Source of the DNA: Cellulosilyticum lentocellum DSM 5427
Lineage (GTDB): Bacteria > Bacillota > Clostridia > Lachnospirales > Cellulosilyticaceae
Reading direction: 5' to 3'
Length of the DNA stretch: 64,000 nucleotides
Assembly: GCF_000178835.2 (NCBI RefSeq)
Contig: NC_015275.1
Coordinates: 3,121,001 to 3,185,000 of the forward strand
In this document: positions 1 through 64,000 of the stretch, in pieces
How the letters are laid out: every line of letters begins with the position of its first letter
Numbering within the stretch: the first letter of the stretch is position 1
Notes under the pieces: model-generated
Told to the model about the DNA's origin: nothing
Database searches by the model: none
The model's input: only the letters and a program-made list of their open reading frames with translations
Program-made: the position numbers and the translations under genes

Positions 1-607
1 TAGTAATGTCCTCTAGCTTTACTTCACTATGTCTTGAATGGGGAATATATACGTAATCATCTAACCCCTGGAGTAATTTTTCATCCTCTACTTGAGTATG
101 TTCAAATATACCAAATAGCTTTTCATCTAGGGCATATTTAGGAATGCCATAATGATAATACAGGCCTGCTTGAGCTCCCCAACAAATATGGAAAGTAGAT
201 GTGACATGCTTTTTACTCCATTCCATCATCTCTGAAAGTTCGCTCCAATAATTGACTTCTTCAAAATCCATCTGTTCTACTGGTGCACCTGTTATAATCA
301 TACCATCATAATTAGAGTTTTTAATTTCATCAAAGGTTTTATAAAAGGTCTCTAAATACTCACTAGGTGTATTCTTACTTTCGTGAGAAATTGGCCTTAC
401 CAAAGTAATATCTATTTGTAAGGGTGAATTACTTAGTAATCTTAAAAGCTGTACCTCTGTCTCTTGCTTAGTGGGCATAAGATTTAAAATAGCAATTTTA
501 AGCTCCCTAATATCTTGAGAGATTGCTCTTGTTTCATCCATCACAAATATGTCTTCTTTTTGTAGTATTTCTATTGCAGGTAATGTGTTCGGTACCTTAA
601 TTGGCAA
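1..607 (-). CDS. metA: Homoserine O-acyltransferase MetA (3' end cut by window)
   Basis: Transfers an acyl group from acyl-CoA to homoserine, the first committed step of methionine synthesis in the cytoplasm. The first 202 codons are present. The start is TTG at 607 ([10 protein letters not shown]), with GGAGGAG seven bases upstream; no ATG fits. The acyl-enzyme cysteine lies in [10 protein letters not shown]. The substrate loop reads [10 protein letters not shown]. Glu occupies the place where the E. coli succinyltransferase has Gly (TGAPLG), and from family knowledge Glu there goes with acetyl-CoA, so the enzyme is probably a homoserine O-acetyltransferase despite the usual MetA name. It starts 27 bases after relQ and probably shares its transcript. 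Confidence 0.93.
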
Positions 608-634
608 TTTAACTACTCCTCCCCATTTGGCCTT

Positions 635-1417
635 TTAGTTAGTATGAGCTAGACTTTCATTAAACTCCTTGAGTTTACACATATCTCCCTCTTCCCATAA
701 GGTCCAAAATATCTCATAAATTTCATTCATATCTTTTTTATTTTTCTTGGCACCCATTGCCTGAATGGTACTAAAAATATCTCCAATCAAGTTAGATTCT
801 TCTTGGAAGGATTCTTGACATTTAAGTACCTCTTCACGTATCTCTGCCATTTCTTGATCTAGTAAAAAAGCGGCTTCTGCTGCTTTATTAAGTCTTTCTT
901 GAATATTCTTTGGCATATTTTGTTTATATTTATAACGTAAGGAATGTTCAATAGTTGCCCAGAAATTCATAGCTAAAGTACGAATTTGGATTTCTGCAAA
1001 AATCCATTTTTCTCCATGCCCCGTCTGGACAGGGTATTTAATAATCATATGATAACTTCTATACCCACTGGATTTAGTATTGGTAATATAATCTCTTTCT
1101 TCTACTACCACTAAATCCTTACGATCTCTTGCTTTGATAATATCAATAACCTTATAAATATCCTCTACGAACTGACACATAATACGAATGCCCGCAATAT
1201 CTTCTATCTTTTCTTCTATTTCCTCAAGAGGAATATTTTTCTTTTGTGCCTTCTCTAATATACTTGAAATCTTTTTAACACGACCTGTTACAAACTCTAT
1301 AGGAGAGTATTCATCTAGTGCTATAAACTCTTTACGAATACTTTTAAATTTTACTTTTAATTCATCTACAGCTTGATTGTAAGGTAGTAGGACGCGCTTC
1401 CAATTCTGCATTTCCAT
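635..1417 (-). CDS. relQ: Small alarmone synthetase, RelQ/YjbM type
   Basis: A (p)ppGpp synthetase that transfers pyrophosphate from ATP to GTP or GDP in the stringent response. At 260 residues it carries only the RelA/SpoT synthetase domain: EDIAGIRI near 72-79, SSGYRSYH near 116-123, EIQIRT near 142-147, then a charged helical C-terminus. There is no HD hydrolase domain and no TGS/ACT region, so it is a single-domain synthetase rather than the long Rel enzyme. GGAGGTGA lies ten bases before the ATG. It heads an apparent operon with metA from the promoter at 1459-1487. Assignment to RelQ rather than RelP is by length and general sequence character only. Confidence 0.9.
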   Translation of the reverse strand: MEMQNWKRVLLPYNQAVDELKVKFKSIRKEFIALDEYSPIEFVTGRVKKISSILEKAQKKNIPLEEIEEKIEDIAGIRIMCQFVEDIYKVIDIIKARDRKDLVVVEERDYITNTKSSGYRSYHMIIKYPVQTGHGEKWIFAEIQIRTLAMNFWATIEHSLRYKYKQNMPKNIQERLNKAAEAAFLLDQEMAEIREEVLKCQESFQEESNLIGDIFSTIQAMGAKKNKKDMNEIYEIFWTLWEEGDMCKLKEFNESLAHTN

Positions 1418-1458
1418 AAGTAATCACTCACCTCCACGTTAAGTCCCCTAATCATCTT

Positions 1459-1487
1459 ATTATATCTAATTCTGCCTACTTCCTCAA
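1459..1487 (-). promoter_or_regulatory. Sigma-A promoter of relQ-metA
   Basis: Minus strand TTGAGG, 17-base spacer, TATAAT. The predicted start is near 1452, about 35 bases before the relQ ATG. Confidence 0.65.
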
Positions 1488-1520
1488 CTTAAATTGTTCG
1501 CCTGTTTTTTCAGATTCTCT

Positions 1521-1549
1521 ACATATTTTAGGGTCTTGTCTCATAAATT
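1521..1549 (+). promoter_or_regulatory. Candidate sigma-E (sporulation) promoter of spoVB-like gene
   Basis: ACATATT, 14 bases, CATAAATT. This fits the sigma-E pattern (kmATATT / CATACAmT) with one doubtful position in the -10 box. It lies about 70 bases before the start codon, and Bacillus spoVB is known to be sigma-E dependent. Confidence 0.45.
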
Positions 1550-1620
1550 GTACTAGTTATCATTTTACTGCCACTCTCCTTAAGTACACACACTGAGGGA
1601 GAACTTAGAAAGGAGAGCTT

Positions 1621-3153
1621 ATGAGCAAAAAATCTTTAGTTACTGGTACTTTAATTTTAACCCTAGCTAGTTTAATCACCCGTTTACTTGGCTTCGGCTT
1701 TCGTATTTATCAATCTCAAGTTATGGGAGCCGAAGGGATGGGGCTTTATCAACTTTTATTTCCTATTTACATGCTTTTATGGGCAGCTTCTTCTGCTGGT
1801 ATTGCCATGGCTATTGCCAAAATGGTAGCTGCCGAAGTTTCTAAAGGCGCTGAAGGTAATGCTATTCGCGTTTTAAAGATCTCACTGGTTATTTCATTAC
1901 CTCTAAGCTTCGTTTTATCTACCTCACTCTTTTGCTTTGCGCCTTTTATCGCACGCTATTATATTCAAGAGCCAGTTACAGAGCTTTCTCTTCGTATATT
2001 AGCTGCTTGTGTGCCCTTTATGTCCACAGCTTGTTGTCTTCGCGGTTATTTTCAAGGACATCAAGAAATGTCCATTACAGCCCTTGCCCAAATTGTAGAA
2101 CAAGTAGGACGTATGCTCATTATTTATCTCCTAGCTGGGCTTATGGTGCCTATGGGTATTACCTACATATGTGCTTTAGGCGTTATTGGTATGTGTACAG
2201 GCGAAGTTTTCTCATTTATGATGTCTTATATTGCTTTTCGTATAAAAAAACGTCATCTCACACTTACACCTGCTACTTTACCTAAAAAAGAAGCCTTTAA
2301 TAAGCTTATGGCACTTTCAATTCCTGTTACTGCTAATCGCTTTTTAACTTCAGGGCTTCAATCCTTTGAAAATATATTAATTCCTATTACACTAGGACAA
2401 TATGGCTTAAGTTCAAGTGCTGCCTTAGGCTTATATGGTCAATTTAGTGGCATGGCCTTGCCTCTACTTTTCTTTCCTTCTATGGTCACTTCCTCACTGG
2501 CCACAGCTTTGGTACCTGCTATCTCAGAAGCAGTTGCAATGAAAAATAAAGCACTACTTCAGCGAACTATGTCTAAGGCCATTCAGTTTTCTGCTTTAAT
2601 TGGTATTGGTGCTACTGCTTTGTTTTTAACCTTGCCCTATGAAATTGCTATCACCTGCTATGGTATGAAAGAAGTAGGTCAGCTCTTAAAGTGGCTAGCT
2701 ATTATTTGTCCTTTCCTTTATCTTCAAAATATCCTGACAGGCGCTATGAACGGTTTAGGCATGCAGAAACAAACCTTTAAAACCAATGTGATGGGCTCTC
2801 TCATTTGTATTGCGCTTATTTTACTAATGGTACCCAGACGCGGCATTATTGGTTTTGTCATTGCTATGCTTATTCAATCTGGTTTTGTTTGCTCCATGCT
2901 TTTATCTTATGTTTTAAAAAATATTGATTTACCTGTAGATATACGAAACTGGATTATTCGTCCTAGCTTAGCAGGTATTCTTTGTAGCCTTATTACCCTT
3001 ACTATTAACAAGCTCTATCTCATTAAACTTTTTTCTTCATCTGTTAGTACCATTTTAGCAGTGCTCATATTAGGTGGTTCTTATACACTTATTCTCTTTT
3101 TTATAGGTTGTTTATCCATTAAAGATGTAAAAAGCTTCTTGGGCTCTAGATAG
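1621..3153 (+). CDS. spoVB: SpoVB-like polysaccharide/lipid flippase (MATE/MOP superfamily)
   Basis: An integral membrane protein of 510 residues with about 12-14 hydrophobic segments. The N-terminus (SLVTGTLILTLASLITRLLG, then FRIYQSQVMGAEGMGLYQ) is typical of the SpoVB/MurJ-like branch of the MOP flippases. In Bacillus, SpoVB is needed for cortex peptidoglycan formation, probably moving a lipid-linked precursor. AGAAAGGAG lies six bases before the ATG. It is monocistronic and convergent with rarA, with the coding ends overlapping by eight bases. Close paralogues in Clostridia act in other polysaccharide pathways, so the sporulation role is likely but not certain; the sigma-E-like promoter supports it. 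Confidence 0.82.
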   Translation: MSKKSLVTGTLILTLASLITRLLGFGFRIYQSQVMGAEGMGLYQLLFPIYMLLWAASSAGIAMAIAKMVAAEVSKGAEGNAIRVLKISLVISLPLSFVLSTSLFCFAPFIARYYIQEPVTELSLRILAACVPFMSTACCLRGYFQGHQEMSITALAQIVEQVGRMLIIYLLAGLMVPMGITYICALGVIGMCTGEVFSFMMSYIAFRIKKRHLTLTPATLPKKEAFNKLMALSIPVTANRFLTSGLQSFENILIPITLGQYGLSSSAALGLYGQFSGMALPLLFFPSMVTSSLATALVPAISEAVAMKNKALLQRTMSKAIQFSALIGIGATALFLTLPYEIAITCYGMKEVGQLLKWLAIICPFLYLQNILTGAMNGLGMQKQTFKTNVMGSLICIALILLMVPRRGIIGFVIAMLIQSGFVCSMLLSYVLKNIDLPVDIRNWIIRPSLAGILCSLITLTINKLYLIKLFSSSVSTILAVLILGGSYTLILFFIGCLSIKDVKSFLGSR

Positions 3154-3158
3154 AGCCC
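3141..3158. terminator. Palindromic bidirectional terminator holding both stop codons
   Basis: GGGCTCTAGATAGAGCCC is perfectly self-complementary (7-bp stem, 4-base loop) and lies within the overlapping 3' ends of spoVB and rarA. The spoVB stop (3151-3153) and the rarA stop (3146-3148) are both inside it. A T-rich run follows on the plus strand. Confidence 0.6.
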
Positions 3159-4468
3159 TTTCTTTCTGCCATTAGCTTCTTTATTTCCTTTTCATAACCT
3201 TCTTGGGTTGGATGATAATAAGAGATTCCTAAAAGGGCATCGGGTAAATACTGCTGCTCTACATAGTGATGTGGATAATCATGAGCATATAAATAATCCT
3301 GACCATGATTAAGTTCTTTAGCACCACTGTAATGACTATCTCTTAAATGGCTAGGTACAGTGCCAATTTCTCTATGTTCGACATCACTTAAAGCAGCATT
3401 GATAGCCATATAGCTTGCATTACTTTTGGGGGCTGCAGCTACATATAAAGCTGCTTGACTTAAAATAATTCTTCCTTCTGGCATACCAATTCTTTCTATA
3501 GCTAACATAGCCTGTGTAGCTACGGTAAGAGCCTGTGGATCAGCATTGCCTACATCTTCACTGGCACAAATCACAATGCGTCTTGCTATAAACTTAGGAT
3601 CCTCACCTGCTGCAATCATTCTTGCTAAATAGTGAGCTGTAGCCTGAGGGTCACTTCCTCTCATGCTTTTAATGAAAGCTGAAATCACATCATAATGATT
3701 ATCCCCTTTTTTATCATAATGAAGGGCTTTTTTCTGTACACATTCTTCCAGCACTGATATAGTAATATGGATTATCCCATCTTCACTTCTTGAAGTAGTC
3801 ATAACTGCTAGCTCAATAGCATTTAAAGCGTTCCTTGCATCTCCTGCCGTGCGCATTGCTAAATAATCTAACGCGTCTTCTGTCACATCAGCTTTATAAG
3901 CACCTAAACCTCTTTCTTTATTATAAACAGCTTCTTTAATAATCTTTTTTACATCGTCTGTTTCTAAGGGTTTAAGTTCAAATACTAAAGAACGAGAAAT
4001 GAGTGCTCTATTCACCTCGAAATAAGGATTTTCTGTAGTAGCACCAATTAATACTAAAGTACCGTCTTCTGTGTAAGGTAAAAGCGCATCTTGCTGTGCC
4101 TTATTAAAACGATGGATCTCATCAATAAAAATAATCGTTTTCTTACCTGTCATGGAACGTTGTAACTTGGCATCTTCCACTGCTTTTATAATCTCTGCTT
4201 TTCCACTTGTCGTCGCATTAAGCACAATAAAATGTGCCTTAGTCGTATTGGCAATAACTTTAGCAATGGTTGTTTTACCTGTTCCAGGTGGGCCATAAAA
4301 AATAAGTGATTGCAATTTATCAGCTTTAATGGCACGATAAAGGAGTTTGTCCTCTTCTAATAAATGATGCTGCCCTACAATTTCACTTAGCTTAGTAGGT
4401 CTCATACGAGATGCTAAAGGTGAATCTTCATTGCCTTTTTTTTCATTAATATATTCAAATAAGTCCAT
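3146..4468 (-). CDS. rarA: Replication-associated recombination AAA ATPase RarA/MgsA
   Basis: A clamp-loader-like AAA+ ATPase that acts at stalled replication forks. It shows Walker A GPPGTGKT, Walker B FIDEIHRF, sensor GATTENPYFEVN and arginine finger region ALISRS, followed by the RarA C-terminal tetramerisation part (GSDPQATAHYLARMI, then HREIGTVPSHLRDSHY). The start is placed at the ATG with GGAGAGGAG six bases upstream. An ATG eight codons earlier (4492) overlaps that ribosome site and has none of its own. The resulting 440 residues match the family length. It has its own promoter upstream. Confidence 0.93.
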   Translation of the reverse strand: MDLFEYINEKKGNEDSPLASRMRPTKLSEIVGQHHLLEEDKLLYRAIKADKLQSLIFYGPPGTGKTTIAKVIANTTKAHFIVLNATTSGKAEIIKAVEDAKLQRSMTGKKTIIFIDEIHRFNKAQQDALLPYTEDGTLVLIGATTENPYFEVNRALISRSLVFELKPLETDDVKKIIKEAVYNKERGLGAYKADVTEDALDYLAMRTAGDARNALNAIELAVMTTSRSEDGIIHITISVLEECVQKKALHYDKKGDNHYDVISAFIKSMRGSDPQATAHYLARMIAAGEDPKFIARRIVICASEDVGNADPQALTVATQAMLAIERIGMPEGRIILSQAALYVAAAPKSNASYMAINAALSDVEHREIGTVPSHLRDSHYSGAKELNHGQDYLYAHDYPHHYVEQQYLPDALLGISYYHPTQEGYEKEIKKLMAERKGSI

Positions 4469-4533
4469 TGTAACTCCTCTCCATCCCAGCATTATAAAAT
4501 AAATATATGTAGCTGATTTGTATCCTTTACTTT

Positions 4534-4562
4534 ATTATAGGGTATATTTTTAGTTTGTACAA
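4534..4562 (-). promoter_or_regulatory. Sigma-A promoter of rarA
   Basis: Minus strand TTGTAC, 17-base spacer, TATAAT. Confidence 0.6.
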
Positions 4563-4665
4563 TTGATAGGTTCCAAGAGACTTTTATCCCTTCTTTAAAA
4601 AAGAACGCATATAATGGTAGAAAATGTTGCTTTATACACATTTTAATTTAATTCACTAGAATAGA

Positions 4666-4694
4666 TTGACTTTTCTTTGGTTACCATTTATAGT
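4666..4694 (+). promoter_or_regulatory. Sigma-A promoter of trmB-lysA
   Basis: TTGACT (4666-4671), 17-base spacer, TATAGT (4689-4694). The TTG of this -35 box is in frame with the gene and could be misread as a start codon, but it has no ribosome site. Confidence 0.7.
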
Positions 4695-4718
4695 GGTACT
4701 AAACAAAACCACTATAAA
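4687..4718 (+). promoter_or_regulatory. Operator-like inverted repeat over the trmB promoter
   Basis: TTTATAGTGGT (4687-4697) is repeated as ACCACTATAAA (4708-4718): 11 of 11 complementary with a 10-base spacer. It covers the -10 box and the predicted transcription start, ending just before the ribosome site. A further partial half-site TACCA lies at 4682-4686. The placement suggests repression by the TrmB-like product (inference). Confidence 0.6.
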
Positions 4719-4728
4719 GGATGATACA

Positions 4729-5418
4729 ATGCTTTTTAATAATACCTTACACAAATTAGGCTTTTCACCTATTGAAGCTAACGTTTTTATTGTGCTCTGC
4801 AAGCATGGCTCATTAACTGGTTATGAAGTAGCAAAACTTACTGGCATTTCTCGTTCCAACGTTTATGCTGCACTTTATAGTTTACAAGATAAAGGGAAAT
4901 GTTATGCTTCTGAGGGTGAGACAACTAAATATGTGGCTATTTCTAAAGAGGAACTATTACTTTCTACCGAAAGAGAGTTTCATACAACCTTAGAAGAAAT
5001 CAAAGAATATTATCCGGTTCCACTAGAAGCTAACGAGCCTTACATCACCATTAAAGGCTATGACAATGTGCTTACTAAACTCAAAAATGCTATTTTACTT
5101 TGTCATTCTCATCTTTACCTTTTATGTGCCTCTGATGTAGTGGCACTTCTACAAGATGAGCTTAAAACTATAAGCACAGAAAAAAAGGTCACGATTCTCT
5201 GTGATAAAGCTATTAAATTGCCTAGCTCGATTACACTTTATCACCGATTAAAAAGTCCAGAAGGTTTTCATATGATCATTGATACTGAAGCTGTTCTAAC
5301 GGGAGATTTAAATGCTAGTTCACCTCAGTGCCTTTTTTCTAAAGACCTTTCTTTAGTGAGACTTATGAGAGAATCTTTTATAACAGAATTAGATATGATT
5401 CAGCTTAATAAACGCTAA
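4729..5418 (+). CDS. TrmB-family transcriptional regulator
   Basis: An N-terminal winged helix-turn-helix of the TrmB type (LGFSPIEANVFIVLCKHGSLTG, then GISRSNVYAALYSLQDKG) spans residues 5-70. The C-terminal half resembles the sugar/effector-binding or phospholipase-D-like part of TrmB regulators. The start is ATG 4729 (MLFNNTLHKLG), preceded by AAAGG; upstream codons would run through the promoter. The 229-residue length suits the family. It is 24 bases upstream of lysA and co-transcribed, with a strong inverted repeat at its own promoter. Control of lysine or diaminopimelate synthesis would be unusual for TrmB proteins, which usually sense sugars; the effector is unknown. Confidence 0.82.
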   Translation: MLFNNTLHKLGFSPIEANVFIVLCKHGSLTGYEVAKLTGISRSNVYAALYSLQDKGKCYASEGETTKYVAISKEELLLSTEREFHTTLEEIKEYYPVPLEANEPYITIKGYDNVLTKLKNAILLCHSHLYLLCASDVVALLQDELKTISTEKKVTILCDKAIKLPSSITLYHRLKSPEGFHMIIDTEAVLTGDLNASSPQCLFSKDLSLVRLMRESFITELDMIQLNKR

Positions 5419-5442
5419 ATTTATTTATTTAAGGAGGATATT

Positions 5443-6696
5443 ATGCACAGCTTGCATGGTAGTTATACCACAGAAACAAACTTTTATGGGGGAAACGACG
5501 TTTTTGATTTAATTGAGCAATATGGTAGTCCCCTTTATATTTACAATGAAAATATTTTAAGAACACGTTGCAGAGAAATGAAGCACTTAGTAAGTTACGA
5601 AAACTTTGTGCCACATTATTCTATTAAAGCCAATACCAATATTCATCTTTTAAAAATCGTTCATGAAGAAGGCTTACATGCTGATGTTATGAGCCCTGGA
5701 GAGATTTATTTAGCCCTTGAAAGTGGTTTCTCTCCTGAAGAGCTTTTCTTCATTCCTAATAATGTAGTGGCTGAAGATATGCTATATGCTATTGACCGTA
5801 ATATCATGACAAGTGTTGACTCTCTTGATCAATTAGAGCTTTATGGACAGCTTAATCCAGGTGGCAAAGTTGCCATCCGTTTCAATCCTGGTGTAGGTGC
5901 TGGTCACCATGAAAAGGTTGTTACTGGTGGCAAGAAAACAAAATTCGGTGTTAACCCTGAATATATTCCTGAAGTAAAACGCCTTTTAGAAACCTATAAT
6001 TTGACTTTAGCAGGTATTAATCAACACATTGGTTCTTTATTCATGGATGGCGCACCTTATATCGAAAGCTTAGGTTCTATCTTAAGCATCGCTAAGCAAT
6101 TTGATGACTTAGAATTCATCGACCTTGGTGGTGGCTTTGGTATCCCTTATCATAAACAAGATGGTGAAGCTAGACTTAATATTAAAGCTTTAGGTGAGGC
6201 CCTAGATCCTGTACTTTCATCTTTTGCTAAAGAATATGGCAAAAATGTACAGTTTCAGATTGAACCAGGCCGTTATATTCCTTGTGAAAGCTGTGCTTTA
6301 GTAGGAACGGTAACTGCCACTAAAACGAATGCGGACCATGACTATGTTGGTTGTGACATCGGCTTTAATGTTCTTCAGCGACCTATTATGTATGATTCTC
6401 ACCATGATATTGAAATTTATTCAAGAGAACTAAAAGAAGCACCACTTGGTCCTCTTACTGTTGTAGGTAACATTTGTGAAAGTGGTGATATTTTAGCTAA
6501 AGATCGTATGCTTCCACTCACTACTGTTAGAGGTGATTTAATTGCTCTGATGGATGCTGGTGCTTATGGCTATAGCATGGCTTCTTGCTATAATCAACGC
6601 TTTAGACCAGCTGAGATTTTAATAGGATTAGACGGGAAAGTAAGACAAATTAGAAAACGTGACACTTTAGAAGATTTAATCCGTAATATGCTTTAA
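5443..6696 (+). CDS. lysA: Diaminopimelate decarboxylase
   Basis: A PLP-dependent fold-type III decarboxylase that converts meso-diaminopimelate to lysine, the last step of lysine synthesis. The PLP lysine is in HYSIKANTN, the phosphate-binding glycines in DLGGGFGIPYH, and EPGRYIPCESCALVGTV and CESGDILAKDR supply substrate and PLP contacts. DAGAYGYSMASCYNQRFRPAE closes the barrel. The 417 residues match LysA. AAGGAGG lies before the ATG. Carboxynorspermidine decarboxylase is a relative, but the CESGD and EPGR signatures and length favour LysA. Confidence 0.93.
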   Translation: MHSLHGSYTTETNFYGGNDVFDLIEQYGSPLYIYNENILRTRCREMKHLVSYENFVPHYSIKANTNIHLLKIVHEEGLHADVMSPGEIYLALESGFSPEELFFIPNNVVAEDMLYAIDRNIMTSVDSLDQLELYGQLNPGGKVAIRFNPGVGAGHHEKVVTGGKKTKFGVNPEYIPEVKRLLETYNLTLAGINQHIGSLFMDGAPYIESLGSILSIAKQFDDLEFIDLGGGFGIPYHKQDGEARLNIKALGEALDPVLSSFAKEYGKNVQFQIEPGRYIPCESCALVGTVTATKTNADHDYVGCDIGFNVLQRPIMYDSHHDIEIYSRELKEAPLGPLTVVGNICESGDILAKDRMLPLTTVRGDLIALMDAGAYGYSMASCYNQRFRPAEILIGLDGKVRQIRKRDTLEDLIRNML

Positions 6697-6895
6697 TTAA
6701 CATTATTTATATAGATTACTTTTATGAGTCCTACTTTGGCAAGTGGTTAACTGAATTAGCCTTTTATACCCTGCTGTTATGCCTTAAGTATTCTGTAGGA
6801 CGATGCCATGGACATCGTAGTTAGATAGAAAGGAGATTCTTAATCACAAGCCTTATACAAATAGGCGTAAGCTAGTAAGCTTACGCCTATTTGTA
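6697..6895 (+). other. Structured intergenic stretch, possible small RNA
   Basis: The convergent gap between lysA and the chemoreceptor gene contains several hairpins and no credible ORF. GTCCTAC (6728-6734) pairs with GTAGGAC (6795-6801). GGTTAA/TTAGCC form a 5-base-loop hairpin (6745-6761), and CGATG/CATCG enclose CCATGGA (6801-6817). A long perfect hairpin follows at 6856-6895. It matches no RNA family I recognise, and strand is uncertain. Confidence 0.3.
6856..6895. terminator. Perfect 18-bp hairpin, probable bidirectional terminator
   Basis: Arms 6856-6873 and 6878-6895 are perfectly complementary with a 4-base loop, and both contain TAGGCGTAAGCT. It lies between convergent genes. There is no clear T-run on either side, so termination is inferred from position. 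Confidence 0.5.
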
Positions 6896-6924
6896 ATGCT
6901 ATTTATAGAAACCTCCATTAACGA

Positions 6925-8472
6925 TTATTGCACTGTTTCAGCTTTCAATTTAATATCTACTCCTATAACCCCTCTAATAGTACCATCCTTCTGTTTGATA
7001 GGTGCTGAAAAGGTCACACAAGGTGTCTTCGTGATAGAAGATATATAAGGCTTAGAACTATATACATGCCCAGCTATAGCTTCTTTAAACCACTCTCTTA
7101 CATTACCATTAGCAATACCTGCTGGTGGAATAGATACTACAAAACGACCTTTATGTCCATTAGTCCACGCTGCTTCTATAAAATCATTTTCTTTAAGCAT
7201 TTTTTCTAATGCCAGACGATGAGTCCCTTGGTCTAACTCAATAAAAGTTTTATCCTTAGTGAAATTTTTAACCATCTCTTCAAAGTGACTCATATATCCC
7301 ACTAAAGTATCCGTATTAAATTCTGATAAATCATCAAGCTTATATTCTTCTATAAGCTCTGTTAAGTCCTTTGAAGAATTATTAAGTAATTCACCCATAC
7401 GTACTAAATTGCCTAAACTATCTTTCTGTTTTTCAATAGAGCTATACACGCTTTGTACGCTATCTGCTGTTTGAAGTGCGTTATTTTCCATAGTTCCCAT
7501 ACAAAGTTGTACACTACTGGCTAGTGTGACTTCTTTATCTGAAAGCTGAGACATATCTCCTACCAAGTCAGTAACCTCTTCAAAAGAAGTTTGGATTTTT
7601 TCTAAGCCTTTTTCTACTCGCATAGACTTCTTAACCCCTTCTTCTATTTGCTTATTACTAGACTCTAAATGAGTATTCACATTCTTTAAGGCCCCTTGAA
7701 TATTATCAATAAGAGTATTTACTTCTGTTACAGCATTAGCTGTATTAGTCGCAAGTTTTCTAATTTCATCAGCTACAACTGCAAAACCTCTACCAGCTTC
7801 ACCCGCCCTAGCTGACTCAATAGATGCATTAAGCGCAAGCAAGTGCGTCTGAGATGAAATATCCCGTACGGTATTTAAAATATCTACAATTTGATTAGAA
7901 GTTCCATTCAGCTCTGACATATACGCTATTGTTGTTTGTGAAGTCATTTCTATTTCCTTAATATTATTTAAAATATCCATTACTTCTGCTAAGCTCTTAT
8001 TAATCGTTTTTTGAGAATGCTGGCTAATTTCTGTTAGCCTACTCGTTGTTGTACCTACATGCTCTTGCACTTCGTGTACTTCGTTAACAGCTTCTACTGT
8101 ATCCTCTAGAGTTGCATTTACTTGACTATTTAATACTGCCATTTCTTGTGCTTCTGCATAAAGTTGTTCGGTAAAAACTGTATTTTCTTCTAATGTAACA
8201 TATAGATCTTCTGATACAGCCGCTACTTGACTAGAAGCTACACTCATTTCATAACCGAGTTTTTTGTAGTCTTTCTGCTTTTCCATTAGCTCATTTACTA
8301 ATCTTGCTTTTTCTTTGACTATTTTATGCCCTCTGTACATTTCCAGTCCTATTACTGAAACCATCCCTATCAGCCAAACGATTATATTTTTCTGAATAGG
8401 AAAAAAGCTACTTCCTACCCCTATCACGATAATCATTAAAACAGATGTTATACTGCTCATTTTACTATTCAT
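6925..8472 (-). CDS. Methyl-accepting chemotaxis protein with C-terminal Cache-like sensor
   Basis: A chemoreceptor of about 515 residues that signals to CheA/CheW. Two N-terminal hydrophobic segments (residues about 7-40) are followed by coiled coil and the MCP signalling hairpin, including [36 protein letters not shown]. The last ~120 residues look like a PDC/Cache domain ([18 protein letters not shown], then [20 protein letters not shown]). That puts the sensor after the signalling domain and probably inside the cell, the reverse of the usual order. The ATG at 8472 is chosen because GGGGTGAT lies six bases upstream; a TTG at 8478 directly abuts it. A hairpin precedes the ribosome site. Confidence 0.85.
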
Positions 8473-8495
8473 TTTCAAATCACCCCAATAAAAAT

Positions 8496-8530
8496 AGGCG
8501 TTTAAACAATTTTACTTTGTTTAAACGCCT
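8496..8530 (-). terminator. Terminator-like hairpin in the leader of the chemoreceptor gene
   Basis: The 13-bp perfect arms are AGGCGTTTAAACA and its complement, with a 9-base loop. On the minus strand it is followed by ATTTTTATT, about 20 bases before the ribosome site and downstream of the promoter at 8550-8578. It could attenuate the gene or stop upstream readthrough. Confidence 0.6.
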
Positions 8531-8549
8531 TCGTTTAATATATTAGCTT

Positions 8550-8578
8550 ATTATATTATAATAAGAGTATACTTTCAA
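8550..8578 (-). promoter_or_regulatory. Sigma-A promoter of the chemoreceptor gene
   Basis: Minus strand TTGAAA, 17-base spacer, TATAAT. The leader would be about 70 bases and begin just before the hairpin. The 8579-8724 stretch upstream is very AT-rich and shows nothing else. Confidence 0.65.
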
Positions 8579-8724
8579 TATATTTTATTTATAAATAATA
8601 TTTTTTACATTATTTTATGACTATTATATAAAAACTTTAAAAAACTTATAAAAGTAAGGAGTAGAAGACATAGGTAATTGCTTAAAAATAAAAATCTATG
8701 CTTTTTATAACATTATTCCTATAC

Positions 8725-9978
8725 TTACTCAATAGGTTCTCTTCCTATCCATGTATTGTCACTAGTTTTATCTCTTAATGAACTAATAGGATGTTCATCT
8801 ATTTCATATCTATAATCTTGTGCATCTTTATTAATCTTTTCTACAATAACCTTATGGCTTGGTACTACATGGACATCATGATTAAGACTTTCTTGAAATA
8901 GAAAGAAATCTGCACCTTGAGGCACTTTTCCAATATCTACATAATCTTCCTTTATCGAAGTTAATTGAACAGTTGCTTTGATAATATCTCTTACATATTC
9001 CTTATTTGGCCCTAATGTTAATAATCTTGGGAAGCATCCGTTCGAAATAACTTGTTGCCATTCTTTCTTTTCATATTGTTTTAAAAGATCTGCTGCCTGA
9101 TGAAGATGTGCAATTTCTTCGTGGAAATGTTGTTCCCAAATTTGTTTAATATGAGCATCTGTTTCATCTTCATAGCAAGAGTAGTATAAATAGCACTCTG
9201 TATATTCATGAAGCAATAAATTCTCAAGCCATGTTAACCGTGTGTCTAATAAGCTACCATATTGAGTAACATGCTGTTCCTCAATAAGCCCAATCTCTTG
9301 GTATAAACTTCTTCCTAAATCAGATTGATAAAAACCTGCTATATTCATATAATAATTCATTGTTTGTTGCTCTGCAGCAGTAATAATGGCAACATTAAGC
9401 TTAGTAATAGGGTCTGCAGTTGTAAAATCTACATACTTCTTTATATTATCAGCTGGAAAACGGTGTTCAGAAATAGTTGGCCTTCCTGGCATAATCTCTG
9501 TATAATGTCCAACTAAACGCTCTGCATGTATACCCTGCTCCATTTCAAGTAAATCAGAATATCTATATAAATGGTCAAAATCCTCTAATAATGCAAAGTC
9601 AAGTGCCATCTTTACCTCTTTATTTGGCTCTCTTTTAGCTAGTTCAGAGGTTAGGTCTACTGCTAATTGTTCATAACTAATAGTCGTTTCAAGTATTGTT
9701 TCATCTACTGGTTTTAAAACTGAAATAACCTTTTGTTGTTGTTGTTCGATTCTCCTGGTAATAGCTACTGCTCTACGTAAATCATTATCTGGACAATGAC
9801 GTGAAAATTGATGCGAAAACCATACTGCTTCATATTCTGTACCATTCATTAAGATAATACGTGTTTTAGTATAGGGATCCACTTCATTTTTATTATATGG
9901 CTTAGGATAAATACTTTTCCAATCTTTAAATGAATCTTCTAGCTTCATTGGTCTTTCTAAAAACGGATTCATACTCAT
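8725..9978 (-). CDS. Ferritin-like protein with two candidate di-iron helix sets, unknown function
   Basis: I do not recognise a named family. The 417-residue soluble protein has ferritin-like motifs in two places: EDFDHLYRYSDLLEMEQGIHAERL (residues about 135-158), and EEQHVTQYGSLLD with EYTECYLYYSCY and HFHEEIAHLH (about 230-290). These Glu and ExxH patterns suit carboxylate-bridged di-iron sites in helical bundles. The C-terminal ~100 residues (PQGADFFLFQ, VHVVPSHK) look different and may be a separate domain. The start is ATG 9978 because the AAAGGTGAT ribosome site overlaps earlier candidates. It is monocistronic. A role in iron or oxidative stress is inference; a Fur-box small RNA candidate lies 280 bases away. 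Confidence 0.6.
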   Translation of the reverse strand: MSMNPFLERPMKLEDSFKDWKSIYPKPYNKNEVDPYTKTRIILMNGTEYEAVWFSHQFSRHCPDNDLRRAVAITRRIEQQQQKVISVLKPVDETILETTISYEQLAVDLTSELAKREPNKEVKMALDFALLEDFDHLYRYSDLLEMEQGIHAERLVGHYTEIMPGRPTISEHRFPADNIKKYVDFTTADPITKLNVAIITAAEQQTMNYYMNIAGFYQSDLGRSLYQEIGLIEEQHVTQYGSLLDTRLTWLENLLLHEYTECYLYYSCYEDETDAHIKQIWEQHFHEEIAHLHQAADLLKQYEKKEWQQVISNGCFPRLLTLGPNKEYVRDIIKATVQLTSIKEDYVDIGKVPQGADFFLFQESLNHDVHVVPSHKVIVEKINKDAQDYRYEIDEHPISSLRDKTSDNTWIGREPIE

Positions 9979-10258
9979 AACGATCATCACCTTTCCTATA
10001 CCTGAGTAGCATAATAAAAAGAATACTTAGAGTTTTCTCTCTCATTACTTCCTTTTACTTATTATTATGTCACACATTTAGAAACTTTTTATTTTGCTCC
10101 TTCAATTAAAATTCAACACTACTATTATGTCTTAGAAATAAAATAAAATACATTTGTTCGTAAACTGTTCGCTCACACTTGAAACTAATACTCTATATAG
10201 CATATAGCCTATGCAAGTCGTTATTTTATTAAAAAATATTTTATTAAAATTAGTTTTT

Positions 10259-10277
10259 GATATTGATTTTCATTTTC
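10259..10277 (+). promoter_or_regulatory. Fur box overlapping a promoter
   Basis: GATATTGATTTTCATTTTC matches the 19-bp Fur consensus GATAATGATAATCATTATC at 15 positions, counted by eye. It covers the -35 box of the promoter at 10263-10291. Confidence 0.6.
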
Positions 10278-10291
10278 CTTTATGTTATATT
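10263..10291 (+). promoter_or_regulatory. Promoter of Fur-box small RNA candidate
   Basis: TTGATT, 17-base spacer, TATATT. The predicted start is near 10298. Confidence 0.5.
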
Positions 10292-10297
10292 TATTGT

Positions 10298-10370
10298 ATC
10301 ACAGAACATACATGTTTTTTTCATCAAATCTCTGATGTAGGCACTAGTTCCTTAACTAGTGCTTTTTTTT
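10298..10370 (+). ncRNA. Candidate iron-regulated small RNA, about 73 nt
   Basis: The unit from promoter to terminator contains no ORF longer than seven codons. It starts about six bases after TATATT. CATCA and TGATG (about 10322-10336) can form a hairpin with a short loop, and a strong intrinsic terminator ends it. With the Fur box over its promoter the layout is that of RyhB/FsrA-type iron-sparing RNAs, but no sequence similarity to those is claimed. Its boundaries are predicted, not measured. Confidence 0.5.
10341..10370 (+). terminator. Intrinsic terminator of the small RNA candidate
   Basis: GCACTAGTT / AACTAGTGC (9-bp perfect stem, 4-base loop) followed by eight T. Confidence 0.85.
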
Positions 10371-10459
10371 ATAGTAATTTAAATCTATTATTTTATATAA
10401 GTATCTCTTTCATATCAAAACCCTTTATAAATCCGACAAAAATTTCTTACTTTTTATAT

Positions 10460-10525
10460 TTTATTTGATAATTTTTAATATTGAATTTAATAGTTTTTGT
10501 TATATAATATTAATTATCAAATAAA
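10460..10525 (+). repeat. 14-bp perfect inverted repeat bracketing a promoter
   Basis: TTTATTTGATAATT (10460-10473) recurs inverted as AATTATCAAATAAA (10512-10525). Between them lies TTGAAT (10481-10486), a 16-base spacer and TATAAT (10503-10508). The right arm sits between the predicted transcription start and the ribosome site of the small peptide gene. Paired operator sites are a plausible reading. Confidence 0.65.
10481..10508 (+). promoter_or_regulatory. Sigma-A promoter of the 33-residue peptide gene
   Basis: TTGAAT, 16-base spacer, TATAAT, inside the inverted repeats. Confidence 0.6.
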
Positions 10526-10543
10526 CTAGAAAGGAAGTATGTT

Positions 10544-10645
10544 ATGTATTTTTGGAGAAAACACGAGTTCTTATTTATGTACTTCATCTTTATAATTCTT
10601 ATATTGTTCACAACTTATCTAGTAACTTATTTATTATCTAGCTAA
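10544..10645 (+). CDS. Small membrane peptide, 33 residues, unknown
   Basis: It reads MYFWRKHEFL, then a single hydrophobic span rich in Ile, Leu, Phe and Tyr to the C-terminus (residues 9-33). GAAAGGAAG lies six bases before the ATG. A near-consensus promoter and bracketing inverted repeats precede it, so the unit looks deliberately controlled. An overlapping ATG at 10539 opens a different 18-codon frame but lies too close to the ribosome site. I recognise no family. A short hydrophobic peptide like this could be a regulator of a membrane protein, a type I toxin or a transporter accessory. The following 265 bases to the next terminator show no gene. Confidence 0.5.
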   Translation: MYFWRKHEFLFMYFIFIILILFTTYLVTYLLSS

Positions 10646-10911
10646 TATCATATATACTCCCCCACAAAAAACCACTTCTCTTTTATTTCAATGTATTTCA
10701 AATGGCCAACGACCAAAAAAGCCTAATTCACTTGCATTTAGGGCTGATGAAGTAGTATATATCTCTATAAATCTCCATTTTCTTTATTTGAGATACTCTC
10801 TTGCTTTTAGTGATTCTATTAATATATCATCAGTGCATATATTCACCTTACTCTTTTCTCTCCAACAGTTTGATACACTAACTAACCCTAATATCCATTT
10901 CACTTATGATA

Positions 10912-10944
10912 CAAAAATAAGACCAAAATTATATTTGGTCTTAT
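10912..10944 (-). terminator. Terminator of the VOC protein gene, repeat copy A
   Basis: An 11-bp stem ATAAGACCAAA/TTTGGTCTTAT with a 6-base loop and minus-strand T-run. The flank TATCTAAAACTATTCTTTT also occurs near 12.2 kb and 13.9 kb. Confidence 0.75.
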
Positions 10945-10986
10945 CTAAAACTATTCTTTTAAATTATAGAGACTAAACAAGATAAA

Positions 10987-11358
10987 TTAGCTATCTATAG
11001 TAACTATTTGTTCTCCCCGAAAACTTCTCAAATAGACTACATTTCTATCTGGATCATAAAAACTCATATTTTTTGCTCCCCATGGACGAATGATGGGTTT
11101 TTCAATAATTTCAATTCCCATATTTACAATTCTTTCATATTCTACATCAATATCCTTTACAGTAAATGCAATACACATATTCTGATTTGCATTGTTTTTT
11201 ACAGAACCGTCATTATACACTGTCAACATAGTTTCTTCTGCTAAAATTGTTTGATGCACATCATTATCACTACCATTATCTATCCCAAGCAATAATTTAT
11301 AAAAATTCGCTAATCTTATAACATCATTTGTTAATAATCCAACTTCCCCTATTCTCAT
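10987..11358 (-). CDS. VOC-superfamily (glyoxalase/dioxygenase-fold) protein
   Basis: A 123-residue single VOC domain beginning MRIGEVGLLTNDVIRLANFY, with paired beta-alpha-beta-beta-beta modules. MCIAFTVKDIDVEYERIVNMG starts the second module and FYDPDRNVVYL ends it. Such proteins are metal-dependent lyases or dioxygenases, or resistance/binding proteins; the substrate is unknown. The start at 11358 has GGAGGG a few bases upstream. A reading from 11439 adds 27 residues without family character. Single gene with its own terminator. Confidence 0.8.
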   Translation of the reverse strand: MRIGEVGLLTNDVIRLANFYKLLLGIDNGSDNDVHQTILAEETMLTVYNDGSVKNNANQNMCIAFTVKDIDVEYERIVNMGIEIIEKPIIRPWGAKNMSFYDPDRNVVYLRSFRGEQIVTIDS

Positions 11359-11611
11359 AATCCCTCCACAAAATTTGAGTTTTTCAATCAATAAAACATC
11401 TATTTTCTCATTATATAAAATAAGGCTAGGCATTACCACGTATTCCTATCTAAATCTATTTTTTTATTTTATATATGAAAGCTTCATTACTATATTGTAT
11501 CCTATTTCTTTCACGCTCTGTCTATAAACCCCCTATAACATAGCTCTCCCTATGCAATAAACTCTAGTACTTTTACAATCCATATTTAATCAATCATCTA
11601 AATACCTTTAA

Positions 11612-11640
11612 TTTACATTTTTTTTGGCTTAATTTTTAAT
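11612..11640 (+). promoter_or_regulatory. Promoter of a 13-codon mini-gene
   Basis: TTTACA, 17-base spacer, TTTAAT, each one mismatch from consensus. The predicted start is about 29 bases before the ATG. Confidence 0.4.
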
Positions 11641-11675
11641 TAAAGCACATACTAACACCAAAGGTGGTGATAATT

Positions 11676-11717
11676 ATGTTCGCTTGGCTTATCTTGCTAA
11701 TAGAAAAATTTCGCTAG
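11676..11717 (+). CDS. Candidate 13-residue hydrophobic peptide
   Basis: ATG to TAG encodes MFAWLILLIEKFR. AAAGGTGGTGAT, eight to nine bases before the ATG, matches the 16S anti-SD complement AAAGGAGGTGAT but for one base. That is stronger than most ribosome sites in the window. CACC/GGTG can pair around AAA over this site. A 7-bp hairpin follows the stop, and a promoter precedes it. It could be a leader peptide without its operon, a tiny toxin or chance. Confidence 0.35.
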   Translation: MFAWLILLIEKFR

Positions 11718-11725
11718 TCTTTTTC

Positions 11726-11745
11726 AGGGGATTATTCAATCCCCT
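11726..11745 (+). terminator. Hairpin after the mini-gene
   Basis: AGGGGAT/ATCCCCT, 6-base loop, no T-run; a weak terminator at best. Confidence 0.35.
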
Positions 11746-11857
11746 ATATAACTTGACCACTTATTTCATCTAATTCATCTTCAAATCTCCATCATCTTGT
11801 AAATCTTGCTTTCTGCTCTCCTTTGAATAACTATTTATTATAGTAAGTTTAAATTTA

Positions 11858-12064
11858 TTAGTCAATTTTATTAAAAACGACAGTCTGCTCTTTCATAGAT
11901 ATTTTTCCTACTTGATAACCGTATTCCGTTAATTCTTTCTTATAATTTAAGAAGGAATGGTCTATTGGTATTCCAGCAATACCCTTAATTTCATCAAAAG
12001 TTAATTTAAATGATTTATTTCCATTTTTTTGAACATATTCCCATAAAGAATTGTATTTACTCAT
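11858..12064 (-). CDS. Small uncharacterised protein, 68 residues
   Basis: The sequence (MSKYNSLWEYVQKNG, LTFDEIKGIAG, ELTEYGYQVGKIS) has the Y-xx-LW-x-Y opening and LTFDEI centre of a widespread small domain of unknown function. From memory I believe it is the DUF7662 type but cannot verify this. GGGGTGA precedes the ATG. It stands alone. A small DNA- or nucleotide-binding role is possible but unsupported. Confidence 0.6.
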   Translation of the reverse strand: MSKYNSLWEYVQKNGNKSFKLTFDEIKGIAGIPIDHSFLNYKKELTEYGYQVGKISMKEQTVVFNKID

Positions 12065-12186
12065 TCTGTTTCACCCCTTGTCAAATTCAAATTTATCATT
12101 CTGTAAAATATCTATTCTTATTGTCTAAACTGCTTATATAGTATATCACTTTAGTTATATTATATTTTGTCATTCTATGAAATAAA

Positions 12187-12236
12187 AATAGGACCAAGAT
12201 TTCACCCAATCCTATCTAAAACTACTTTTTATTGCA
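12187..12236 (-). repeat. Terminator-like repeat copy B
   Basis: Reads AGGACCAAG...CCCAATCCTATCTAAAACTA followed by CTTTTTATT; similar to copy A (10.9 kb) and copy C (13.9 kb). On the minus strand it would follow the broken lipoprotein gene. Confidence 0.5.
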
Positions 12237-12293
12237 TAAATGGTTAAATTGACATTTACTTCTAATTTATTAATTCTCTCGATAATTCCTATT

Positions 12294-12560
12294 TTATTCA
12301 CCCCTTTGACTATCAATAAAAATAAAGCGAGGAAGCCATTGGGGATTGGCTTCCTCTAGAGCAGTTTGTAATATTGCAATATTTGTAGTAGCTGTTCTAT
12401 ATAAGGTTTTTATATCTGCCCTCTCGTTGCTACTTATATTATTACCTACTTTATAAACCTCTAATTCTGCTTCTAGTTACTTAACTTTTTCTTTATCTGC
12501 ATTATTAGAGCAACCAACTAGGCACATACAAGCCAATGCTAGAACTAATATCTTTTTCAT
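12294..12560 (-). pseudogene. Lipoprotein gene interrupted by an in-frame stop
   Basis: An ATG at 12560 with GGGGGA upstream opens a lipoprotein signal (MKKILVLALACMCLVGC, Cys17 in LVGC). A TAA at 12477-12479 stops it after 27 residues. The same frame continues helical and charged (LEAELEVYKVG, then ADIKTLYRTATTN) to a stop at 12294-12296. One base change (for example GAA to TAA) explains the break, so it is probably a recent nonsense pseudogene or a suppressed stop. The 3' end runs through a hairpin repeated near 17.1 kb. Function unknown. Confidence 0.6.
12303..12360 (-). repeat. Hairpin repeat, copy 1 of 2
   Basis: TTGACTATCAATAAAAA followed by an 11-bp hairpin (GAGGAAGCCA...TGGCTTCCTC) recurs at 17050-17105. 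Weaker similarity extends about 55 bases further to the left in both. Confidence 0.7.
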
Positions 12561-12782
12561 AAAAATTCCCCCATACATTATTTTTCTATTGATTCTATCT
12601 CATTATTTCTAAGCATTCAACTTTTTCTTAATTAAACACTATTTTACTAATGTATCTATCTGCCATTGCTTTAAATTTCTACGCATAAAAGGGTGTAGCC
12701 TTATGATCTACATTTTAAACAAACTATCTTTTTATTTGCACATCTTTGTTTACTTTTCTATCTAAGTAAATTTATAAGACAA

Positions 12783-13280
12783 TTATTCCTTGGGTAGTAT
12801 GACAGCATCTATTACATGAATAATACCGTTACTAGCTATAATGTCTGTTTGGATAATTTGTGCATTATCTATATAGATTTTACCATCTTTTACTTCTATC
12901 TTAGCTGGTTTACCATTTAGCATTTGAATATCTTGTCCATTTAATTTTTCTATCTCCCTGCTATCTAACTTACCTGATTTTACATGATAAGTTAAAATAT
13001 CTACTAGCATTTGCTTATTTTCGGGCTTTAATAAATTTTCTACAGTTCCTGCAGGTAACTTATTAAAAGCATCATTAGTTGGTGCAAATACAGTAAATGG
13101 ACCTGATCCTTCAAGCGTTTCTATTAATCCTGCTGTTTGTAATGCCGTAACTAGCGTGCTAAATTGTTTATCTGAAGAAGCTATTTCTACAATATTGTTA
13201 CCTCTTTTCGCCCATGCACTACCTTGAATAGCTATAACTAACATAATAATAGTAAATAAAACACCCATTTTTCTTTTCAT
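12783..13280 (-). CDS. Secreted fasciclin (FAS1) domain protein
   Basis: A 165-residue exported protein. The Sec signal peptide (MKRKMGVLFTIIMLVIAIQG) is predicted to end near SAWA. One FAS1 domain fills the rest, with the H1 box FTVFAPTNDAF, the YH motif (ILTYHVKSG) and the H2 box NGIIHVIDAVILP. FAS1 domains mediate adhesion and occur alone in many bacterial secreted proteins; no anchor is visible. AAAAGGAG lies before the ATG. It starts 55 bases before the helical-bundle gene ends, in the same direction, so the two may be co-transcribed. Confidence 0.9.
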   Translation of the reverse strand: MKRKMGVLFTIIMLVIAIQGSAWAKRGNNIVEIASSDKQFSTLVTALQTAGLIETLEGSGPFTVFAPTNDAFNKLPAGTVENLLKPENKQMLVDILTYHVKSGKLDSREIEKLNGQDIQMLNGKPAKIEVKDGKIYIDNAQIIQTDIIASNGIIHVIDAVILPKE

Positions 13281-13334
13281 CGGTATACTCCTTTTCTAAT
13301 TGTAATTTACTGCAGGCCCTTTAATCATCTTATT

Positions 13335-13769
13335 TTATAAGTATTTACGAAGTTCTTTGCCTAATTGTTCTTCAATAGAAGCTAGTCTTATACAAATCTC
13401 CTTGGATGAATTATTAGCCATTTTGTACTGGTTAAGATATTTATTTAGCGATTTAATCCCCATATTACAACCATCTGTAATAATATCTGCTACCGTTTCA
13501 TCACTGTAATCCATAGTCATTTTCATATTAGTTTTCATCCATGACATACTTTTTGCAATAGGATTTGGCTCTTTTTCCTCACTCTTATAGCTATTCAATA
13601 AAGAATGTATTTCATTTCCTAGTTTTTCATGGTGACTTTTACTTTCCTGTAGCAATTGTTTCATATCGATATTGCAAACTTTTTCTAACACCTCATCAAT
13701 GGAAGAGACTGCCATCTTAGTACCAGCATCACATTCTTGAAGTAGCTTTATAGTATCTGTATTATCCAT
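13335..13769 (-). CDS. Four-helix-bundle protein of unknown function
   Basis: 144 residues, almost entirely amphipathic helix (DTIKLLQECDAGTKMAVSSIDEVL, NIDMKQLLQESKSHHEKLGNEI, ETVADIITDGCNMGIKSLNKYL), with an overall pattern like DUF2383-type ferritin-fold bundles. The start at 13769 has AAAGGA eight bases upstream; an ATG three codons earlier overlaps that site. It lies directly upstream of the FAS1 gene. Many Clostridia carry similar small bundles in stress or spore contexts; no role can be assigned here. Confidence 0.55.
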   Translation of the reverse strand: MDNTDTIKLLQECDAGTKMAVSSIDEVLEKVCNIDMKQLLQESKSHHEKLGNEIHSLLNSYKSEEKEPNPIAKSMSWMKTNMKMTMDYSDETVADIITDGCNMGIKSLNKYLNQYKMANNSSKEICIRLASIEEQLGKELRKYL

Positions 13770-13863
13770 AATAATCATCCTTTCTACCCCTCATTATTTC
13801 CAAAACATGAAATAGTATGTATTTATGTCACTACTTAATCTATTTTTAACAAGTCTTTACTCA

Positions 13864-13918
13864 AAAAATAAAGGTCAAGCTATAGCTCAATCTTATCTAA
13901 AACTATTCTTTTATTTAA
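13864..13918 (-). repeat. Terminator-like repeat copy C
   Basis: AAAGGTCAAGCTATAGCTCAATCTTATCTAAAACTATTCTTTT, given here only as its ends AAAGGTCAAG and ACTATTCTTTT, with a pairing core AGCTATAGCT. It lies just left of the IS30 element and may be the orphaned 3' end of a gene displaced by it. Confidence 0.45.
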
Positions 13919-13968
13919 GTACACCTGAATTATTTTAAATAGAAACTTATCAAATATTAATTACCCTT

Positions 13969-15168
13969 AATTGTAAAATGAAATTGAACTAAATAAAAAA
14001 TCCGTAGGCTTTATCCTGTGTTAAGATTGAATCACCACAACACAATCAAACATGAAAAGATAATCACTATGGACTACCCTATTAATACTACAAATCCACG
14101 TAGACATAAACATCTAAACTTCGAAGAACGTATGACAATCCAGATTCGACTAAAAGATGACTTTTCGCCATACAAAATTGCCAAAGAGTTAGGCCGCGCC
14201 TCTAATACAATTCGCAATGAAATCGCAAGATGCACTGTTACACAAATTAAACAAGGTCGTAAAGTACAACTTTATCTCGCAGATGCAGGTGAGCGCATTT
14301 ACCTTCAACATCGTACACATTGCTGTCCCAAATTCAAACGCCTATCTTGTAATGATTTCGTATCCTACGTGTGCACAACAATGAAATTGAATAAATGGTC
14401 TATAGATGCCTGCGTTGGATATGCTATCCTTAATCAACTTTTCACTCGTTGTGAAATGGTTTGTACAAAGGCGCTCTATAATTACATTGATCTAGGTTTG
14501 CTGGAAATCTGTAACGTGAATTTACCTATGAAACTCAGGAGAAATACCAAACCTAAGCGAGTTCGTACGAATAGACGTATTCTGGGTATAAGCATCAAAG
14601 AAAGACCAGCTAGTATTGACACTAGAGAAGAATTTGGCCACTGGGAAATAGATACTGTCATCGGTACTAAGGATAAAAATGATAGTGTTCTCCTTACTTT
14701 GGCTGAACGAAAAACAAGGCATTATATCGTTCGTAAAATTGAGTCTAAGACATCTCATACCGTTTTAAAAGAACTATCTAACCTCAAAGAGTACTATGGT
14801 AAACAGTTTAATCAAGTCTTTAAAAGTATTACCAGTGATAACGGTCAGGAGTTTGCTCAACTATTTAAAATAGAACAAGAAGCTTCTGTAAAGGTATACT
14901 TTACCCATCCCTATGCATCATGTGAACGAGGTACTAATGAAAGGCATAACGGGATGTTAAGGCGTTTTCTTCCAAAAGGGGTAGCTATAAATGGATATAG
15001 TGCGGATGATATTGCTTTCATTGAGAGCTGGTGTAACACCCTCCCAAGAAAACTCCTCAATTATCATACTCCCAAGGAACTATTCGAAGATGAACTGATA
15101 TTATTTATGCCGTATAATTTTAGTGGTGAAATAAAAGAGCACAGTTAGTTCAATTTGTTATTGCAATT
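13969..15168 (+). mobile_element. Complete IS30-family insertion sequence, about 1.2 kb
   Basis: Terminal inverted repeats of 24 bp flank the transposase: left 13969-13992, right 15145-15168, identical at 20 of 24 positions by eye with the inner 12 (AAATTGAACTAA) perfect. The transposase stop lies inside the right repeat, as is common in compact elements. No clear target duplication is visible, and IS30 duplications are only 2-3 bp. Confidence 0.85.
14069..15148 (+). CDS. IS30-family DDE transposase
   Basis: An N-terminal helix-turn-helix (LNFEERMTIQIRL, then SPYKIAKELGRASNTIRNEI) binds the ends. The DDE core shows HWEIDTVIG (first Asp), SITSDNGQEF (second Asp) and ASCERGTNERHNGMLRRFLPKG (Glu), the IS30 signature. 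The C-terminus LNYHTPKELF is also typical. About 360 residues, uninterrupted, so probably active. The start is uncertain: ATG 14069 has only a weak AAAAGA upstream and GTG 14018 is in frame. It is inserted in the accessory zone next to repeat copy C. Confidence 0.9.
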   Translation: MDYPINTTNPRRHKHLNFEERMTIQIRLKDDFSPYKIAKELGRASNTIRNEIARCTVTQIKQGRKVQLYLADAGERIYLQHRTHCCPKFKRLSCNDFVSYVCTTMKLNKWSIDACVGYAILNQLFTRCEMVCTKALYNYIDLGLLEICNVNLPMKLRRNTKPKRVRTNRRILGISIKERPASIDTREEFGHWEIDTVIGTKDKNDSVLLTLAERKTRHYIVRKIESKTSHTVLKELSNLKEYYGKQFNQVFKSITSDNGQEFAQLFKIEQEASVKVYFTHPYASCERGTNERHNGMLRRFLPKGVAINGYSADDIAFIESWCNTLPRKLLNYHTPKELFEDELILFMPYNFSGEIKEHS

Positions 15169-15255
15169 TAGATTAATTTAACAATCTTTATTACAAGTCG
15201 AATCATGTAATAGATTAATGCATATAATATATAAGACACTCCTTTTCTATCTTAC

Positions 15256-15279
15256 CCCCTATATTTAGGGGCTTTTTTT
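15256..15279 (+). terminator. Intrinsic terminator
   Basis: CCCCTA/TAGGGG, 4-base loop, then C and seven T. The transcript it ends is not evident. Confidence 0.65.
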
Positions 15280-15494
15280 ATTTAGAAACATCTTACCTTT
15301 TAATGCATAAACTTGATCTTAGGATATGTATTAGTAATGTAATGTTTATATTAGTTACTAATTTATGCCAACATTTATTAAATCCTCAATCTATTTAATA
15401 AATCTCTTATTGGGATCATTAATATTTAAGCATATAGCATGGATAATTCATCAACTTTCAACATAAAATTTATTGTCCTACTGTATAAACAGCA

Positions 15495-15541
15495 AAAACT
15501 CGTAAGTCATTGGTAATCAAAAACTTACGAGTTTTCTTTTA
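15495..15541. terminator. Two-way terminator hairpin
   Basis: AAAACTCGTAAGT/ACTTACGAGTTTT, 13-bp perfect stem with a 15-base loop, T-rich on both sides; downstream end of the 15859-16578 gene on the minus strand. Confidence 0.6.
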
Positions 15542-15858
15542 CTTTGCCTGATAAAATGACCTTCTACGACGTGCGTTATCCAAAACTGTACATCAGCCTT
15601 ATCCAATCTCTATACTCTACCTACAATTATCTGATAAGCCTACTGACCAAACCTCCCATTCCGTGTAAGGGAAATAATACAATAGTTTTCCAGAGATGTG
15701 GAAATACAGGGTGGGCATTGTCCACCTTCTCATCTGCTATCAGGTTAGAAAACGGTAAATCTAACGGTTTACCTAGGAGTAAATTCAAGAGAAAATCTTT
15801 CATTTCCTGTATATCTCTTCTTATATTTATATCATTGCCTACAGAATATTAAATTTTA

Positions 15859-16578
15859 TTAGAGTATACTTTGATCTTGTCCTTGTCCTTGCCCTTGCCC
15901 CTGACCTTGACCTTGTTGAGCTGTACCACCTGTTCCACCACTAGCATCTGATACTTGAACCGGTACCCCTACTTGAACAGGAACTATATCATTATCAGGG
16001 TCTGCAGTGGAAGTTGAACCACCAACATTAATACGAATTACAAACCTATTATCTATAGTGCTAGTATTAGGTGTATCTATACTATTTGTCTCTGAATCAT
16101 TTTGTGAAGCTGCTTGCCCCTGAACTTGCGCTTGTGCTTGAGCATTAAGTTGAGCTTGAAGCTGGGCTTGAACTTGAGCTTGAGCATTGAGTTGGGCTTG
16201 AAGCTGGGCTTGAACTTGAGCTTGAGCATTGAGTTGGGCTTGAAGCTGGGCTTGAACTTGAGCTTGAGCATTGAGTTGGGCTTGAAGCTGGGCTTGGACT
16301 TGTGCTTGGGCATTGAGTTGGGCTTGAAGTTGGGCTTGATTCTGTTCAACTGCCTGTAATTGGGCTTGAAGCTGAGCTTGGAGTTGAGCTTGGGTTTGAA
16401 GTTGAGCTTGGAATTGTTCTTGCTTTTGTTCCATTTTTTGTAACTGAGCTTGAACTTGAGCTTGGAATTGCTTTTGTTGCTGTTCTAATCTAGTAAGTCG
16501 AATATCAACATCTTTTACTTTATAACAGCAATTTCTCCCCTCGTAAGCATAATCGTCATAACAGTCGTCTTTTTTCAT
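15859..16578 (-). CDS. Glutamine/alanine-rich tandem-repeat protein
   Basis: A 239-residue unfamiliar protein. A Cys/Tyr-rich head ([20 protein letters not shown]) leads into a long Gln-rich region beginning [15 protein letters not shown]. That becomes tandem 14-residue units [14 protein letters not shown], about five copies, predicted as an alanine-glutamine coiled coil or fibre. A beta-rich segment ([31 protein letters not shown]) and a GQGQGQ tail end it. No signal peptide is visible. Layouts with CC/YD-rich heads and repetitive bodies recall spore-coat or exosporium filament proteins, but this is inference. GAAAGGGG precedes the ATG, and a 12-bp palindrome TACTATATAGTA lies 30 bases upstream (16609-16620). 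Confidence 0.7.
16141..16350 (-). repeat. Five tandem 42-bp repeats inside the Gln-rich gene
   Basis: Units begin at 16141, 16183, 16225, 16267 and 16309, each starting (a/g)gcatt(g/a)agttg. Units 2 and 3 look identical and the outer ones diverge, suggesting recent expansion from the middle. Each encodes one 14-residue unit. Confidence 0.9.
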
Positions 16579-16714
16579 TGATAAAACCCCTTTCTTATTA
16601 TATATTTGTACTATATAGTATTCTTTCCTTGTCCTTAAGTTTACAACTTTCTAATTTTTTCATCAAAAAACGTTAGTATTTTTCGATGAAGTACACATGC
16701 GACTGTTTACTATT

Positions 16715-16810
16715 ATGATTGATGAGTATATGGATTACTATAATAACTATAGATATCAATGGGGATGTTCAAACCCACATTCTATTATAATAGGAGGTTT
16801 TATATACTAA
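16715..16810 (+). pseudogene. Probable remnant of an IS3-family transposase C-terminus
   Basis: The frame reads MIDEYMDYYNNYRYQWG, which matches the conserved end of IS3/IS150-type integrase cores (IDxYIxxYNNxRYQxxL). It then diverges to a stop at 16808. No upstream DDE motifs survive in any frame. A terminator follows at 16824. The match covers only about 17 residues, so this is a modest call. Confidence 0.4.
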
Positions 16811-16823
16811 AGTATTTTTATTT

Positions 16824-16848
16824 ACCCCTAGTAGAACTAGGGGTTTTG
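16824..16848 (+). terminator. Intrinsic terminator
   Basis: ACCCCTAGT/ACTAGGGGT, 3-base loop, then TTTGTT. Confidence 0.7.
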
Positions 16849-16877
16849 TTACGCTAAAGCACCCAATAAAATTCAGT

Positions 16878-16903
16878 AGTTGTCTTTTATGGACAACTTT
16901 TTT
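16878..16903 (+). terminator. Intrinsic terminator
   Basis: AGTTGTC/GACAACT, 7-base loop, then a T-run. Confidence 0.6.
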
Positions 16904-17049
16904 ATATTCTTACAAAAAATATGTAGTCTTCTAACTCATTGATTATCATGGTTAATATTTAAAATTCCTTGTTGGGAATTTGTTAAGAATAAATAGTATT
17001 TGTATGTAATTTATCAATTATTTTGATTATTCTTATTTCCCCCAAATCA

Positions 17050-17105
17050 TTGACTATCAATAAAAAGTAAAGAGAGGAAGCCATTGGGGATTGGCTTCCT
17101 CTCTC
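17050..17105 (-). repeat. Hairpin repeat, copy 2 of 2
   Basis: TTGACTATCAATAAAAA plus the AGAGGAAGCCA/TGGCTTCCTCT hairpin (8-base loop), as at 12303-12360. The minus strand is followed by CTTTACTTTTTATT, so it could terminate leftward transcripts. Confidence 0.7.
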
Positions 17106-17524
17106 GTTCCGTTCATATTTTATAAACAGGAAAATAGATATATTATGGGGAGATTTTGTAAGCAAAAGATTAATTCCCTTGCTTGATACTTATATTACAC
17201 TACCTTTATTAATAAAATATGAATTGAAAATGAATATTTTTATTTATTTTATCCAATTTTTTACTGTATAAGTCTCATTTTTTTGTTTGTTTTTATCTAT
17301 ATATTGTATCTTAATATGATTAATCTTACTCTTGAAATTTATAAACACAAATCCACCATATCCTTATTTACTTTATGGATTATTCTATTCTTCTTTTACC
17401 CTGTTTAAGCTACTATCATTTTTTATAGGCTTACTCTGACTTTTATATCGTAAATGACACATATTTTACATTTTTCAAAATTTTAATATCACTGCATTTA
17501 AACCATTCATTTCATTCCTAATGA

Positions 17525-17554
17525 TTGACATAGTAGAAAAAGTAAGCCTATAAT
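17525..17554 (+). promoter_or_regulatory. Sigma-A promoter of blaI-blaR1
   Basis: Consensus TTGACA, 18-base spacer, consensus TATAAT. Confidence 0.75.
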
Positions 17555-17565
17555 TTATTTATCTA

Positions 17566-17577
17566 TTACATATGTAA
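17566..17577 (+). promoter_or_regulatory. BlaI-type operator in the blaI leader
   Basis: TTACATATGTAA, a perfect palindrome holding TACA-NN-TGTA, the known BlaI/MecI half-sites. It begins about five bases after the predicted transcription start. The same TTACAT-N-TGTAAGAYT occurs twice upstream of the lipoprotein operon. Confidence 0.75.
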
Positions 17578-17597
17578 GATTAAGGAGGTTATTATTT

Positions 17598-17981
17598 TTG
17601 AATTCAATACCCCAAATTTCTGAAGCCGAATATGAAGTTATGAAAGTCATTTGGAACTATGCACCTATTAGTACCAATGATGTTATTGATAAACTTTCAT
17701 CCACTACATCATGGAGTCCTAAGACCATTCAAACCATGCTTCTTCGTTTAGTTAAGAAAAAAGTATTAACTTACGAAAAAAATAGTCGTGTATTTGTTTA
17801 TACTCCCTTAGTTAGACAAGAAGATTATTTAAATAAGGAAAGCACTTCTTTCCTCAATCGTTTTTATAACGGTGCTTTAAATGCGATGGTTCTTAACTTT
17901 TTAGAAAATGATAAACTTTCTCAAGAAGAAATTCACACATTAAAACAGATTTTAAATACAAGAAAAGAGAAAGGAGATTAG
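17598..17981 (+). CDS. blaI: BlaI/MecI-family transcriptional repressor
   Basis: A 127-residue winged-helix repressor. The DNA-binding domain is ISEAEYEVMKVIWNYAPIST, then SWSPKTIQTMLLRLVKKKVL and the wing YEKNSRVFVYTPLV. A C-terminal dimerisation helix follows (FLENDKLSQEEIHTLKQIL). In the known systems BlaR1-dependent cleavage near the start of the dimerisation part inactivates the repressor. The start is TTG with AAGGAGG nine bases upstream. Three bases separate it from blaR1. The operator in its own leader predicts autorepression. Confidence 0.9.
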   Translation: MNSIPQISEAEYEVMKVIWNYAPISTNDVIDKLSSTTSWSPKTIQTMLLRLVKKKVLTYEKNSRVFVYTPLVRQEDYLNKESTSFLNRFYNGALNAMVLNFLENDKLSQEEIHTLKQILNTRKEKGD

Positions 17982-17984
17982 AAA

Positions 17985-19778
17985 ATGTACTTACCTTTTT
18001 CTATTCACTTTTTAGTTTGCTGCTTTTTACTTTCTTTTTTTATAGGAGGTATTTTATTAGTTAAATACCTCTTTAAAAATCAGCTTTCTACAACATTTCA
18101 ATATTATCTAGATTTTATCCTTTGTTTTACTTTACTAGTGCCCTTTATTCCGAACACCTTCTTTTACTGGAATATACGAACCTTATTACCTTTTAGTTTT
18201 AGCGATTCTACAACATACTCTGAGTATGGAAATTATTCTAAGCAAACCTTATCTATAATTAATCAACGCTTATTACAAGATTTTTCTATTTCTACAGACA
18301 AGCAGCTACCCGACCTTTTGATCACTAGCTTTGAAGTTATATGGCTCTCAGGTATTTTACTTCTTGTTTTAATTGCTATATGCTATCATAAGCGTTTTTA
18401 TCAAAAACAAAAGTATTTAAAACCCGTCACAGATTCCGCTCTTATTTCTTTATTGGCTACTTGTAAACAGGAATTAGGAATCACGTCATTCATTGATCTT
18501 AGATTAAGTAGTTCTATTAAAAGTCCAATTTTAATAGGATTACTAAAACCTAAAATCATTTTACCCCATAGTCTTACTCAATCTTACTCAATACAAGAAG
18601 TACGTTACATTTTTCTTCATGAATTACAACACTATAAACATAAGGATATCTTAATAAATTACATCATATCAGCTTTAACCATAATTTATTGGTTTCATCC
18701 CTTGATTCTTTACGCCTTAAAAGAAATGAAGCTAGACCGTGAATTAGTCTGTGACTCTTCTGTACTCAATGGCTTAGAAGAAGATCAATATGCTGACTAC
18801 GGCTATACCCTGATTCACTTTGCCGATCAAGCTCATTCCTATCCATTGGCACCTAGAACTAATCTGAGCCAAGGCAAAGACTTACTTAAAAAGCGAATTA
18901 TTCATATTACCCATTATCAATCACCCTCAAAAAAACTTAAGGTAAAAAGTTATTTTATTTTTGGCTTAGTTGTTTTGATTACCCTACAAACACTTCCACT
19001 TATTGCCAGACCTATTTCTAATAAGGTAGCTTTTAACTTTGGTTCAAGCAATGTTAAGGAAGAAGATTTACATGCTTTTTTTGGTGATTATATAGGTACT
19101 TTTGTTCTATATGACCTTGAAGAGGATACTTATTCTATTTACAACAAAACCCATGCTTTAGAAAGAACTTCTCCCAATTCTACGTATAAGCTCTATAGCG
19201 CTCTCTTTGCTTTAGATGCCAATACTATAACTCCTGAACATTCAAAACGTATTTGGGATGGCACTATTTATCCTTTTGAAACTTGGAACCAAGACCAGAC
19301 ACTAATTTCTGCTATGAATTATTCAGTTAATTGGTATTTTCAAGACTTAGATACAGCCCTAGGTGCATCAAAACTTGCTACTTATCTTAAAAAGCTACAC
19401 TATGGTAATGAAGATTTATCGGGTGGAATGGATACCTTTTGGTTAAATTCTTCCCTCAAAATTTCTCCTTTGGAACAAGTTCAGCTTCTAACTGCTTTTT
19501 ATAAGCAGGATTTAGCTTTTAATCCCAAAGACATTCTTACTTTAAAACAAGCCATTAAAATTTCTGAGTCTTCCACTTATATTCTTTCAGGTAAAACGGG
19601 AACTGGACGTGTTAATGATAAGGATATAAGTGGTTGGTTTATGGGGTACATAGAAAAAAGTGGCAAAGCTTATATCTTTGCCACCCATATAGCAAGTAAA
19701 GAGTATGCTGATGGAGCCCGTGCTGCCGACATTGCCATTTCTATTTTAAAGGAAAAAGGCTTATATGAAGCCTCTTAA
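17985..19778 (+). CDS. blaR1: BlaR1/MecR1-type sensor: M56 metallopeptidase plus penicillin-binding domain
   Basis: A 597-residue membrane sensor-transducer. The N-terminus has hydrophobic segments near 5-25, 35-60 and 110-130. The zinc protease motif is H212-ELQ-H216, with DRELVCDSSVL supplying the downstream ligand. A further membrane span near 315-335 leads to an extracellular class D beta-lactamase-like domain with complete motifs: S399-TYK402 (acylated serine), S447-VN and K537-TG. All catalytic elements are intact, so a working beta-lactam sensor is predicted. Ligand binding should trigger cytoplasmic proteolysis and BlaI loss. No beta-lactamase gene is nearby; the operon instead faces two lipoprotein genes, ending eight bases from the second one. 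Confidence 0.9.
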   Translation: MYLPFSIHFLVCCFLLSFFIGGILLVKYLFKNQLSTTFQYYLDFILCFTLLVPFIPNTFFYWNIRTLLPFSFSDSTTYSEYGNYSKQTLSIINQRLLQDFSISTDKQLPDLLITSFEVIWLSGILLLVLIAICYHKRFYQKQKYLKPVTDSALISLLATCKQELGITSFIDLRLSSSIKSPILIGLLKPKIILPHSLTQSYSIQEVRYIFLHELQHYKHKDILINYIISALTIIYWFHPLILYALKEMKLDRELVCDSSVLNGLEEDQYADYGYTLIHFADQAHSYPLAPRTNLSQGKDLLKKRIIHITHYQSPSKKLKVKSYFIFGLVVLITLQTLPLIARPISNKVAFNFGSSNVKEEDLHAFFGDYIGTFVLYDLEEDTYSIYNKTHALERTSPNSTYKLYSALFALDANTITPEHSKRIWDGTIYPFETWNQDQTLISAMNYSVNWYFQDLDTALGASKLATYLKKLHYGNEDLSGGMDTFWLNSSLKISPLEQVQLLTAFYKQDLAFNPKDILTLKQAIKISESSTYILSGKTGTGRVNDKDISGWFMGYIEKSGKAYIFATHIASKEYADGARAADIAISILKEKGLYEAS

Positions 19779-19785
19779 CCTCCAT

Positions 19786-20991
19786 TTATTCGTTTTTGTA
19801 GATAATGGTACTATCTTCCTTTGTTCTAGGTATGTAAGCTGGATAAATATCTTCTTCTGAAGCTTTTAAACTATTAGATACATAAACGAATCTACCTTGC
19901 TCCTTCAATCTAATGGTTACTTCATGAGTAAAGGCACTATCTGTACTATGTTGTGGCCAAATGGCATCTACTACTAATGTTAAAGTCCCATCCTGATGCT
20001 TGATGCAATCTATAACCTCTGGTAGTGGTGGTGTTTGAAAAGTATATTCACCAGCAGAGCGACTATACCAAATATACTTTTTAAGCACCTCATCATAGAG
20101 GGCATTTCTTCTGATCTCTGCCTTTGAAATATCAAAATAAGTCATGATAAGTTCCTCAAAAACTTCGGTTTCTATCCCTTTAGTATAATCTTCTAGCTTA
20201 ATCCAATGACCCGTTTTTAAGTAATAAAGCTTCTCAAATAAATCATTGAATTGGAGTCCTCCTAAATCATTTTCATTCCAGTTCGTTAAAAACAAATTAT
20301 TATTTTCATATCCTATAGACTCAATATACTTTTTACATAACTGGCGATATTCATCCCTTAATGGTATGACTCTAATAGCTTCATAACCATCATTATAATC
20401 CATGCCAAAAGGTGCAAGAGACTCATATGAGCGTTTATAAAGCAAATATCCTTTCCTTGTATATTGCCATTGATAGATTATAAATTTTTCCATATAAGTG
20501 ATTTCTGGTTCCTTAGACTCATTCCAACTTACAACCGTTTGCATCACACTCATACTGTCTTCTTCCTTATTAAAATCTAATCTCACGATACCACCATCAA
20601 TTGTTACCCTATACAAAGTAGCCTTAGTATCTTCTCCTGCCTCTACCTCTTTACAAAAAGATTCTATAATCTGAGGATTTTTCATATTTACCTTATTATC
20701 ACTATCTGTAACAGGGATTCCTGCCTCTCCAACTATTTCCACAATCTCTTTAATTTGCTCTTCACTAATAAAAGGATTAGACCGGTAAAACACCCGATAA
20801 AGGTTAGCTATTTCAAGTACCTCTTCACTGCAAATCCTTTTCTCCTCTTCACTCATAGGAAGCTTTACATATTCTGGCTGTATTTCTTCAGTATATTGTT
20901 CCTCTAAGATTGCTTCATTTTCCTGTAGGCTTAACCCACTGCAACCCGTTAAGCATACTAATAGTATAATCATTCGTTTTAATCTTTTCAA
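19786..20991 (-). CDS. Lipoprotein, paralogue 2 of the BlaI-linked pair
   Basis: A 401-residue lipoprotein. The signal is MKRLKRMIILLVCLTGC with lipobox LTGC. The mature part is homologous throughout to its upstream neighbour: shared VVSWNES.EPEITYMEKF.. WQYT.KGYL.Y.R, IGYENNNLFL.NWN, FNDLFE..YYL and PEVIDCI..DGTLTLVVDA with FTHEVTIR. This looks like a Clostridia-specific uncharacterised family, possibly DUF6070 (from memory, unverified). It has no enzyme motif I can see. The start is TTG with GAAGGTGAG upstream. 18 bases follow the first paralogue, so it is the second gene of an operon. A role in sensing or protecting the cell wall is inferred from its operators only. Confidence 0.7.
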   Translation of the reverse strand: MKRLKRMIILLVCLTGCSGLSLQENEAILEEQYTEEIQPEYVKLPMSEEEKRICSEEVLEIANLYRVFYRSNPFISEEQIKEIVEIVGEAGIPVTDSDNKVNMKNPQIIESFCKEVEAGEDTKATLYRVTIDGGIVRLDFNKEEDSMSVMQTVVSWNESKEPEITYMEKFIIYQWQYTRKGYLLYKRSYESLAPFGMDYNDGYEAIRVIPLRDEYRQLCKKYIESIGYENNNLFLTNWNENDLGGLQFNDLFEKLYYLKTGHWIKLEDYTKGIETEVFEELIMTYFDISKAEIRRNALYDEVLKKYIWYSRSAGEYTFQTPPLPEVIDCIKHQDGTLTLVVDAIWPQHSTDSAFTHEVTIRLKEQGRFVYVSNSLKASEEDIYPAYIPRTKEDSTIIYKNE

Positions 20992-21009
20992 AATCTCACC
21001 TTCTTTAAT

Positions 21010-22239
21010 TTAATCTATTTTTATCCTATTTCTATAAACTGGAATGATTTGATTTCCTTTTGGTTGTATGCTATTTCCTATATAACAAAAGTTACCATCA
21101 GATTGAGGCACAATAGTCACTTCATGTGTAAATGCACAATCTGTACCATATTCTTCCCATAAAGCATCTACCGTTAATGTTATACTTCCATCCTTGTTTC
21201 TTATACAGTCAATTACCTCTGGAACAGGGTAACCTTTTGGCGTAGCCGTATAATTTGCACAACCTAATACTTGCCACTTATAATATTTTGTCTGCTGATC
21301 ATAATAAGCGAATTTTTTTACCTCTTCTCCCGTAATAGGAAGATAAGTACATAAAATAGTTTCAAATTCTAGCTCAGGGATACCCTTCTTGTAACGCTCT
21401 ACATATATAGATTCTCCCTTTCTTAAATAGTAAAAATACTCAAATACATCATTAAAAGCAATGGGTGTCATATCCTCTTTGTTCCAATTCGCTAAAAACA
21501 AATTATTACCTTGATATCCAATAGGCCTTATATACGCATTAGTAAGCTCTAGGTATTCTTCTTTTAGTGGTCTAACTCGAAGAATATTATAGCCACTACA
21601 TTCTATAAACGGTGAAAAATATCTTTCATAAATCAAATATCCTTTGTCTGTATACTTCCAGTTCTTCAACTGATATTTTTCCATATAAGTTACCTGAGGT
21701 TCTATAGATTCGTTCCACTCAACACTTACTACCATTAAATCCATTTGTTTATTTTTTACATGAAAATCTAATCTTGAATATCCACCATTTCTATGAAGTT
21801 CATAAATGGTTACCTCAGCCTCCTCTCCTGAAAGTGCTGCTTCACAAAATACTTGAGCAAGCTTACTATTTGCCATATTAAAATGCCCAGCATCATCTAT
21901 AACAACCTTATTCTTTCTAGCTAGACATTCTTTAATTTCTTCAACGATTTCTTCTGAAATCACTACATTATATGACTCTCCCTTATCAGCTGCCTTATAA
22001 ATAGTTTTATAAAGTAAAGCCACCTGCACTGCTTCTTTTTCTATTTTTTGCTTTTCTTCCGGTTCTATTATGAGGTTATAATTTTCTTGTTCTACTGTAT
22101 CATCATATTCCACCACTTCTACCTCTCGCCCAGTTAATGTTTCACTTACTATTTCACCTGAGGGAGGTCTTCTTTCAGCACAACCTCCTAGCAGTAGGAT
22201 TCCTAAAATACCCAATAAGCTAACCCATTTGTTTTTCAT
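21010..22239 (-). CDS. Lipoprotein, paralogue 1 of the BlaI-linked pair
   Basis: A 409-residue lipoprotein with signal MKNKWVSLLGILGILLLGGC (lipobox LGGC). It shares with the second gene ESIEPQVTYMEKYQLKNWKY, GYQGNNLFLANWN, FNDVFEYFYYLRKGESIYVE and PEVIDCIRNKDGSITLTVDA, plus the terminal FTHEVTI strand. The pair arose by tandem duplication. The mature protein is acidic and mixed alpha/beta, outside the membrane. Transcription starts from the promoter at 22378-22406, which holds one BlaI operator; a second is in the ~130-base leader. Function unknown. Confidence 0.7.
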   Translation of the reverse strand: MKNKWVSLLGILGILLLGGCAERRPPSGEIVSETLTGREVEVVEYDDTVEQENYNLIIEPEEKQKIEKEAVQVALLYKTIYKAADKGESYNVVISEEIVEEIKECLARKNKVVIDDAGHFNMANSKLAQVFCEAALSGEEAEVTIYELHRNGGYSRLDFHVKNKQMDLMVVSVEWNESIEPQVTYMEKYQLKNWKYTDKGYLIYERYFSPFIECSGYNILRVRPLKEEYLELTNAYIRPIGYQGNNLFLANWNKEDMTPIAFNDVFEYFYYLRKGESIYVERYKKGIPELEFETILCTYLPITGEEVKKFAYYDQQTKYYKWQVLGCANYTATPKGYPVPEVIDCIRNKDGSITLTVDALWEEYGTDCAFTHEVTIVPQSDGNFCYIGNSIQPKGNQIIPVYRNRIKID

Positions 22240-22290
22240 CTTTTCTTCACCTGACCACGTATATATATTTTTTATCCCTTATTACAGTGC

Positions 22291-22324
22291 GCATTTAAGT
22301 CTTACATTTGTAAGACTTAAATGC
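22291..22324 (-). promoter_or_regulatory. 34-bp perfect palindrome with BlaI operator core, in the lipoprotein leader
   Basis: The 16-base arms are fully complementary around TT: GCATTTAAGTCTTACA and its complement. The centre is TTACATTTGTAA (22302-22313). It lies about 50-80 bases after the predicted start, so it would also form a stable hairpin in the mRNA. Confidence 0.75.
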
Positions 22325-22377
22325 AAAAAAAGATTAACTATCGAATATTAATTTTATTCAAATTAATCTTTTATCAA

Positions 22378-22406
22378 ATATTACATCTGTAAGATTTAAA
22401 AGTCAA
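22378..22406 (-). promoter_or_regulatory. Sigma-A promoter of the lipoprotein operon
   Basis: Minus strand TTGACT (22401-22406), 17-base spacer, TAATAT (22378-22383). Confidence 0.75.
22381..22392 (-). promoter_or_regulatory. BlaI-type operator in the lipoprotein promoter spacer
   Basis: TTACATCTGTAA overlaps the -10 box and spacer, the classical repressing position for BlaI/MecI. It differs from the blaI operator at one central base. Confidence 0.75.
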
Positions 22407-22417
22407 GTGCGTTTACT

Positions 22418-22449
22418 ATAAAAGGCGTATAAACATGGTTTATACGCCT
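22418..22449 (-). terminator. Terminator of tgt-yajC
   Basis: AGGCGTATAAAC/GTTTATACGCCT, 12-bp stem, 3-base loop, then TTTATAG on the minus strand; it insulates the lipoprotein promoter just beyond. Confidence 0.75.
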
Positions 22450-22462
22450 CTAGCTTACTTTA

Positions 22463-22885
22463 TTATTTTTTTACTTCACCAATTTCGTTGCCGTTTTCAT
22501 CTACTTCTACTTCTACTTCTACATATTCATATTCTGTACCGTCATCGTCAACTAAATCAGCTTTTTTACCTACTGTTAAGTTTGGCTCTGCAACACGTGC
22601 AACAGTTGATCTTACCACTGGAATACGTACACTTTTGTTAAGACCAAATTCAACAATAAAAGTATCATTGATAATGTCTACAACTTTACCATATAGTCCA
22701 GAGTTAAGAAGAATAGTATCGCCAATCTTTACACTATTTTGCATTTCTTCAACTTGTTTTTGTTGTTTCTTTTGTGGTCTAATTAAGATAAACCACATTA
22801 CACCAATAATAACGGCGTAAATTAATAGCATACTCATTAATCCACCACCAGCACCTGCAGTTGTTGTTAATAATACTGTGTTCAT
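22463..22885 (-). CDS. yajC: Sec translocase accessory subunit YajC
   Basis: A 140-residue single-pass membrane protein of the SecDF-YajC complex. The membrane span is LLIYAVIIGVMWFILIRPQKK (residues about 20-40), followed by the conserved QVEEMQNSVKIGDTILLNSGLYGKV and a small beta domain. The acidic tail (EYVEVEVEVDENGNEIGEV) is longer than in many homologues. It lies 14 bases after tgt, the classical tgt-yajC order. GGAGGAAGAC lies before the ATG. Confidence 0.93.
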   Translation of the reverse strand: MNTVLLTTTAGAGGGLMSMLLIYAVIIGVMWFILIRPQKKQQKQVEEMQNSVKIGDTILLNSGLYGKVVDIINDTFIVEFGLNKSVRIPVVRSTVARVAEPNLTVGKKADLVDDDGTEYEYVEVEVEVDENGNEIGEVKK

Positions 22886-22899
22886 TTGTCTTCCTCCAT

Positions 22900-24030
22900 T
22901 TATTTATTATTTTTATAGCCTTCTAAACGCATTTTCTTGTAAGCTGCAAATTCGCCTTTGTCTAATGCGTCACGAATCTCAGTCATAAGGTTGTTAAAAT
23001 AATGCAGATTATGCATCACACATAAGCGCATGCCTAACATTTCTTTCGCTTTTAATAAATGTCTAATGTAAGCTCTACTATATTTCTGACAAGTTGGACA
23101 CTTACAATCTGCTGCAATAGGCCCCATATCTTTTTCATGTTTTTGATTAAATAAATTTAATTTACCTTCATTGGTATAAACATGTCCATGACGACCATTT
23201 CTAGCTGGCAATACACAGTCGAAGAAGTCAATTCCTCTATCAACAGCTTCTAGGATATTCTCTGGTGTTCCTACCCCCATTAAATAAGTTGGCTTATTTT
23301 GTGGTAAGTATGGTACAACAGCTTCTAACACATGATACATATCCTCATGAGATTCTCCTACAGCTAGTCCACCTACAGCATAACCTGGAAGGTCAAACTC
23401 ACTAATAATCTTTGCATGTTCAATACGTACATCTGGCAAAATACCACCTTGGTTAATACCAAATAACATTTGCTGTTTATTCACAGTATCTTCTAGGCTA
23501 TTTAAACGATTCATCTCATCCATACAGCGTTTAAGCCATCTGGTAGTACGTTCTACAGAAGGCATAATATAAGCACGATCTGCAAGGGCTGGTGGACATT
23601 CATCAAATGCCATGGCTATAGTTGAGCCAAGATTAGATTGAATTTGCATACTTTCTTCTGGTCCCATAAAAATTTTACGACCATCTATATGTGAAGAAAA
23701 GTATACGCCTTCTTCTTTGATTTTACGCATGGCAGCAAGTGAAAATACTTGAAATCCACCTGAATCCGTTAAAATGGGTTTATTACATACCATAAACTTA
23801 TGAAGACCGCCTAATTCTTTAATCAGCTTATCTCCTGGTCTAAGATGTAAATGATACGTATTGGATAATACAACCTGGGTATCTATTGTCTCTAAATCTT
23901 CTGTAGATAAGGCTCCTTTAATAGCGGCTACTGTGGCAACATTCATAAACACTGGGGTCTCAATAACACCATGTGGTGTATGAAATCTACCTCTTTTTGC
24001 ACGTCCCTCTACTTTTAGTAATTCATACAT
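22900..24030 (-). CDS. tgt: tRNA-guanine (queuine) transglycosylase
   Basis: Exchanges guanine-34 of tRNAs with GUN anticodons for the queuosine precursor preQ1. The 376-residue barrel carries LTDSGGFQVFSL (active-site Asp), AVGGLAVGE, the nucleophile region DFFDCVLPARNGRHG and the zinc site CKCPTCQKYSRAYIRHL with a later HNLHY histidine. Complete and typical. The partner queA lies 10 kb away rather than next door. Confidence 0.96.
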   Translation of the reverse strand: MYELLKVEGRAKRGRFHTPHGVIETPVFMNVATVAAIKGALSTEDLETIDTQVVLSNTYHLHLRPGDKLIKELGGLHKFMVCNKPILTDSGGFQVFSLAAMRKIKEEGVYFSSHIDGRKIFMGPEESMQIQSNLGSTIAMAFDECPPALADRAYIMPSVERTTRWLKRCMDEMNRLNSLEDTVNKQQMLFGINQGGILPDVRIEHAKIISEFDLPGYAVGGLAVGESHEDMYHVLEAVVPYLPQNKPTYLMGVGTPENILEAVDRGIDFFDCVLPARNGRHGHVYTNEGKLNLFNQKHEKDMGPIAADCKCPTCQKYSRAYIRHLLKAKEMLGMRLCVMHNLHYFNNLMTEIRDALDKGEFAAYKKMRLEGYKNNK

Positions 24031-24143
24031 GGGGTGTCTCCTATCTTTCCATACTCTTTAATCAGTTTACAGGAAAATGTATTTCTTTTCAATAAGTGCC
24101 TACTTTATTTTTAGCATTTTTCGCGAATATTAAACAATTATTA

Positions 24144-24172
24144 TTGAAGAATATGTAACCCTCTGATAAAAT
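24144..24172 (+). promoter_or_regulatory. Sigma-A promoter of aroC
   Basis: TTGAAG, 17-base spacer, TAAAAT; about 30 bases before the start codon. Confidence 0.5.
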
Positions 24173-24210
24173 GATTTATATTTCAAAATTTTTATAAAGG
24201 GGGCATCTTC

Positions 24211-25314
24211 ATGTCAGGTTCAATATTCGGTAAAATGTTTCGCATTTCTACATTTGGGGAATCCCACGGGGAAGCCTTAGGTGTAGTAGTAGATGGCTGC
24301 CCTTCTAATATACCTATTGCATTAGAAGATATTATGAAGAATATGGACAGGCGTAAGCCTGGTAATCCTAAAGTGGCAACGGCTCGCAAAGAGGATGATC
24401 AGGTAGAAATCCTTTCTGGTATATTTGAGGGTAAAACAACAGGTACACCTATTGCTCTACTTATTCGTAATGGTAATCAAAAGTCCCATGATTATACTCA
24501 AATTAAAGATGTTTATCGTCCTTCTCATGCTGATTTTACTTTTGATCAAAAATATGGCATTCGTGATTATAGAGGTGGTGGACGTTCCTCTGGCCGTGAA
24601 ACAGTAGCCAGAGTTGCTGCAGGTGCTATTGCTAAGAAATTCTTAGAGGCGTTAGGTATTACTGTTACAGCTTATACGCGCGCTATTGGTCCTATCACTG
24701 TTGCACCTGAAGCTTTTTGCCTAGATGAATGCAGAGAAAATCCTGTTAATATGCCAAGTAACCAAGTAGCCGAAGAAGCACTCGCATTTATTGCTGAAGC
24801 TAAAGCTAACTGTGACTCTGTAGGTGGTGTTGTCGAATGTTTAATTACAGGTTTAAAACCTGGTATTGGCGAAACAGTCTTTGATAAACTCGATGCTAGG
24901 CTAGCTTATGCCATTATGGGAATTGGAGCTGTTAAAGCTTTTGAAATGGGAAGCGGTATTGAAGCAGCTAAAATGTTAGGTTCTGAGTATAATGATGCCT
25001 TTTACAGTACAGATGGAAAGGTAAATAAACATACGAATCATTCAGGCGGCACACTAGGTGGTATGTCTGATGGTAGTAATCTCATTTTTAAAGCGCACTT
25101 CAAACCAACACCTTCTATTGCTAAGGCACAGCAAACCATTAATACTTCTGGGAAAAATACACAAATCGAAATTCATGGTAGACATGATCCAGTTATTGTA
25201 CCTAGAGCTGTCGTCGTTGTAGAATCAATGGCCGCTCTTACCCTAGCTGACCTTATTTTATGTGATTTAGGTGCTAATATGGACCATATTAAAGCACTTT
25301 ATTCAAAGAAATAA
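24211..25314 (+). CDS. aroC: Chorismate synthase
   Basis: Converts 5-enolpyruvylshikimate-3-phosphate to chorismate with reduced FMN, the last common step of aromatic synthesis. Signatures: MFRISTFGESHGEALGVVVDG (flavin/histidine), RRKPGNPKVATARKE, RPSHADFTFDQKYGIRDYRGGGRSSGRET, and HSGGTLGGMSDGSNLIFKAHFKPTPSI. 367 residues, full length. GGGGGCATCTTC precedes the ATG. It stands alone, away from other aro genes. Confidence 0.96.
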   Translation: MSGSIFGKMFRISTFGESHGEALGVVVDGCPSNIPIALEDIMKNMDRRKPGNPKVATARKEDDQVEILSGIFEGKTTGTPIALLIRNGNQKSHDYTQIKDVYRPSHADFTFDQKYGIRDYRGGGRSSGRETVARVAAGAIAKKFLEALGITVTAYTRAIGPITVAPEAFCLDECRENPVNMPSNQVAEEALAFIAEAKANCDSVGGVVECLITGLKPGIGETVFDKLDARLAYAIMGIGAVKAFEMGSGIEAAKMLGSEYNDAFYSTDGKVNKHTNHSGGTLGGMSDGSNLIFKAHFKPTPSIAKAQQTINTSGKNTQIEIHGRHDPVIVPRAVVVVESMAALTLADLILCDLGANMDHIKALYSKK

Positions 25315-25355
25315 TCCTCATTATAAATCATTTAATCACCAATTTACTATTACCT

Positions 25356-25404
25356 AAAAGGTGCTGATGCAACTATTCTATTTTGCATCAGCACCTTTTT
25401 ATTT
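25356..25404. terminator. Two-way terminator between aroC and the CPBP gene
   Basis: AAAAGGTGCTGATGCAA with its exact complement, 17 bp, 10-base loop; T-rich on the plus strand. Confidence 0.8.
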
Positions 25405-25422
25405 ACCTATCTCTCCAGTTAA

Positions 25423-26331
25423 TTATCTACTCGTCTCTTCTACCCTTTCCTCAGTATACCAAAACAAATTGATAATAATAGCTGCTAACATAACAAGAGT
25501 TGTAGCTAAACTTGCTTCTATTCCAAATTCTCCCCCTGTCAAAAGCGTATTGCGACTTTCCATAGTTCCTCTTATCAGTTCACCTGTAACCCCTATAGGA
25601 TTGCCACTAACATTTAAACCAAGTATATTTCCTTGGACAAAATTCCAAGCTGTATGCCATCCACATGCAATCCACAGATTTCCCGTTCTGAGCGTGTACA
25701 GTGCCAAAAAAATACCCGTTAAGCTAATATTTAAAATGGCAATTACACTACTACCACTGTTAAAAAGATGTAGCATTCCAAAGCATACAGAGGATACAAC
25801 AATACCTGTAGCAAAACCTCTTCTTGTACCTATTCTTGGTAAAAGATATCCTCTAATGAGAATTTCCTCTGAGGCTCCTTGTATCATCCATGCAAGTATA
25901 ACGACCCCAAAAGATAAAATCTGAGAGGGATCAATGCCTCTTATTTCAAAACTTATTCCCCCTCCTAATGCTACAATAGCCACTACCACAAGTAGCATCA
26001 TCGTCCCTGTCAAAATGCCTTTTCCATAACTTTGTATGGTCTTGTGACTAAAAATCAAACCTAAACTCGTTAGCCCTTTTCCTTCTATGCATTTCACACT
26101 TAAATAAATCAAAAAAATCATTAAACTTGCATTTATTATTAAATTAATTCCTAGTAATAATGGTAAATAACTATACAGGCCCGGCATTAATTGAAGCCCA
26201 AATTTGATAATACTATTCCCTATGAGCTGTGCTATTAAAAGTACACCTATAGCCAGAATCATATTAAGTATATCCCATCTTATTGCTTTATTCTTCTCCT
26301 CTTTAAGTTGTTCTAGCCATTTATCCTCCAT
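25423..26331 (-). CDS. CPBP-family (CAAX/bacteriocin-processing type) membrane protease
   Basis: About 302 residues with seven or eight hydrophobic segments. The Abi/CPBP motifs are EEILIRGYLLPRIG (glutamates and Arg), then FGMLHLFN and GWHTAWNF (histidines), all intact. Bacterial members process peptides, protect against own bacteriocins or have unknown roles. The start at 26331 (MEDKWLEQLKEEK) has AGAGGG upstream; a longer reading from 26376 adds an odd basic leader. The C-terminus (TEERVEETSR) is charged. No bacteriocin gene is near. Confidence 0.85.
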   Translation of the reverse strand: MEDKWLEQLKEEKNKAIRWDILNMILAIGVLLIAQLIGNSIIKFGLQLMPGLYSYLPLLLGINLIINASLMIFLIYLSVKCIEGKGLTSLGLIFSHKTIQSYGKGILTGTMMLLVVVAIVALGGGISFEIRGIDPSQILSFGVVILAWMIQGASEEILIRGYLLPRIGTRRGFATGIVVSSVCFGMLHLFNSGSSVIAILNISLTGIFLALYTLRTGNLWIACGWHTAWNFVQGNILGLNVSGNPIGVTGELIRGTMESRNTLLTGGEFGIEASLATTLVMLAAIIINLFWYTEERVEETSR

Positions 26332-26424
26332 GATAAGCCCTCTTCTCTTTATGATCCCACTTTTTATTATAATCATATTATGTGGACCACGGCTAAACTT
26401 TAGATTTATTTAATAAAAAGGATT

Positions 26425-26456
26425 AAAAAAGATAGCTTTTTGTCATTAAAGCTATC
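26425..26456 (-). terminator. Intrinsic terminator
   Basis: GATAGCTTT/AAAGCTATC with six T on the minus strand; ends the 26486-27094 gene. Confidence 0.75.
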
Positions 26457-26485
26457 TCTAGGTTTATTTTACTCTTTTAATCTTA

Positions 26486-27094
26486 TTATTTAATCTTTAT
26501 AATTTTAAACTTCTGATCCTCTTCAACCACTTTTATACGAAAAGCTTTTCTAATTCCTTCCATACTTCTAAGCTGATTAATGTACCTTACATTTTGTGTA
26601 TCTACAATACGTTCCAGCATAGGATAAATATCTTTCTTTTCACCTTGAGTTAATTTATTCTTAAAGCAGTACGTATTAATAGTCTTTAAAGTATCTAAAA
26701 TTTGTTGCTCACGGATTTTAGTGAGATCGGCTAATACCCATGTATATTCCTTTGTTTTCTTGGCTGTATCATAGGTTTCCTTGAAAAAGTTTAAAAAAGC
26801 ATTTTCACGTCCTACTTGCATACCTGAATATTTACCTAGCTTTGTCTTTAATTCATTTTTAAGATACACAATGGTGTTAGGCTTCACTTGTTCCGACATC
26901 GCTTTAATAGCTTCCTCAATTAAGTTATAGCTCTCTTTCAATTGCTTTTCATCTAACGCTGTTTTGCTTAATCTTTTCAGCTTATCCATATAATCTAAAA
27001 TACTTTTCTTTGTAGTTAGTGCTTGTCCATGAATACTTGCTAATAATTCTTCTGGGCTTAATCCCATTAAATTTTGCTCTTTAAGATTTTCCAC
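26486..27094 (-). CDS. Uncharacterised helical protein, 202 residues
   Basis: I do not recognise a family. It is soluble, basic and mostly helical (SILDYMDKLKRLSKTALDEKQLKESYNLIEEAI; IREQQILDTLKTINTYC), ending in a short beta-like tail (FRIKVVEEDQKFKIIKIK). It begins MENLKEQNLMGLSPEELL. It lies 67 bases after fliB, same strand, and ends at a good terminator. No catalytic motif is visible. Confidence 0.55.
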   Translation of the reverse strand: MENLKEQNLMGLSPEELLASIHGQALTTKKSILDYMDKLKRLSKTALDEKQLKESYNLIEEAIKAMSEQVKPNTIVYLKNELKTKLGKYSGMQVGRENAFLNFFKETYDTAKKTKEYTWVLADLTKIREQQILDTLKTINTYCFKNKLTQGEKKDIYPMLERIVDTQNVRYINQLRSMEGIRKAFRIKVVEEDQKFKIIKIK

Positions 27095-27160
27095 GCCTTT
27101 TGTCCTTTCTTATTTGTTTCTAGTGTTACTTGCTCCTTATTCTTATTCATCTTTCAACTT

Positions 27161-28315
27161 TTACTTATTTTCTATAGCTTTTATCAATTGCTTTCTATAG
27201 AGCTCATTATGATCAAAAACCTTGGTGAAAGCTTGTAAAAAGTTAACGACTTTTTCCTTGGTTAGTGATTCATGATGAAGCACTAACCCAATAAGATGTA
27301 ATTCTATAAGCTGCTTATAGGTTTTTAAATAAGCTAAGCTTTGTAATAGAGTTTCTCCATCCAAAGGCACGGCTCGTTCATAAATATAATTCACAAAGTA
27401 GTTCTCCAGTATATAGCTATAGGAATTTAAGAAGGTTTCTTCATAAATCTGGCAACCTTTTTCAAATTGTTGCTTATTAAAACCACCTTCTTTGTCTAAA
27501 CCTTGTAGCATCTCTTCATAAAAGGCTTCATAGGAAGGTGAAGGCCACTTTTTACCGTTTCTCATGCTTTTTAAAGCATCTAGTAAGATGACATATGCAC
27601 GCTCATCATAACTAGCCTCAGACACTATGGTTTTATTTTGCCTTTCATTAAATGTCCTCTCTTGAATAAAACTTGGTATTTTCTTTAAGGCCCCTATTCT
27701 CACTAAATGATCTAACTCTCTCATATAAGCTTCTAATTTTAAGAAACGAAGTTGAAAAGGATCTTCTCGCTTTTGTAAGCGTTCAATAAGGAACTGTCTT
27801 ATCTCTAAAAGGTAATCCTGATAACCTTTTGGTTTTTGTGGATTAACGGTAAGCCTTGCACTAATCACCACTTGCTTCTCAGCTCGCTCTTCTTCCTTAA
27901 AGGTGATTCCCTCTGGATTTAACAAAATTCTTCTGGCTGCTTCCGGACAAGATAATGCTAAAGAACACTCTAAGGTATCATTGACCTGATTAAAGGTACG
28001 TGGATAGAGCTGACACGTTTGACTTAAGTACTGCTCTCCCAAATGAGTGTAAAGGTCACAAAGTCCCTCTGAAGATAAGAAAGCACAACGGTTATTCTTA
28101 AGTTTAATCTTAGCTACATGTTCGCTACTAACCGGCCCCTTCTTAGCAACTAATTCTTTATCTAAACGCTTTTTCATCACAGGGTCTTTTACCTTTTTAT
28201 ATTTTTTATAAGTTGCTTCATCAATGGCAATATACCAACCTGCGCAGCAAGTATCCTGGCAGACACCACCTATACACCTAAAGGTGTCAAAATAACTAGG
28301 TACCCTATATTTCAT
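27161..28315 (-). CDS. fliB: FliB-like flagellin lysine-N-methylase family protein
   Basis: A 384-residue protein with the YkgJ/FliB cysteine cluster: C14-x4-C19-x3-C23C24, then CAFLSSEGLCDLY, SQTCQLYPR and ECSLALSCPEAARRILL. These probably bind an Fe-S cluster or zinc. Salmonella FliB methylates flagellin lysines, and many Clostridia carry homologues. There is no flagellar gene in the window, so the substrate may differ. It starts the group fliB, 26486-27094, after the small 28344 gene. Confidence 0.82.
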   Translation of the reverse strand: MKYRVPSYFDTFRCIGGVCQDTCCAGWYIAIDEATYKKYKKVKDPVMKKRLDKELVAKKGPVSSEHVAKIKLKNNRCAFLSSEGLCDLYTHLGEQYLSQTCQLYPRTFNQVNDTLECSLALSCPEAARRILLNPEGITFKEEERAEKQVVISARLTVNPQKPKGYQDYLLEIRQFLIERLQKREDPFQLRFLKLEAYMRELDHLVRIGALKKIPSFIQERTFNERQNKTIVSEASYDERAYVILLDALKSMRNGKKWPSPSYEAFYEEMLQGLDKEGGFNKQQFEKGCQIYEETFLNSYSYILENYFVNYIYERAVPLDGETLLQSLAYLKTYKQLIELHLIGLVLHHESLTKEKVVNFLQAFTKVFDHNELYRKQLIKAIENK

Positions 28316-28343
28316 GATTCCTCTCCTTAACCATTAACTTTAT

Positions 28344-28553
28344 TTAAAGTGAACGATAAGCTTCCTTAATCGCTTCCAGCTCCCTCATATCAAACTTCTT
28401 AGCTAAATAGCTGGTTTGATCTACTCGTCTCATTGCCTTACTCATTTGTTCTTCAAAAAGTTCAATCTCTCTCGTTTCATCTGTTGGTACTTTACTTAAT
28501 CTTCTTCTAATGCTTAAAATCTCTTTAATAATCGTTTCTTTTGGACTACTCAT
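28344..28553 (-). CDS. Small uncharacterised charged protein, 69 residues
   Basis: Helical and highly charged (IIKEILSIRRRLSKVPTDETREIELFEEQM, EAIKEAYRSL) with no membrane segment or cysteines. 28 bases upstream of fliB in the same direction, probably co-transcribed. No family recognised. A ribosome site is weak (AGGAATT). Confidence 0.5.
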   Translation of the reverse strand: MSSPKETIIKEILSIRRRLSKVPTDETREIELFEEQMSKAMRRVDQTSYLAKKFDMRELEAIKEAYRSL

Positions 28554-28644
28554 TTTAATTCCTCATTCCTATTTGTTTCATGTTTGCTTACTTTAGCAAC
28601 TACTTGACGTACATGATTATTATCAAAAGCAATCTTCACATCTA

Positions 28645-29079
28645 TCATTGCGCTTCAATAACCTTTATTAAACTAGCTTTAAAAGCTTCATTTTGCTTAG
28701 GATCTCTTTTCTTTGGACCTTTTGTTCTTCCGCCTTGTCTTCTTACTTCTTTGGCTATATGTCTACTAAAAAGTAAAGTAGATAGATTATCATCTGAAAA
28801 AACAAGACCATTTTGATTCATAGCCTTAGCTTTTTTAGCTAAGGCCATAGCTGCTAGTCCATAATCCTGAGTAATAACTAAATCACCTTCTTTTGTATCG
28901 TTGACTAATACAAAGTCTACGGCGTCACTACCTTTTGTCACTACTTTTGTTATAGCTCCTGGCTTTTCAATATGATGAGAGGTATCACAAAAAATAATAA
29001 CCTCTATAGCATAGCATCTAGCCACCTCTAAGGTAAGGTCAATGACTGGACAACCATCACCATCTATTAATATTTTCAT
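28645..29079 (-). CDS. yqxD: YaiI/YqxD family (UPF0178, PIN-like) protein
   Basis: 144 residues beginning KILIDGDGCPVIDLTLEVA, with DTSHH, GSDAVDFVLVND, GDLVITQDYGLAAMAL and a basic tail RRQGGRTKGPKKRDPKQNEAF, the hallmarks of the UPF0178/DUF188 family. The acidic residues resemble a PIN-type nuclease site; activity is unproven. GGAGGGAAC precedes the ATG. Confidence 0.92.
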   Translation of the reverse strand: MKILIDGDGCPVIDLTLEVARCYAIEVIIFCDTSHHIEKPGAITKVVTKGSDAVDFVLVNDTKEGDLVITQDYGLAAMALAKKAKAMNQNGLVFSDDNLSTLLFSRHIAKEVRRQGGRTKGPKKRDPKQNEAFKASLIKVIEAQ

Positions 29080-29155
29080 GTGTTCCCTCCTTATTTTCTT
29101 TATTTTATCCTGTTTATTGTAGCACTATCTTAGGCTTCTTAGCAAATAACATTCT

Positions 29156-30577
29156 CTACAAGAGTGGTGACAATAGCCTACTAAGAGATTCTTCTATGCG
29201 TTCAAACCAGCTTCTTTTCTTAAATTCTTCTAGTAAAATCTCTTTGCAATGCTTTTCATCCTCTAGAAAAATGACTCTATAAGCTTCTGCTACCCCTTGG
29301 TCATACATAATGGCATTAGATTCAAAGCTAATCTTAAAGCTTCTAATATCCATATTGGCACTTCCAATAGAACACATTTTGTCATCTACTACAATAGCCT
29401 TAGCATGTAAGAAACCATTATAACAAAAAACTCTTGCTCCCATCTCTAACAACTCTTCTACATAAGATAAAGTTCCTTTGTAAACAAAGCGTTTATCAGG
29501 AAGCCCAGGAATCATAATCCTCACATCATTTCCCGAGTAACACGCTATACGTATGGCATCTAAAAAAGATGCATCCGGTATAAAGTATGGAGTTTGAATA
29601 TAAACATAATTTTCTGCACTCTGAATCATTTTAACATAGGTAAGCTTAATATTTTCAGTTGTTTCATGAGGTCCACTAGATACAATTTGAATAGGAACAG
29701 TCCCTGTAAAATGCTCTTTTCTTTGAAAATACTTGACCATATGCTCCATTCTTCTCCCCGAAACGTGTCTATAGTCTAATATGAAACGCATTTCCATTAA
29801 AGCAACCGCTCCTCCTACAATACGAAGATGTGTATCTCTCCAAGGCTTTAATCTCTTATCCATTCCTTGATAGCTATCTGATAAATTCATACCACCTATA
29901 TAGCCAATCTCTCCATCTATAATCACAAGCTTTCTGTGATTACGATAATTCGCTTTTAAACTAGCAGTAGCTTTAAGAGGTGAAAACATATTAACTTCTA
30001 TGCCTGCTTTTTTATACTTTTTATAAACCTTCATTGAATCTTTCACTTGTCCTAAAGCATCAAAAAGTACATTAACCTCTAACCCTTCTTCCTTCTTAGC
30101 TTTTAAAACCTTAAAAACAGCTTCTCCAATTTGATCATTACCTATAATGAAATATAAAAGGTGAATATACTGCTTAGCTTCTTGTAAATCCCTTAATAAA
30201 TCTTCATATTTTTCTTTTCCATCTGTATAAATCTTGACTTCATTATTATTAGTGCATAGAGCTTGATCTACTTTTAAATTCATTTGCATCAATTGCTTAT
30301 AAGTGGCATTGACTTCCCTCCCACCACTTAAATCTCCTAATTGACGGTCTACAATACGTTTTACAAAACGTTCTTCTTGTTTCTGAAGACTTAATGCTTT
30401 CTTACTGGTAAACCCTCTTCCAAATAGTAGGTATAAGAAAAAGCCCACCAAAGGCATAGTGGTTAAGGCTAATAACCACGCCATAGTCGTCACAGGATTA
30501 CGCCTTTCTAAAAAAATAACGGCGATAATAGCAAATAAATTGAGAATCAGTACAATAGTAACAACAATACTGAGCAT
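29156..30577 (-). CDS. cls: Cardiolipin synthase
   Basis: A 473-residue membrane enzyme that condenses two phosphatidylglycerols. Two N-terminal membrane spans (residues about 3-22 and 33-53) are followed by two HKD motifs, H214RKLVIIDGE and H391AKAIVVDDKMCSIGSANMD. Both are complete. The family also includes minor cardiolipin synthases of overlapping role. Monocistronic. Confidence 0.93.
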   Translation of the reverse strand: MLSIVVTIVLILNLFAIIAVIFLERRNPVTTMAWLLALTTMPLVGFFLYLLFGRGFTSKKALSLQKQEERFVKRIVDRQLGDLSGGREVNATYKQLMQMNLKVDQALCTNNNEVKIYTDGKEKYEDLLRDLQEAKQYIHLLYFIIGNDQIGEAVFKVLKAKKEEGLEVNVLFDALGQVKDSMKVYKKYKKAGIEVNMFSPLKATASLKANYRNHRKLVIIDGEIGYIGGMNLSDSYQGMDKRLKPWRDTHLRIVGGAVALMEMRFILDYRHVSGRRMEHMVKYFQRKEHFTGTVPIQIVSSGPHETTENIKLTYVKMIQSAENYVYIQTPYFIPDASFLDAIRIACYSGNDVRIMIPGLPDKRFVYKGTLSYVEELLEMGARVFCYNGFLHAKAIVVDDKMCSIGSANMDIRSFKISFESNAIMYDQGVAEAYRVIFLEDEKHCKEILLEEFKKRSWFERIEESLSRLLSPLL

Positions 30578-30726
30578 AAGTCCTCCACTTCTAGCTGATA
30601 GTAATTTCTAAATTTCAAATACTGTTAGACCCCTCTAAAATAAGAACTTTGTTTATGTTTCTAGTTTTTTTATGATACAATACTTTTTGTAGACTAAACA
30701 AGACTCGATAAAGGTGGTGAATAACG

Positions 30727-31539
30727 TTGAAACTGAAAACTTTTCTTATTTTATTTTTTATAACATTCATAAGCGTTTATGTTTTATGTGGTTTTTATCT
30801 TCGTACACATCCACGTTATGTGCCACAAGTTCAAAAACAAGATTTAACTCCTATCTTAAACCAAAGCACTTTTACAGAAGCTGACTACAATACACTGTTT
30901 GAACAAACTGGGGTAACTAAGCCACTGATTGATGAAATGCGCACTATGCCCAATTTTATAGAAAAAATGGAATTATTTCAAGACAACTATTTAAAAGAAG
31001 TATCTGTCACCAGTGAATACCTGCCTCCTGTTACAACTTCTGAAATACTAGACGCCAGCCAATCTGGTTTTCAACTAGGACCTTATCATAATGGCTATGT
31101 GCTCCTTACTCAGTCTACCTATACAGCCAATTGGCGACATGGACATGCTGGTATTGTTATTGATGAAGTAAGAGGTATTACTTTAGAAGCACTTAACCCA
31201 GGTACTTACAGTATGGAACAGCCTATTTCTAAATGGCAGTACTATCCTACCGTTAAAATGCTCAGACTCAAAGATGTCCCACAAAGTACTTTGGATGATA
31301 TTGCTGAGTATGCGGCCACCCATTTAAAGGGTTTGCCTTACAATATACTAGCTGATAAAAACCAAGGTGAAGAGCCCTATGAAACTCACTGTTCTTTGCT
31401 GGTATGGCAAGCTTTTAATCATTTTGGCTATGATTTAGATGCCACAGGCGGTCTTTTTGTTTCACCTAAAAACATGGCTATGAGTCCTTTATTAGAACTG
31501 TTACAAATTTATGGTTTTAATCCTAATGAGGTGTGGTAA
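30727..31539 (+). CDS. YiiX/YebB-like permuted NlpC/P60 cysteine peptidase family protein
   Basis: 270 residues. A single N-terminal membrane span (LFFITFISVYVLCGFYL) leads to an external domain of the YiiX type: the His motif NWRHGHAGIVID and, later, the Cys motif YETHCSLLVWQAFNHFG, matching the permuted papain-like order (His before Cys). Substrates may be lipids or peptidoglycan-linked; not known. TTG start with GGTGGTGAA upstream. One base separates its stop from the next ATG. Confidence 0.75.
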   Translation: MKLKTFLILFFITFISVYVLCGFYLRTHPRYVPQVQKQDLTPILNQSTFTEADYNTLFEQTGVTKPLIDEMRTMPNFIEKMELFQDNYLKEVSVTSEYLPPVTTSEILDASQSGFQLGPYHNGYVLLTQSTYTANWRHGHAGIVIDEVRGITLEALNPGTYSMEQPISKWQYYPTVKMLRLKDVPQSTLDDIAEYAATHLKGLPYNILADKNQGEEPYETHCSLLVWQAFNHFGYDLDATGGLFVSPKNMAMSPLLELLQIYGFNPNEVW

Positions 31540-31540
31540 C

Positions 31541-32596
31541 ATGAAGAAAAAAATCAGTTTATGCATCACCTTATTATTAGCCAGTTTACTCGCTATTATC
31601 TGCGCTCATAAATTTTCAGCGTTTTCTTCATCTGAAGGAAGCGTTAAAGAAACTATTTTCTTTAACCAATTACAAGAAGATCAAAGCTTCCAACTAAAGC
31701 TTTTTTATGCTGATCCTGCCATGGAGCACTTAAAAAGTCTTTTGCTCACGTCTCATGATTTAAGTGTTAATAACGAAGCACTAGCTCCTTATACAGAAGG
31801 CTTTTTACCTCAAGAAACAAATAAGCGCTTATTAGAGTCAGTCAATACCTATAGGCAAGAACAGTCTTTAGCCCCACTTACTTATTTTTATCATTATCAA
31901 GAAGTTGGAGACTTTGCTTTTGTTTCATCTAGCGAGGGTGTAAATGCTCTTTACTTTGTTAACTTAAATACCCTAGAAATTAGTGTACCTCATATTAAAA
32001 GCGAAGAAGCTTATAACCCTCAATATGTTTATCATATTCAAGAGGTAAATAATATTTATTACATCCTTACAGCTGGTGTTAACAATTTAAAAGCTAGACT
32101 TTATGCCTTCTCTCCTTCTACCTTAGATTTAACGCTAGTTGGTGCTTTAACAACAGATACTACCGCTTTATCTAGTAAGCAATATGCCTTAGATACTTCT
32201 GGCAATGCTATCTTCACCCATAAGAACGGCCTTAAATTTTTAACCTCTACTGGTCTAAAAAGCTTAGACCTATCTTTTACACCTGAACAGATTATTTCTT
32301 CTAAAAACATTATCGGTGCCTTAACCATACAAAACGGTACACTTCTTTACGCCTTAGTCAATTCACAATTAGAACTCTTAGATACAGGTAGTTTAACTTT
32401 ACCCAGCACTGATTTAAGTTTGATTAATAGCTTTATACAAAATGATTTACTTTATACGATTACCTATGACCAAGAACATCCTATATATCGCCATTATGTC
32501 TCTATTTATAGCCTTACCACCAAAACATCTGTGTTTTGCGTAGGGCTCTCAGATTATGATGGCCTAGCTTTATTACAAGCAGAACTTTTACCTTAA
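31541..32596 (+). CDS. Exported protein of unknown function, beta-rich
   Basis: A 351-residue protein with a signal sequence or anchor (KKKISLCITLLLASLLAIICA). The rest alternates short strands with turn motifs (FAFVSSSEGVNALYFVNLNT, IYYILTAGVNNLKARLYAFS, AIFTHKNGLKFLTSTG), suggesting a beta-propeller. The start at 31541 has GAGGTG upstream; earlier in-frame codons overlap the previous gene. Translationally coupled to the YiiX-like gene, so the two likely act together at the cell surface. No family recognised. Confidence 0.6.
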   Translation: MKKKISLCITLLLASLLAIICAHKFSAFSSSEGSVKETIFFNQLQEDQSFQLKLFYADPAMEHLKSLLLTSHDLSVNNEALAPYTEGFLPQETNKRLLESVNTYRQEQSLAPLTYFYHYQEVGDFAFVSSSEGVNALYFVNLNTLEISVPHIKSEEAYNPQYVYHIQEVNNIYYILTAGVNNLKARLYAFSPSTLDLTLVGALTTDTTALSSKQYALDTSGNAIFTHKNGLKFLTSTGLKSLDLSFTPEQIISSKNIIGALTIQNGTLLYALVNSQLELLDTGSLTLPSTDLSLINSFIQNDLLYTITYDQEHPIYRHYVSIYSLTTKTSVFCVGLSDYDGLALLQAELLP

Positions 32597-32603
32597 ACTA
32601 ATC

Positions 32604-32640
32604 AAGGGAGTGCTTAGCAATAAACAGCACTCCCTTTAAA
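32604..32640 (+). terminator. Intrinsic terminator of the YiiX-like operon
   Basis: AAGGGAGTGCT/AGCACTCCCTT, 11-bp stem, 11-base loop, short T-run. Confidence 0.7.
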
Positions 32641-32675
32641 ATATCCTATGCTATAAATAGAAAATAAACTCTCCT

Positions 32676-33416
32676 CTATTTATTCTTTCTTAAAATGATT
32701 TCCGAAGTAAAATAATTCACTGAATCATCTAGACTATTTCCTGCTACCAAGTAATTTCCAGCCTCATTCTTGCCGATAATGAGTTTTGTTTCAACGCCAT
32801 AAGTAATAGAAGCATTATAATTAATTTGAAGGCTTACTATCTCATTTTCTTTTAAAACCTCTAGAGGTAACATATCTACAGTCCATCTAATATAATGTGC
32901 ATTATTCATATGACCATTTAAATCTAACTCTGAATAGTAAGCTTTACGTATTTGCTCTCTTAAAACTACCTCAGGTACTTCTATTTTATCTATTTTTCTG
33001 CCTTCATAAGGAAAATCTAAAACGGATAATGGACCTGTTGCACCTTTTATTCTGACAGGACGTCCTTTTTCAGCATCCATTAATAAATAATCTCCTGTTA
33101 TACGCCCAATGAGTTCTCCCTTTTCATCTGTCAAATCAAAAAGTCTAACTGCAAAAAGCTTCTCATAACCTCCTGGGTAAGTTTCTAAAGACACCAAATC
33201 TTCCCATCTTGGATAAGTATCAATTTCATATTTTACTCGTGATAAGATCCAATAGTAAGTTGGCTTTTCTCCATTCTTATAAAAGTTAATCCCTAATTTT
33301 GTAGCATGCTTTGCTGCTACAGTCTGCATATAGCTACATAAGCCATTAATACTTAATTTCCCAGTAAAATCTACGACATCAAAATCTACTTGATAATTTT
33401 CTTTTAATCTACTCAT
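32676..33416 (-). CDS. Acyl-ACP thioesterase
   Basis: A 246-residue double hot-dog thioesterase that releases fatty acids from acyl carrier protein. It shows DFTGKLSINGLCSYMQTVAAKHA, YYWILSRVKYEIDTYPRW, then SELDLNGHMNNAHYIRW, the conserved Asn/His active-site stretch. The start is ambiguous: ATG 33416 (AAGGAAGG ten bases up) or TTG 33425. Bacterial members help tune membrane lipids; chain length cannot be read from sequence. Confidence 0.9.
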   Translation of the reverse strand: MSRLKENYQVDFDVVDFTGKLSINGLCSYMQTVAAKHATKLGINFYKNGEKPTYYWILSRVKYEIDTYPRWEDLVSLETYPGGYEKLFAVRLFDLTDEKGELIGRITGDYLLMDAEKGRPVRIKGATGPLSVLDFPYEGRKIDKIEVPEVVLREQIRKAYYSELDLNGHMNNAHYIRWTVDMLPLEVLKENEIVSLQINYNASITYGVETKLIIGKNEAGNYLVAGNSLDDSVNYFTSEIILRKNK

Positions 33417-33527
33417 TCTCCCCAATCCTTCCTTTTTCTATGGCACTCTAACATATCCTCTACCTATGAAGAGCCCTTTTATTCAAAAAGAAAGCGGACT
33501 ACTGTCCACATTTCTAAGATGTCTTTC

Positions 33528-34550
33528 CTATTTTATCAACATGGCATCCCCAAAACTAAAGAAACGATAGCCTTCATTAACTGCTGTATTGTATGCATTT
33601 AAAATTGCTTCTTTACCGGCTAAAGCACTGACTAACATAATCAGTGTGGACTCTGGTAAGTGGAAATTCGTAATAAGTTCTTCCACACATTTAAAGGTAT
33701 ATCCTGGATAAATGAAAATATTTGTCCAACCACTACCTGCTTTAATGAGGCCTTTTTCATCTGCATTGGATTCTAAAGTACGTGTACTCGTTGTTCCAAC
33801 TGCAATAACACGTCCACCCTCTGCCTTTACCTTATTAATAATAGTAGCATTTTCTTCATCTATGCTGTAATACTCTGAATGCATCTCATGATTTAGCACA
33901 TCCTCAACCTTAACAGGTCTAAAGGTTCCTAAACCTACATGAAGCGTCACATAAGCAATCTTGACACCCATTTCTTCAATCTCTTTTAGTAGTTCTTTGG
34001 TAAAATGAAGCCCTGCCGTTGGTGCAGCTGCGCTTCCCTCATGTTTAGAATACACCGTTTGATAACGTTCTTTATCTTCTAGCTTTTCATGAATATAAGG
34101 TGGCAGTGGCATTTCTCCAAGGGCATCTAATACTTCTTCAAAAATGCCTTCGTATTCAAAGCGTACAATACGTTTACCATCTTCGATGATTTCTTCAACC
34201 TTAGCTTTTAATAGTCCTTCTCCAAAAATAATCTCATCACCTATTTTGGCTTTTTTACCTGGCTTCACTAGTACTTCCCAACGTTTTTCTTCTTTTCTTG
34301 TCAAAAGTAAAAATTCTACTTTTCCACCCGAAGGTCTAGCTCCAAATAATCTAGCTGGAATAACTCTTGTATCATTTAATACCAAACAATCTCCTGGTTT
34401 TAAATACGCTTTAATATCATAAAAATGTTTATGTTCGATTTCACCTGTCTTTTGATCTAGTACCATTAAACGTGAAGTCGTTCTATCTTTAAGTGGTACC
34501 TGAGCAATTTGCTCTTCTGGAAGATGAAAGTAAAAATCTGAAGTTTTCAT
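33528..34550 (-). CDS. queA: tRNA preQ1(34) S-adenosylmethionine ribosyltransferase-isomerase
   Basis: Adds the cyclopentene ring precursor from SAM to preQ1-tRNA, following Tgt. Motifs: [71 protein letters not shown] and [19 protein letters not shown]. 340 residues, complete. Usually next to tgt; here they are 10 kb apart. Confidence 0.96.
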
Positions 34551-34644
34551 TATATGCTCCTACTATCTTTGGTTTAATAAGCATTCATTGCCGTAGCAAT
34601 ATGCATTTTTCTTCAACAATCATAACACATTCTAGAGAGATATT

Positions 34645-34693
34645 AAAGGGATAAGAGAAAGGGAGCTCCTCACGGAATCTCCCCTATCTCTTA
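34645..34693 (-). terminator. Imperfect terminator hairpin after the yoaP gene
   Basis: AAGAGA.AGGGGAG pairs with CTCCCT.TCTCTT, one interruption; on the minus strand it is followed by ATCCCTTTAAT. Confidence 0.5.
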
Positions 34694-34749
34694 CTCTATT
34701 TTACATTGACTCGCATTGTAATTGAGTTCTTCTACTTACTGAAGAAGTA

Positions 34750-35496
34750 CTATTCCTCTAATAATTTTTCTAACCTTTTCTCACTTAGAATTTCATTAGT
34801 GATAAATCTTCCGTTATAAAACAAACTATAGGAAGTAGATGGCACAGCTGCTACTTGAGCCTCATTTGCTGACTTATATTCAATAGCTTTAAAGGCAATG
34901 CCTTTAGACGTTACTACTTGTTCAGCGAGAGGAACATATTTAGCAGTAAAAGGACATTGAGCACTATAGTAAATGACTACACCTTTTTCTTCTATCATGC
35001 CTTGCTTTGCACAAGTTTTAAATTTAGGCTTAAGAGTAGTTTCATCAAAAGGCAAATACATGAGGGTAAAGTAAGGATTAGCTTCGTCTGCCACTGTAAA
35101 ACCCTTATATTTTAAAAAGGTTGGATCAGCTAAAAAAGGTCTCTTTTTGGCTGAGGAAATAATAACAATCCCTTGTTTACCTTCTGATTTGCTATTTTCA
35201 ATACAACTGCTTAAAAGCTCATTAGCTATGCCTTTTCCTTTAAATTGTCCTGATACCCATAAGCAATTAATAAACATATAACCAGGTGCATCTACAGGAC
35301 ACCATGCTTTTTCAGCTGGTATGTATTCAATAAAAGCCTTTCCCCTTACATCAGCTTTTTCAAAGACTAGTCCCTCCTCTAATTGCCTTGACATCCATCT
35401 CTTTTTAGCTACCACCTGGCAGTCCTTATTGCTAGAAATGGCACAACATATATGTTCTTTTTCTAAATTTTCCTTGGTTACTCTAATGATTTTCAT
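34750..35496 (-). CDS. yoaP: GNAT acetyltransferase with C-terminal YoaP domain
   Basis: 248 residues. The N-terminal GNAT fold (IRVTKENLEKEHICCAI, then CLWVSGQFKGKGIANELLSSCIENSK, the CoA pyrophosphate loop QFKGKGIA) is followed by a YoaP domain that resembles a thioredoxin fold (GVVIYYSAQCPFTAKYVPLAEQVV with the CPF motif, VPSTSYSLFYNGRF). Annotated in Bacillus as YoaP; substrate unknown. Monocistronic. Confidence 0.85.
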   Translation of the reverse strand: MKIIRVTKENLEKEHICCAISSNKDCQVVAKKRWMSRQLEEGLVFEKADVRGKAFIEYIPAEKAWCPVDAPGYMFINCLWVSGQFKGKGIANELLSSCIENSKSEGKQGIVIISSAKKRPFLADPTFLKYKGFTVADEANPYFTLMYLPFDETTLKPKFKTCAKQGMIEEKGVVIYYSAQCPFTAKYVPLAEQVVTSKGIAFKAIEYKSANEAQVAAVPSTSYSLFYNGRFITNEILSEKRLEKLLEE

Positions 35497-35627
35497 CCGT
35501 TTTCTCCCCTTAGCTTTTTTTAGAGTATAGCCTTCTAAATATGACAGCTACATGTCATATAAATTTCTTTATTTCTTATTATTAACTTGTTTTCTTTTCA
35601 AAAAGCGGATAACAGCCCTTACAATCC

Positions 35628-36155
35628 TTATTTTAAACTTCTCATATATTTAAAGGTGGTTTTCTCTCCTTTTGCTGCTAACATGATTAGTAACTGTTCA
35701 AGAAGCTTAGATGTTTCTGGATGTATGTTTCCGCTCCTCCTTTCTTTTCCGTTTAAGAAATATTCTAATGGTTGTCCTTCTGTATAAGCGTCCTTTAAAT
35801 ACGTTTTGCTAGCTGCTACTCTATCACAAAACATTTCTTTAACATAACGAAGAGGCATTTCAACAGGCTCAATTTTCTTAGTAGTAGGATTATAATCTGT
35901 CCAATATTCAAAATGATGTTTATTTCTCCCCTTATGATGAAGCCACGCTTTAGAATGGCCATAAGCTTCCCTTTCTGCTTCATTAGGACTTCTTTTCCCA
36001 CTATAGTACTTTGCTCCAACAAAAAACTCTGAAAAGCTATATTTAGAAAGGTCATGAAGACACCCCTGCCAAAAAATACCTGCTTTATAACAGTGCACCA
36101 TTACCATATATCTATGCTTATTAATCGTCATAAAATGATTCCATGCTTTTAACAT
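35628..36155 (-). CDS. DUF5662-type HD-like protein
   Basis: 175 residues beginning MLKAWNHFMTINKHRYMVM. It has HCYKAGIFWQGCLHDLSKYSFSEF (a His-Asp pair like HD phosphohydrolases) and AWLHHKGRNKHHFEYW, which together fit the DUF5662 family as I recall it. The start at 36155 has AAGGAGA six bases upstream; a reading from 36182 lacks a ribosome site. Function unknown, perhaps a metal-dependent phosphohydrolase. Confidence 0.75.
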   Translation of the reverse strand: MLKAWNHFMTINKHRYMVMVHCYKAGIFWQGCLHDLSKYSFSEFFVGAKYYSGKRSPNEAEREAYGHSKAWLHHKGRNKHHFEYWTDYNPTTKKIEPVEMPLRYVKEMFCDRVAASKTYLKDAYTEGQPLEYFLNGKERRSGNIHPETSKLLEQLLIMLAAKGEKTTFKYMRSLK

Positions 36156-36621
36156 TACTATTCTCCTTATTTTATCATCCACGTTTTATTATTACCTTTA
36201 ATTCTACATAGTATTATATACAATTTCAACCAATCTGCTTTTATTCTATCTCTCTTCAATATATAAAAAATGAAGCACTCTTAAATAAGCATTTCGCTTT
36301 AATCATCATTTTTATTGACTCTATTCATCTAAAGAAGCTTCATTGGACTGCACCCACAGGCTTTACCCCATTCCTAATAGACAGACAACTATGAGCAGTA
36401 CTTTTTTTCATACTTAAGTCCCCTTCGTTTATTACTCTATTGTCGCAATTACTTTTTCTTTTTTAACTTACTTATAAAAATAGAGCTTATTAAGCCGATT
36501 ATCAACAAGTATCTCTATTCTTAATATTACATCAATTTACTTGTACTACAACTAACACTCATTGACGATATATATTACAGTATGGATTATCCATTAACAT
36601 AGAACAAAGGAGGCTATTACC
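36156..36621. other. Gap of 466 bases with inverted AATGAAGC repeats
   Basis: AATGAAGC (36269-36276) and GCTTCATT (36337-36344) are inverted repeats 60 bases apart. On the minus strand the outer end is followed by TTTTTTAT, so it could be a terminator with a large loop. No ORF or clear promoter for the 36622 gene is seen. Confidence 0.4.
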
Positions 36622-37266
36622 TTGAACATATCAGATTATATGAATTCTGTAACTACTATCACCTCTCCCTACGAGAAAGAAACATCGAAAAATGAATCTG
36701 CCTTACTTAAAGACCAATTTCATAAAGCGATTAAAGGTTATCAAGATGAATACTACACTGGCCTAACTGACGAAGAAAAAGAAGCTATCAAAAAACAACA
36801 AGAAGCTTATTTAGAAGCCCATCCTCTTAGAAATAAAGCTGATGTTATCAGATACAATCAGTTTACTAAAAACCTATTAAAACAATACGGCTTTAAAGGC
36901 GATTATAGTGAATTTCTACTCCCTACAGAAGCAGATGATGAAGCAAAGGCTTCTGATTTACAATTAGCTTATGAACAAGAAAGTTCAAAAAGCATGGCTT
37001 CTAAAGAACGTTTAAACGAAGAATCCGCTCATACCTTCGACTCTTCTTTAACCAATCCTACGAGTATTAATACTACTTCTTCTAGTAGCGAAAAAGAAGA
37101 ATCTCATTCTACGATTGTCTCTAATCCTGATGGCTCTCAAACCTTAGTGCTACTAAAGGGAGAAATCATTGTTGCTAAATTCAATATAGGAGAAGCAGCA
37201 GCCGATGCTCATGATACACTAGAAAACGTCTTGATAGAACACCAAGATACAAAGATAAAGGCTTAA
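36622..37266 (+). CDS. Uncharacterised protein, 214 residues, low-complexity middle
   Basis: TTG start with AAAGGAGG upstream (MNISDYMNSVTTI). The N-terminal half is charged and helical (LTDEEKEAIKKQQEAYLEAHPLRNKADVI). A Ser/Thr/Glu-rich linker (SSSSEKEES) leads to a short conserved-looking segment IVSNPDGSQTLVLLKGEIIV and a helical tail. No signal peptide or membrane span. The opening and the NPDGSQ segment are reminiscent of flagellar or secretion accessory proteins, but I cannot assign it. Confidence 0.6.
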   Translation: MNISDYMNSVTTITSPYEKETSKNESALLKDQFHKAIKGYQDEYYTGLTDEEKEAIKKQQEAYLEAHPLRNKADVIRYNQFTKNLLKQYGFKGDYSEFLLPTEADDEAKASDLQLAYEQESSKSMASKERLNEESAHTFDSSLTNPTSINTTSSSSEKEESHSTIVSNPDGSQTLVLLKGEIIVAKFNIGEAAADAHDTLENVLIEHQDTKIKA

Positions 37267-37311
37267 TCACTTTAAGATATTAATAGAAAGTATTGCTAAC
37301 AAAAATGATAC

Positions 37312-37363
37312 AAAAAACACGATTTCATCGGGCTATATTAATCCTTATGAAATCGTGTTTTTT
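37312..37363. terminator. Two-way terminator between 36622 gene and rluF
   Basis: AAAAAACACGATTTCAT with its exact complement (17 bp), loop 18 bases; T-runs on both strands. It overlaps the rluF stop codon. Confidence 0.85.
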
Positions 37364-38084
37364 ATTTGTTTTGCTCTATCTGATTAACTTTATTACCTTC
37401 AATCTCAGATTTTAGCGTTTCTACTTCTAGGTTTGTTAGTTTTCTCCACTCACCATAAGCTAATGGGCCTAAAGCGATATTTAATAAACGAATACGCTCT
37501 AATCGCACAACGTTATAGCCAAAAGCTTTTGTCATTCTTCTAATTTGGCGATTCATACCTTGAGTCAGTATAATGCGAAAAGTATCCTCATTTATAGCAC
37601 TCACCTGGCAAATCCTTGTGATAACACCATCTCCTAAGTTAACCCCTTGACTCATTTTATGAAGAAAATCCTCTTCGTAGGGGCGATCTACTTGCACCAT
37701 ATATTCCTTTTCATGTCCCTTTTCTGCTTCTAATATATCGCTAGCTAAATCTCCATCATTGGTTAACAAAATAAGTCCCTGTGAATCTTTATCAAGTCTT
37801 CCCACTGGAAATAAATATGCTGGATAATTCATATAACGGATAATATTATCCTTCACTCCCTCCGCTGCTGTACAAACAATACCAACTGGCTTATTTAAAA
37901 TAATATAGAGACGCTCTTTCTCTTTAACTGGTCTATCATCTAATAAAATCTCATCCGTTTCTTCTACCCATTGTCCTGGTATGCAAAGCTGACCATTCAC
38001 CTTCACACGTCCTGCTACAATCAGCTGATGTGCCTGACTTCTAGAACAGATGCCTTTGTTACTTAGTAATTTATTAATACGCAT
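37362..38084 (-). CDS. rluF: 23S rRNA pseudouridine synthase, RluF/RsuA family
   Basis: An S4 RNA-binding domain (MRINKLLSNKGICSRSQAHQLI..GRVKVNG, residues 1-60) precedes the RsuA-type synthase domain with catalytic Asp in VGRLDKDSQGLILLTNDG (Asp near 98) and QGMNRQIRRMTKAFGYNVVRLERIRL. The QIRRM form and length suit RluF, with RluB as the alternative. GAGGGGG lies seven bases before the chosen ATG; a start at 38105 would overlap it. Confidence 0.88.
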   Translation of the reverse strand: MRINKLLSNKGICSRSQAHQLIVAGRVKVNGQLCIPGQWVEETDEILLDDRPVKEKERLYIILNKPVGIVCTAAEGVKDNIIRYMNYPAYLFPVGRLDKDSQGLILLTNDGDLASDILEAEKGHEKEYMVQVDRPYEEDFLHKMSQGVNLGDGVITRICQVSAINEDTFRIILTQGMNRQIRRMTKAFGYNVVRLERIRLLNIALGPLAYGEWRKLTNLEVETLKSEIEGNKVNQIEQNK

Positions 38085-38167
38085 AGTTTGTACCCCCTCT
38101 TGCATTTTATCATTTTTTTAATGCTTTATACAAATAGGTAGATACTTATAAGCAAAAGTAAAAATAA

Positions 38168-38219
38168 AGAAAAGGGATTCAAACTATAAGCACTTTTGCT
38201 CATAGTTCGAATCCCTTTT
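38168..38219 (-). terminator. Terminator after the small protein pair
   Basis: AAAAGGGATTC.AACTAT pairs with ATAGTT.GAATCCCTTTT, 17 of 18 bp; TTTATTTTTAC follows on the minus strand. Confidence 0.75.
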
Positions 38220-38237
38220 GCGTTAGTTATAAAGTTA

Positions 38238-38378
38238 TTAATGATTATTTTTTGTGTTATGATTCCAATGCTTTTTAAAGTCAGTAGCTTTAGTTCCTGG
38301 ATCTACTTCTAAACCACCTTTACTTCTACTTTTTTGAGACCCTTGTTGTGGCACTAGCTTTTTGGTTACTTCATCCAC
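38238..38378 (-). CDS. Small basic protein, 46 residues, second of a pair
   Basis: GTG start immediately after the stop of the preceding gene, with GAGGTG six bases upstream inside that gene. It reads MDEVTKKLVPQQGSQKSRSK, then GGLEVDPGTKATDFKKHWNH. It is basic, disordered-looking and without cysteines. The K/Q/R-rich body resembles ribosome- or nucleic-acid-associated small proteins, but no family is recognised. Shared terminator downstream. Confidence 0.6.
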   Translation of the reverse strand: MDEVTKKLVPQQGSQKSRSKGGLEVDPGTKATDFKKHWNHNTKNNH

Positions 38379-38516
38379 TTATTTCACCTCAGATTGTTTT
38401 GCCATTTTTTCTTTGTAACGCTGAAGTCCTGTTTGAGGGCGTTTCTTTTGTTCGTCTTTACTGAAGGCTTCAGCAGCAGCAGGGGTAAAACTTGCAAAAC
38501 CTTTTTCTTTTGCCAT
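38379..38516 (-). CDS. Small basic protein, 45 residues, first of a pair
   Basis: ATG with GGAGGAAATCGT just upstream. It reads MAKEKGFASFTPAAAEAFSK, then DEQKKRPQTGLQRYKEKMAK. It is helical, basic and highly charged. Its stop abuts the GTG of the next gene, so the two are translated together. The strong ribosome sites, coupling and terminator argue that this is a real two-gene operon. Function unknown. Confidence 0.6.
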   Translation of the reverse strand: MAKEKGFASFTPAAAEAFSKDEQKKRPQTGLQRYKEKMAKQSEVK

Positions 38517-38563
38517 ACGATTTCCTCCATTAATAATAAATTACACCTTTAGTATGAAAAGAT

Positions 38564-39013
38564 TTAGGAAAAATTATTTATATCATAAGCCTGTTTGTTT
38601 TTCCCATATTGTAAATCTACTTCTATTTTTATTGCAGATTGATTACCTAAAGTATTTAAGTATAAGGCGATTCGCTTTTCATCTAAGCCATTAATGGCAA
38701 ACGCATATTGCTTATTTCCAGTAATTACTATAAGCTTCATGTTCTTTCCAATAGCTAATAATTGTATCTTATGCACTTGTTTTAAATCAATATGTACCTC
38801 TTTTCCTATTACACGATAAACAATTAAAGCTTCATCATTAATAGTTACTTTATAATTATTACAAGATATATTAACCAATAAAACAATTCCTAATAGCATG
38901 GCTGCTAAATAGGTCAGATTAATATTGGGAAAAGCTTCTATCATATATAAAACAGGTATAATAGCGTATAAACTTAATAAAAGAAAGGCACTTTTTCTGC
39001 AGTCAAATGTCAT
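38564..39013 (-). CDS. Two-pass membrane protein with PH-like C-terminus, unknown
   Basis: 149 residues. Two hydrophobic spans near 9-27 and 33-50 are followed by a beta-rich soluble part (YKVTINDEALIVYRVIGKEVHIDLKQVHKIQLL) of the bacterial PH / YdbT-like kind. Nine bases after the preceding gene, so co-transcribed with it. Role unknown. Confidence 0.6.
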   Translation of the reverse strand: MTFDCRKSAFLLLSLYAIIPVLYMIEAFPNINLTYLAAMLLGIVLLVNISCNNYKVTINDEALIVYRVIGKEVHIDLKQVHKIQLLAIGKNMKLIVITGNKQYAFAINGLDEKRIALYLNTLGNQSAIKIEVDLQYGKNKQAYDINNFS

Positions 39014-39022
39014 TTGTTTTTC

Positions 39023-39793
39023 CTATTGTATGACCTGAACTACCAAGGCTTCAGCTTGGCACGGATAAGATTCTAAAACGCCACCTAATAATTTTATTTT
39101 AATCTGCATACCTGTCTTTAAATAAGATAAATTCACCTTTTGCCCTTCAGAGTCTAGAATTGTCGTACTTGCTTTATTAATGGTAAGATAACAAGCATCT
39201 CCTATACTTTTTAGTGCTGCCTCATCAATACCTTTGACTAAAAGTATTTGATCCTTCACTTCTGTAATCTCAGCTGTTAAACTATTTTCCATGTCTCCTT
39301 GTACTATTGTTCCCTGAGACATGATATAACCTTTGACTGTTTCATAAATTTCTTTAGGTGCAAAATATCTTTTGCTTCCCGTTTCACTTTGACTAGTATC
39401 ATATATTTCTATATAAGTTTGATTTTCTACATTAGGAAACACATAATAACAATCTTTGTCATTTACTTGAATCACCAGACTCAATGCCATATCATATATC
39501 ATGTTACCTTTGTATGCTTTCCAATCTTTAAAATTCATCATTTCTGCTAACTGTATAAGCTGTTCTTTAGAAAAATGATAAATTGCATTAGGCACTTGTC
39601 CTTCCTCATTATAAATCGCTTGCTGACTGTCATAGATCTTTGCTATGACTTTATCTCCCTGACTGACTAAGTCTAACTGCTGATTGTCTCCATTGTTCTG
39701 TTTAGTCGTTCTTGCTACGATGATGACTATTAAGATCATTAACAGTAAGCTAATACCTGTGATAACTGTTTTTAAACGACTTTTCTTCACCAT
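39023..39793 (-). CDS. Exported or membrane-anchored protein, unknown, 256 residues
   Basis: An N-terminal membrane span (VITGISLLLMILIVIIVARTT) and an outside domain. The middle (YHFSKEQLIQLAEMMNFKDWKAY) is helical. The C-terminal 80 residues (TAEITEVKDQILLVKGIDE...LKTGMQIKIKLLGG) resemble the small OB-like DUF3221 fold. No signal cleavage site is clear. Leads the operon with the PH-like membrane protein. Confidence 0.6.
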   Translation of the reverse strand: MVKKSRLKTVITGISLLLMILIVIIVARTTKQNNGDNQQLDLVSQGDKVIAKIYDSQQAIYNEEGQVPNAIYHFSKEQLIQLAEMMNFKDWKAYKGNMIYDMALSLVIQVNDKDCYYVFPNVENQTYIEIYDTSQSETGSKRYFAPKEIYETVKGYIMSQGTIVQGDMENSLTAEITEVKDQILLVKGIDEAALKSIGDACYLTINKASTTILDSEGQKVNLSYLKTGMQIKIKLLGGVLESYPCQAEALVVQVIQ

Positions 39794-39940
39794 TTTCCCC
39801 TCCTCCTTATTCCATTCAATCTAATATATTAGACGTTAGCAGACTCGATTTGTTTCGTTTTTTAACTATTTATATATATCAATACATAAAACTATATATT
39901 TTCAATCATTTGATTACTACTCAATTATAAGATTATAAAT

Positions 39941-39993
39941 AAAAGCCACTCTAATAGAAATACTATTGTTTATATTTCTCAAGAGTGGCTTTT
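39941..39993 (-). terminator. Terminator of the SpoIID-domain gene
   Basis: AAAAGCCACTCT/AGAGTGGCTTTT, 12-bp outer stem with a nested AGAAATA/TATTTCT; TTTTATTTAT on the minus strand. Confidence 0.75.
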
Positions 39994-39998
39994 CATTG

Positions 39999-41582
39999 CT
40001 ATCTAGAAACCGTTACCCCACTATAATAATATTTCAAAATTTCATCGTACATAAATCCAGCCTTAGCCATACCTTTAGCACCGCTTTGAGACATTCCTAC
40101 CCCATGACCATATCCAGCACCATAAATCGTCACATTACCTGTTGCTGTTTCTAAGCCTAGATGAGTTGTTGCTCCTGATGCTCCACTGCTACCATTTAAA
40201 TAGCTTAAACCATTTTCGGACCATACAGCTACTTTACTAGGTAAGGTACTCATACTAGTACTATTCATGGCTACTAGACTATCCTTACTTACTTGCTCTT
40301 TGCCATAACCAGAAAGTACCGTAACAGTATTACTACTACCGCTTGAACCACCGCTATTTACATTTCCAATAGGACCATAAAAACTAAAATATGTACTTTT
40401 TAAAGAACCGGCAGTAGTTCCCGAAAAGAATGTTCTTACTTCTGTTCCTTTTACTGTATAAGTTCCTACTGTTCCATAAATGGTTAACTCTTTTACTCTT
40501 CCAGATAAACTTCTTCCTGTAATAGAAATACTAGTAGGCGTTCCAATATTAACTCCCTTACGGGTTAAAGCCGCTCCTATTTCATCCATTGAAACCGTGG
40601 CTGTCCATGCTGGCATAGCTGGCTCTGTTTCATACAAATCTACTACTGACTGTAAGTAAGCAATCTCACTTCCCCATACTTCTTTAGCTGCTTCTGTTAC
40701 TCCCCCACTAGTAGAAAAGTATACCGCTTCTGCAATAGCTCCATTATAACGAATGACCTCATTATAAGTCATATCTACTGCTGCAGTCGTCGTATCCTTC
40801 TCCGCATTATAGCCACCGTAAGCTTGAGTAGAGGTAGTATCAACTACATTGTATCCAGAACTACTATATCTATTATACTGGTAAGTAGCAATAGATCTTG
40901 CTGCTACAGCTTGTGCCTTCAATGCTTCTATTGGAAAAGAAGCCGACATTTCTTTTGGTAATACACCATATAAATATTCTTCCATAAACAGAACATTATA
41001 AGGTGTTAATCCGCTATCACCGCCTAAGCCAATAGCCCCTCTATAGCGGCTACTACTTCCTACTTGCGTTAAATATAAACCTGAACTTAAATCAAAACTA
41101 CAAAAAACTAAGTCACTCTTTTTAACAGTTACTAAAAGAAGTTGATTACTTGTATCATAGACCTCTACTAAGTTGCTACTTGGTACTGCTCCTAGGCTAT
41201 TAGTTGCTTCTAAGCTATATACACTAAAAGTACCTGCTGAAGTATAACCTACTACTGCTGTGCTACTATATAATTTAGCAGCTTCTAATGCCGAAGAATA
41301 GTTATTAAAACTTAAACCTATATCATAATAACTATTAGATGTAGTTCTTAAACTTAAATTTGAAGCATTAAGTGCGCCTATAGCAGTAAAGCCTTTATCA
41401 TCAAAATAACCTATCTCAAAGTTTTGATTACCTGATAAAACCATAGTTCCTTGGTTTTTATAAACTGATTCTAGCCCTACTTTAATCGTCTTAGGCACAC
41501 TTGCCATGGTTACAATAGTCATGCTATACATGAAAACCAAAAATAGTATACCTCTTATGCATCTTTTTATTTGTCGCTTCAC
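39999..41582 (-). CDS. SpoIID/LytB-domain protein (amidase enhancer/peptidoglycan binding)
   Basis: A 527-residue secreted protein with signal peptide (GILFLVFMYSMTIVTMASV). A beta-rich N-terminal part precedes the SpoIID domain: YLYGVLPKEMSASFPIEALKAQAVAARSIATY, TSTQAYGGYN, AVYFSTSGGVTEAAKEVWG and YGAGYGHGVGMSQSGAKGMAKAGFMYDEILKYYYSGV. SpoIID proteins are lytic transglycosylases in engulfment; longer, non-operon homologues such as this occur widely in Clostridia. Alone and not beside spoIIQ, so the exact role is uncertain. Confidence 0.88.
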   Translation of the reverse strand: MKRQIKRCIRGILFLVFMYSMTIVTMASVPKTIKVGLESVYKNQGTMVLSGNQNFEIGYFDDKGFTAIGALNASNLSLRTTSNSYYDIGLSFNNYSSALEAAKLYSSTAVVGYTSAGTFSVYSLEATNSLGAVPSSNLVEVYDTSNQLLLVTVKKSDLVFCSFDLSSGLYLTQVGSSSRYRGAIGLGGDSGLTPYNVLFMEEYLYGVLPKEMSASFPIEALKAQAVAARSIATYQYNRYSSSGYNVVDTTSTQAYGGYNAEKDTTTAAVDMTYNEVIRYNGAIAEAVYFSTSGGVTEAAKEVWGSEIAYLQSVVDLYETEPAMPAWTATVSMDEIGAALTRKGVNIGTPTSISITGRSLSGRVKELTIYGTVGTYTVKGTEVRTFFSGTTAGSLKSTYFSFYGPIGNVNSGGSSGSSNTVTVLSGYGKEQVSKDSLVAMNSTSMSTLPSKVAVWSENGLSYLNGSSGASGATTHLGLETATGNVTIYGAGYGHGVGMSQSGAKGMAKAGFMYDEILKYYYSGVTVSR

Positions 41583-41696
41583 TGATGTGCCCCCTTATTT
41601 TAATCTGTATCTATTCTATATGTTCATGCTTTATTATAAACTACATCATTCCTTTAAATCTACAAGTAGTTCCAAAATGTAATTTACTTATAATAA

Positions 41697-41752
41697 AAGA
41701 GGCTATTATAAAAGCGATTGTACCAATCACCTTTATAATAGCCTCTTCAACT
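41697..41752 (-). terminator. Terminator of the crh operon
   Basis: AAGAGGCTATTATAAA with its exact complement (16 bp), inner GATTG/CAATC; TTATTATA on the minus strand. Confidence 0.8.
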
Positions 41753-41760
41753 AAACTTAA

Positions 41761-42027
41761 TTATTCTGCTACTTCTTGTGTTGTTAAGAACTTAATAAGT
41801 GCAGCTACTGCTTCTTCTTCATCTTGACCTTCAGCTACAATTTCAATATTTTGACCTTTAATAGCACCTAAAGACATCATCCCCATAATACTTTTAGCAT
41901 TTACTTGTTTTTCATTTACTGTAACTGAAATATGGCTTTCATATTTACTTGCAATCTGCACAAATAATGCTGCAGGTCTAGCCTCAAGACCATTTTTTAA
42001 TTCTAATTTAAGTACTTCTTTAACCAT
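41761..42027 (-). CDS. crh: Catabolite-repression HPr-like protein Crh (Glu15)
   Basis: An HPr-fold co-regulator of CcpA, phosphorylated at Ser46 by HPr kinase. 88 residues. The HPr active-site His15 (HARPA) is replaced by Glu (GLEARPAALFV), so no phosphotransfer is possible; Bacillus Crh has Gln here. Ser46 is intact in NAKSIMGMMSLG. The position at the end of murB-rapZ-glmR-whiA is the classical crh place. It overlaps whiA by eight bases. Naming it Crh rather than HPr rests on residue 15 and on gene order. Confidence 0.88.
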   Translation of the reverse strand: MVKEVLKLELKNGLEARPAALFVQIASKYESHISVTVNEKQVNAKSIMGMMSLGAIKGQNIEIVAEGQDEEEAVAALIKFLTTQEVAE

Positions 42028-42994
42028 TTTTACTTCCTCCTCTTGTTTCTCTAATTTGCTCTGCTATTTCACTAATTTTCTTAAGCCTATGGTTAACACC
42101 TGATTTTCCAACGGGTGGCATAAGCAGTTCCCCTAGCTCTTTAAGTGAGCTACTTGGATACTCCAAACGATAAGTTGCCACTTGTCTTAAGTTTTCAGGT
42201 AATGCTGATATCCCTATTGTGTTTTGTATGAACTCAATATCTTGCATCTGCCGTACAGCTGCCGATACTGTTTTTTTCAAATTAGCTGTCTCGCAGTTAA
42301 CAATACGATTGACATTATTTCTTACCTCTTTAACAATACGTACATTTTCAAGTTCCATAAGAGCTATATGAGCTCCCATAATATTGAGTAAGTCTACAAT
42401 TTGTGTCCCTTCTTTTAAGTATAACACGAAATTATTCTTTCGTGGTACAACTTTAGGCTCCATCTCAAGAGAAATCATAATATCCTTCAAGAATTCAGCT
42501 TGTTTTTCCGTTTGATTAACAAACTCTAAATGATAGCCCTTCTCTGGGTCACTTACAGAGCCTGCTCCCAAAAAGGCTCCTCTTAAGTACGCTCTCTTGC
42601 AACAAATACTTTGTATAACGGTTAAATCCACATGATCTCTAAGGGTAGGATGACCTGATTCATCTTTTAATAATGTAGTTGCCCTTAAAATCTTTTCTGC
42701 TTCTTCACTGGTCTTGGTGACAATTACATAATTTTGCTTTTTATGCATTTTTTTATGTGTTTTAAGGACTACCTCAGTATTTATATTAAAAGCTTTTTTT
42801 ATCATTGTAAAGTATTTTCTTGCAATAGCCGCATTTTCTGTTTGAAATTTAATACGAAACTGATGTGCTTCATATTTTACTTCTCCCGCCATAATAATCA
42901 TGGCTGCAATTTCTGCTATCATACAATGTCTCGCACCTATCGATACACATGTGAGTTCTTTTTTTACATCGGAAGAAAAGGACATCTCAGTCAC
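42020..42994 (-). CDS. whiA: WhiA homologue, LAGLIDADG-like sporulation/cell-division regulator
   Basis: A 324-residue DNA-binding protein with a LAGLIDADG-homing-endonuclease-like N-terminus (CCKRAYLRGAFLGAGSVSDPEKGYHLEF) and a C-terminal helix-turn-helix (YPSSSLKELGELLMPPVGKSGVNHRLKKI). Nuclease residues are not expected in the family. It affects cell division in Bacillus, where it is yvcL. Sits between glmR and crh, as elsewhere. Confidence 0.94.
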   Translation of the reverse strand: MTEMSFSSDVKKELTCVSIGARHCMIAEIAAMIIMAGEVKYEAHQFRIKFQTENAAIARKYFTMIKKAFNINTEVVLKTHKKMHKKQNYVIVTKTSEEAEKILRATTLLKDESGHPTLRDHVDLTVIQSICCKRAYLRGAFLGAGSVSDPEKGYHLEFVNQTEKQAEFLKDIMISLEMEPKVVPRKNNFVLYLKEGTQIVDLLNIMGAHIALMELENVRIVKEVRNNVNRIVNCETANLKKTVSAAVRQMQDIEFIQNTIGISALPENLRQVATYRLEYPSSSLKELGELLMPPVGKSGVNHRLKKISEIAEQIRETRGGSKNG

Positions 42995-43016
42995 CTCATC
43001 TTATGTAATTTTTGTA

Positions 43017-43991
43017 CTAAATCTCCTCAAAAATACATTTTGCCAATTTGTCAGCATCATGTCTAATGAATTTCTTATCTTGGTCTACTTTAACAAGGGG
43101 TGCTTCTATTATTTTAATATTATCCCATATAGGATGCGTTTCATCAACCTTTAAGACACTTGCACCATCTTCCAAATATTGTCTTAAATACGTTTCTTCT
43201 ATTACTTCATTATTAACAATCACTTGATTAATAACACCTTTACCCAAATAGCCTTCTAAAATCATAAGGTGTCTTTCTAGGCTTAAATCACTAGTCTCCC
43301 CTGGTTGTGTCATCAAATTAGCTACATAAAGCTTTTCAGCTTTAGCTTCTCTAATATAACAACTAATGTTTTTTACCAGCAAATTAGGAATGATACTGGT
43401 ATATAAACTCCCTGGCCCTAATATAATTAAGTCTGCATCTTCTAAGGCTTCAATTACTTCAGGCGCTGGCTGTGGCATACTAGGTACAAGCTTAATGGTA
43501 GTAATATTATGTCCACTTCCTTTACCATATTCCACAATCTCACTTTCACCTGAAATCCATTGTCCATTGTCAAAGGTAGCTTCTAAGTGTACATCTTCTA
43601 ATGTAACGGGCAATACTTTCCCTGTAATAGCTAAAACATTACTTGTTACACGCACTGCTTCCTCAAAACCACCTGTTACATCCGTCAGTGCAGCTAAAAA
43701 AAGATTTCCAAAGCTTTGCCCTTGTAAGGTTCCTTCTTTAAAGCGATACTGCAAAAGCTTTTCCATAATAGGTTCTGTGTTAGCTAGTGCTACAATACAG
43801 TTTCGTATATCTCCAGGTGCAATAATCCCCATTTCTTCTCTTAGTTTTCCAGAGCCTCCCCCATTATCTGCAACAGTTACAATAGCTGTAATCTGTGAGG
43901 TATATTTTTTAATGCCTCTTAGCATGGTTGATAATCCTGTTCCGCCACCTATTACTACAATCTTTTTATTTTGCTGCGTTGTTTTTATCAT
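43017..43991 (-). CDS. glmR: Gluconeogenesis factor GlmR/YvcK
   Basis: Binds UDP-GlcNAc and stimulates GlmS in Bacillus, linking carbon state to wall synthesis. 324 residues with the CofD-like fold: KIVVIGGGTGLSTMLRGIKKY, VADNGGGSGKLREEMGIIAPGDIRNCIVAL, DLIILGPGSLYTSIIPNLLV and YVANLMTQPGETSDLS. One base separates it from rapZ. Confidence 0.94.
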   Translation of the reverse strand: MIKTTQQNKKIVVIGGGTGLSTMLRGIKKYTSQITAIVTVADNGGGSGKLREEMGIIAPGDIRNCIVALANTEPIMEKLLQYRFKEGTLQGQSFGNLFLAALTDVTGGFEEAVRVTSNVLAITGKVLPVTLEDVHLEATFDNGQWISGESEIVEYGKGSGHNITTIKLVPSMPQPAPEVIEALEDADLIILGPGSLYTSIIPNLLVKNISCYIREAKAEKLYVANLMTQPGETSDLSLERHLMILEGYLGKGVINQVIVNNEVIEETYLRQYLEDGASVLKVDETHPIWDNIKIIEAPLVKVDQDKKFIRHDADKLAKCIFEEI

Positions 43992-44864
43992 TTATTTCCC
44001 TCTTTTACTATCCTTCTCTATATCTCTATGCTGTTTAATCACAGTGTGCCCCTCATTTTGTAAATAATCATAGAGTGCATTAGCAAGAGTGACAGAACGA
44101 TGTTTACCGCCTGTGCAACCAATAGCAATAACGAGTTGATTTTTCCCCTCTTTTTTAAAGTTAGGAATCAAAAAGGCAATCATATCTTGAAGCTTTGTAA
44201 GGAAGGTTTGACTTACCTCAAATTGCATGACATAATCACTGACAATAGATTCATTCCCTGTATGTGGTCTCATCTCAGGAATATAATAAGGATTCGGAGC
44301 AAAACGGACATCAAATACTAAATCTGCATCAATAGGAATCCCATATTTAAATCCAAAGGATACAATAGTAATCATTAAACTATCGAAAGCCTTGTCTTCG
44401 CAATAAATCTTATATAATACGCCTCTTGTATCTTTTGGGAGCATATAAGAAGTGTCTATGATATGATTAGCTTTTTCCTTTATTTCTCTTAATATACGTC
44501 TTTCTCTTTCAATTCCCTCTTCAATTCTTTCACTACGAGCTAGCGGATGTAAACGTCTTGTTTCTTTAAAACGTTTAATCAGTTCTGCATCACTGCAATC
44601 AAAAAATACAATCTCATAAGTATGTCCACTTTTTTGGAGTTCATTTAAACTCGTAAATAAATCAGCAAATAAACTGCCTCCTCTTGTATCTATACCTAAA
44701 ACAACCTTACTTAGCTTATTTTGTTGTGAAACAATAAGCTCTGCAAAGCTTTTAATCAGTGTAGGTGGTAAATTGTCTACGCAATAATAACCCATATCTT
44801 CAAAGCAGTTAATAGCACTACTTTTCCCTGCTCCTGACATGCCCGTAACAATGACAAAGTTCAT
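43992..44864 (-). CDS. rapZ: RapZ/YvcJ RNase adaptor P-loop protein
   Basis: 290 residues with Walker A VTGMSGAGKSSA at the N-terminus, the Walker B-like VVLGIDTRGG, and the conserved C-terminal IGCTGGKHRSVTLANAL. Binds nucleotides; in Gram-negatives it targets RNAs to RNase E, while the Bacillus homologue affects competence. The C-terminus ends KDSKRGK. Coding sequence touches glmR with no gap. Confidence 0.94.
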   Translation of the reverse strand: MNFVIVTGMSGAGKSSAINCFEDMGYYCVDNLPPTLIKSFAELIVSQQNKLSKVVLGIDTRGGSLFADLFTSLNELQKSGHTYEIVFFDCSDAELIKRFKETRRLHPLARSERIEEGIERERRILREIKEKANHIIDTSYMLPKDTRGVLYKIYCEDKAFDSLMITIVSFGFKYGIPIDADLVFDVRFAPNPYYIPEMRPHTGNESIVSDYVMQFEVSQTFLTKLQDMIAFLIPNFKKEGKNQLVIAIGCTGGKHRSVTLANALYDYLQNEGHTVIKQHRDIEKDSKRGK

Positions 44865-44919
44865 AAGACTCCCTCCTATTCCTTTCGCTTTACTTCTTTA
44901 TCATACAAGTTTTATATAA

Positions 44920-44950
44920 AGGGGCTATTAAGATAGCCCCTCCTTTTATC
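44920..44950 (-). terminator. Terminator of murB
   Basis: AGGGGCTAT/ATAGCCCCT, 9-bp stem, 4-base loop; TTTATATAAAA follows on the minus strand. It separates murB from rapZ. Confidence 0.7.
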
Positions 44951-44951
44951 G

Positions 44952-45863
44952 TTAAAACCCAAGCATTTTTACTTCTGGCTCTAGCTCTACATCAAATTTT
45001 TCTTTAACAATGCGTTTCACTTCTTGAATCAAATGAATCACATCCTCGCAAGTAGCTTCTCCAGTATTGACTACAAAACCACAGTGTTTATCAGATATCA
45101 TAGCGCCACCTACCTGAAAACCTCTTAAACCACTATCCATAATAAGCTTTCCTGCAAAATAACCTTCGGGTCTTTTAAAAGTACTGCCTGCACTTGGTTT
45201 ATCTAGTGGTTGCTTATCACGTCTACGCCCTGCATAATCCTTCATGAGCTCTTGAATTTTCTCTTTATCTCCTGGCTCTAGTATAAAGGTAGCTTCTAAA
45301 ACAATATAGCCTTTCTTTTGAATAACGCTGGTACGATAACCTAGCTCTAATTCCTCATTAGAAAGCTTTAATATTTCTCCTTCTGGTGTCATAACTTCAC
45401 AGGAAGCAATGACATGCTTCATTTCACCGCCATAAGCACCTGCATTCATCACTACTGCTCCACCTAAGGTTCCAGGTATACCATGAGCAAACTCAAAACC
45501 AGTTAATTCATTTTCTAATGCTTTAGCTGCTATTCTAGCAAGAAGTGCACCAGATTGCGCTGTAATCCTGTTATCTTCTACAGTAATTTCTGCAAACTGA
45601 TTATAAAGCTGAATAATAACACCTCTATAACCTGCGTCTGATACAAGTAAATTACTACCATTGCCTAAAATATAATAAGGTACTTTTTCTGTGGCACACA
45701 CCTGCAATATAGTACTTAATTGCTCTTTGTTTTCTGGTTTAACCATTATATCTGCTAGGCCACCAATCTTAAAGGTGGTATAATTTTTCATTGGTTCATG
45801 GGTTAAAATGTGCTGAGTAGGTATCTTTTCAGATAAAAGCTGCACAATCTTGTTTATGTCCAT
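44952..45863 (-). CDS. murB: UDP-N-acetylenolpyruvoylglucosamine reductase
   Basis: Reduces UDP-GlcNAc-enolpyruvate to UDP-MurNAc with FAD and NADPH. 303 residues, type II: MKNYTTFKIGGLADIMVKP, YYILGNGSNLLVSDAGYRGV, GIPGTLGGAVVMNAGAYGGEM, and the catalytic loop KPSAGSTFKRPEGYFAGKLI. VNTGEATCEDVI ends the fold. Upstream of rapZ as in many Firmicutes, but separated by its own terminator. Confidence 0.95.
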   Translation of the reverse strand: MDINKIVQLLSEKIPTQHILTHEPMKNYTTFKIGGLADIMVKPENKEQLSTILQVCATEKVPYYILGNGSNLLVSDAGYRGVIIQLYNQFAEITVEDNRITAQSGALLARIAAKALENELTGFEFAHGIPGTLGGAVVMNAGAYGGEMKHVIASCEVMTPEGEILKLSNEELELGYRTSVIQKKGYIVLEATFILEPGDKEKIQELMKDYAGRRRDKQPLDKPSAGSTFKRPEGYFAGKLIMDSGLRGFQVGGAMISDKHCGFVVNTGEATCEDVIHLIQEVKRIVKEKFDVELEPEVKMLGF

Positions 45864-45964
45864 TATTTCAACTCCTTATGCTTAAAACAATGCTTCCATT
45901 TTATTGTATTGATCTTCATCATATTGTAACACAGATTCCTGTTAAAAAGCATTAGGAAATTACT

Positions 45965-48900
45965 TTATAGTTTAAACGAAGCTGAACTTCCTCTAGCCCC
46001 TGTAGTAATTTCAAGACCTACTGGGATTTGTTCTCGTAACTCTTTTACATGTGATATGATTCCTATTAAACGACCTGTATCTTGAATACTTAGTAAAGTT
46101 TTAATAGCTAGCTCTAGTGCCTCTTCATCTAAACTACCAAAACCTTCATCAATAAATAACGTATCTAGTGGCGTAGCTCCTGCTAATCTTTGAATCACTT
46201 CAGATAAGCCGAGGGCTAGCGCTAGTGCTGCCATAAAACTTTCACCACCTGATAAGGTTGTTACAGGCCTTGTCTCATTATTATAATAATCCTTAATGCC
46301 AATATCTAAACCTGCTTGTGCATTAGCACGAGATAAATCGTCACTACGGAATAATTCATAACGATTATGGGTCATCGGCCTTAATTTCTTATTAGCACTT
46401 CTTAAAACTTCCTCAAAAATGCTACTTTGAATATATCTTTCAAAAGAAAGTCCCTTTCTATTCTTTCCCTTCGCATAGCTACTAATTTTTTCAATAACAC
46501 TTTGTTTTTTTACTATGGTTTTAACCTCATCATAAAGATGAGTTAATGCTTGCTGAATCTTTAAATGCTTCATTTGATTATTTTTCACTTCATTAACCTT
46601 TAAACTTAAAGCTGTGCTTTGCTCCATCAATACTTGATGCTTATTGGTAACGCTCACTCTTTCTTCTTCTGAGAAATCTTTTGTTTTTTCTTGAAGCTCT
46701 TTACACTGACTTGTGAGTAAATTTCTTCTTTGTTTATACTCACCTAAATCAGCTTTAGCCGTTTCTAGATCTTCTGGTGTCATTTTGTAAATCTTAAAAT
46801 CTCCCATATCACTGAAACCAGCAACTTCTAAGGCATTTTCAAACTCAAGGCGCTTTTTAGCCCCTTGTTCTTTTAAAGTGACTGCTCGTTTCTGGTTTTC
46901 GAGCACTCTTGTACTTTGCTGTGCTTTTTCTGTACTTTGTCTTTCTTGCTGCTGCTTAAGTGTCTTAAATGCTGCTTCTTTAGCTGTATAAGCAGCTTTT
47001 AACTGCTCTAACATAGCATCTAAAGCCACCTTTTCTCTAAGCTCTTTTGGCACTTCTGTTTCAATACTCGTAATATAAGCTGTTACTTCACTTAAACCTT
47101 CTTTTTGTTCTGCAATATAAGTAGCTCCTTTTTCCTTTCGCTCAATAATCGTCTTTTTCTCTAGGCGATTGGCTTCTAAGGCTTTTTGCATCTGGACAAG
47201 TTCTCCTAATTTTGCTTCTAGGGTAGTTATTTCCTCCTTTAGTTTGTGTAAAACCTCTTCACTAATAGTCTCTTTACCTACTAAAGCCTCGTCATATGCT
47301 TGTAATCTCGCTTTAAGAAGCTTACATTCTTTCTCTAAAGCTGATTTAGTTTCTCTCAAACTGCCTAACTCTGTTTCTAACTCTTTAATTTCCTTCTCCA
47401 TTTTGTCCAAAGCTTCCTTCGTGATATGATCACTTGTCAAAACAGCTTTTTGTGGATGCTTTAAGGAACCACACACAGGGCAAGGTTCATTATCTTTTAA
47501 AGTTTCGGCTAATACCCCTGCTTGATTATTAAACCAGAGTTTAAAAGCTTCTCTATAATGCGTTTCATGTAGCTGATGTAGCTGCTCTTTTTGCTTAATG
47601 AGTTCATACTGTTTATCTAATTCTGAAAGCACTTTGGTAGCATGTGCTTCTTCTCTTACTCTTTCAGCTTTTTGCTTTAATATTTCTAACATCTCTTTTT
47701 GTAAGACCAGCTTCTCAGCTAATTCTTTTTGAAGGGTATCTTTTTGTTTAATGGTTAACTCTTTTTCTTCTATTTCTTTATCTAATAGAACTTCCTTTTC
47801 GAGTAGTTTTTTATAGGTGTCCTCTCCAATGCTAAGCGCTTTTTGCTTCTGCTCTCTTTCTTCGTATTTAGCAGCTAATTGTACTACTTTAGGTACATAG
47901 GTTTCTAAAATGCTATATTCCTTCTTTAGTTTTTCTACTTCTACAGGTAAGTTTTCCTGTTCTTTCAATTTCGTTTCACAAAGCTTTAATTTATCTTCTA
48001 TCTCTTTTAAAGAGGCTACTTGTACTTTTAAAGTCTCTTCACATGCCAAGTACTCTTTTTTAACTTCTAGCACAATGGTTTCTAGTGGGATAATAGGAAG
48101 TATTTTTTCTGCTTTTTCAATTTTAACTTCAAGCTGATTGTAGTGTTCTTTTTTAGCTATGAGGCCTGTTAACTCTGTTTCTAAACGGACTTGTTCCTGC
48201 TTTTCCTCATACTGTTTATTGACTTTAACTAACTGCTGTTGGCTCTCTTCTAATTGGGCCACAACTTTTTTTAGTTCTTGCTCTAGCTGCTCTTGTTCCT
48301 CTTTCTTCTCACTACAAATGCATTCTAAAATGTCACATACCTCTGGTGCATTATAAATGACCTTTGTACTCAAAAAATCTTTTAAGCGAACATCTTCTCC
48401 TGCTTCAATTTGACTTAATGTATTTTCATAAATTAACTGTTTTTCCTTCACTTGATCTTTAATATCCGCATATAGGATTTCTAAAGCTTTTTCTACATTC
48501 TGATAAATACCTGTTTCAAAAATATCTTGAAGAATTTGCTGCCTTTCTTTACTACTTACGGTGAGAAGCTCCCTAAACTTATTTTGAGCAATCATAATGA
48601 CCTGTCTAAACTGCCCAATGTTAAAATGCAAAAGCTCGTTGATCTTTTCGCCAACTTCATTATATTTGGCCGTTACTAACTTATAAGTATCTTCCTCTTT
48701 TTTATAAAGTTCAACCTCACTAGCCACCTTTACTAGCTTACCACTACTACCGCCACGTTTAGCCGCTCTTTCATATTGAGGTCTTCTCACAATACGATAC
48801 TCATCCTGACGCAGTTTAAAATAAAGTTCTACTTCTGTAATAGTATCTTCATCAGCAAACTTACTACGCATGGTTTCACCACTTCGTTCCCCTCCATTGG

Positions 48901-49066
48901 TTTCACCATATAATGCATAACAAATGGCATCTAAAATAGTAGTCTTCCCTCCACCTGTAGGACCATAAATTAAAAACATATTAGCATCTTCTAAACGTTC
49001 AAAGTCAATGATCTGTTCTCCTGCATAAGGCCCAAAAGCCGTCATTTTAAGTAATCTAGGCCTCAT
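45965..49066 (-). CDS. sbcC: SbcC, SMC-like exonuclease subunit
   Basis: The Rad50-like partner of SbcD. 1033 residues with an N-terminal Walker A in YGPTGGGKTTILDAICYALYG, two long coiled coils (about 180-520 and 545-820), a zinc hook CPVCG near 527-531, and the signature/Walker B LSGGESFMAALALALG and DTLFIDEGFGSLD. The SbcCD complex cleaves DNA hairpins and processes breaks. Its ATG overlaps the sbcD end by 11 bases, a coupling seen in most species. Confidence 0.95.
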   Translation of the reverse strand: MRPRLLKMTAFGPYAGEQIIDFERLEDANMFLIYGPTGGGKTTILDAICYALYGETNGGERSGETMRSKFADEDTITEVELYFKLRQDEYRIVRRPQYERAAKRGGSSGKLVKVASEVELYKKEEDTYKLVTAKYNEVGEKINELLHFNIGQFRQVIMIAQNKFRELLTVSSKERQQILQDIFETGIYQNVEKALEILYADIKDQVKEKQLIYENTLSQIEAGEDVRLKDFLSTKVIYNAPEVCDILECICSEKKEEQEQLEQELKKVVAQLEESQQQLVKVNKQYEEKQEQVRLETELTGLIAKKEHYNQLEVKIEKAEKILPIIPLETIVLEVKKEYLACEETLKVQVASLKEIEDKLKLCETKLKEQENLPVEVEKLKKEYSILETYVPKVVQLAAKYEEREQKQKALSIGEDTYKKLLEKEVLLDKEIEEKELTIKQKDTLQKELAEKLVLQKEMLEILKQKAERVREEAHATKVLSELDKQYELIKQKEQLHQLHETHYREAFKLWFNNQAGVLAETLKDNEPCPVCGSLKHPQKAVLTSDHITKEALDKMEKEIKELETELGSLRETKSALEKECKLLKARLQAYDEALVGKETISEEVLHKLKEEITTLEAKLGELVQMQKALEANRLEKKTIIERKEKGATYIAEQKEGLSEVTAYITSIETEVPKELREKVALDAMLEQLKAAYTAKEAAFKTLKQQQERQSTEKAQQSTRVLENQKRAVTLKEQGAKKRLEFENALEVAGFSDMGDFKIYKMTPEDLETAKADLGEYKQRRNLLTSQCKELQEKTKDFSEEERVSVTNKHQVLMEQSTALSLKVNEVKNNQMKHLKIQQALTHLYDEVKTIVKKQSVIEKISSYAKGKNRKGLSFERYIQSSIFEEVLRSANKKLRPMTHNRYELFRSDDLSRANAQAGLDIGIKDYYNNETRPVTTLSGGESFMAALALALGLSEVIQRLAGATPLDTLFIDEGFGSLDEEALELAIKTLLSIQDTGRLIGIISHVKELREQIPVGLEITTGARGSSASFKL

Positions 49067-50216
49067 ATTTTCCCTCCTCTATTTCCTGAACAATTTCCTT
49101 GATGTACTTCGTTTCTTCTTCATCAAATTCAGTTTCACCTATAAAATCTAAAAACTCCATAAATACCTCAGTAACTGTTTTTTCCTTAGTGGCCATAAAG
49201 TCCACTTGTTTTTGCTCTTCAACCGCTTCTCCTGAAGCTTCATCTTTTACCCATTCACTACCTAAAATATTAGGATAAATATGTCTGAGTGTTGCTGTTA
49301 CATCTGCTACAGGCACACCTTTAATACGAACAAATACATAGTCATCTTTATGAGCATCTAGGCTAGCTGATGCAATCAGCTCTTCTAAAAGTCCTGTTAA
49401 AACCCTTACATTACGTTTGGTTGCTAGTTCTTTTTCTTCAATAGCTACAAGCTTCTGTTTTTTTATCTCTAGAAGGACATAGCCTTTCTTTTGATTAGCT
49501 TCAGATACTGAATATTTAAGAAGTGAACCACTATAGCGAATGTTTTCTGCTCCCATAGCTTGTCTCTTATGAAGATGTCCTAAAGCTGTATACGTAAAAT
49601 TCTTAAAATGCTGAGCACTTACTAGCTCAGCTCCACCTACTACACTTAATCTTCTTTCTGAATCAGATACATCTCCGCCAGCTACAAAGGCATGTGCCAC
49701 TAATAAAGTAGGCACTTCTCTCTTCTCATTTTCAATAGCTTTTATTAAATAAGCCATAGCTTCATCATGCCTTTTAATGGTATCATCTTCTGCTATTTCT
49801 CTTACATGAGCTGGCTCAATATAGGGTATCATAAAAACATCAAGTTCTTCATCCTGGACCTTAACCGTAACCTTTTGATAACCTTTAGGACATTTCCCTA
49901 CTATGTAGAGATGCTGACTTTCAAATAACTTACTGCCAAAGTCGATACGCTCACCACTATCATGATTGCCAGAAATAATAATGGTACTTATTTTATACTC
50001 TAAGGTCACTTTGCTAATAAAATGATTAAAAAGCTCTACAGCTGCTTCTGTAGGAATACTTTTATCATAAATATCACCTGCAATCACTAGAAGGTCTACT
50101 TGATCTTCTCTAATCTTTTCTAATAAACGCTCTAACACATAAGCTTGATCCTCTATTAATGAATAGCCATGAAGGCTTCTGCCTAAATGCCAATCTGATG
50201 TATGCAAAATTTTCAT
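49056..50216 (-). CDS. sbcD: SbcD, Mre11-type nuclease subunit
   Basis: 386 residues with the phosphoesterase motifs ILHTSDWHLGRSLHG (D, H), VIAGDIYDKSIP (GD), IIISGNHDSGERI (GNHD) and VAHAFVAGG with ALGHLHKRQ (histidines). The N-terminus fits a family start. The C-terminal cap is acidic and ends VQEIEEGKYEA. Heads the sbcDC pair. Confidence 0.95.
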   Translation of the reverse strand: MKILHTSDWHLGRSLHGYSLIEDQAYVLERLLEKIREDQVDLLVIAGDIYDKSIPTEAAVELFNHFISKVTLEYKISTIIISGNHDSGERIDFGSKLFESQHLYIVGKCPKGYQKVTVKVQDEELDVFMIPYIEPAHVREIAEDDTIKRHDEAMAYLIKAIENEKREVPTLLVAHAFVAGGDVSDSERRLSVVGGAELVSAQHFKNFTYTALGHLHKRQAMGAENIRYSGSLLKYSVSEANQKKGYVLLEIKKQKLVAIEEKELATKRNVRVLTGLLEELIASASLDAHKDDYVFVRIKGVPVADVTATLRHIYPNILGSEWVKDEASGEAVEEQKQVDFMATKEKTVTEVFMEFLDFIGETEFDEEETKYIKEIVQEIEEGKYEA

Positions 50217-50364
50217 TGTTTCACCTCAATTACCGTCTTTCTTACCTCTCATAGTATACTATTTTCCCTAAATTGACTAGCTAGAGTCCCTTATTTGACA
50301 TAAACTTTTTACAAGGAAAATATAAACATCTTTGTATTAGGCATTCAAATTTATAACTCACTTA

Positions 50365-50373
50365 TGATATAAT
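50365..50373 (+). promoter_or_regulatory. Extended -10 promoter of the hydrolase-fold gene
   Basis: TGATATAAT (TGn plus TATAAT); the -35 is weak (TTCAAA). About 52 bases before the ATG. Confidence 0.4.
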
Positions 50374-50424
50374 AGAAAGAAGTCAAGTGTTAACGTATTT
50401 TGTTATATTTTAGGAGATTAATCA

Positions 50425-51450
50425 ATGGATCCAAATAAAAACATGAAAATAAAAAGTTTTAGTAGAAAACATGAAAAACGTAAAAAACATATTTTCCGCT
50501 TTGCTATTCTTGGCCTCATTTTATTAGGTATTGTTTATCAGCAACTCGGAACTTACTACTCCGCCAGTTCTCTAGGCCGTTTAGGTCGTTTAGTAGAAGT
50601 GGATGATGTTCAAATGCATCTTTATGAAGGTGGTTCTGGTGAAATGCCTATCGTCTTTACTACTGATATAGGTGCTAATGTTCCTTATGTAGAGACTTAT
50701 CCACTTCATAGCAAGCTGGCTGCTACTCATCCTGTGAAGGTTTACGATAAACCAGGTTATGGTTGGAGTGAGACAACCTCTGCTTCAAGAGATATTGATA
50801 CCATTTGTAAAGAAATTTATACTTTACTACATAGCGACGAAATACCTGATGATGAAGATACTTATATTGAGCCTTTTATTTTTGTAGCTCATGGTATGGG
50901 TTCTTTGGAAGTATTGCGCTATGCCCAACTTTATCCTGAAGATGTAGCTGGTATTGTTCTTATCGAGGGAGCTTCGCCTCAATTTTGCGTAGACTTTAAT
51001 AATATTATGATTATTGAATCATTCTTAACTAACGGCCTTCGTAATACAGGCATATTACGTTTATTTAGTGGTACCAACATGGTAAACAATACGCTAGGTA
51101 CTCATAAGGATTATGATCCCACACTTCAATCTCTCAATAAAGGTATTGGTTTAGAAAAAACCTGGAATCGCAATATGATTTCTGAAAAATTAAAGCTTCA
51201 AGAAAATGGGCAAAAGGTATTAGATGGTGGCAACTTAGGTGATATTCCTATTCGTATCATCACATCTCATGCTAATATTTATAGTAACTGGGCTAGAACT
51301 CAAAGAGCACTACTTTCCCTTTCTTCAGATTCTGAGCAAAAATATATAAAAGGTTCCGTAGACTACATTCAAGAAGATGACATAGATGCGATTATAAAAG
51401 TCATCGAAGACCTTACTCTTCACATTCAAGAACTTAAAGAAGATTCCTAA
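50425..51450 (+). CDS. Membrane-anchored alpha/beta-hydrolase-fold protein lacking the nucleophile
   Basis: 341 residues. A basic head (SFSRKHEKRKKH) and one membrane span (FAILGLILLGIVYQQL) lead to an external alpha/beta hydrolase fold with HPVKVYDKPGYGWSETT and IEPFIFVAHGMGSLEVLRYA. The nucleophile elbow normally reads GHSMG; here it is A155-H156-G157-M158-G159, so the catalytic Ser is Gly. HANIYSNWAR supplies a late His. It is probably inactive as a hydrolase or uses another residue (Ser160 is near). AGGAGATT precedes the ATG. Confidence 0.75.
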   Translation: MDPNKNMKIKSFSRKHEKRKKHIFRFAILGLILLGIVYQQLGTYYSASSLGRLGRLVEVDDVQMHLYEGGSGEMPIVFTTDIGANVPYVETYPLHSKLAATHPVKVYDKPGYGWSETTSASRDIDTICKEIYTLLHSDEIPDDEDTYIEPFIFVAHGMGSLEVLRYAQLYPEDVAGIVLIEGASPQFCVDFNNIMIIESFLTNGLRNTGILRLFSGTNMVNNTLGTHKDYDPTLQSLNKGIGLEKTWNRNMISEKLKLQENGQKVLDGGNLGDIPIRIITSHANIYSNWARTQRALLSLSSDSEQKYIKGSVDYIQEDDIDAIIKVIEDLTLHIQELKEDS

Positions 51451-51458
51451 TCAATACT

Positions 51459-51497
51459 AATGAGCTGTTGCTACTAAAATGTAACAGCTCATTTATT
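51459..51497 (+). terminator. Intrinsic terminator
   Basis: AATGAGCTGTT/AACAGCTCATT, 11-bp stem, then TATTAT. Confidence 0.65.
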
Positions 51498-51507
51498 ATG
51501 GGCAAAC

Positions 51508-51550
51508 ACAAACTAGACGGTATAGTTATTGACTATACCGTCTAGTTTGT
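51508..51550. terminator. Perfect 19-bp hairpin between convergent genes
   Basis: Arms 51508-51526 and 51532-51550 are perfectly complementary (ACAAACTAGACGGTATAGT), 5-base loop, no T-run. It resembles the 6856-6895 hairpin in build and partly in sequence (ACAAA.TAGRCG). Confidence 0.5.
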
Positions 51551-51555
51551 ACCCT

Positions 51556-51894
51556 TTAAAGCGTGACAACTTTCTCCGCTTTAATAAGTAAATCTGCTAT
51601 TTCCTCCATATTGCTAATTCTCCCCACTGCTAGTGAACGCTGACCACATACATGAAACACACAGGTTCCACAAGCTAAAAGTTCTATGCCACTTGCTTCA
51701 AGTCCATCTAGTACTTCTAGGTAGCGAGATTCTTTAGTTAAGAGCTTAACTCCAGAATTATAAAAGACAATAGCTTCAGGTTTATCCATACTAGCAAGTA
51801 CCTTGCGTAAAAAAGTCCCTAGTAATGTCTGTCCTACCTTCTCATCGCCTCTTCCTAGTGTATCGCCGTTAATAATGATAACACTTTTATACAC
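51556..51894 (-). CDS. DsrE-like / YedF-type C-terminal domain protein
   Basis: 112 residues: SVIIINGDTLGRGDEKVGQTLLGTFLRKV, EAIVFYNSGVKLLTKES, and GIELLACGTCVFHVCGQRSLAVG. These match the DsrE half of sulfurtransferase-like selenium-metabolism protein YedF; the TusA-like N-terminal half is absent. The ACGTC/HVC cysteines may handle sulfur or selenium. No selD or selU lies nearby. Confidence 0.82.
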   Translation of the reverse strand: MYKSVIIINGDTLGRGDEKVGQTLLGTFLRKVLASMDKPEAIVFYNSGVKLLTKESRYLEVLDGLEASGIELLACGTCVFHVCGQRSLAVGRISNMEEIADLLIKAEKVVTL

Positions 51895-51998
51895 CCTGAT
51901 TCCTCCTTTATTTTGCCCTTACCATATACTATGAATAGAGGATAAAAACTGTGAATTCTTGTCGAAACTTTAAATATTCCTCTTTCTTCTCTTATTAA

Positions 51999-52033
51999 TA
52001 AAAAAGGCTCATCCCTTTAGATGAGCTTTTTTA
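51999..52033 (-). terminator. Terminator of the DUF4190-like gene
   Basis: GCTCATC/GATGAGC, 6-base loop, T-runs on both strands. Confidence 0.75.
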
Positions 52034-52038
52034 TCTTA

Positions 52039-52356
52039 CTATTTTTTCTTGAAACATTTAATAATATCTAAAATTCCCTTTGCAATTGTTGCTGCTAAAA
52101 ACACAATATTAACTACAAAACCTGCAATAGCTATTCCTTTATGCTTTTTACTCTTCATATTAATAGCCCCTAATACAATCCCCACAACTGTAATAGGTAA
52201 ACCGATAATTGGAATAATCCATGCTAAAGAACTAATAATACCTAATACTAAAGAAGTGGTTGCTCCTGCACTACTATTCTTCTCCGGTAGAAACTCACCA
52301 CCTTCAAACCATTCATCTTCTACTCCCATTTCTAGCATTTCATTTTCTGTGTTCAT
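52039..52356 (-). CDS. DUF4190-type two-pass membrane protein
   Basis: 105 residues. An acidic N-terminus (MLEMGVEDEWFEGGEFLPEK) precedes two membrane spans (TSLVLGIISSLAWIIPIIGL and VVGIVLGAINM..GIAIAGFVVNIVFL), the DUF4190 layout. Ends in lysines. Function unknown. It follows potD by 37 bases but has its own ribosome site and may be separate. Confidence 0.75.
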   Translation of the reverse strand: MNTENEMLEMGVEDEWFEGGEFLPEKNSSAGATTSLVLGIISSLAWIIPIIGLPITVVGIVLGAINMKSKKHKGIAIAGFVVNIVFLAATIAKGILDIIKCFKKK

Positions 52357-52393
52357 AACATCCCTCCACTATTCCTATTTTATAAAATAAAAC

Positions 52394-53476
52394 CTATTGT
52401 GATAATTTTACCTCTAACCATATGGTCGTGTATAGCTCAATTACATCTGAAGGGTCGTTGAACATCTCTAGATTCCCTAAAACAGAAGCATCAGGATAAG
52501 CGATCTCACTTTCTTGTATTTCCTCTGGTAGTAACGCTTTTGCTTCACTAATTGGTGTTGAGTAACCTATATATTCCGCATTTCTAGCTGCAATGTCTGG
52601 TCTGCATAGGAAATTAATATATTCATAAGCTTCTTCTTTATTGCTTGCACCTTTAGGAATAACGAAAGAATCCACGAAATAATTGGAACCTTCTTTAGGA
52701 ATAGCATAAGCTAAATCAGGATTTTCATCCATAGCCAGCATTGCATCTCCTGCCCAAGCAATCATCATAGCCGCCTCACCATTTACCATTTTACCTTTGC
52801 CTTCATCTCCTACATAAGCAAGTACTAATGGAAATTGCTCTATAAGTAGTTCTTTTGCCTCTGCTAGTTCTTGTGGATTTCTAGTGTTCATGGAGTATCC
52901 TAACTTCTTGAGTGCTACCATGATAGAATCTCGTTCACTATCATACATAAAAATTTGATCTTTATATTTCTCATTCCATAAAACATCCCAGCTATCTACT
53001 GGATCATCTACCATTTTTGTATTGTATAAAATACCTACTGTTCCCCACATATAAGGTACTGAGTATTTATTTTCTGGGTCGAAATCTAAGTTTTTAAATT
53101 CCGAATCTATTTTGTCATAGTTAGGAATTTTACTCATATCTATTTCTTCTAATCGTCCTTCATTAATCATTTTATCAATCATATAATCTGAAGGCACTAG
53201 AATATCATACTGTATATTGCCAGGTGCTACTGTTGCATACATTTCTTCATTATTAGCATACTCTGAATAAATCACTTTAATCCCTGTTTCTGCCGTAAAC
53301 TCAGCATTTAATTCTGGGGCAATGTAATCGCCTACATTATAAACAATGAGCTGACGCCCTTCTGTTTTTACAGGTGTATTTTCCTCAGCAGCAATATGAT
53401 CTGCAGTGCAGCCTGTTAAGCTTGCTCCTAGTAAACCCAGGGTACTTATTAAAGCAAGTATTTTTTGTATTCTCAT
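52394..53476 (-). CDS. potD: Spermidine/putrescine-binding lipoprotein
   Basis: Extracellular solute receptor of the polyamine ABC importer. The start at 53476 gives a lipoprotein signal MRIQKILALISTLGLLGASLTGC with GGGGGAAAG upstream; earlier codons lack these. The fold shows RQLIVYNVGDYIAPELNAEFTAETGIKV, YDILVPSDYMIDKMI, KYSVPYMWGTVGILYNT and AAMMIAWAGDAMLA, typical of PotD/PotF. About 360 residues. Last of potABCD, 34 bases from potC. Confidence 0.94.
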   Translation of the reverse strand: MRIQKILALISTLGLLGASLTGCTADHIAAEENTPVKTEGRQLIVYNVGDYIAPELNAEFTAETGIKVIYSEYANNEEMYATVAPGNIQYDILVPSDYMIDKMINEGRLEEIDMSKIPNYDKIDSEFKNLDFDPENKYSVPYMWGTVGILYNTKMVDDPVDSWDVLWNEKYKDQIFMYDSERDSIMVALKKLGYSMNTRNPQELAEAKELLIEQFPLVLAYVGDEGKGKMVNGEAAMMIAWAGDAMLAMDENPDLAYAIPKEGSNYFVDSFVIPKGASNKEEAYEYINFLCRPDIAARNAEYIGYSTPISEAKALLPEEIQESEIAYPDASVLGNLEMFNDPSDVIELYTTIWLEVKLSQ

Positions 53477-53510
53477 AAGCTTTCCCCCGTTCTTTGGTTT
53501 AAAATCCTTT

Positions 53511-54293
53511 TTATTCATACTGATCATCTTTTACTTTTTTATTCACACGGAGATTACTTATTAAAAGAATGATCATAATTGCTGTAAACATCAATGTTGA
53601 GATGGCATTAATGGTTGGATTAACGCCTTTACGAGCCATGGAATAGATTTTAATAGGAAGTGTATCCACTCCTGCTCCTTTATTAAAGAAACTTACAACG
53701 AAATCATCAAGTGAAAGGGTAAAAGCAATGAAAGCTCCTGCCACAACACCTGGTAAAATCTCTGGTAAAATCACTTTCTTAAATGCATAAAAAGGTGTAG
53801 CTCCTAAATCTAAAGCGGCTTCATAAAGGTTGTAATTCATCTGCTTAAGCTTTGGCATAATAGATAAAATCACATAAGGTACACTAAAGGTAATATGTGA
53901 AATAATAAGTGTTACAATACCAAATGGCATATGAATAAACGAAAATAACATCATTAGTGAAATACCAATAACGATATCAGGACTTAAAAGAGGTATATAA
54001 GTCACATTCATGACCCATTTCTTTTGCCAACCTCTCATACGATTAATGCCTATAGCAGCCAAAGTTCCAATTACAGTAGCAATCAGTGAGGATACTAGGG
54101 CTATCACAATAGTATTCATAAAAGCTTCTTGAATACTGGTATCAACTAGCATTTGCTTATACCAATCTAAAGTAAAGCCTCTCCATATAGGAAGCTTTGA
54201 ATCATTAAACGAAAAAATCATCAGTAGTGCAACAGGGGCATACATGATTACTAAAATGGCTACAAGATAAAAGCGCTTTAAAAATTTTATCAA
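53511..54293 (-). CDS. potC: Spermidine/putrescine ABC permease PotC
   Basis: 260 residues, six membrane spans. Family signature YEAALDLGATPFYAFKKVILPEILPGVVAGAFIAFTLSLDDFVVSFF (EAA loop). Overlaps potB by four bases. Confidence 0.94.
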   Translation of the reverse strand: MIKFLKRFYLVAILVIMYAPVALLMIFSFNDSKLPIWRGFTLDWYKQMLVDTSIQEAFMNTIVIALVSSLIATVIGTLAAIGINRMRGWQKKWVMNVTYIPLLSPDIVIGISLMMLFSFIHMPFGIVTLIISHITFSVPYVILSIMPKLKQMNYNLYEAALDLGATPFYAFKKVILPEILPGVVAGAFIAFTLSLDDFVVSFFNKGAGVDTLPIKIYSMARKGVNPTINAISTLMFTAIMIILLISNLRVNKKVKDDQYE

Positions 54294-55102
54294 AATAGTC
54301 CCCCTCCTTTATCAAACGCACCTTTTTTAGACATAAAGCCTAGAGTAATAAGGACTACTATCATGAGTAACATGGAAACAGCCGAACCAAAGCCCATATT
54401 ACCTGTACGTGTAAATTGTTCTTCTATGACATTACCAATAAGCATTACCTTACCACCACCTAAAAGTCTAGTAATAAGGAAAGTAGTAAGTGCTGGCATA
54501 AACACCATAATAATACCTGTTAATACCCCTGGCATACTTAATGGTAAAATAACTTTTCTAAAAGTAGTCATTTTATTAGCACCTAAGTCATAGGAAGCTT
54601 CTATTAAACTATGGTCAATTTTACAAAGTACATTGTAAATAGGTAGCACCATAAAAGGAAAGAAGTTATAAACCATACCAAAAATAACACCACCATTACC
54701 ATACAAAAACTTAACCTTAGAAAAGCCTAACACTTCAAGAAAACTATTGATAACACCATTATTTTCAAGCAGGTTTGCCCAAGCATAGGTTCTTAAAAGG
54801 GAATTCATCCACATTGGAAGAATGACCAATACTAAAATAATACTTTTGCCAGACATTTCTTTACTACTTAAAATCATGGCTAAAGGATAAGCTAAGACTA
54901 AGCATACCACTGTACAAATAAAAGCTAACTTAATAGACTTCCAAAAAGCTTCTAAGTAGGCAGGTTCCATAAACTGCTGATAGTTTGCCAGACTAAAACT
55001 TCCTGCTTTTTGAAAGCTATAATACACAATTAAAAGGAGTGGTACAATGATAAAAATAGCTGACCATATTAAATAAGGAAAAGCTAAAGACCTTCTATTC
55101 AT
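54290..55102 (-). CDS. potB: Spermidine/putrescine ABC permease PotB
   Basis: 270 residues, six spans. EAA loop EASYDLGANKMTTFRKVILPLSMPGVLTGIIMVF. Five bases downstream of potA. Partner of PotC in the channel. Confidence 0.94.
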   Translation of the reverse strand: MNRRSLAFPYLIWSAIFIIVPLLLIVYYSFQKAGSFSLANYQQFMEPAYLEAFWKSIKLAFICTVVCLVLAYPLAMILSSKEMSGKSIILVLVILPMWMNSLLRTYAWANLLENNGVINSFLEVLGFSKVKFLYGNGGVIFGMVYNFFPFMVLPIYNVLCKIDHSLIEASYDLGANKMTTFRKVILPLSMPGVLTGIIMVFMPALTTFLITRLLGGGKVMLIGNVIEEQFTRTGNMGFGSAVSMLLMIVVLITLGFMSKKGAFDKGGGLF

Positions 55103-55107
55103 CTCAT

Positions 55108-56169
55108 CTACCTCCTTTTCATAATATGGATTTCAGCAGGTGTAATAACCATCCCTACTTCTTCTCCTACCTGTGACATTGTTGTGGAATGAACTGTCCA
55201 TAAAAATCCCTTTGAACGAATAGACATTTCATAATGTACCCCTTTAAAGGTAACAGCTTCTACAACACCTGTTAACATCCCCTTGTCAGCTGATACAATT
55301 AGAATATCTTCTGGTCTTACAACTACATCAATGGGTTCATTTTCCGTAAAACCAAAGTCCACACATTCAAATTCTGTATCATGGAATTTTACTAAGTAAT
55401 CTTTTAACATAGTCCCTTGCAAAATATTACTTTCACCAATAAAATCTGCTACAAAGGCATTTTTAGGTTCATTATAAATATCAATAGGACTACCAATCTG
55501 TTGCACTTTACCATCTTTCATAACTGCAATTGTATCGGACATGCTTAAAGCTTCTTCTTGGTCATGAGTTACAAAAATAAAGGTAATACCTACTTTTTGC
55601 TGAATACGTTTAAGCTCCAATTGCATCCCTTTTCTAAGTTTTAAATCAAGGGCACCTAAAGGCTCATCTAAAAGAAGTACCTCTGGTTCGTTAACTAAGG
55701 CTCTTGCAATAGCAATACGTTGTTGTTGTCCACCACTTAATGAATCTACTGAACGCTTTTCATAACCTGCAAGATTAACTAATGCTAACATTTCTTTTAC
55801 TTTTTCTTTAATAACTTTCTTATCCATTTTCTTAATTTGAAGTCCAAAAGCAATGTTATCTTCTACATTCATATGTGGAAATAAAGCGTACTTTTGAAAA
55901 ACGGTATTAATTTTTCTTTTATAAGGTGGTAAATCTGCAATGTTTTTACCTTCAAAAAGGACTTCTCCATTTGTACATTCTTCAAAACCACCAATAATAC
56001 GAAGCAAGGTTGTTTTTCCACAACCACTAGGACCTAGTAAAGTCAAAAATTCATTGCGTCTTATATACATATTAATATCATCTAAAACTAAATTATCATC
56101 ATATTTCTTGGTAATATGCTTTAAATCAATAATATAATCTTTGGTAGCTAACTCTTCTGTCATTTCCAT
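55108..56169 (-). CDS. potA: Polyamine ABC importer ATPase PotA
   Basis: 353 residues. ABC domain with [11 protein letters not shown] (Walker A), [17 protein letters not shown] (signature), [12 protein letters not shown] (Walker B) and the H-loop FVTHDQEEA. The C-terminal TOBE domain is [14 protein letters not shown] onward. Follows the regulator gene by eight bases. Confidence 0.95.
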
Positions 56170-56177
56170 CTACTCCT

Positions 56178-56717
56178 TTAAAAACTTGGTGGCGTAGCAA
56201 CCCATAGAACGATAGCTTTGGTCTTCCCTGGATTGTGAAGATAATGGTCACTTGTTGGTCTAAAATAAAAGCTGTCACCTTTTTTCGCTTTAAACTTCTT
56301 GTTACCTAAGTGAACATATACATTACCTGCAATCACATAACCAAATTCTTCTCCATCATGAGGTGCTCCCACACTAGATTTTCCTCCTGGTTCAATATGT
56401 ATCAGGATGGGTTCCATATCATTTTTTTGTGCATTTGGGATAAGCCATGTAATCATATTATTATGATCTTTATCCTCTTTTTCAAAAACATCTTCTTTTG
56501 TGAAAACAATTTTTTCTTGACTGGATTCATTAAAGAAATCCTTTAGATTAGTGCCTAAACACTCTAATATATCAATGAGTGTGGCAATAGAAGGTGAAGT
56601 TAAACCTCTTTCTACTTGAGAAATGAAGCCTTTTGAAAGCTCACACCTATCTGCTAGTTCTTCTTGGGTTAAACCATTCTTCTTACGAAGCTGATTAATC
56701 TTAGCCCCAATATCCAT
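56178..56717 (-). CDS. XRE-cupin transcriptional regulator of the pot operon (PuuR-like)
   Basis: 179 residues. An N-terminal XRE helix-turn-helix (IGAKINQLRKKNGLTQEELADRC; LSKGFISQVERGLTSPSIATL) and a C-terminal cupin (GGKSSVGAPHDGEEFGYVIAGNVYVHLG, FYFRPTSDHYLHNPG). This is the PuuR-type architecture that senses polyamines. The chosen ATG has GAGGGGG ten bases up; an earlier start at 56789 runs through the promoter region. Autoregulation is suggested by paired AAAC-N5-GTTT sites upstream. Confidence 0.85.
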   Translation of the reverse strand: MDIGAKINQLRKKNGLTQEELADRCELSKGFISQVERGLTSPSIATLIDILECLGTNLKDFFNESSQEKIVFTKEDVFEKEDKDHNNMITWLIPNAQKNDMEPILIHIEPGGKSSVGAPHDGEEFGYVIAGNVYVHLGNKKFKAKKGDSFYFRPTSDHYLHNPGKTKAIVLWVATPPSF

Positions 56718-56756
56718 ATTATCTAGCCCCCTCTGTGTATTACAGTATATATAAAT

Positions 56757-56769
56757 AAACTTTTTGTTT
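56757..56769 (-). promoter_or_regulatory. Candidate operator AAAC-N5-GTTT, proximal
   Basis: TAAAC-TTTTT-GTTTA, 5-bp arms (56756-56770), about 40 bases before the regulator's ATG. Confidence 0.4.
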
Positions 56770-56852
56770 ACATCCATTAAACTTGCCATAGAAAATTATA
56801 CATATTTCTTCTAAATACGTCAATACAAAACCACAAAAAATTTATTCTTACC

Positions 56853-56865
56853 AAACTTAATGTTT
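56853..56865 (-). promoter_or_regulatory. Candidate operator AAAC-N5-GTTT, distal
   Basis: AAAC-TTAAT-GTTT, 96 bases from the proximal site. Confidence 0.35.
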
Positions 56866-56936
56866 AGTATAGATACTTTTAATCTAATTATTTCTTTTTA
56901 TAAGATTTATAAGCTTTTATATTTATCTCTACACAA

Positions 56937-56976
56937 AAGAATAGAAGTACACCTCTAGTGATGCACTTCTATTCTT
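56937..56976 (-). terminator. Terminator of the export operon
   Basis: AAGAATAGAAGT/ACTTCTATTCTT, 12-bp stem, 16-base loop; TTTTGTG on the minus strand. Confidence 0.75.
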
Positions 56977-56989
56977 AAAATATATTGTA

Positions 56990-58060
56990 TTAAAAACTAT
57001 ATTCGCTCATTGTCCACGGTTTCTCAAACTGCATTTTTAAAATATTGTATTTATAAACTTCATTTAAATAATCTACTTGTTTGGCATCTAAAGCAACTTT
57101 TTGTGTCTCATAATCAAGTGTACTTATATAGCCTGCCTTGTATTTAATTTCTAATGCTTTCATCTCTTTTACACTATTTTTATACTCATTTGCTTTTGTG
57201 TTTATGCTATCTAGCTGTGCACTTAGTACTGTATATTGGGTTTCAATTAGTAATCTATACTTATCATAGCTAGTTTGTAGTTTTACCTTTGAATTTTCTA
57301 CATTTATTTTTTGTTCTAGGTAGTCAGAATATTTAGGCCCTGTTCCTCCAACACCTGATTTATAAATGTTTTCTTTAAAGTCGTCCTCACTCAAATTAAC
57401 CTTTTCATTTTCATATTTTAAAAGTTTGGTTGCCATCGCTGTAGCATAAGAATTAATACTTTGGTCTAACACAAAAGGCTCGTAAGTATTCTCTTCTTTT
57501 AAAATATAGTTATCAGTGTTTATGTTAGTAAGATTAAGAAAGCTCTTTTTTGCATCTCCTAAATTTTTCTCTGTCTGTTCTTTTTTTACCTTTGATTCCT
57601 CTAAACTCTGAACTGCCTGCTCATAAGTTAGCTCATCACAAAAGCCTTTTTCTTTCTTTATGGTAACTTGTTTTACTTGATTTTCATTTAAGTTAATTTG
57701 CTTTTTTAAAAGTTCAATATTCCTTTGCAATAAAACTATATTTTGATACTGTTCTGTAACCTCCTTAGTAATACGATCTTTTTGAAATTGTTTTTTTTGA
57801 TTTAATTCTTCTATAGCGATTTTTTTTGAACTATATTCTACAGAGCCTATATTCTCTATTGATTTCTTTTGCTCTGTATAAACTGCAGTATTTCTCGCAT
57901 ACTCTCCTAATGTCTCATCTTTACTAATTGCCATAGTTATGGCATAATCTAAATCCAATTCTTTTTTCTCTGTAACTGGTGCTGCTAGTACTGATGTTGT
58001 TATTAAAGAAGTCACCGACAAAAGTAACAGTGCTTTTTTTATTCCTTTATTTAGTTTCAT
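56990..58060 (-). CDS. TolC/OEP-like coiled-coil protein
   Basis: 356 residues with a signal peptide (ALLLLSVTSLITTSVLAAP). Long helices resemble outer-membrane efflux proteins: ITKEVTEQYQNIVLLQRNIELLKKQINLNENQ, GFCDELTYEQAVQSLEESKVKKEQTEKNL, and the repeat half QKINVENSKVKLQTSYDKYRLLI...KALEIKYKAGYISTLDYETQKV. The GYISTLDY/GFCDELTY motifs are the classic OEP ones. Last gene of the MacA-ABC operon. In a Gram-positive it cannot form an outer-membrane pore, so a wall-side or secreted role is likely. Confidence 0.78.
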   Translation of the reverse strand: MKLNKGIKKALLLLSVTSLITTSVLAAPVTEKKELDLDYAITMAISKDETLGEYARNTAVYTEQKKSIENIGSVEYSSKKIAIEELNQKKQFQKDRITKEVTEQYQNIVLLQRNIELLKKQINLNENQVKQVTIKKEKGFCDELTYEQAVQSLEESKVKKEQTEKNLGDAKKSFLNLTNINTDNYILKEENTYEPFVLDQSINSYATAMATKLLKYENEKVNLSEDDFKENIYKSGVGGTGPKYSDYLEQKINVENSKVKLQTSYDKYRLLIETQYTVLSAQLDSINTKANEYKNSVKEMKALEIKYKAGYISTLDYETQKVALDAKQVDYLNEVYKYNILKMQFEKPWTMSEYSF

Positions 58061-58185
58061 CCTCTTCCTCCTCTATTTCTATTCAAACGCTTTATAAACT
58101 TATAATGTTCTATCTATTTTTAATTATATATCATTATTCTGAATGTTTGATAACAGTTTTATTAAAATTACATTAAAGTCTTTGT

Positions 58186-59388
58186 TTATTCTTCCCTTAG
58201 TGCTTCAACAGGATCTAATTTAGCAGCTTTATAAGCTGGATAAACACCAAATATAATACCAATACTGCTCGAAGTACCTACTGAGAAAATAATCATCCCC
58301 GCTGTCAATTGAGCAGTTATTCCTATAGCTGATGCAAGTAACACTCCGCCAAAATAGCCTACTAAAAGACCTGTTATACCGCCTAACAAAGTCAACATAA
58401 GCGCCTCGATTAAAAATTGGGTTAAAATCTGACGATCGGTAGCCCCTAAAGCTTTTCTTATTCCAATTTCCCTTGTACGTTCTTTAACAGTTACCATCAT
58501 AATATTCATGATGCCAATACCACCTACCAAAAGTGAAACAGCCGCTACAATACTCGTAAATAAATTTAATTTGTCTAAAACATCATTATATGTATTAGTG
58601 GCTTCCATTACAGACATAACCATATAAATATCTTCTTTACCATGTCTTTTCTCAAGTAACTTTCTAATAGGGGTACTGTAATCTGAAGCTTCATAGTCCT
58701 CATTAATAATAACCATTGCTTCATAAGACTTGCCTTCACCTCCCTGTAAATATTTATCTGCTGTAGCAAATGGTAAATAGACAATAGGTGCAATCATTTC
58801 CTCAGGTGCTGCTGATGGATAATAACTTTTTGTAACACCAACAATTTCAAAGTTTTGTACTTCTCCACCAATATTCATATCAATGCTTTTTCCTAAAGCA
58901 TATTTAGGATCTTTGACATTGAACATGATTTTTGCAAAATTATCTTCTACTATGATTACATTACTTCTTAAAGTTTCGTCTTGCTCTAAAAACATCCTTC
59001 CATACTTAAGACTGATAGACTGTACCTTTTCATAGTCATGAGTAATGCCAAAAAGCATTAAGGTTTTTTCTTCCTTCTTATAATTCTTAGCTGTGCCTAT
59101 ATATTGTTCATGATAAGGTAAAACATCCATTACTTCCGGGATTTGACTAATCACATCAAAATCCTCTGGCGTTAACAAATTATCCTCAGAATAATCCATG
59201 GTCATAATTTGAATGGTTCCTTTTCCCACACTACTAAACTGACCATTAACATAGCCTTTTACACCTTCTCCTAGGCTTAAAATAATAATAACCGCACTAA
59301 TACCAATTAGCATGCCTAGCATTGTAAGGAAGGTTCTTAGTTTATTGCCTTTAAGCTGACTTAAGGCATTTTTTAGTGTTTCTCTCAT
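58186..59388 (-). CDS. MacB/FtsX-type ABC permease, second copy
   Basis: 400 residues with four membrane spans (near 20-40, 275-300, 325-350, 360-385). A large external MacB-like domain lies between the first two. Signature FTSIVAAVSLLVGGIGIMNIMMVTVKERTREIGIRKALGATDRQILTQF. Tandem paralogue of the upstream permease, 18 bases away. Ends AYKAAKLDPVEALREE. Confidence 0.92.
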   Translation of the reverse strand: MRETLKNALSQLKGNKLRTFLTMLGMLIGISAVIIILSLGEGVKGYVNGQFSSVGKGTIQIMTMDYSEDNLLTPEDFDVISQIPEVMDVLPYHEQYIGTAKNYKKEEKTLMLFGITHDYEKVQSISLKYGRMFLEQDETLRSNVIIVEDNFAKIMFNVKDPKYALGKSIDMNIGGEVQNFEIVGVTKSYYPSAAPEEMIAPIVYLPFATADKYLQGGEGKSYEAMVIINEDYEASDYSTPIRKLLEKRHGKEDIYMVMSVMEATNTYNDVLDKLNLFTSIVAAVSLLVGGIGIMNIMMVTVKERTREIGIRKALGATDRQILTQFLIEALMLTLLGGITGLLVGYFGGVLLASAIGITAQLTAGMIIFSVGTSSSIGIIFGVYPAYKAAKLDPVEALREE

Positions 59389-59406
59389 TTCTTATTCCTT
59401 CCTTTC

Positions 59407-60630
59407 TTAATCTGCTCTTAAGGCTTCTATAGGGTCTAGTTGCGCTGCTTGATAAGCAGGATATACGCCGAATACAAGGCCGATAGTCACCGAGGTTAGG
59501 GTTGCAAATAAAATCATTCCTAATGTAAACTCAGCCATAATGCCTAGTTGATTACCAATCATCATCGCACCTATATATCCTAATAACATCCCTAATATTC
59601 CTGCTATTAGTGTTACCATCAAGGCTTCGATTAGAAATTGTACCAGTACATCTTTATTAGAAGCTCCTAACGCCTTACGAATACCTATTTCTCTCGTTCG
59701 CTCTTTAACTGTAACAAGCATAATATTCATAATACCAACGCCACCTACTACAAGAGAAATACTCGCTATGGCACTAATAAATAAAGTAACAATATTCATG
59801 ACACTATCTACCATTTGCATAATTTGTACATAAGTTTGAATAGCATAACCATCTTTTAAATGATGTCTTTTATTAAGGATTTGTCCAATTCTTGTTGTTA
59901 CTTCACTTTGATCATAACCACCCTTTACAATACCTGCAATAGTTCTTACAGAACCACCTAAACCTAAAAGCTGATCCAGTTTGCTATAGGGTATGTAAAA
60001 AGTTTTTTGTGTAATCATACGGTCTAGTTCTTTTCTACTTAAATCCTTTGAACTATTAGTTTTATAAACACCTACTATTTGAAAACTAATGGGCTGCTTA
60101 TTAATAGTTATTTCAATCTGTTCTCCCACTACTCTCTCATAAGATTTTTCACCGTAAAGTGCTTTAGATACAACATCTGCAATCACCACTGAATTACTAT
60201 AAGCTTCTTCATCTTTATCATTTAGATTTCTACCAGCTAAAATATCTAGTGGTGAAATTTCATTGACATAGTCAGGTTCAATACCTGAAATATTGCACAG
60301 AAAACTCTCACCCTTTTGTGTGTAAAGATTTCCTCTACTATCATTTCCTCTCACAACACTCTCAATTTCCGGCAGTGATTTAATCAAATTAACATCTTCT
60401 GTATCAATCTTATATTCTGACTTTTCTTCTTTTGCGCTCACTTGAAACACACCTAAACCCATATCCATAAAGGAACTCTTAATATAAGTTTGAAAGCCTG
60501 TTCCTAATGCCAAAATCATAATAACAGCCCCTACACCAATAAACATACCTAACATTGTAAGGATCGTTCTCCCCTTATTTCCCATGAGTTGTTTAATTGC
60601 AGATTTAATACTTTCACCTAACATATTCAT
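59407..60630 (-). CDS. MacB/FtsX-type ABC permease, first copy
   Basis: 407 residues with the same four-span layout and an external domain of about 220 residues. Signature ISLVVGGVGIMNIMLVTVKERTREIGIRKALGASNKDVLVQF. Its start overlaps the ATPase stop by one base. The duplicated permeases probably form a heterodimer with the ATPase. Confidence 0.92.
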   Translation of the reverse strand: MNMLGESIKSAIKQLMGNKGRTILTMLGMFIGVGAVIMILALGTGFQTYIKSSFMDMGLGVFQVSAKEEKSEYKIDTEDVNLIKSLPEIESVVRGNDSRGNLYTQKGESFLCNISGIEPDYVNEISPLDILAGRNLNDKDEEAYSNSVVIADVVSKALYGEKSYERVVGEQIEITINKQPISFQIVGVYKTNSSKDLSRKELDRMITQKTFYIPYSKLDQLLGLGGSVRTIAGIVKGGYDQSEVTTRIGQILNKRHHLKDGYAIQTYVQIMQMVDSVMNIVTLFISAIASISLVVGGVGIMNIMLVTVKERTREIGIRKALGASNKDVLVQFLIEALMVTLIAGILGMLLGYIGAMMIGNQLGIMAEFTLGMILFATLTSVTIGLVFGVYPAYQAAQLDPIEALRAD

Positions 60631-61325
60631 TAGGATATTCCTCTCCTATTTTGTATAGGTGCATCATCAATAATGATGCCGTCTCTAAATACAACTCTTC
60701 TTTTAGTGAATTCTGCAATATCTGGTTCATGGGTAACCATAACAATCGTAACACCTTCATTATTTAAGCCTTGAAAAATATTCATTATTTCTACACTCGA
60801 TTTACTATCTAGGTTTCCTGTAGGTTCATCAGCTAAAATGATAGCTGGATTATTAACAAGGGCTCTGGCAATTGCTACCCTTTGTCTCTGCCCCCCTGAG
60901 ATTTCATTGGGCGTATGCTTAATACGATTCCCTAACCCCACTCTAATAAGTGCATCAACTGCACGTTCTCTTCTCTCTCTAGGCTTAATACCTGCATACA
61001 TCATAGGTAGTTCTACATTTTCAGTAATAGTAAGTTTAGGTAATAAATTAAAGGATTGAAAGACAAAGCCTATTTTTTGATTTCTAATTCTTGAGAAATC
61101 TTTATCCTTTGCTTCAGAAACATTTATCCCATCTAATATGTAAGTACCACTCGTAGCATGGTCAAGACAGCCTAGAATTTGCAAAAAGGTTGATTTACCT
61201 GAACCAGAAGCCCCCATGATAGATACGAACTCTTCTTTTTCTACCTTGAAGTCAATATCAAATAAAGCTTGGAGTTCTAGGCGACCATTTCTATAAATTT
61301 TATTCACTTTTTGAATATCTATCAT
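60630..61325 (-). CDS. MacB/LolD-type ABC ATPase
   Basis: 231 residues. GASGSGKSTFLQILGCLD (Walker A), NEISGGQRQRVAIARALV (signature), IILADEPTGNLD (Walker B) and MVTHEPDIAEF (H loop). A separate ATPase rather than fused to the permease as in E. coli MacB. Overlaps the adaptor by four bases. Confidence 0.94.
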   Translation of the reverse strand: MIDIQKVNKIYRNGRLELQALFDIDFKVEKEEFVSIMGASGSGKSTFLQILGCLDHATSGTYILDGINVSEAKDKDFSRIRNQKIGFVFQSFNLLPKLTITENVELPMMYAGIKPRERRERAVDALIRVGLGNRIKHTPNEISGGQRQRVAIARALVNNPAIILADEPTGNLDSKSSVEIMNIFQGLNNEGVTIVMVTHEPDIAEFTKRRVVFRDGIIIDDAPIQNRRGIS

Positions 61326-62761
61326 TGTTCATCACCTAACTTCTCATAAGACACTTTAGTTCCTTCTGCTAAGTAATCAGCTGGATTACTTACAACTAAT
61401 TCCCCTTCTTGTACCCCTTCGATTTCGGTATATAGACCATTACTTAAACCTTGCTTAACATCTTTTCTACTAATGATTCCATCTTCAGCCACTACATAAA
61501 CATAATAGTTTTTATCATCATCTTCCATAACTGCTAAAATAGGTGCTACACATACATCAGTTCTTGTATCAGTAATAATTTTAACATCTACAGAAAAACC
61601 TGGTTTAATTACTTCACCCGGCTGTGTTACTTCTACTTTAACTGGAAGTGAAACTGTTTCACCACTAGAACTTTGTTTGACATCTGCTACAGCTGCCACC
61701 TTAGCAACTTTACCTGCTACTTCAATGGTTTTAGAACCTGTATATTTAATAACTGCATCTAGACCAACTCTTAGGTCTGCTGCGTAATAAGGTGAAATGT
61801 CACAAGTTACTTCTAATTTGCTAGGATCTACAATCGTTAAAATTTTACTTCCTGCTGTTACAGGCATCCCCTCTTCTTCTGGTAAGTAAGTAATAACACC
61901 ATTTATAGGGGCTACTACACTTGTTGACGTATTTTGTAAATTATTTTTAGCGGTATAAATTTGACTTTCTAAGCTTTTAATTTGACCTTCAGCTGAAGCA
62001 ATTTGTTGCTTTTTATTACTATCTTCTACTTTATTATTTAATAAATCCAAATTGTACTGAGCTGTTTCAATTTGTAAGTCCATTTGTTTTAAACTTGATT
62101 CAAGACTAATAATAGCAGTTTTCATCTGATCAATATTCTGTTTTAAAGTTGTCACCTTATCTTTAGAATCATCTAAGTCTTTTTGTGATAAAGCCCCAGC
62201 TTCAAAAAGTTCCTCGTTCACTTTTAAATCTGTTTCAGCTTGTTTTAAATCTTTTTCTAAATTTGATAAGTCTACTTTTTTATTTGTTATACTTGTTTCT
62301 GTATCTTTTCTGTTGTTTTTTAATTGTGTCAAAGTAGCCTGTGCGCTTAAAATATCTCCTTTAGAAGCTGCACCAAGTAACTGATTTAAACTCTCTTTAG
62401 CTGCTACTAGCTGTGCTTCTAAAGCTTCTAGGTTTTTTTGACTTGAAAGTTCTGCTTCCTGATCTAATACTAAAATCACTTCTCCTTGCTTTACGGTATC
62501 GCCTACTTCTTTATTAATGGTAATAATTTTATTACTTGCATCAAGATAAACAGTTTGGCTATCAACTGCTTTTAATTTACCACTTGAAGAAATTTTTGCC
62601 TCTATATTATCTTTTTTAATTTTCTCAACTTGTACACGTGGTCCTTCTTTATAACCTCCGATTGTTTCTTCCACTTCTGGTTTATTCATACTTGCAATAA
62701 CACCCAATACAATCATAATACCCACTACACTAATAATGATGTACTTCTTTTTGCCTTTCAT
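61322..62761 (-). CDS. MacA-like periplasmic-adaptor (HlyD/RND) protein
   Basis: 479 residues. An N-terminal membrane anchor (YIIISVVGIMIVLGVIASM), a lipoyl half (GDTVKQGEVILVLDQE), a long helical hairpin of about 200 residues (SQKNLEALEAQLVAAKESLNQL..), the second lipoyl half (TSTSVVAPINGVITYLPEEEGMPV) and beta-barrel/MP domains. First gene of the five-gene operon with its own promoter. The long hairpin is what normally meets TolC. Confidence 0.9.
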   Translation of the reverse strand: MKGKKKYIIISVVGIMIVLGVIASMNKPEVEETIGGYKEGPRVQVEKIKKDNIEAKISSSGKLKAVDSQTVYLDASNKIITINKEVGDTVKQGEVILVLDQEAELSSQKNLEALEAQLVAAKESLNQLLGAASKGDILSAQATLTQLKNNRKDTETSITNKKVDLSNLEKDLKQAETDLKVNEELFEAGALSQKDLDDSKDKVTTLKQNIDQMKTAIISLESSLKQMDLQIETAQYNLDLLNNKVEDSNKKQQIASAEGQIKSLESQIYTAKNNLQNTSTSVVAPINGVITYLPEEEGMPVTAGSKILTIVDPSKLEVTCDISPYYAADLRVGLDAVIKYTGSKTIEVAGKVAKVAAVADVKQSSSGETVSLPVKVEVTQPGEVIKPGFSVDVKIITDTRTDVCVAPILAVMEDDDKNYYVYVVAEDGIISRKDVKQGLSNGLYTEIEGVQEGELVVSNPADYLAEGTKVSYEKLGDEQ

Positions 62762-62792
62762 ATAATCCTCCTTTAATGCCTTTGTTTTTGCA

Positions 62793-62810
62793 TATAGCTA
62801 TAACGCTATA
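62793..62810 (-). promoter_or_regulatory. Inverted repeat near the export operon start
   Basis: TATAGC-N6-GCTATA, 6-bp arms, about 14-30 bases downstream of the -10 box; possible operator, weak. Confidence 0.3.
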
Positions 62811-62823
62811 CTTACTAACCATT

Positions 62824-62851
62824 ATTATAAGTGACAATCCTTAATTTTCAA
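62824..62851 (-). promoter_or_regulatory. Sigma-A promoter of the export operon
   Basis: Minus strand TTGAAA, 16-base spacer, TATAAT. The rest of the 62762-63076 gap shows nothing else. Confidence 0.6.
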
Positions 62852-63076
62852 TTAAAATTCAATTAATTAATAAAAAACTTATAATTTTATGGCTATCTTC
62901 CCTCACTTTAGTCATTCACTCACTATTTTAACTAGTACTTTTATTCTGTCACCACCTTATCTTTATAACATGTCATTATGTAGCTATAAAGAAGAATTTT
63001 TCAAAAAACAAGCATATTTTATCTACTTTATCATAACTTAATAATAAATACTTATTGTCCATTTTAGGAGGTCTCT

Positions 63077-63337
63077 ATGAAACGTCCCACAAAAAGTAAC
63101 GTGATCGACTATATCCATATTTACAATGTCCTTACCTTAGCTATTACTTTTTTTCTACTATATATAGGCATTAACTTCTTTCTACCTTTTGCCAACTTTC
63201 TTTCGTTTTTAGGACTTGCTTTAGGAAGTTTCTATATTATTGTTTATTTTTTTAGCAAAAAGAGAGTTCACTTAATGATTGCTTTAATTAGCACCATTGT
63301 TTCTATTGCTCTTAGCCTAGCTTTTATCTATATATAA
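63077..63337 (+). CDS. Small three-span membrane protein, unknown
   Basis: 86 residues with hydrophobic segments near 15-35, 36-60 and 66-86. TAGGAGGTC lies before the ATG. No family recognised. Ends at a strong terminator. Alone. Confidence 0.6.
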   Translation: MKRPTKSNVIDYIHIYNVLTLAITFFLLYIGINFFLPFANFLSFLGLALGSFYIIVYFFSKKRVHLMIALISTIVSIALSLAFIYI

Positions 63338-63367
63338 TACTTCATCATTCATTTTTGCATAAGCATA

Positions 63368-63410
63368 AAAAAAGGTGCTATGATTCATCTTATCATAGCG
63401 CCTTTTTTAA
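63368..63410. terminator. Two-way terminator
   Basis: AAAAAAGG.GCTATGA pairs with TCATAGCGCCTTTTTT (16 bp with one G.T), T-runs on both sides; shared by the small membrane protein gene and the pullulanase gene. Confidence 0.8.
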
Positions 63411-63428
63411 ATGCTTAACATCATTTCT

Positions 63429-64000
63429 TTAATGCTTATTTTTCAACCTTCTTCTCACACCAAAAGCAGCTACTACTGCTACTGCAACACCACCTACAAT
63501 GTAAGCTATTGTTTTAGCTTGAGACCTGGTTGTTTCATTTTGACTATCTACTTGTTGATCTGTACTTGTCTCTACTCCTTTTGCCTTTACTAATACCATT
63601 GCACTTCTACTAGGTACCACAACTTCATTACCTACTATGTTCTCTATAGGTACTATACCCGCCACTTGATCATTAACGACTACTTCCCAATCTCCTCTAT
63701 CTAATACTATTTTTTGTTCTTCCTTATTAGCATTAAATAAAACAACAATTTCTTCCCACTCATCTCCATTAGCATGCCCACTTATTTTGTAACCTACCAT
63801 TTCTTCTGTAGGCATTTCAAGGAAAGTTAAATGCTCACTAATTTCTTCTGCTGTAGTCATTCGAAAAGCTGGATGTTTTTTTCTTAACTCTATAAGACCT
63901 CTATAATAATCATACACATCTTTAAATCCAATTTTTCTACTCCAATCTAATTGATTAATCTCATCTCCTGCTGAAAAACTGTTCTCATTACCACCCTTAG
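63429..64000 (-). CDS. Pullulanase-type glycoside hydrolase, C-terminal part (5' cut by window)
   Basis: The frame runs off the right edge. The visible 190 residues begin at NENSFSAGDEINQLDW, which matches the conserved end of GH13 type I pullulanases (NSY.SGD.IN.IDW). RGLIELRKKHPAFRMT and a C-terminal beta domain follow, then a linker and a final membrane span (IAYIVGGVAVAVVAAFGV) with RRRLKNK. A GTG at 63917 is not the real start. The enzyme debranches alpha-1,6 links of starch or pullulan; the anchor suggests it works at the cell surface. Confidence 0.85.
   Translation of the reverse strand, partial: KGGNENSFSAGDEINQLDWSRKIGFKDVYDYYRGLIELRKKHPAFRMTTAEEISEHLTFLEMPTEEMVGYKISGHANGDEWEEIVVLFNANKEEQKIVLDRGDWEVVVNDQVAGIVPIENIVGNEVVVPSRSAMVLVKAKGVETSTDQQVDSQNETTRSQAKTIAYIVGGVAVAVVAAFGVRRRLKNKH

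Follow-up and report, generated by a model that had tools for sequence, protein, structure and literature searches.

A MacAB-TolC-like operon with a predicted barrel-less TolC-family protein in Cellulosilyticum lentocellum, a host without Omp85 or LpxC matches

Five closely packed minus-strand genes of Cellulosilyticum lentocellum DSM 5427, lying at positions 56990-62761 of the 64,000-nt window analyzed here (NC_015275.1, 3,121,001-3,185,000, forward strand), encode an adaptor, an ATPase, a pair of paralogous permeases of the MacB type and a protein of the TolC/OEP family. We consider it probable that they form an ABC-driven efflux pump of MacAB-TolC design, adapted to an envelope that has no outer membrane, in which the adaptor hairpins and a barrel-less TolC-like tunnel together serve as a conduit through the cell wall. 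The genome, which is 99.95% complete and contains Spo0A, yielded no match to Omp85 (PF01103) or LpxC, and Omp85 exceeded its cut-off in none of 295 genomes of the order Lachnospirales. These results support a host that lacks both an outer membrane, as the initial annotation had presumed, and BAM, such that the TolC-like protein (OEP) would not reside in an outer membrane.

The operon and its pump components

The features of the locus, all on the minus strand, are as follows.

62824..62851 (-): promoter-like site TTGAAA-16-TATAAT (consensus match alone)
61322..62761 (-): adaptor (membrane fusion protein), 479 aa (Pfam, RND_mfp match, structure model)
62186..62221 (-): adaptor hairpin-tip motif VxxxLxxxxxxS, residues 181-192 (motif alignment, matrix score, model)
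60630..61325 (-): ABC ATPase, 231 aa, MacB/LolD/DarD-like, with a 4-bp overlap with the adaptor (Pfam, family models)
59407..60630 (-): permease 2, 407 aa, MacB_PCD + FtsX (Pfam)
58186..59388 (-): permease 1, 400 aa, MacB_PCD + FtsX (Pfam)
56990..58060 (-): predicted barrel-less TolC-like protein (OEP), 356 aa (Pfam, alignment, AlphaFold model, structure comparison)
57983..58060 (-): OEP signal peptide, residues about 1-26, ending SVLA/A (read from sequence)
57845..57856 (-): 4-residue turn (69-72) at the site of the first TolC beta-hairpin (alignment and model)
57635..57649 (-): tunnel tip 1, residues 138-142, G139 (alignment and model)
57332..57358 (-): 9-residue loop (235-243) at the site of the second TolC beta-hairpin (alignment and model)
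57122..57136 (-): tunnel tip 2, residues 309-313, G310 (alignment and model)
56937..56976 (-): terminator-like hairpin past the OEP gene, 17-bp stem, loop of 6, TTTT (read from sequence, folded)

Pfam confirmed the family of each reading frame, at the place and on the strand first annotated: HlyD_3 / HlyD_D23 for the adaptor, ABC_tran for the ATPase, MacB_PCD and FtsX for each permease, and OEP (PF02321) for the fifth protein. The genes are spaced, from adaptor to OEP, by -4, -1, +18 and +125 bp. No terminator-like site was found between them on their own strand by consensus scan, and the hairpin 3' of the OEP gene, absent from that scan's list, was spotted by eye. A sigma-70-like site with an 11/12 consensus match lies ~60 bp upstream of the adaptor, in a region where promoter matches hardly exceed chance (37 found, 31 expected). 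The arrangement argues for a single transcript, as had been proposed, with the exception that the 125 bp before the OEP gene make its separate transcription possible. By comparison, 25 of 30 other OEP genes from BamA-negative genomes lying beside a same-strand permease, adaptor or RND-sized gene do so with a gap below 30 bp or an overlap. The five-gene order recurs in two further loci (L035 and L036), which, like L041, have TetR genes upstream; a TetR gene at L043 passed the TetR_C_19 cut-off, with TetR_N below its own. Response-regulator genes lie near the OEP in L039 and L040, the latter also with a histidine kinase. Such neighbors resemble those of efflux pumps and count for the efflux reading. 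No cargo gene was found near the operon, and neither Rfam nor a tRNA scan yielded a hit in the window.

The permeases are 40% identical to each other, and their domains (MacB_PCD matches of 6e-32 and 2e-31, plus FtsX), together with the dedicated ATPase, place the system among MacB-type (type VII) ABC transporters. Against the MacB equivalog NF007826 (cut-off 966), three separate chains scored 210.7, 197.7 and 254.6 bits, all of them below. The adaptor, at 145.1 bits against RND_mfp (cut-off 94.9), classes with periplasmic adaptors, and its model (pLDDT 84.8, pTM 0.48) places an N-terminal TM helix and lipoyl/beta domains around an alpha-hairpin at residues 102-276 (helices 102-130, 134-187, 193-244 and 248-276). 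Relative to the RLS docking motif, defined as RxxxLxxxxxxS (PMC3391258), its tip keeps L185 and S192 and has V181 in place of the arginine. Scored with a matrix whose training set comprised diderm adaptors alone, the tip reached 34.8, compared with at most 6.9 in 30 shuffles. Across loci, the docking motif was present, by the same matrix, in 28/36 adaptors with a same-strand OEP vs. 4/24 without (Fisher p 4e-6), a test affected in that OEP-linked adaptors may simply be closer kin to one another. Eight of the 36 linked adaptors scored below threshold and four of the 24 unlinked ones above it.

The TolC-like protein and its relatives

The fifth protein matches PF02321 (2.6e-15; 57.2 bits vs. a cut-off of 22) in two stretches, that is, two repeats over the curated cut-off, and its signal peptide contains no lipobox by pattern scan. 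The initial annotation had left open an unrelated fold; the AlphaFold model instead compares with TolC at VIA Z 21.8 over 314 residues and comprises the TolC tunnel helices (73-137 and 244-308, 65 residues each) and equatorial domain. Lacking in the model and alignments are the four beta-strands per protomer that form the outer-membrane barrel, their sites taken by a 4-residue loop (pLDDT 65-75) and a 9-residue loop (low pLDDT, about 47-58). The predicted fold is thus that of a TolC which has lost both barrel hairpins and kept the helical tunnel and adaptor-docking tips. Both tip glycines are near-invariant, and the tip-to-tip spacing is 171, as opposed to 191-276 in long OEPs. Against the type I secretion TolC model TIGR01844, the protein scored 12.8 bits, below the curated cut-off of 225.15; phmmer against PDB sequences returned no match, and among PHROGs, a single family, itself with no assigned function, matched weakly (E 0.0028).

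As to whether other Clostridia carry the gene, which the initial annotation had suggested checking, it is not rare. PF02321 matched in 198 of 295 Lachnospirales genomes (188 over cut-off) and in 125 of 187 BamA-negative genomes of a phylum sample, tallies that are upper bounds because the model also matches adaptors (e.g., L185). For closer comparison, we assembled 119 OEPs, leaving out loci L001-L032; dropping two ORFs of <320 aa gave 117 rows, two of which are second gene copies (L133 = L150, L134 = L151), hence 115 distinct proteins. The OEPs of L052 and L171 are missing from the set, longer antisense ORFs having been picked instead. Judged by tip spacing, 58 of 60 measured OEPs from BamA-negative genomes are barrel-less, and the two barrel-bearing exceptions come from draft genomes, where their contigs are short; of the distinct OEPs from BamA-positive genomes, 19 are long and 15 short. 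Some OEPs are fused to other domains, specifically to SLH (L003) or Cu_amine_oxidN1 (L173, L194, L047 and L048), and at L039 the OEP and adaptor accompany an RND engine (ACR_tran confirmed by Pfam).

A tree of 112 rows over 220 helical columns was poorly resolved and required 12 short/long changes. A second tree, of the 89 rows left after removal of 28 of the 117 (long branches, duplicated or nearly identical rows, one truncated row and the two exceptions), required four, and did not reject one barrel-less clade (p-AU 0.223). The barrel-less class may therefore have had a single origin or arisen by several barrel losses, the trees being compatible with either. A "[FY]TP" sequence that some OEPs share in their second top loop was considered as a signature of common descent and dropped given its scattered counts (8/15 BamA-positive short, 4/58 BamA-negative short and 0/4 named short OEPs).

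A proposed wall conduit and its alternatives

In the pump we propose, the ATPase would drive a heterodimer of the two permeases, working by mechanotransmission, as MacB does. An adaptor ring would sit on the permeases, its long hairpins (~85 residues per arm, ~13 nm) bearing the TolC-docking tip, while the exported OEP would form a trimeric helical tunnel of ~10 nm that docks on the adaptor tip to tip, in the manner of TolC. The tunnel would terminate in loops in place of the beta-barrel of TolC, requiring neither outer membrane nor BAM, and would release its cargo, which we infer to be toxic compounds, inside the peptidoglycan or S-layer or past it. The likely route of cargo through the barrel-less tube is thus across the cell wall. 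A conduit of helical hairpins had been deemed conceivable at the outset, and it fits the retained tunnel, the docking tips and the long adaptor hairpin; that it spans the wall, we infer.

One alternative, which we regard as unlikely, is the published model in which the OEP forms a channel in the S-layer, with its top set in the lattice as TolC is in the outer membrane (PMC8809574). The genome contains at least 23 SLH matches, SLH matches occur in 189/198 OEP-positive vs. 54/97 OEP-negative genomes of the order (with the PF02321 tally an upper bound), the SLH-fused OEP of L003 exists, and C. difficile sheds its TolC-like protein with S-layer proteins (cited in PMC8809574). Yet SLH domains are no proof of an S-layer, and with the barrel strands missing, the OEP has no obvious part to embed in one. 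Further, the 52 SLH-negative genomes include nine that are OEP-positive; all nine, together with the 20 of the 52 that were listed, come from two families, so that relatedness confounds the association, and one genome (G279) has weak OEP-like genes yet no SLH or CW_binding_2 match. The nine were also considered as counter-examples to this model and judged doubtful once frame lengths and three of the loci had been read: by open-frame length, PF02321 frames of 1151-1494 aa (G042, G053, G233 and G276) are probably coiled-coil cross-matches; L197 (G028) and L198 (G083) encode divergent OEP-like proteins of 684-720 aa, which the frames of G205 and G209 (714 and 692 aa) resemble in length; and at L200 (G279) two weakly matching OEP-like genes (22.7 bits vs. 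22) adjoin a fragment that looks RND-like by eye.

Still less probable, in our view, is that the OEP is no conduit and instead assists an otherwise bipartite pump as a soluble helper, be it a cage of the foldase kind, a scaffold for the adaptor or a spacer that binds the wall. Monoderm MacAB-like pumps without a nearby OEP do exist: in the loci retrieved, 22 adaptors of named monoderms have no OEP on their strand within 8 kb. Excerpts of PMC4446572 and PMC5985334 also discuss adaptor roles beyond bridging in Gram-positive bacteria. Against a helper speak the full TolC tunnel topology, the near-invariant tip glycines and a docking motif that tracks OEP presence. That the gene is a decaying remnant of the outer membrane of an ancestor, or was acquired by transfer and has no function, would suit the low identity even within the family (17-27% to the window OEP) and is very improbable given the intact frame, the conserved operon and the frequency of PF02321 in BamA-negative genomes. 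An OEP gene is normally read as an outer-membrane marker, but an ordinary pump in an unrecognized outer membrane is scarcely credible in a genome without Omp85 or LpxC matches and with an OEP devoid of barrel strands.

Relation to known systems and implications

The proposed conduit shares with E. coli MacAB-TolC an adaptor, a MacB-type permease, an ATPase and the TolC fold, and differs in its separate ATPase and permease chains, its two permeases, the missing RLS arginine and the predicted absence of the barrel. In E. coli, TolC is not in the operon, unlike here. OEP + MFP + RND-type pumps of BamA-negative genomes (L039; e.g., L159-L162 and L165) likewise combine a barrel-less OEP with a docking-tip adaptor, around an RND rather than an ABC engine; RND labels denote ORF lengths of 950-1200 aa, as in L159-L162 and L165, except at L039 and L051 (Pfam ACR_tran). 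Their adaptor arms measure 35-42 residues (L159-L162 and L165) and 60-74 in several others, vs. ~85 in the window, by a crude pattern that misplaces some starts (e.g., L036). Among Gram-positive MacAB-like pumps with an adaptor, B. subtilis YknXYZ and the pneumococcal systems have no TolC-like partner described in the excerpt of PMC5985334 cited here, in contrast to the window. Surface proteomics of Gram-positive Desulfotomaculum reducens identified one PF02321 protein and two of the HlyD family in extracts, according to an excerpt of PMC4137172.

TolC-like proteins of monoderm Firmicutes were reported in 2022 from 12 examples, with that of C. difficile modeled, its barrel omission noted and an S-layer location proposed (PLoS Biol; PMC8809574), and the window is thus a further example. 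It shares with them the duplicated OEP repeat, signal peptide, pump operon and lack of BAM, as well as S-layer-type proteins, known here as SLH domains alone. Our results extend that study in that both beta-hairpins appear to be missing, in the window OEP and, by spacing, in 58/60 BamA-negative OEPs, in linking the docking motif to the presence of an OEP, and in the paired short and long OEPs of BamA-positive relatives. The 2022 study still assigns these proteins a hydrophilic "barrel domain" in the S-layer, unlike the barrel-less reading here.

These pairs, often of overlapping genes, place a barrel-less OEP beside a normal TolC in at least 10 BamA-positive Bacillota genomes and four named records, with Candidatus Frackibacter (Halanaerobiales), one Atribacteria and one Aerophobetes genome among the hosts; we found no description of such joint encoding in the literature searched. 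A tentative idea, which we rate as possible rather than probable, is that the barrel-less TolC is an older module and more than a leftover from the loss of the outer membrane. As such, it may stack as a tunnel extension between adaptor and TolC, its six top hairpin loops mimicking the tips of the adaptor hexamer and its bottom serving as a TolC tip; upon loss of the outer membrane, the barrel-bearing partner would have been dropped and the extender left as a wall conduit. The pairs bear on the envelope change that occurred when Firmicutes lost the outer membrane. Further, a protein with no barrel would need no barrel assembly, which answers the question, left by PMC8809574, of how such TolC-like proteins assemble without BAM. 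The adaptor tip motif would offer a sequence test for which Gram-positive adaptors have a TolC-like partner, and what seemed a Gram-positive pump with an outer-membrane part becomes a testable wall conduit.

A five-gene pump operon in a genome without outer-membrane markers

The initial annotation read a MacAB-TolC-like operon in a presumed Gram-positive bacterium, and our analysis confirmed its five genes, the last of which encodes a TolC-like protein of the PF02321 family (OEP).

Genes of the operon, 62761 down to 56990 of the window
First gene, minus strand: adaptor (membrane fusion protein), 479 aa
Second gene, minus strand: ABC ATPase, 231 aa
Third and fourth genes, minus strand: two permeases of 407 and 400 aa, sharing 40% identity
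Fifth gene, minus strand: OEP, exported, 356 aa

From adaptor to OEP, the intergenic gaps are -4, -1, +18 and +125 bp. Scanning the window placed a promoter-like site ~60 bp upstream of the adaptor and found no same-strand terminator-like site within the operon. The OEP start carries a strong ribosome-binding sequence, GAGGAAGAGG, ahead of its ATG, and a 17-bp hairpin followed by TTTT lies 3' of the gene. Further, two genomes of the same family (loci L035 and L036) retain the identical order of five genes, with the OEP either overlapping the permease or starting 12 bp after it.

The source genome is a single contig of 4.71 Mb with 99.95% completeness. It returned no Omp85 match in a profile search and no LpxC; it encodes Spo0A, no fewer than 23 SLH matches (of 34 candidates, 23 were scored) and, by PF02321, one OEP gene. 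The organism very probably lacks an outer membrane. Across its order, none of 295 genomes held an Omp85 match over the cut-off (one fell below it), and in a phylum sample of 249 genomes, 62 did. PF02321 matched 198 of the 295 genomes in the order, and 61 of the 62 Omp85-positive and 125 of the remaining 187 genomes in the phylum sample, all upper bounds because this profile also matches some adaptors. Spo0A and the gene content suggest that the sampled phylum is Firmicutes/Bacillota.

Upstream of the operon lies a pullulanase fragment and downstream, as read from the sequence, an HTH-cupin gene together with more ABC genes; neither a TetR/response-regulator-type regulator nor a cargo gene adjoins it. 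Among relatives, a TetR gene precedes the adaptor at L035, L036 and L041, a TetR-like gene lies upstream of it at L043, and response-regulator genes occur near the OEP at L039 and L040, the latter also with a histidine kinase. Such regulators point to inducible efflux. Downstream of the window operon, across 52394-56789, the HTH-cupin regulator is followed by an apparent polyamine (Pot-type) ABC transporter, on sequence reading only. Elsewhere in the window, 45965-50216 holds overlapping sbcC and sbcD genes, whose best NCBIfam models are staphylococcal, with scores below those models' cut-offs.

A TolC fold without its barrel

The AlphaFold model of the window OEP (12-row alignment, pLDDT 78, pTM 0.69) shows the helix order of TolC, with two long tunnel helices of 65 residues each and strands at residues 33-35 and 185-187 only. 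At the positions of TolC's two beta-hairpins, the model has a 4-residue turn and a 9-residue loop, and the same two deletions appear when the protein is aligned with barrel-bearing OEPs. Foldseek ranked TolC and related proteins highest (9tg4, E 2e-8, TMq 0.65); VIA-align against TolC gave Z 21.8 and rmsd 4.3 over 314 residues, the best row outside the OEP family scoring 9.5.

As a measure of this trait across genomes, the distance separating the two tip glycines was taken in 117 OEP rows (115 distinct genes, minimum length 320 aa); a gap between 175 and 191 divides short (barrel-less) from long (barrel-bearing) proteins. Genomes without an Omp85 (PF01103) match over the cut-off, here BamA-negative, yielded 58 short OEPs (150-175; 52 genomes) out of 60, and none of the 58 showed a repeat-2 hairpin by this measure. 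Some carry large insertions in repeat 1; L042:5686-7332, L044:10361-11833 and L189:6771-8234 encode barrel-less OEPs with insertions of ~100 residues or larger in the first top loop only. The two long OEPs from BamA-negative genomes both lie on short contigs of drafts, specifically L051 (G106, 78% complete), with ACR_tran and gyrase A genes as neighbours, and L156 (G377, about 450 contigs), and contamination is a possible source of both. BamA-positive genomes contributed 19 distinct long OEPs (17 genomes) and 15 short ones (10 genomes), including one short OEP truncated where its contig stops; the 21 OEPs from named records, not sorted by BamA, divided into 17 long and 4 short. Barrel loss is general in this sample and tracks BamA; the regions were hand-picked, mostly from the best PF02321 matches in the order and phylum, and the proportions should not be extrapolated to the phylum. 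Separately, L197:1078-3240 and L198:424-2478, in SLH-negative genomes, encode OEP-like proteins of 684-720 aa with an 'FRWSPLL' stretch at the first barrel hairpin position and a long C-terminal domain.

Short and long OEPs also co-occur in one gene cluster, in 12 of 19 fetched regions of BamA-positive genomes (10 genomes), a count that is not a rate, several regions having been picked with both OEPs already visible, and in four named records, from Atribacteria (L053), Aerophobetes (L057), Candidatus Frackibacter of the Halanaerobiales (L117) and an uncultured bacterium (L130).

Regions with paired short and long OEPs
L137-L141, L143-L145, L149, L153-L155, L053, L057, L117, L130

The paired genes are overlapping or no more than 50 bp apart in 13 of these 16 regions (a -4 bp overlap in L053, L139, L140, L141, L149, L154 and L155), and other genes intervene in L130, L137 and L138. 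We found no description of such pairs in the literature searched, which lacked most subscription papers, but a legend in PMC8809574 mentions an operon with two TolC-like proteins. A single origin of the short OEPs was not settled by the tree (p-AU 0.223).

Adaptor docking tip and dimensions

The adaptor hairpin tip meets the TolC tip through the RLS motif, RxxxLxxxxxxS (PMC3391258). The window adaptor keeps L185 and S192 and has V at the R position. Using a matrix trained on diderm adaptor tips only, 28 of 36 monoderm adaptors with a linked OEP (within 8 kb, same strand) scored at least 8, versus 4 of 24 without one (Mann-Whitney p 1.6e-5, Fisher 4e-6, kinship among linked adaptors not being corrected for; "monoderm" for named records comes from titles and general knowledge). 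Of the four unlinked adaptors that passed, L040 has an OEP ~2 kb away on the opposite strand and L185 stops close to the edge of its contig. Among the eight linked adaptors below the threshold, six have a related tip when scored with a second matrix, built from the window adaptor plus eight relatives.

The modelled adaptor hairpin comprises helices 102-187 (break at 131-133) and 193-276 (break at 245-247), giving a predicted arm of ~85 residues, equivalent to ~13 nm for a rise of 1.5 A per residue, and the modelled OEP tunnel helix would span about 10 nm. With an adaptor base of 5-6 nm, the stack of base, arm and tunnel would be near 28 nm high, and a stack of ~28 nm is inside the thickness range of Gram-positive walls. 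Arm length varies within the window's family (~137 residues in L041, ~192 in L043), while the OEPs stay near-constant (353 and 381 aa, respectively). In the adaptors at L043:7614-10061 (815 aa) and L041:5984-7858 (624 aa), heptad-like repeats extend the hairpin on either side of its tip, and the L043 adaptor also bears an acidic ATEDE-type repeat tail.

Surface attachment and relation to prior work

Several barrel-less OEPs carry additional N-terminal domains, specifically SLH domains in L003:613-2307 and a Cu_amine_oxidN1 domain in L173, L194, L047 and L048. SLH was present in 189 of 198 PF02321-positive versus 54 of 97 PF02321-negative genomes of the order (Fisher 2.8e-16). However, among the 52 genomes without SLH, the 20 listed all fall within two families, as do all nine that are OEP-positive; G279 has a weak OEP-like pair with neither an SLH nor a CW_binding_2 match. 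The surface proteome of the Gram-positive Desulfotomaculum reducens includes one PF02321 protein and two HlyD-family proteins (PMC4137172).

The core of our finding is already known, because TolC-like proteins have been reported to occur widely among monoderm Firmicutes, many of them encoded in pump operons and with no BAM (PMC8809574). In that study, all 12 examples have S-layer proteins or putative S-layer genes, and an S-layer location is proposed. For the Clostridioides difficile protein, it also notes that the barrel domain, as modelled, has an omission; relative to that omission, the barrel loss described here is predicted to be complete in the window protein and general among the OEPs sampled.
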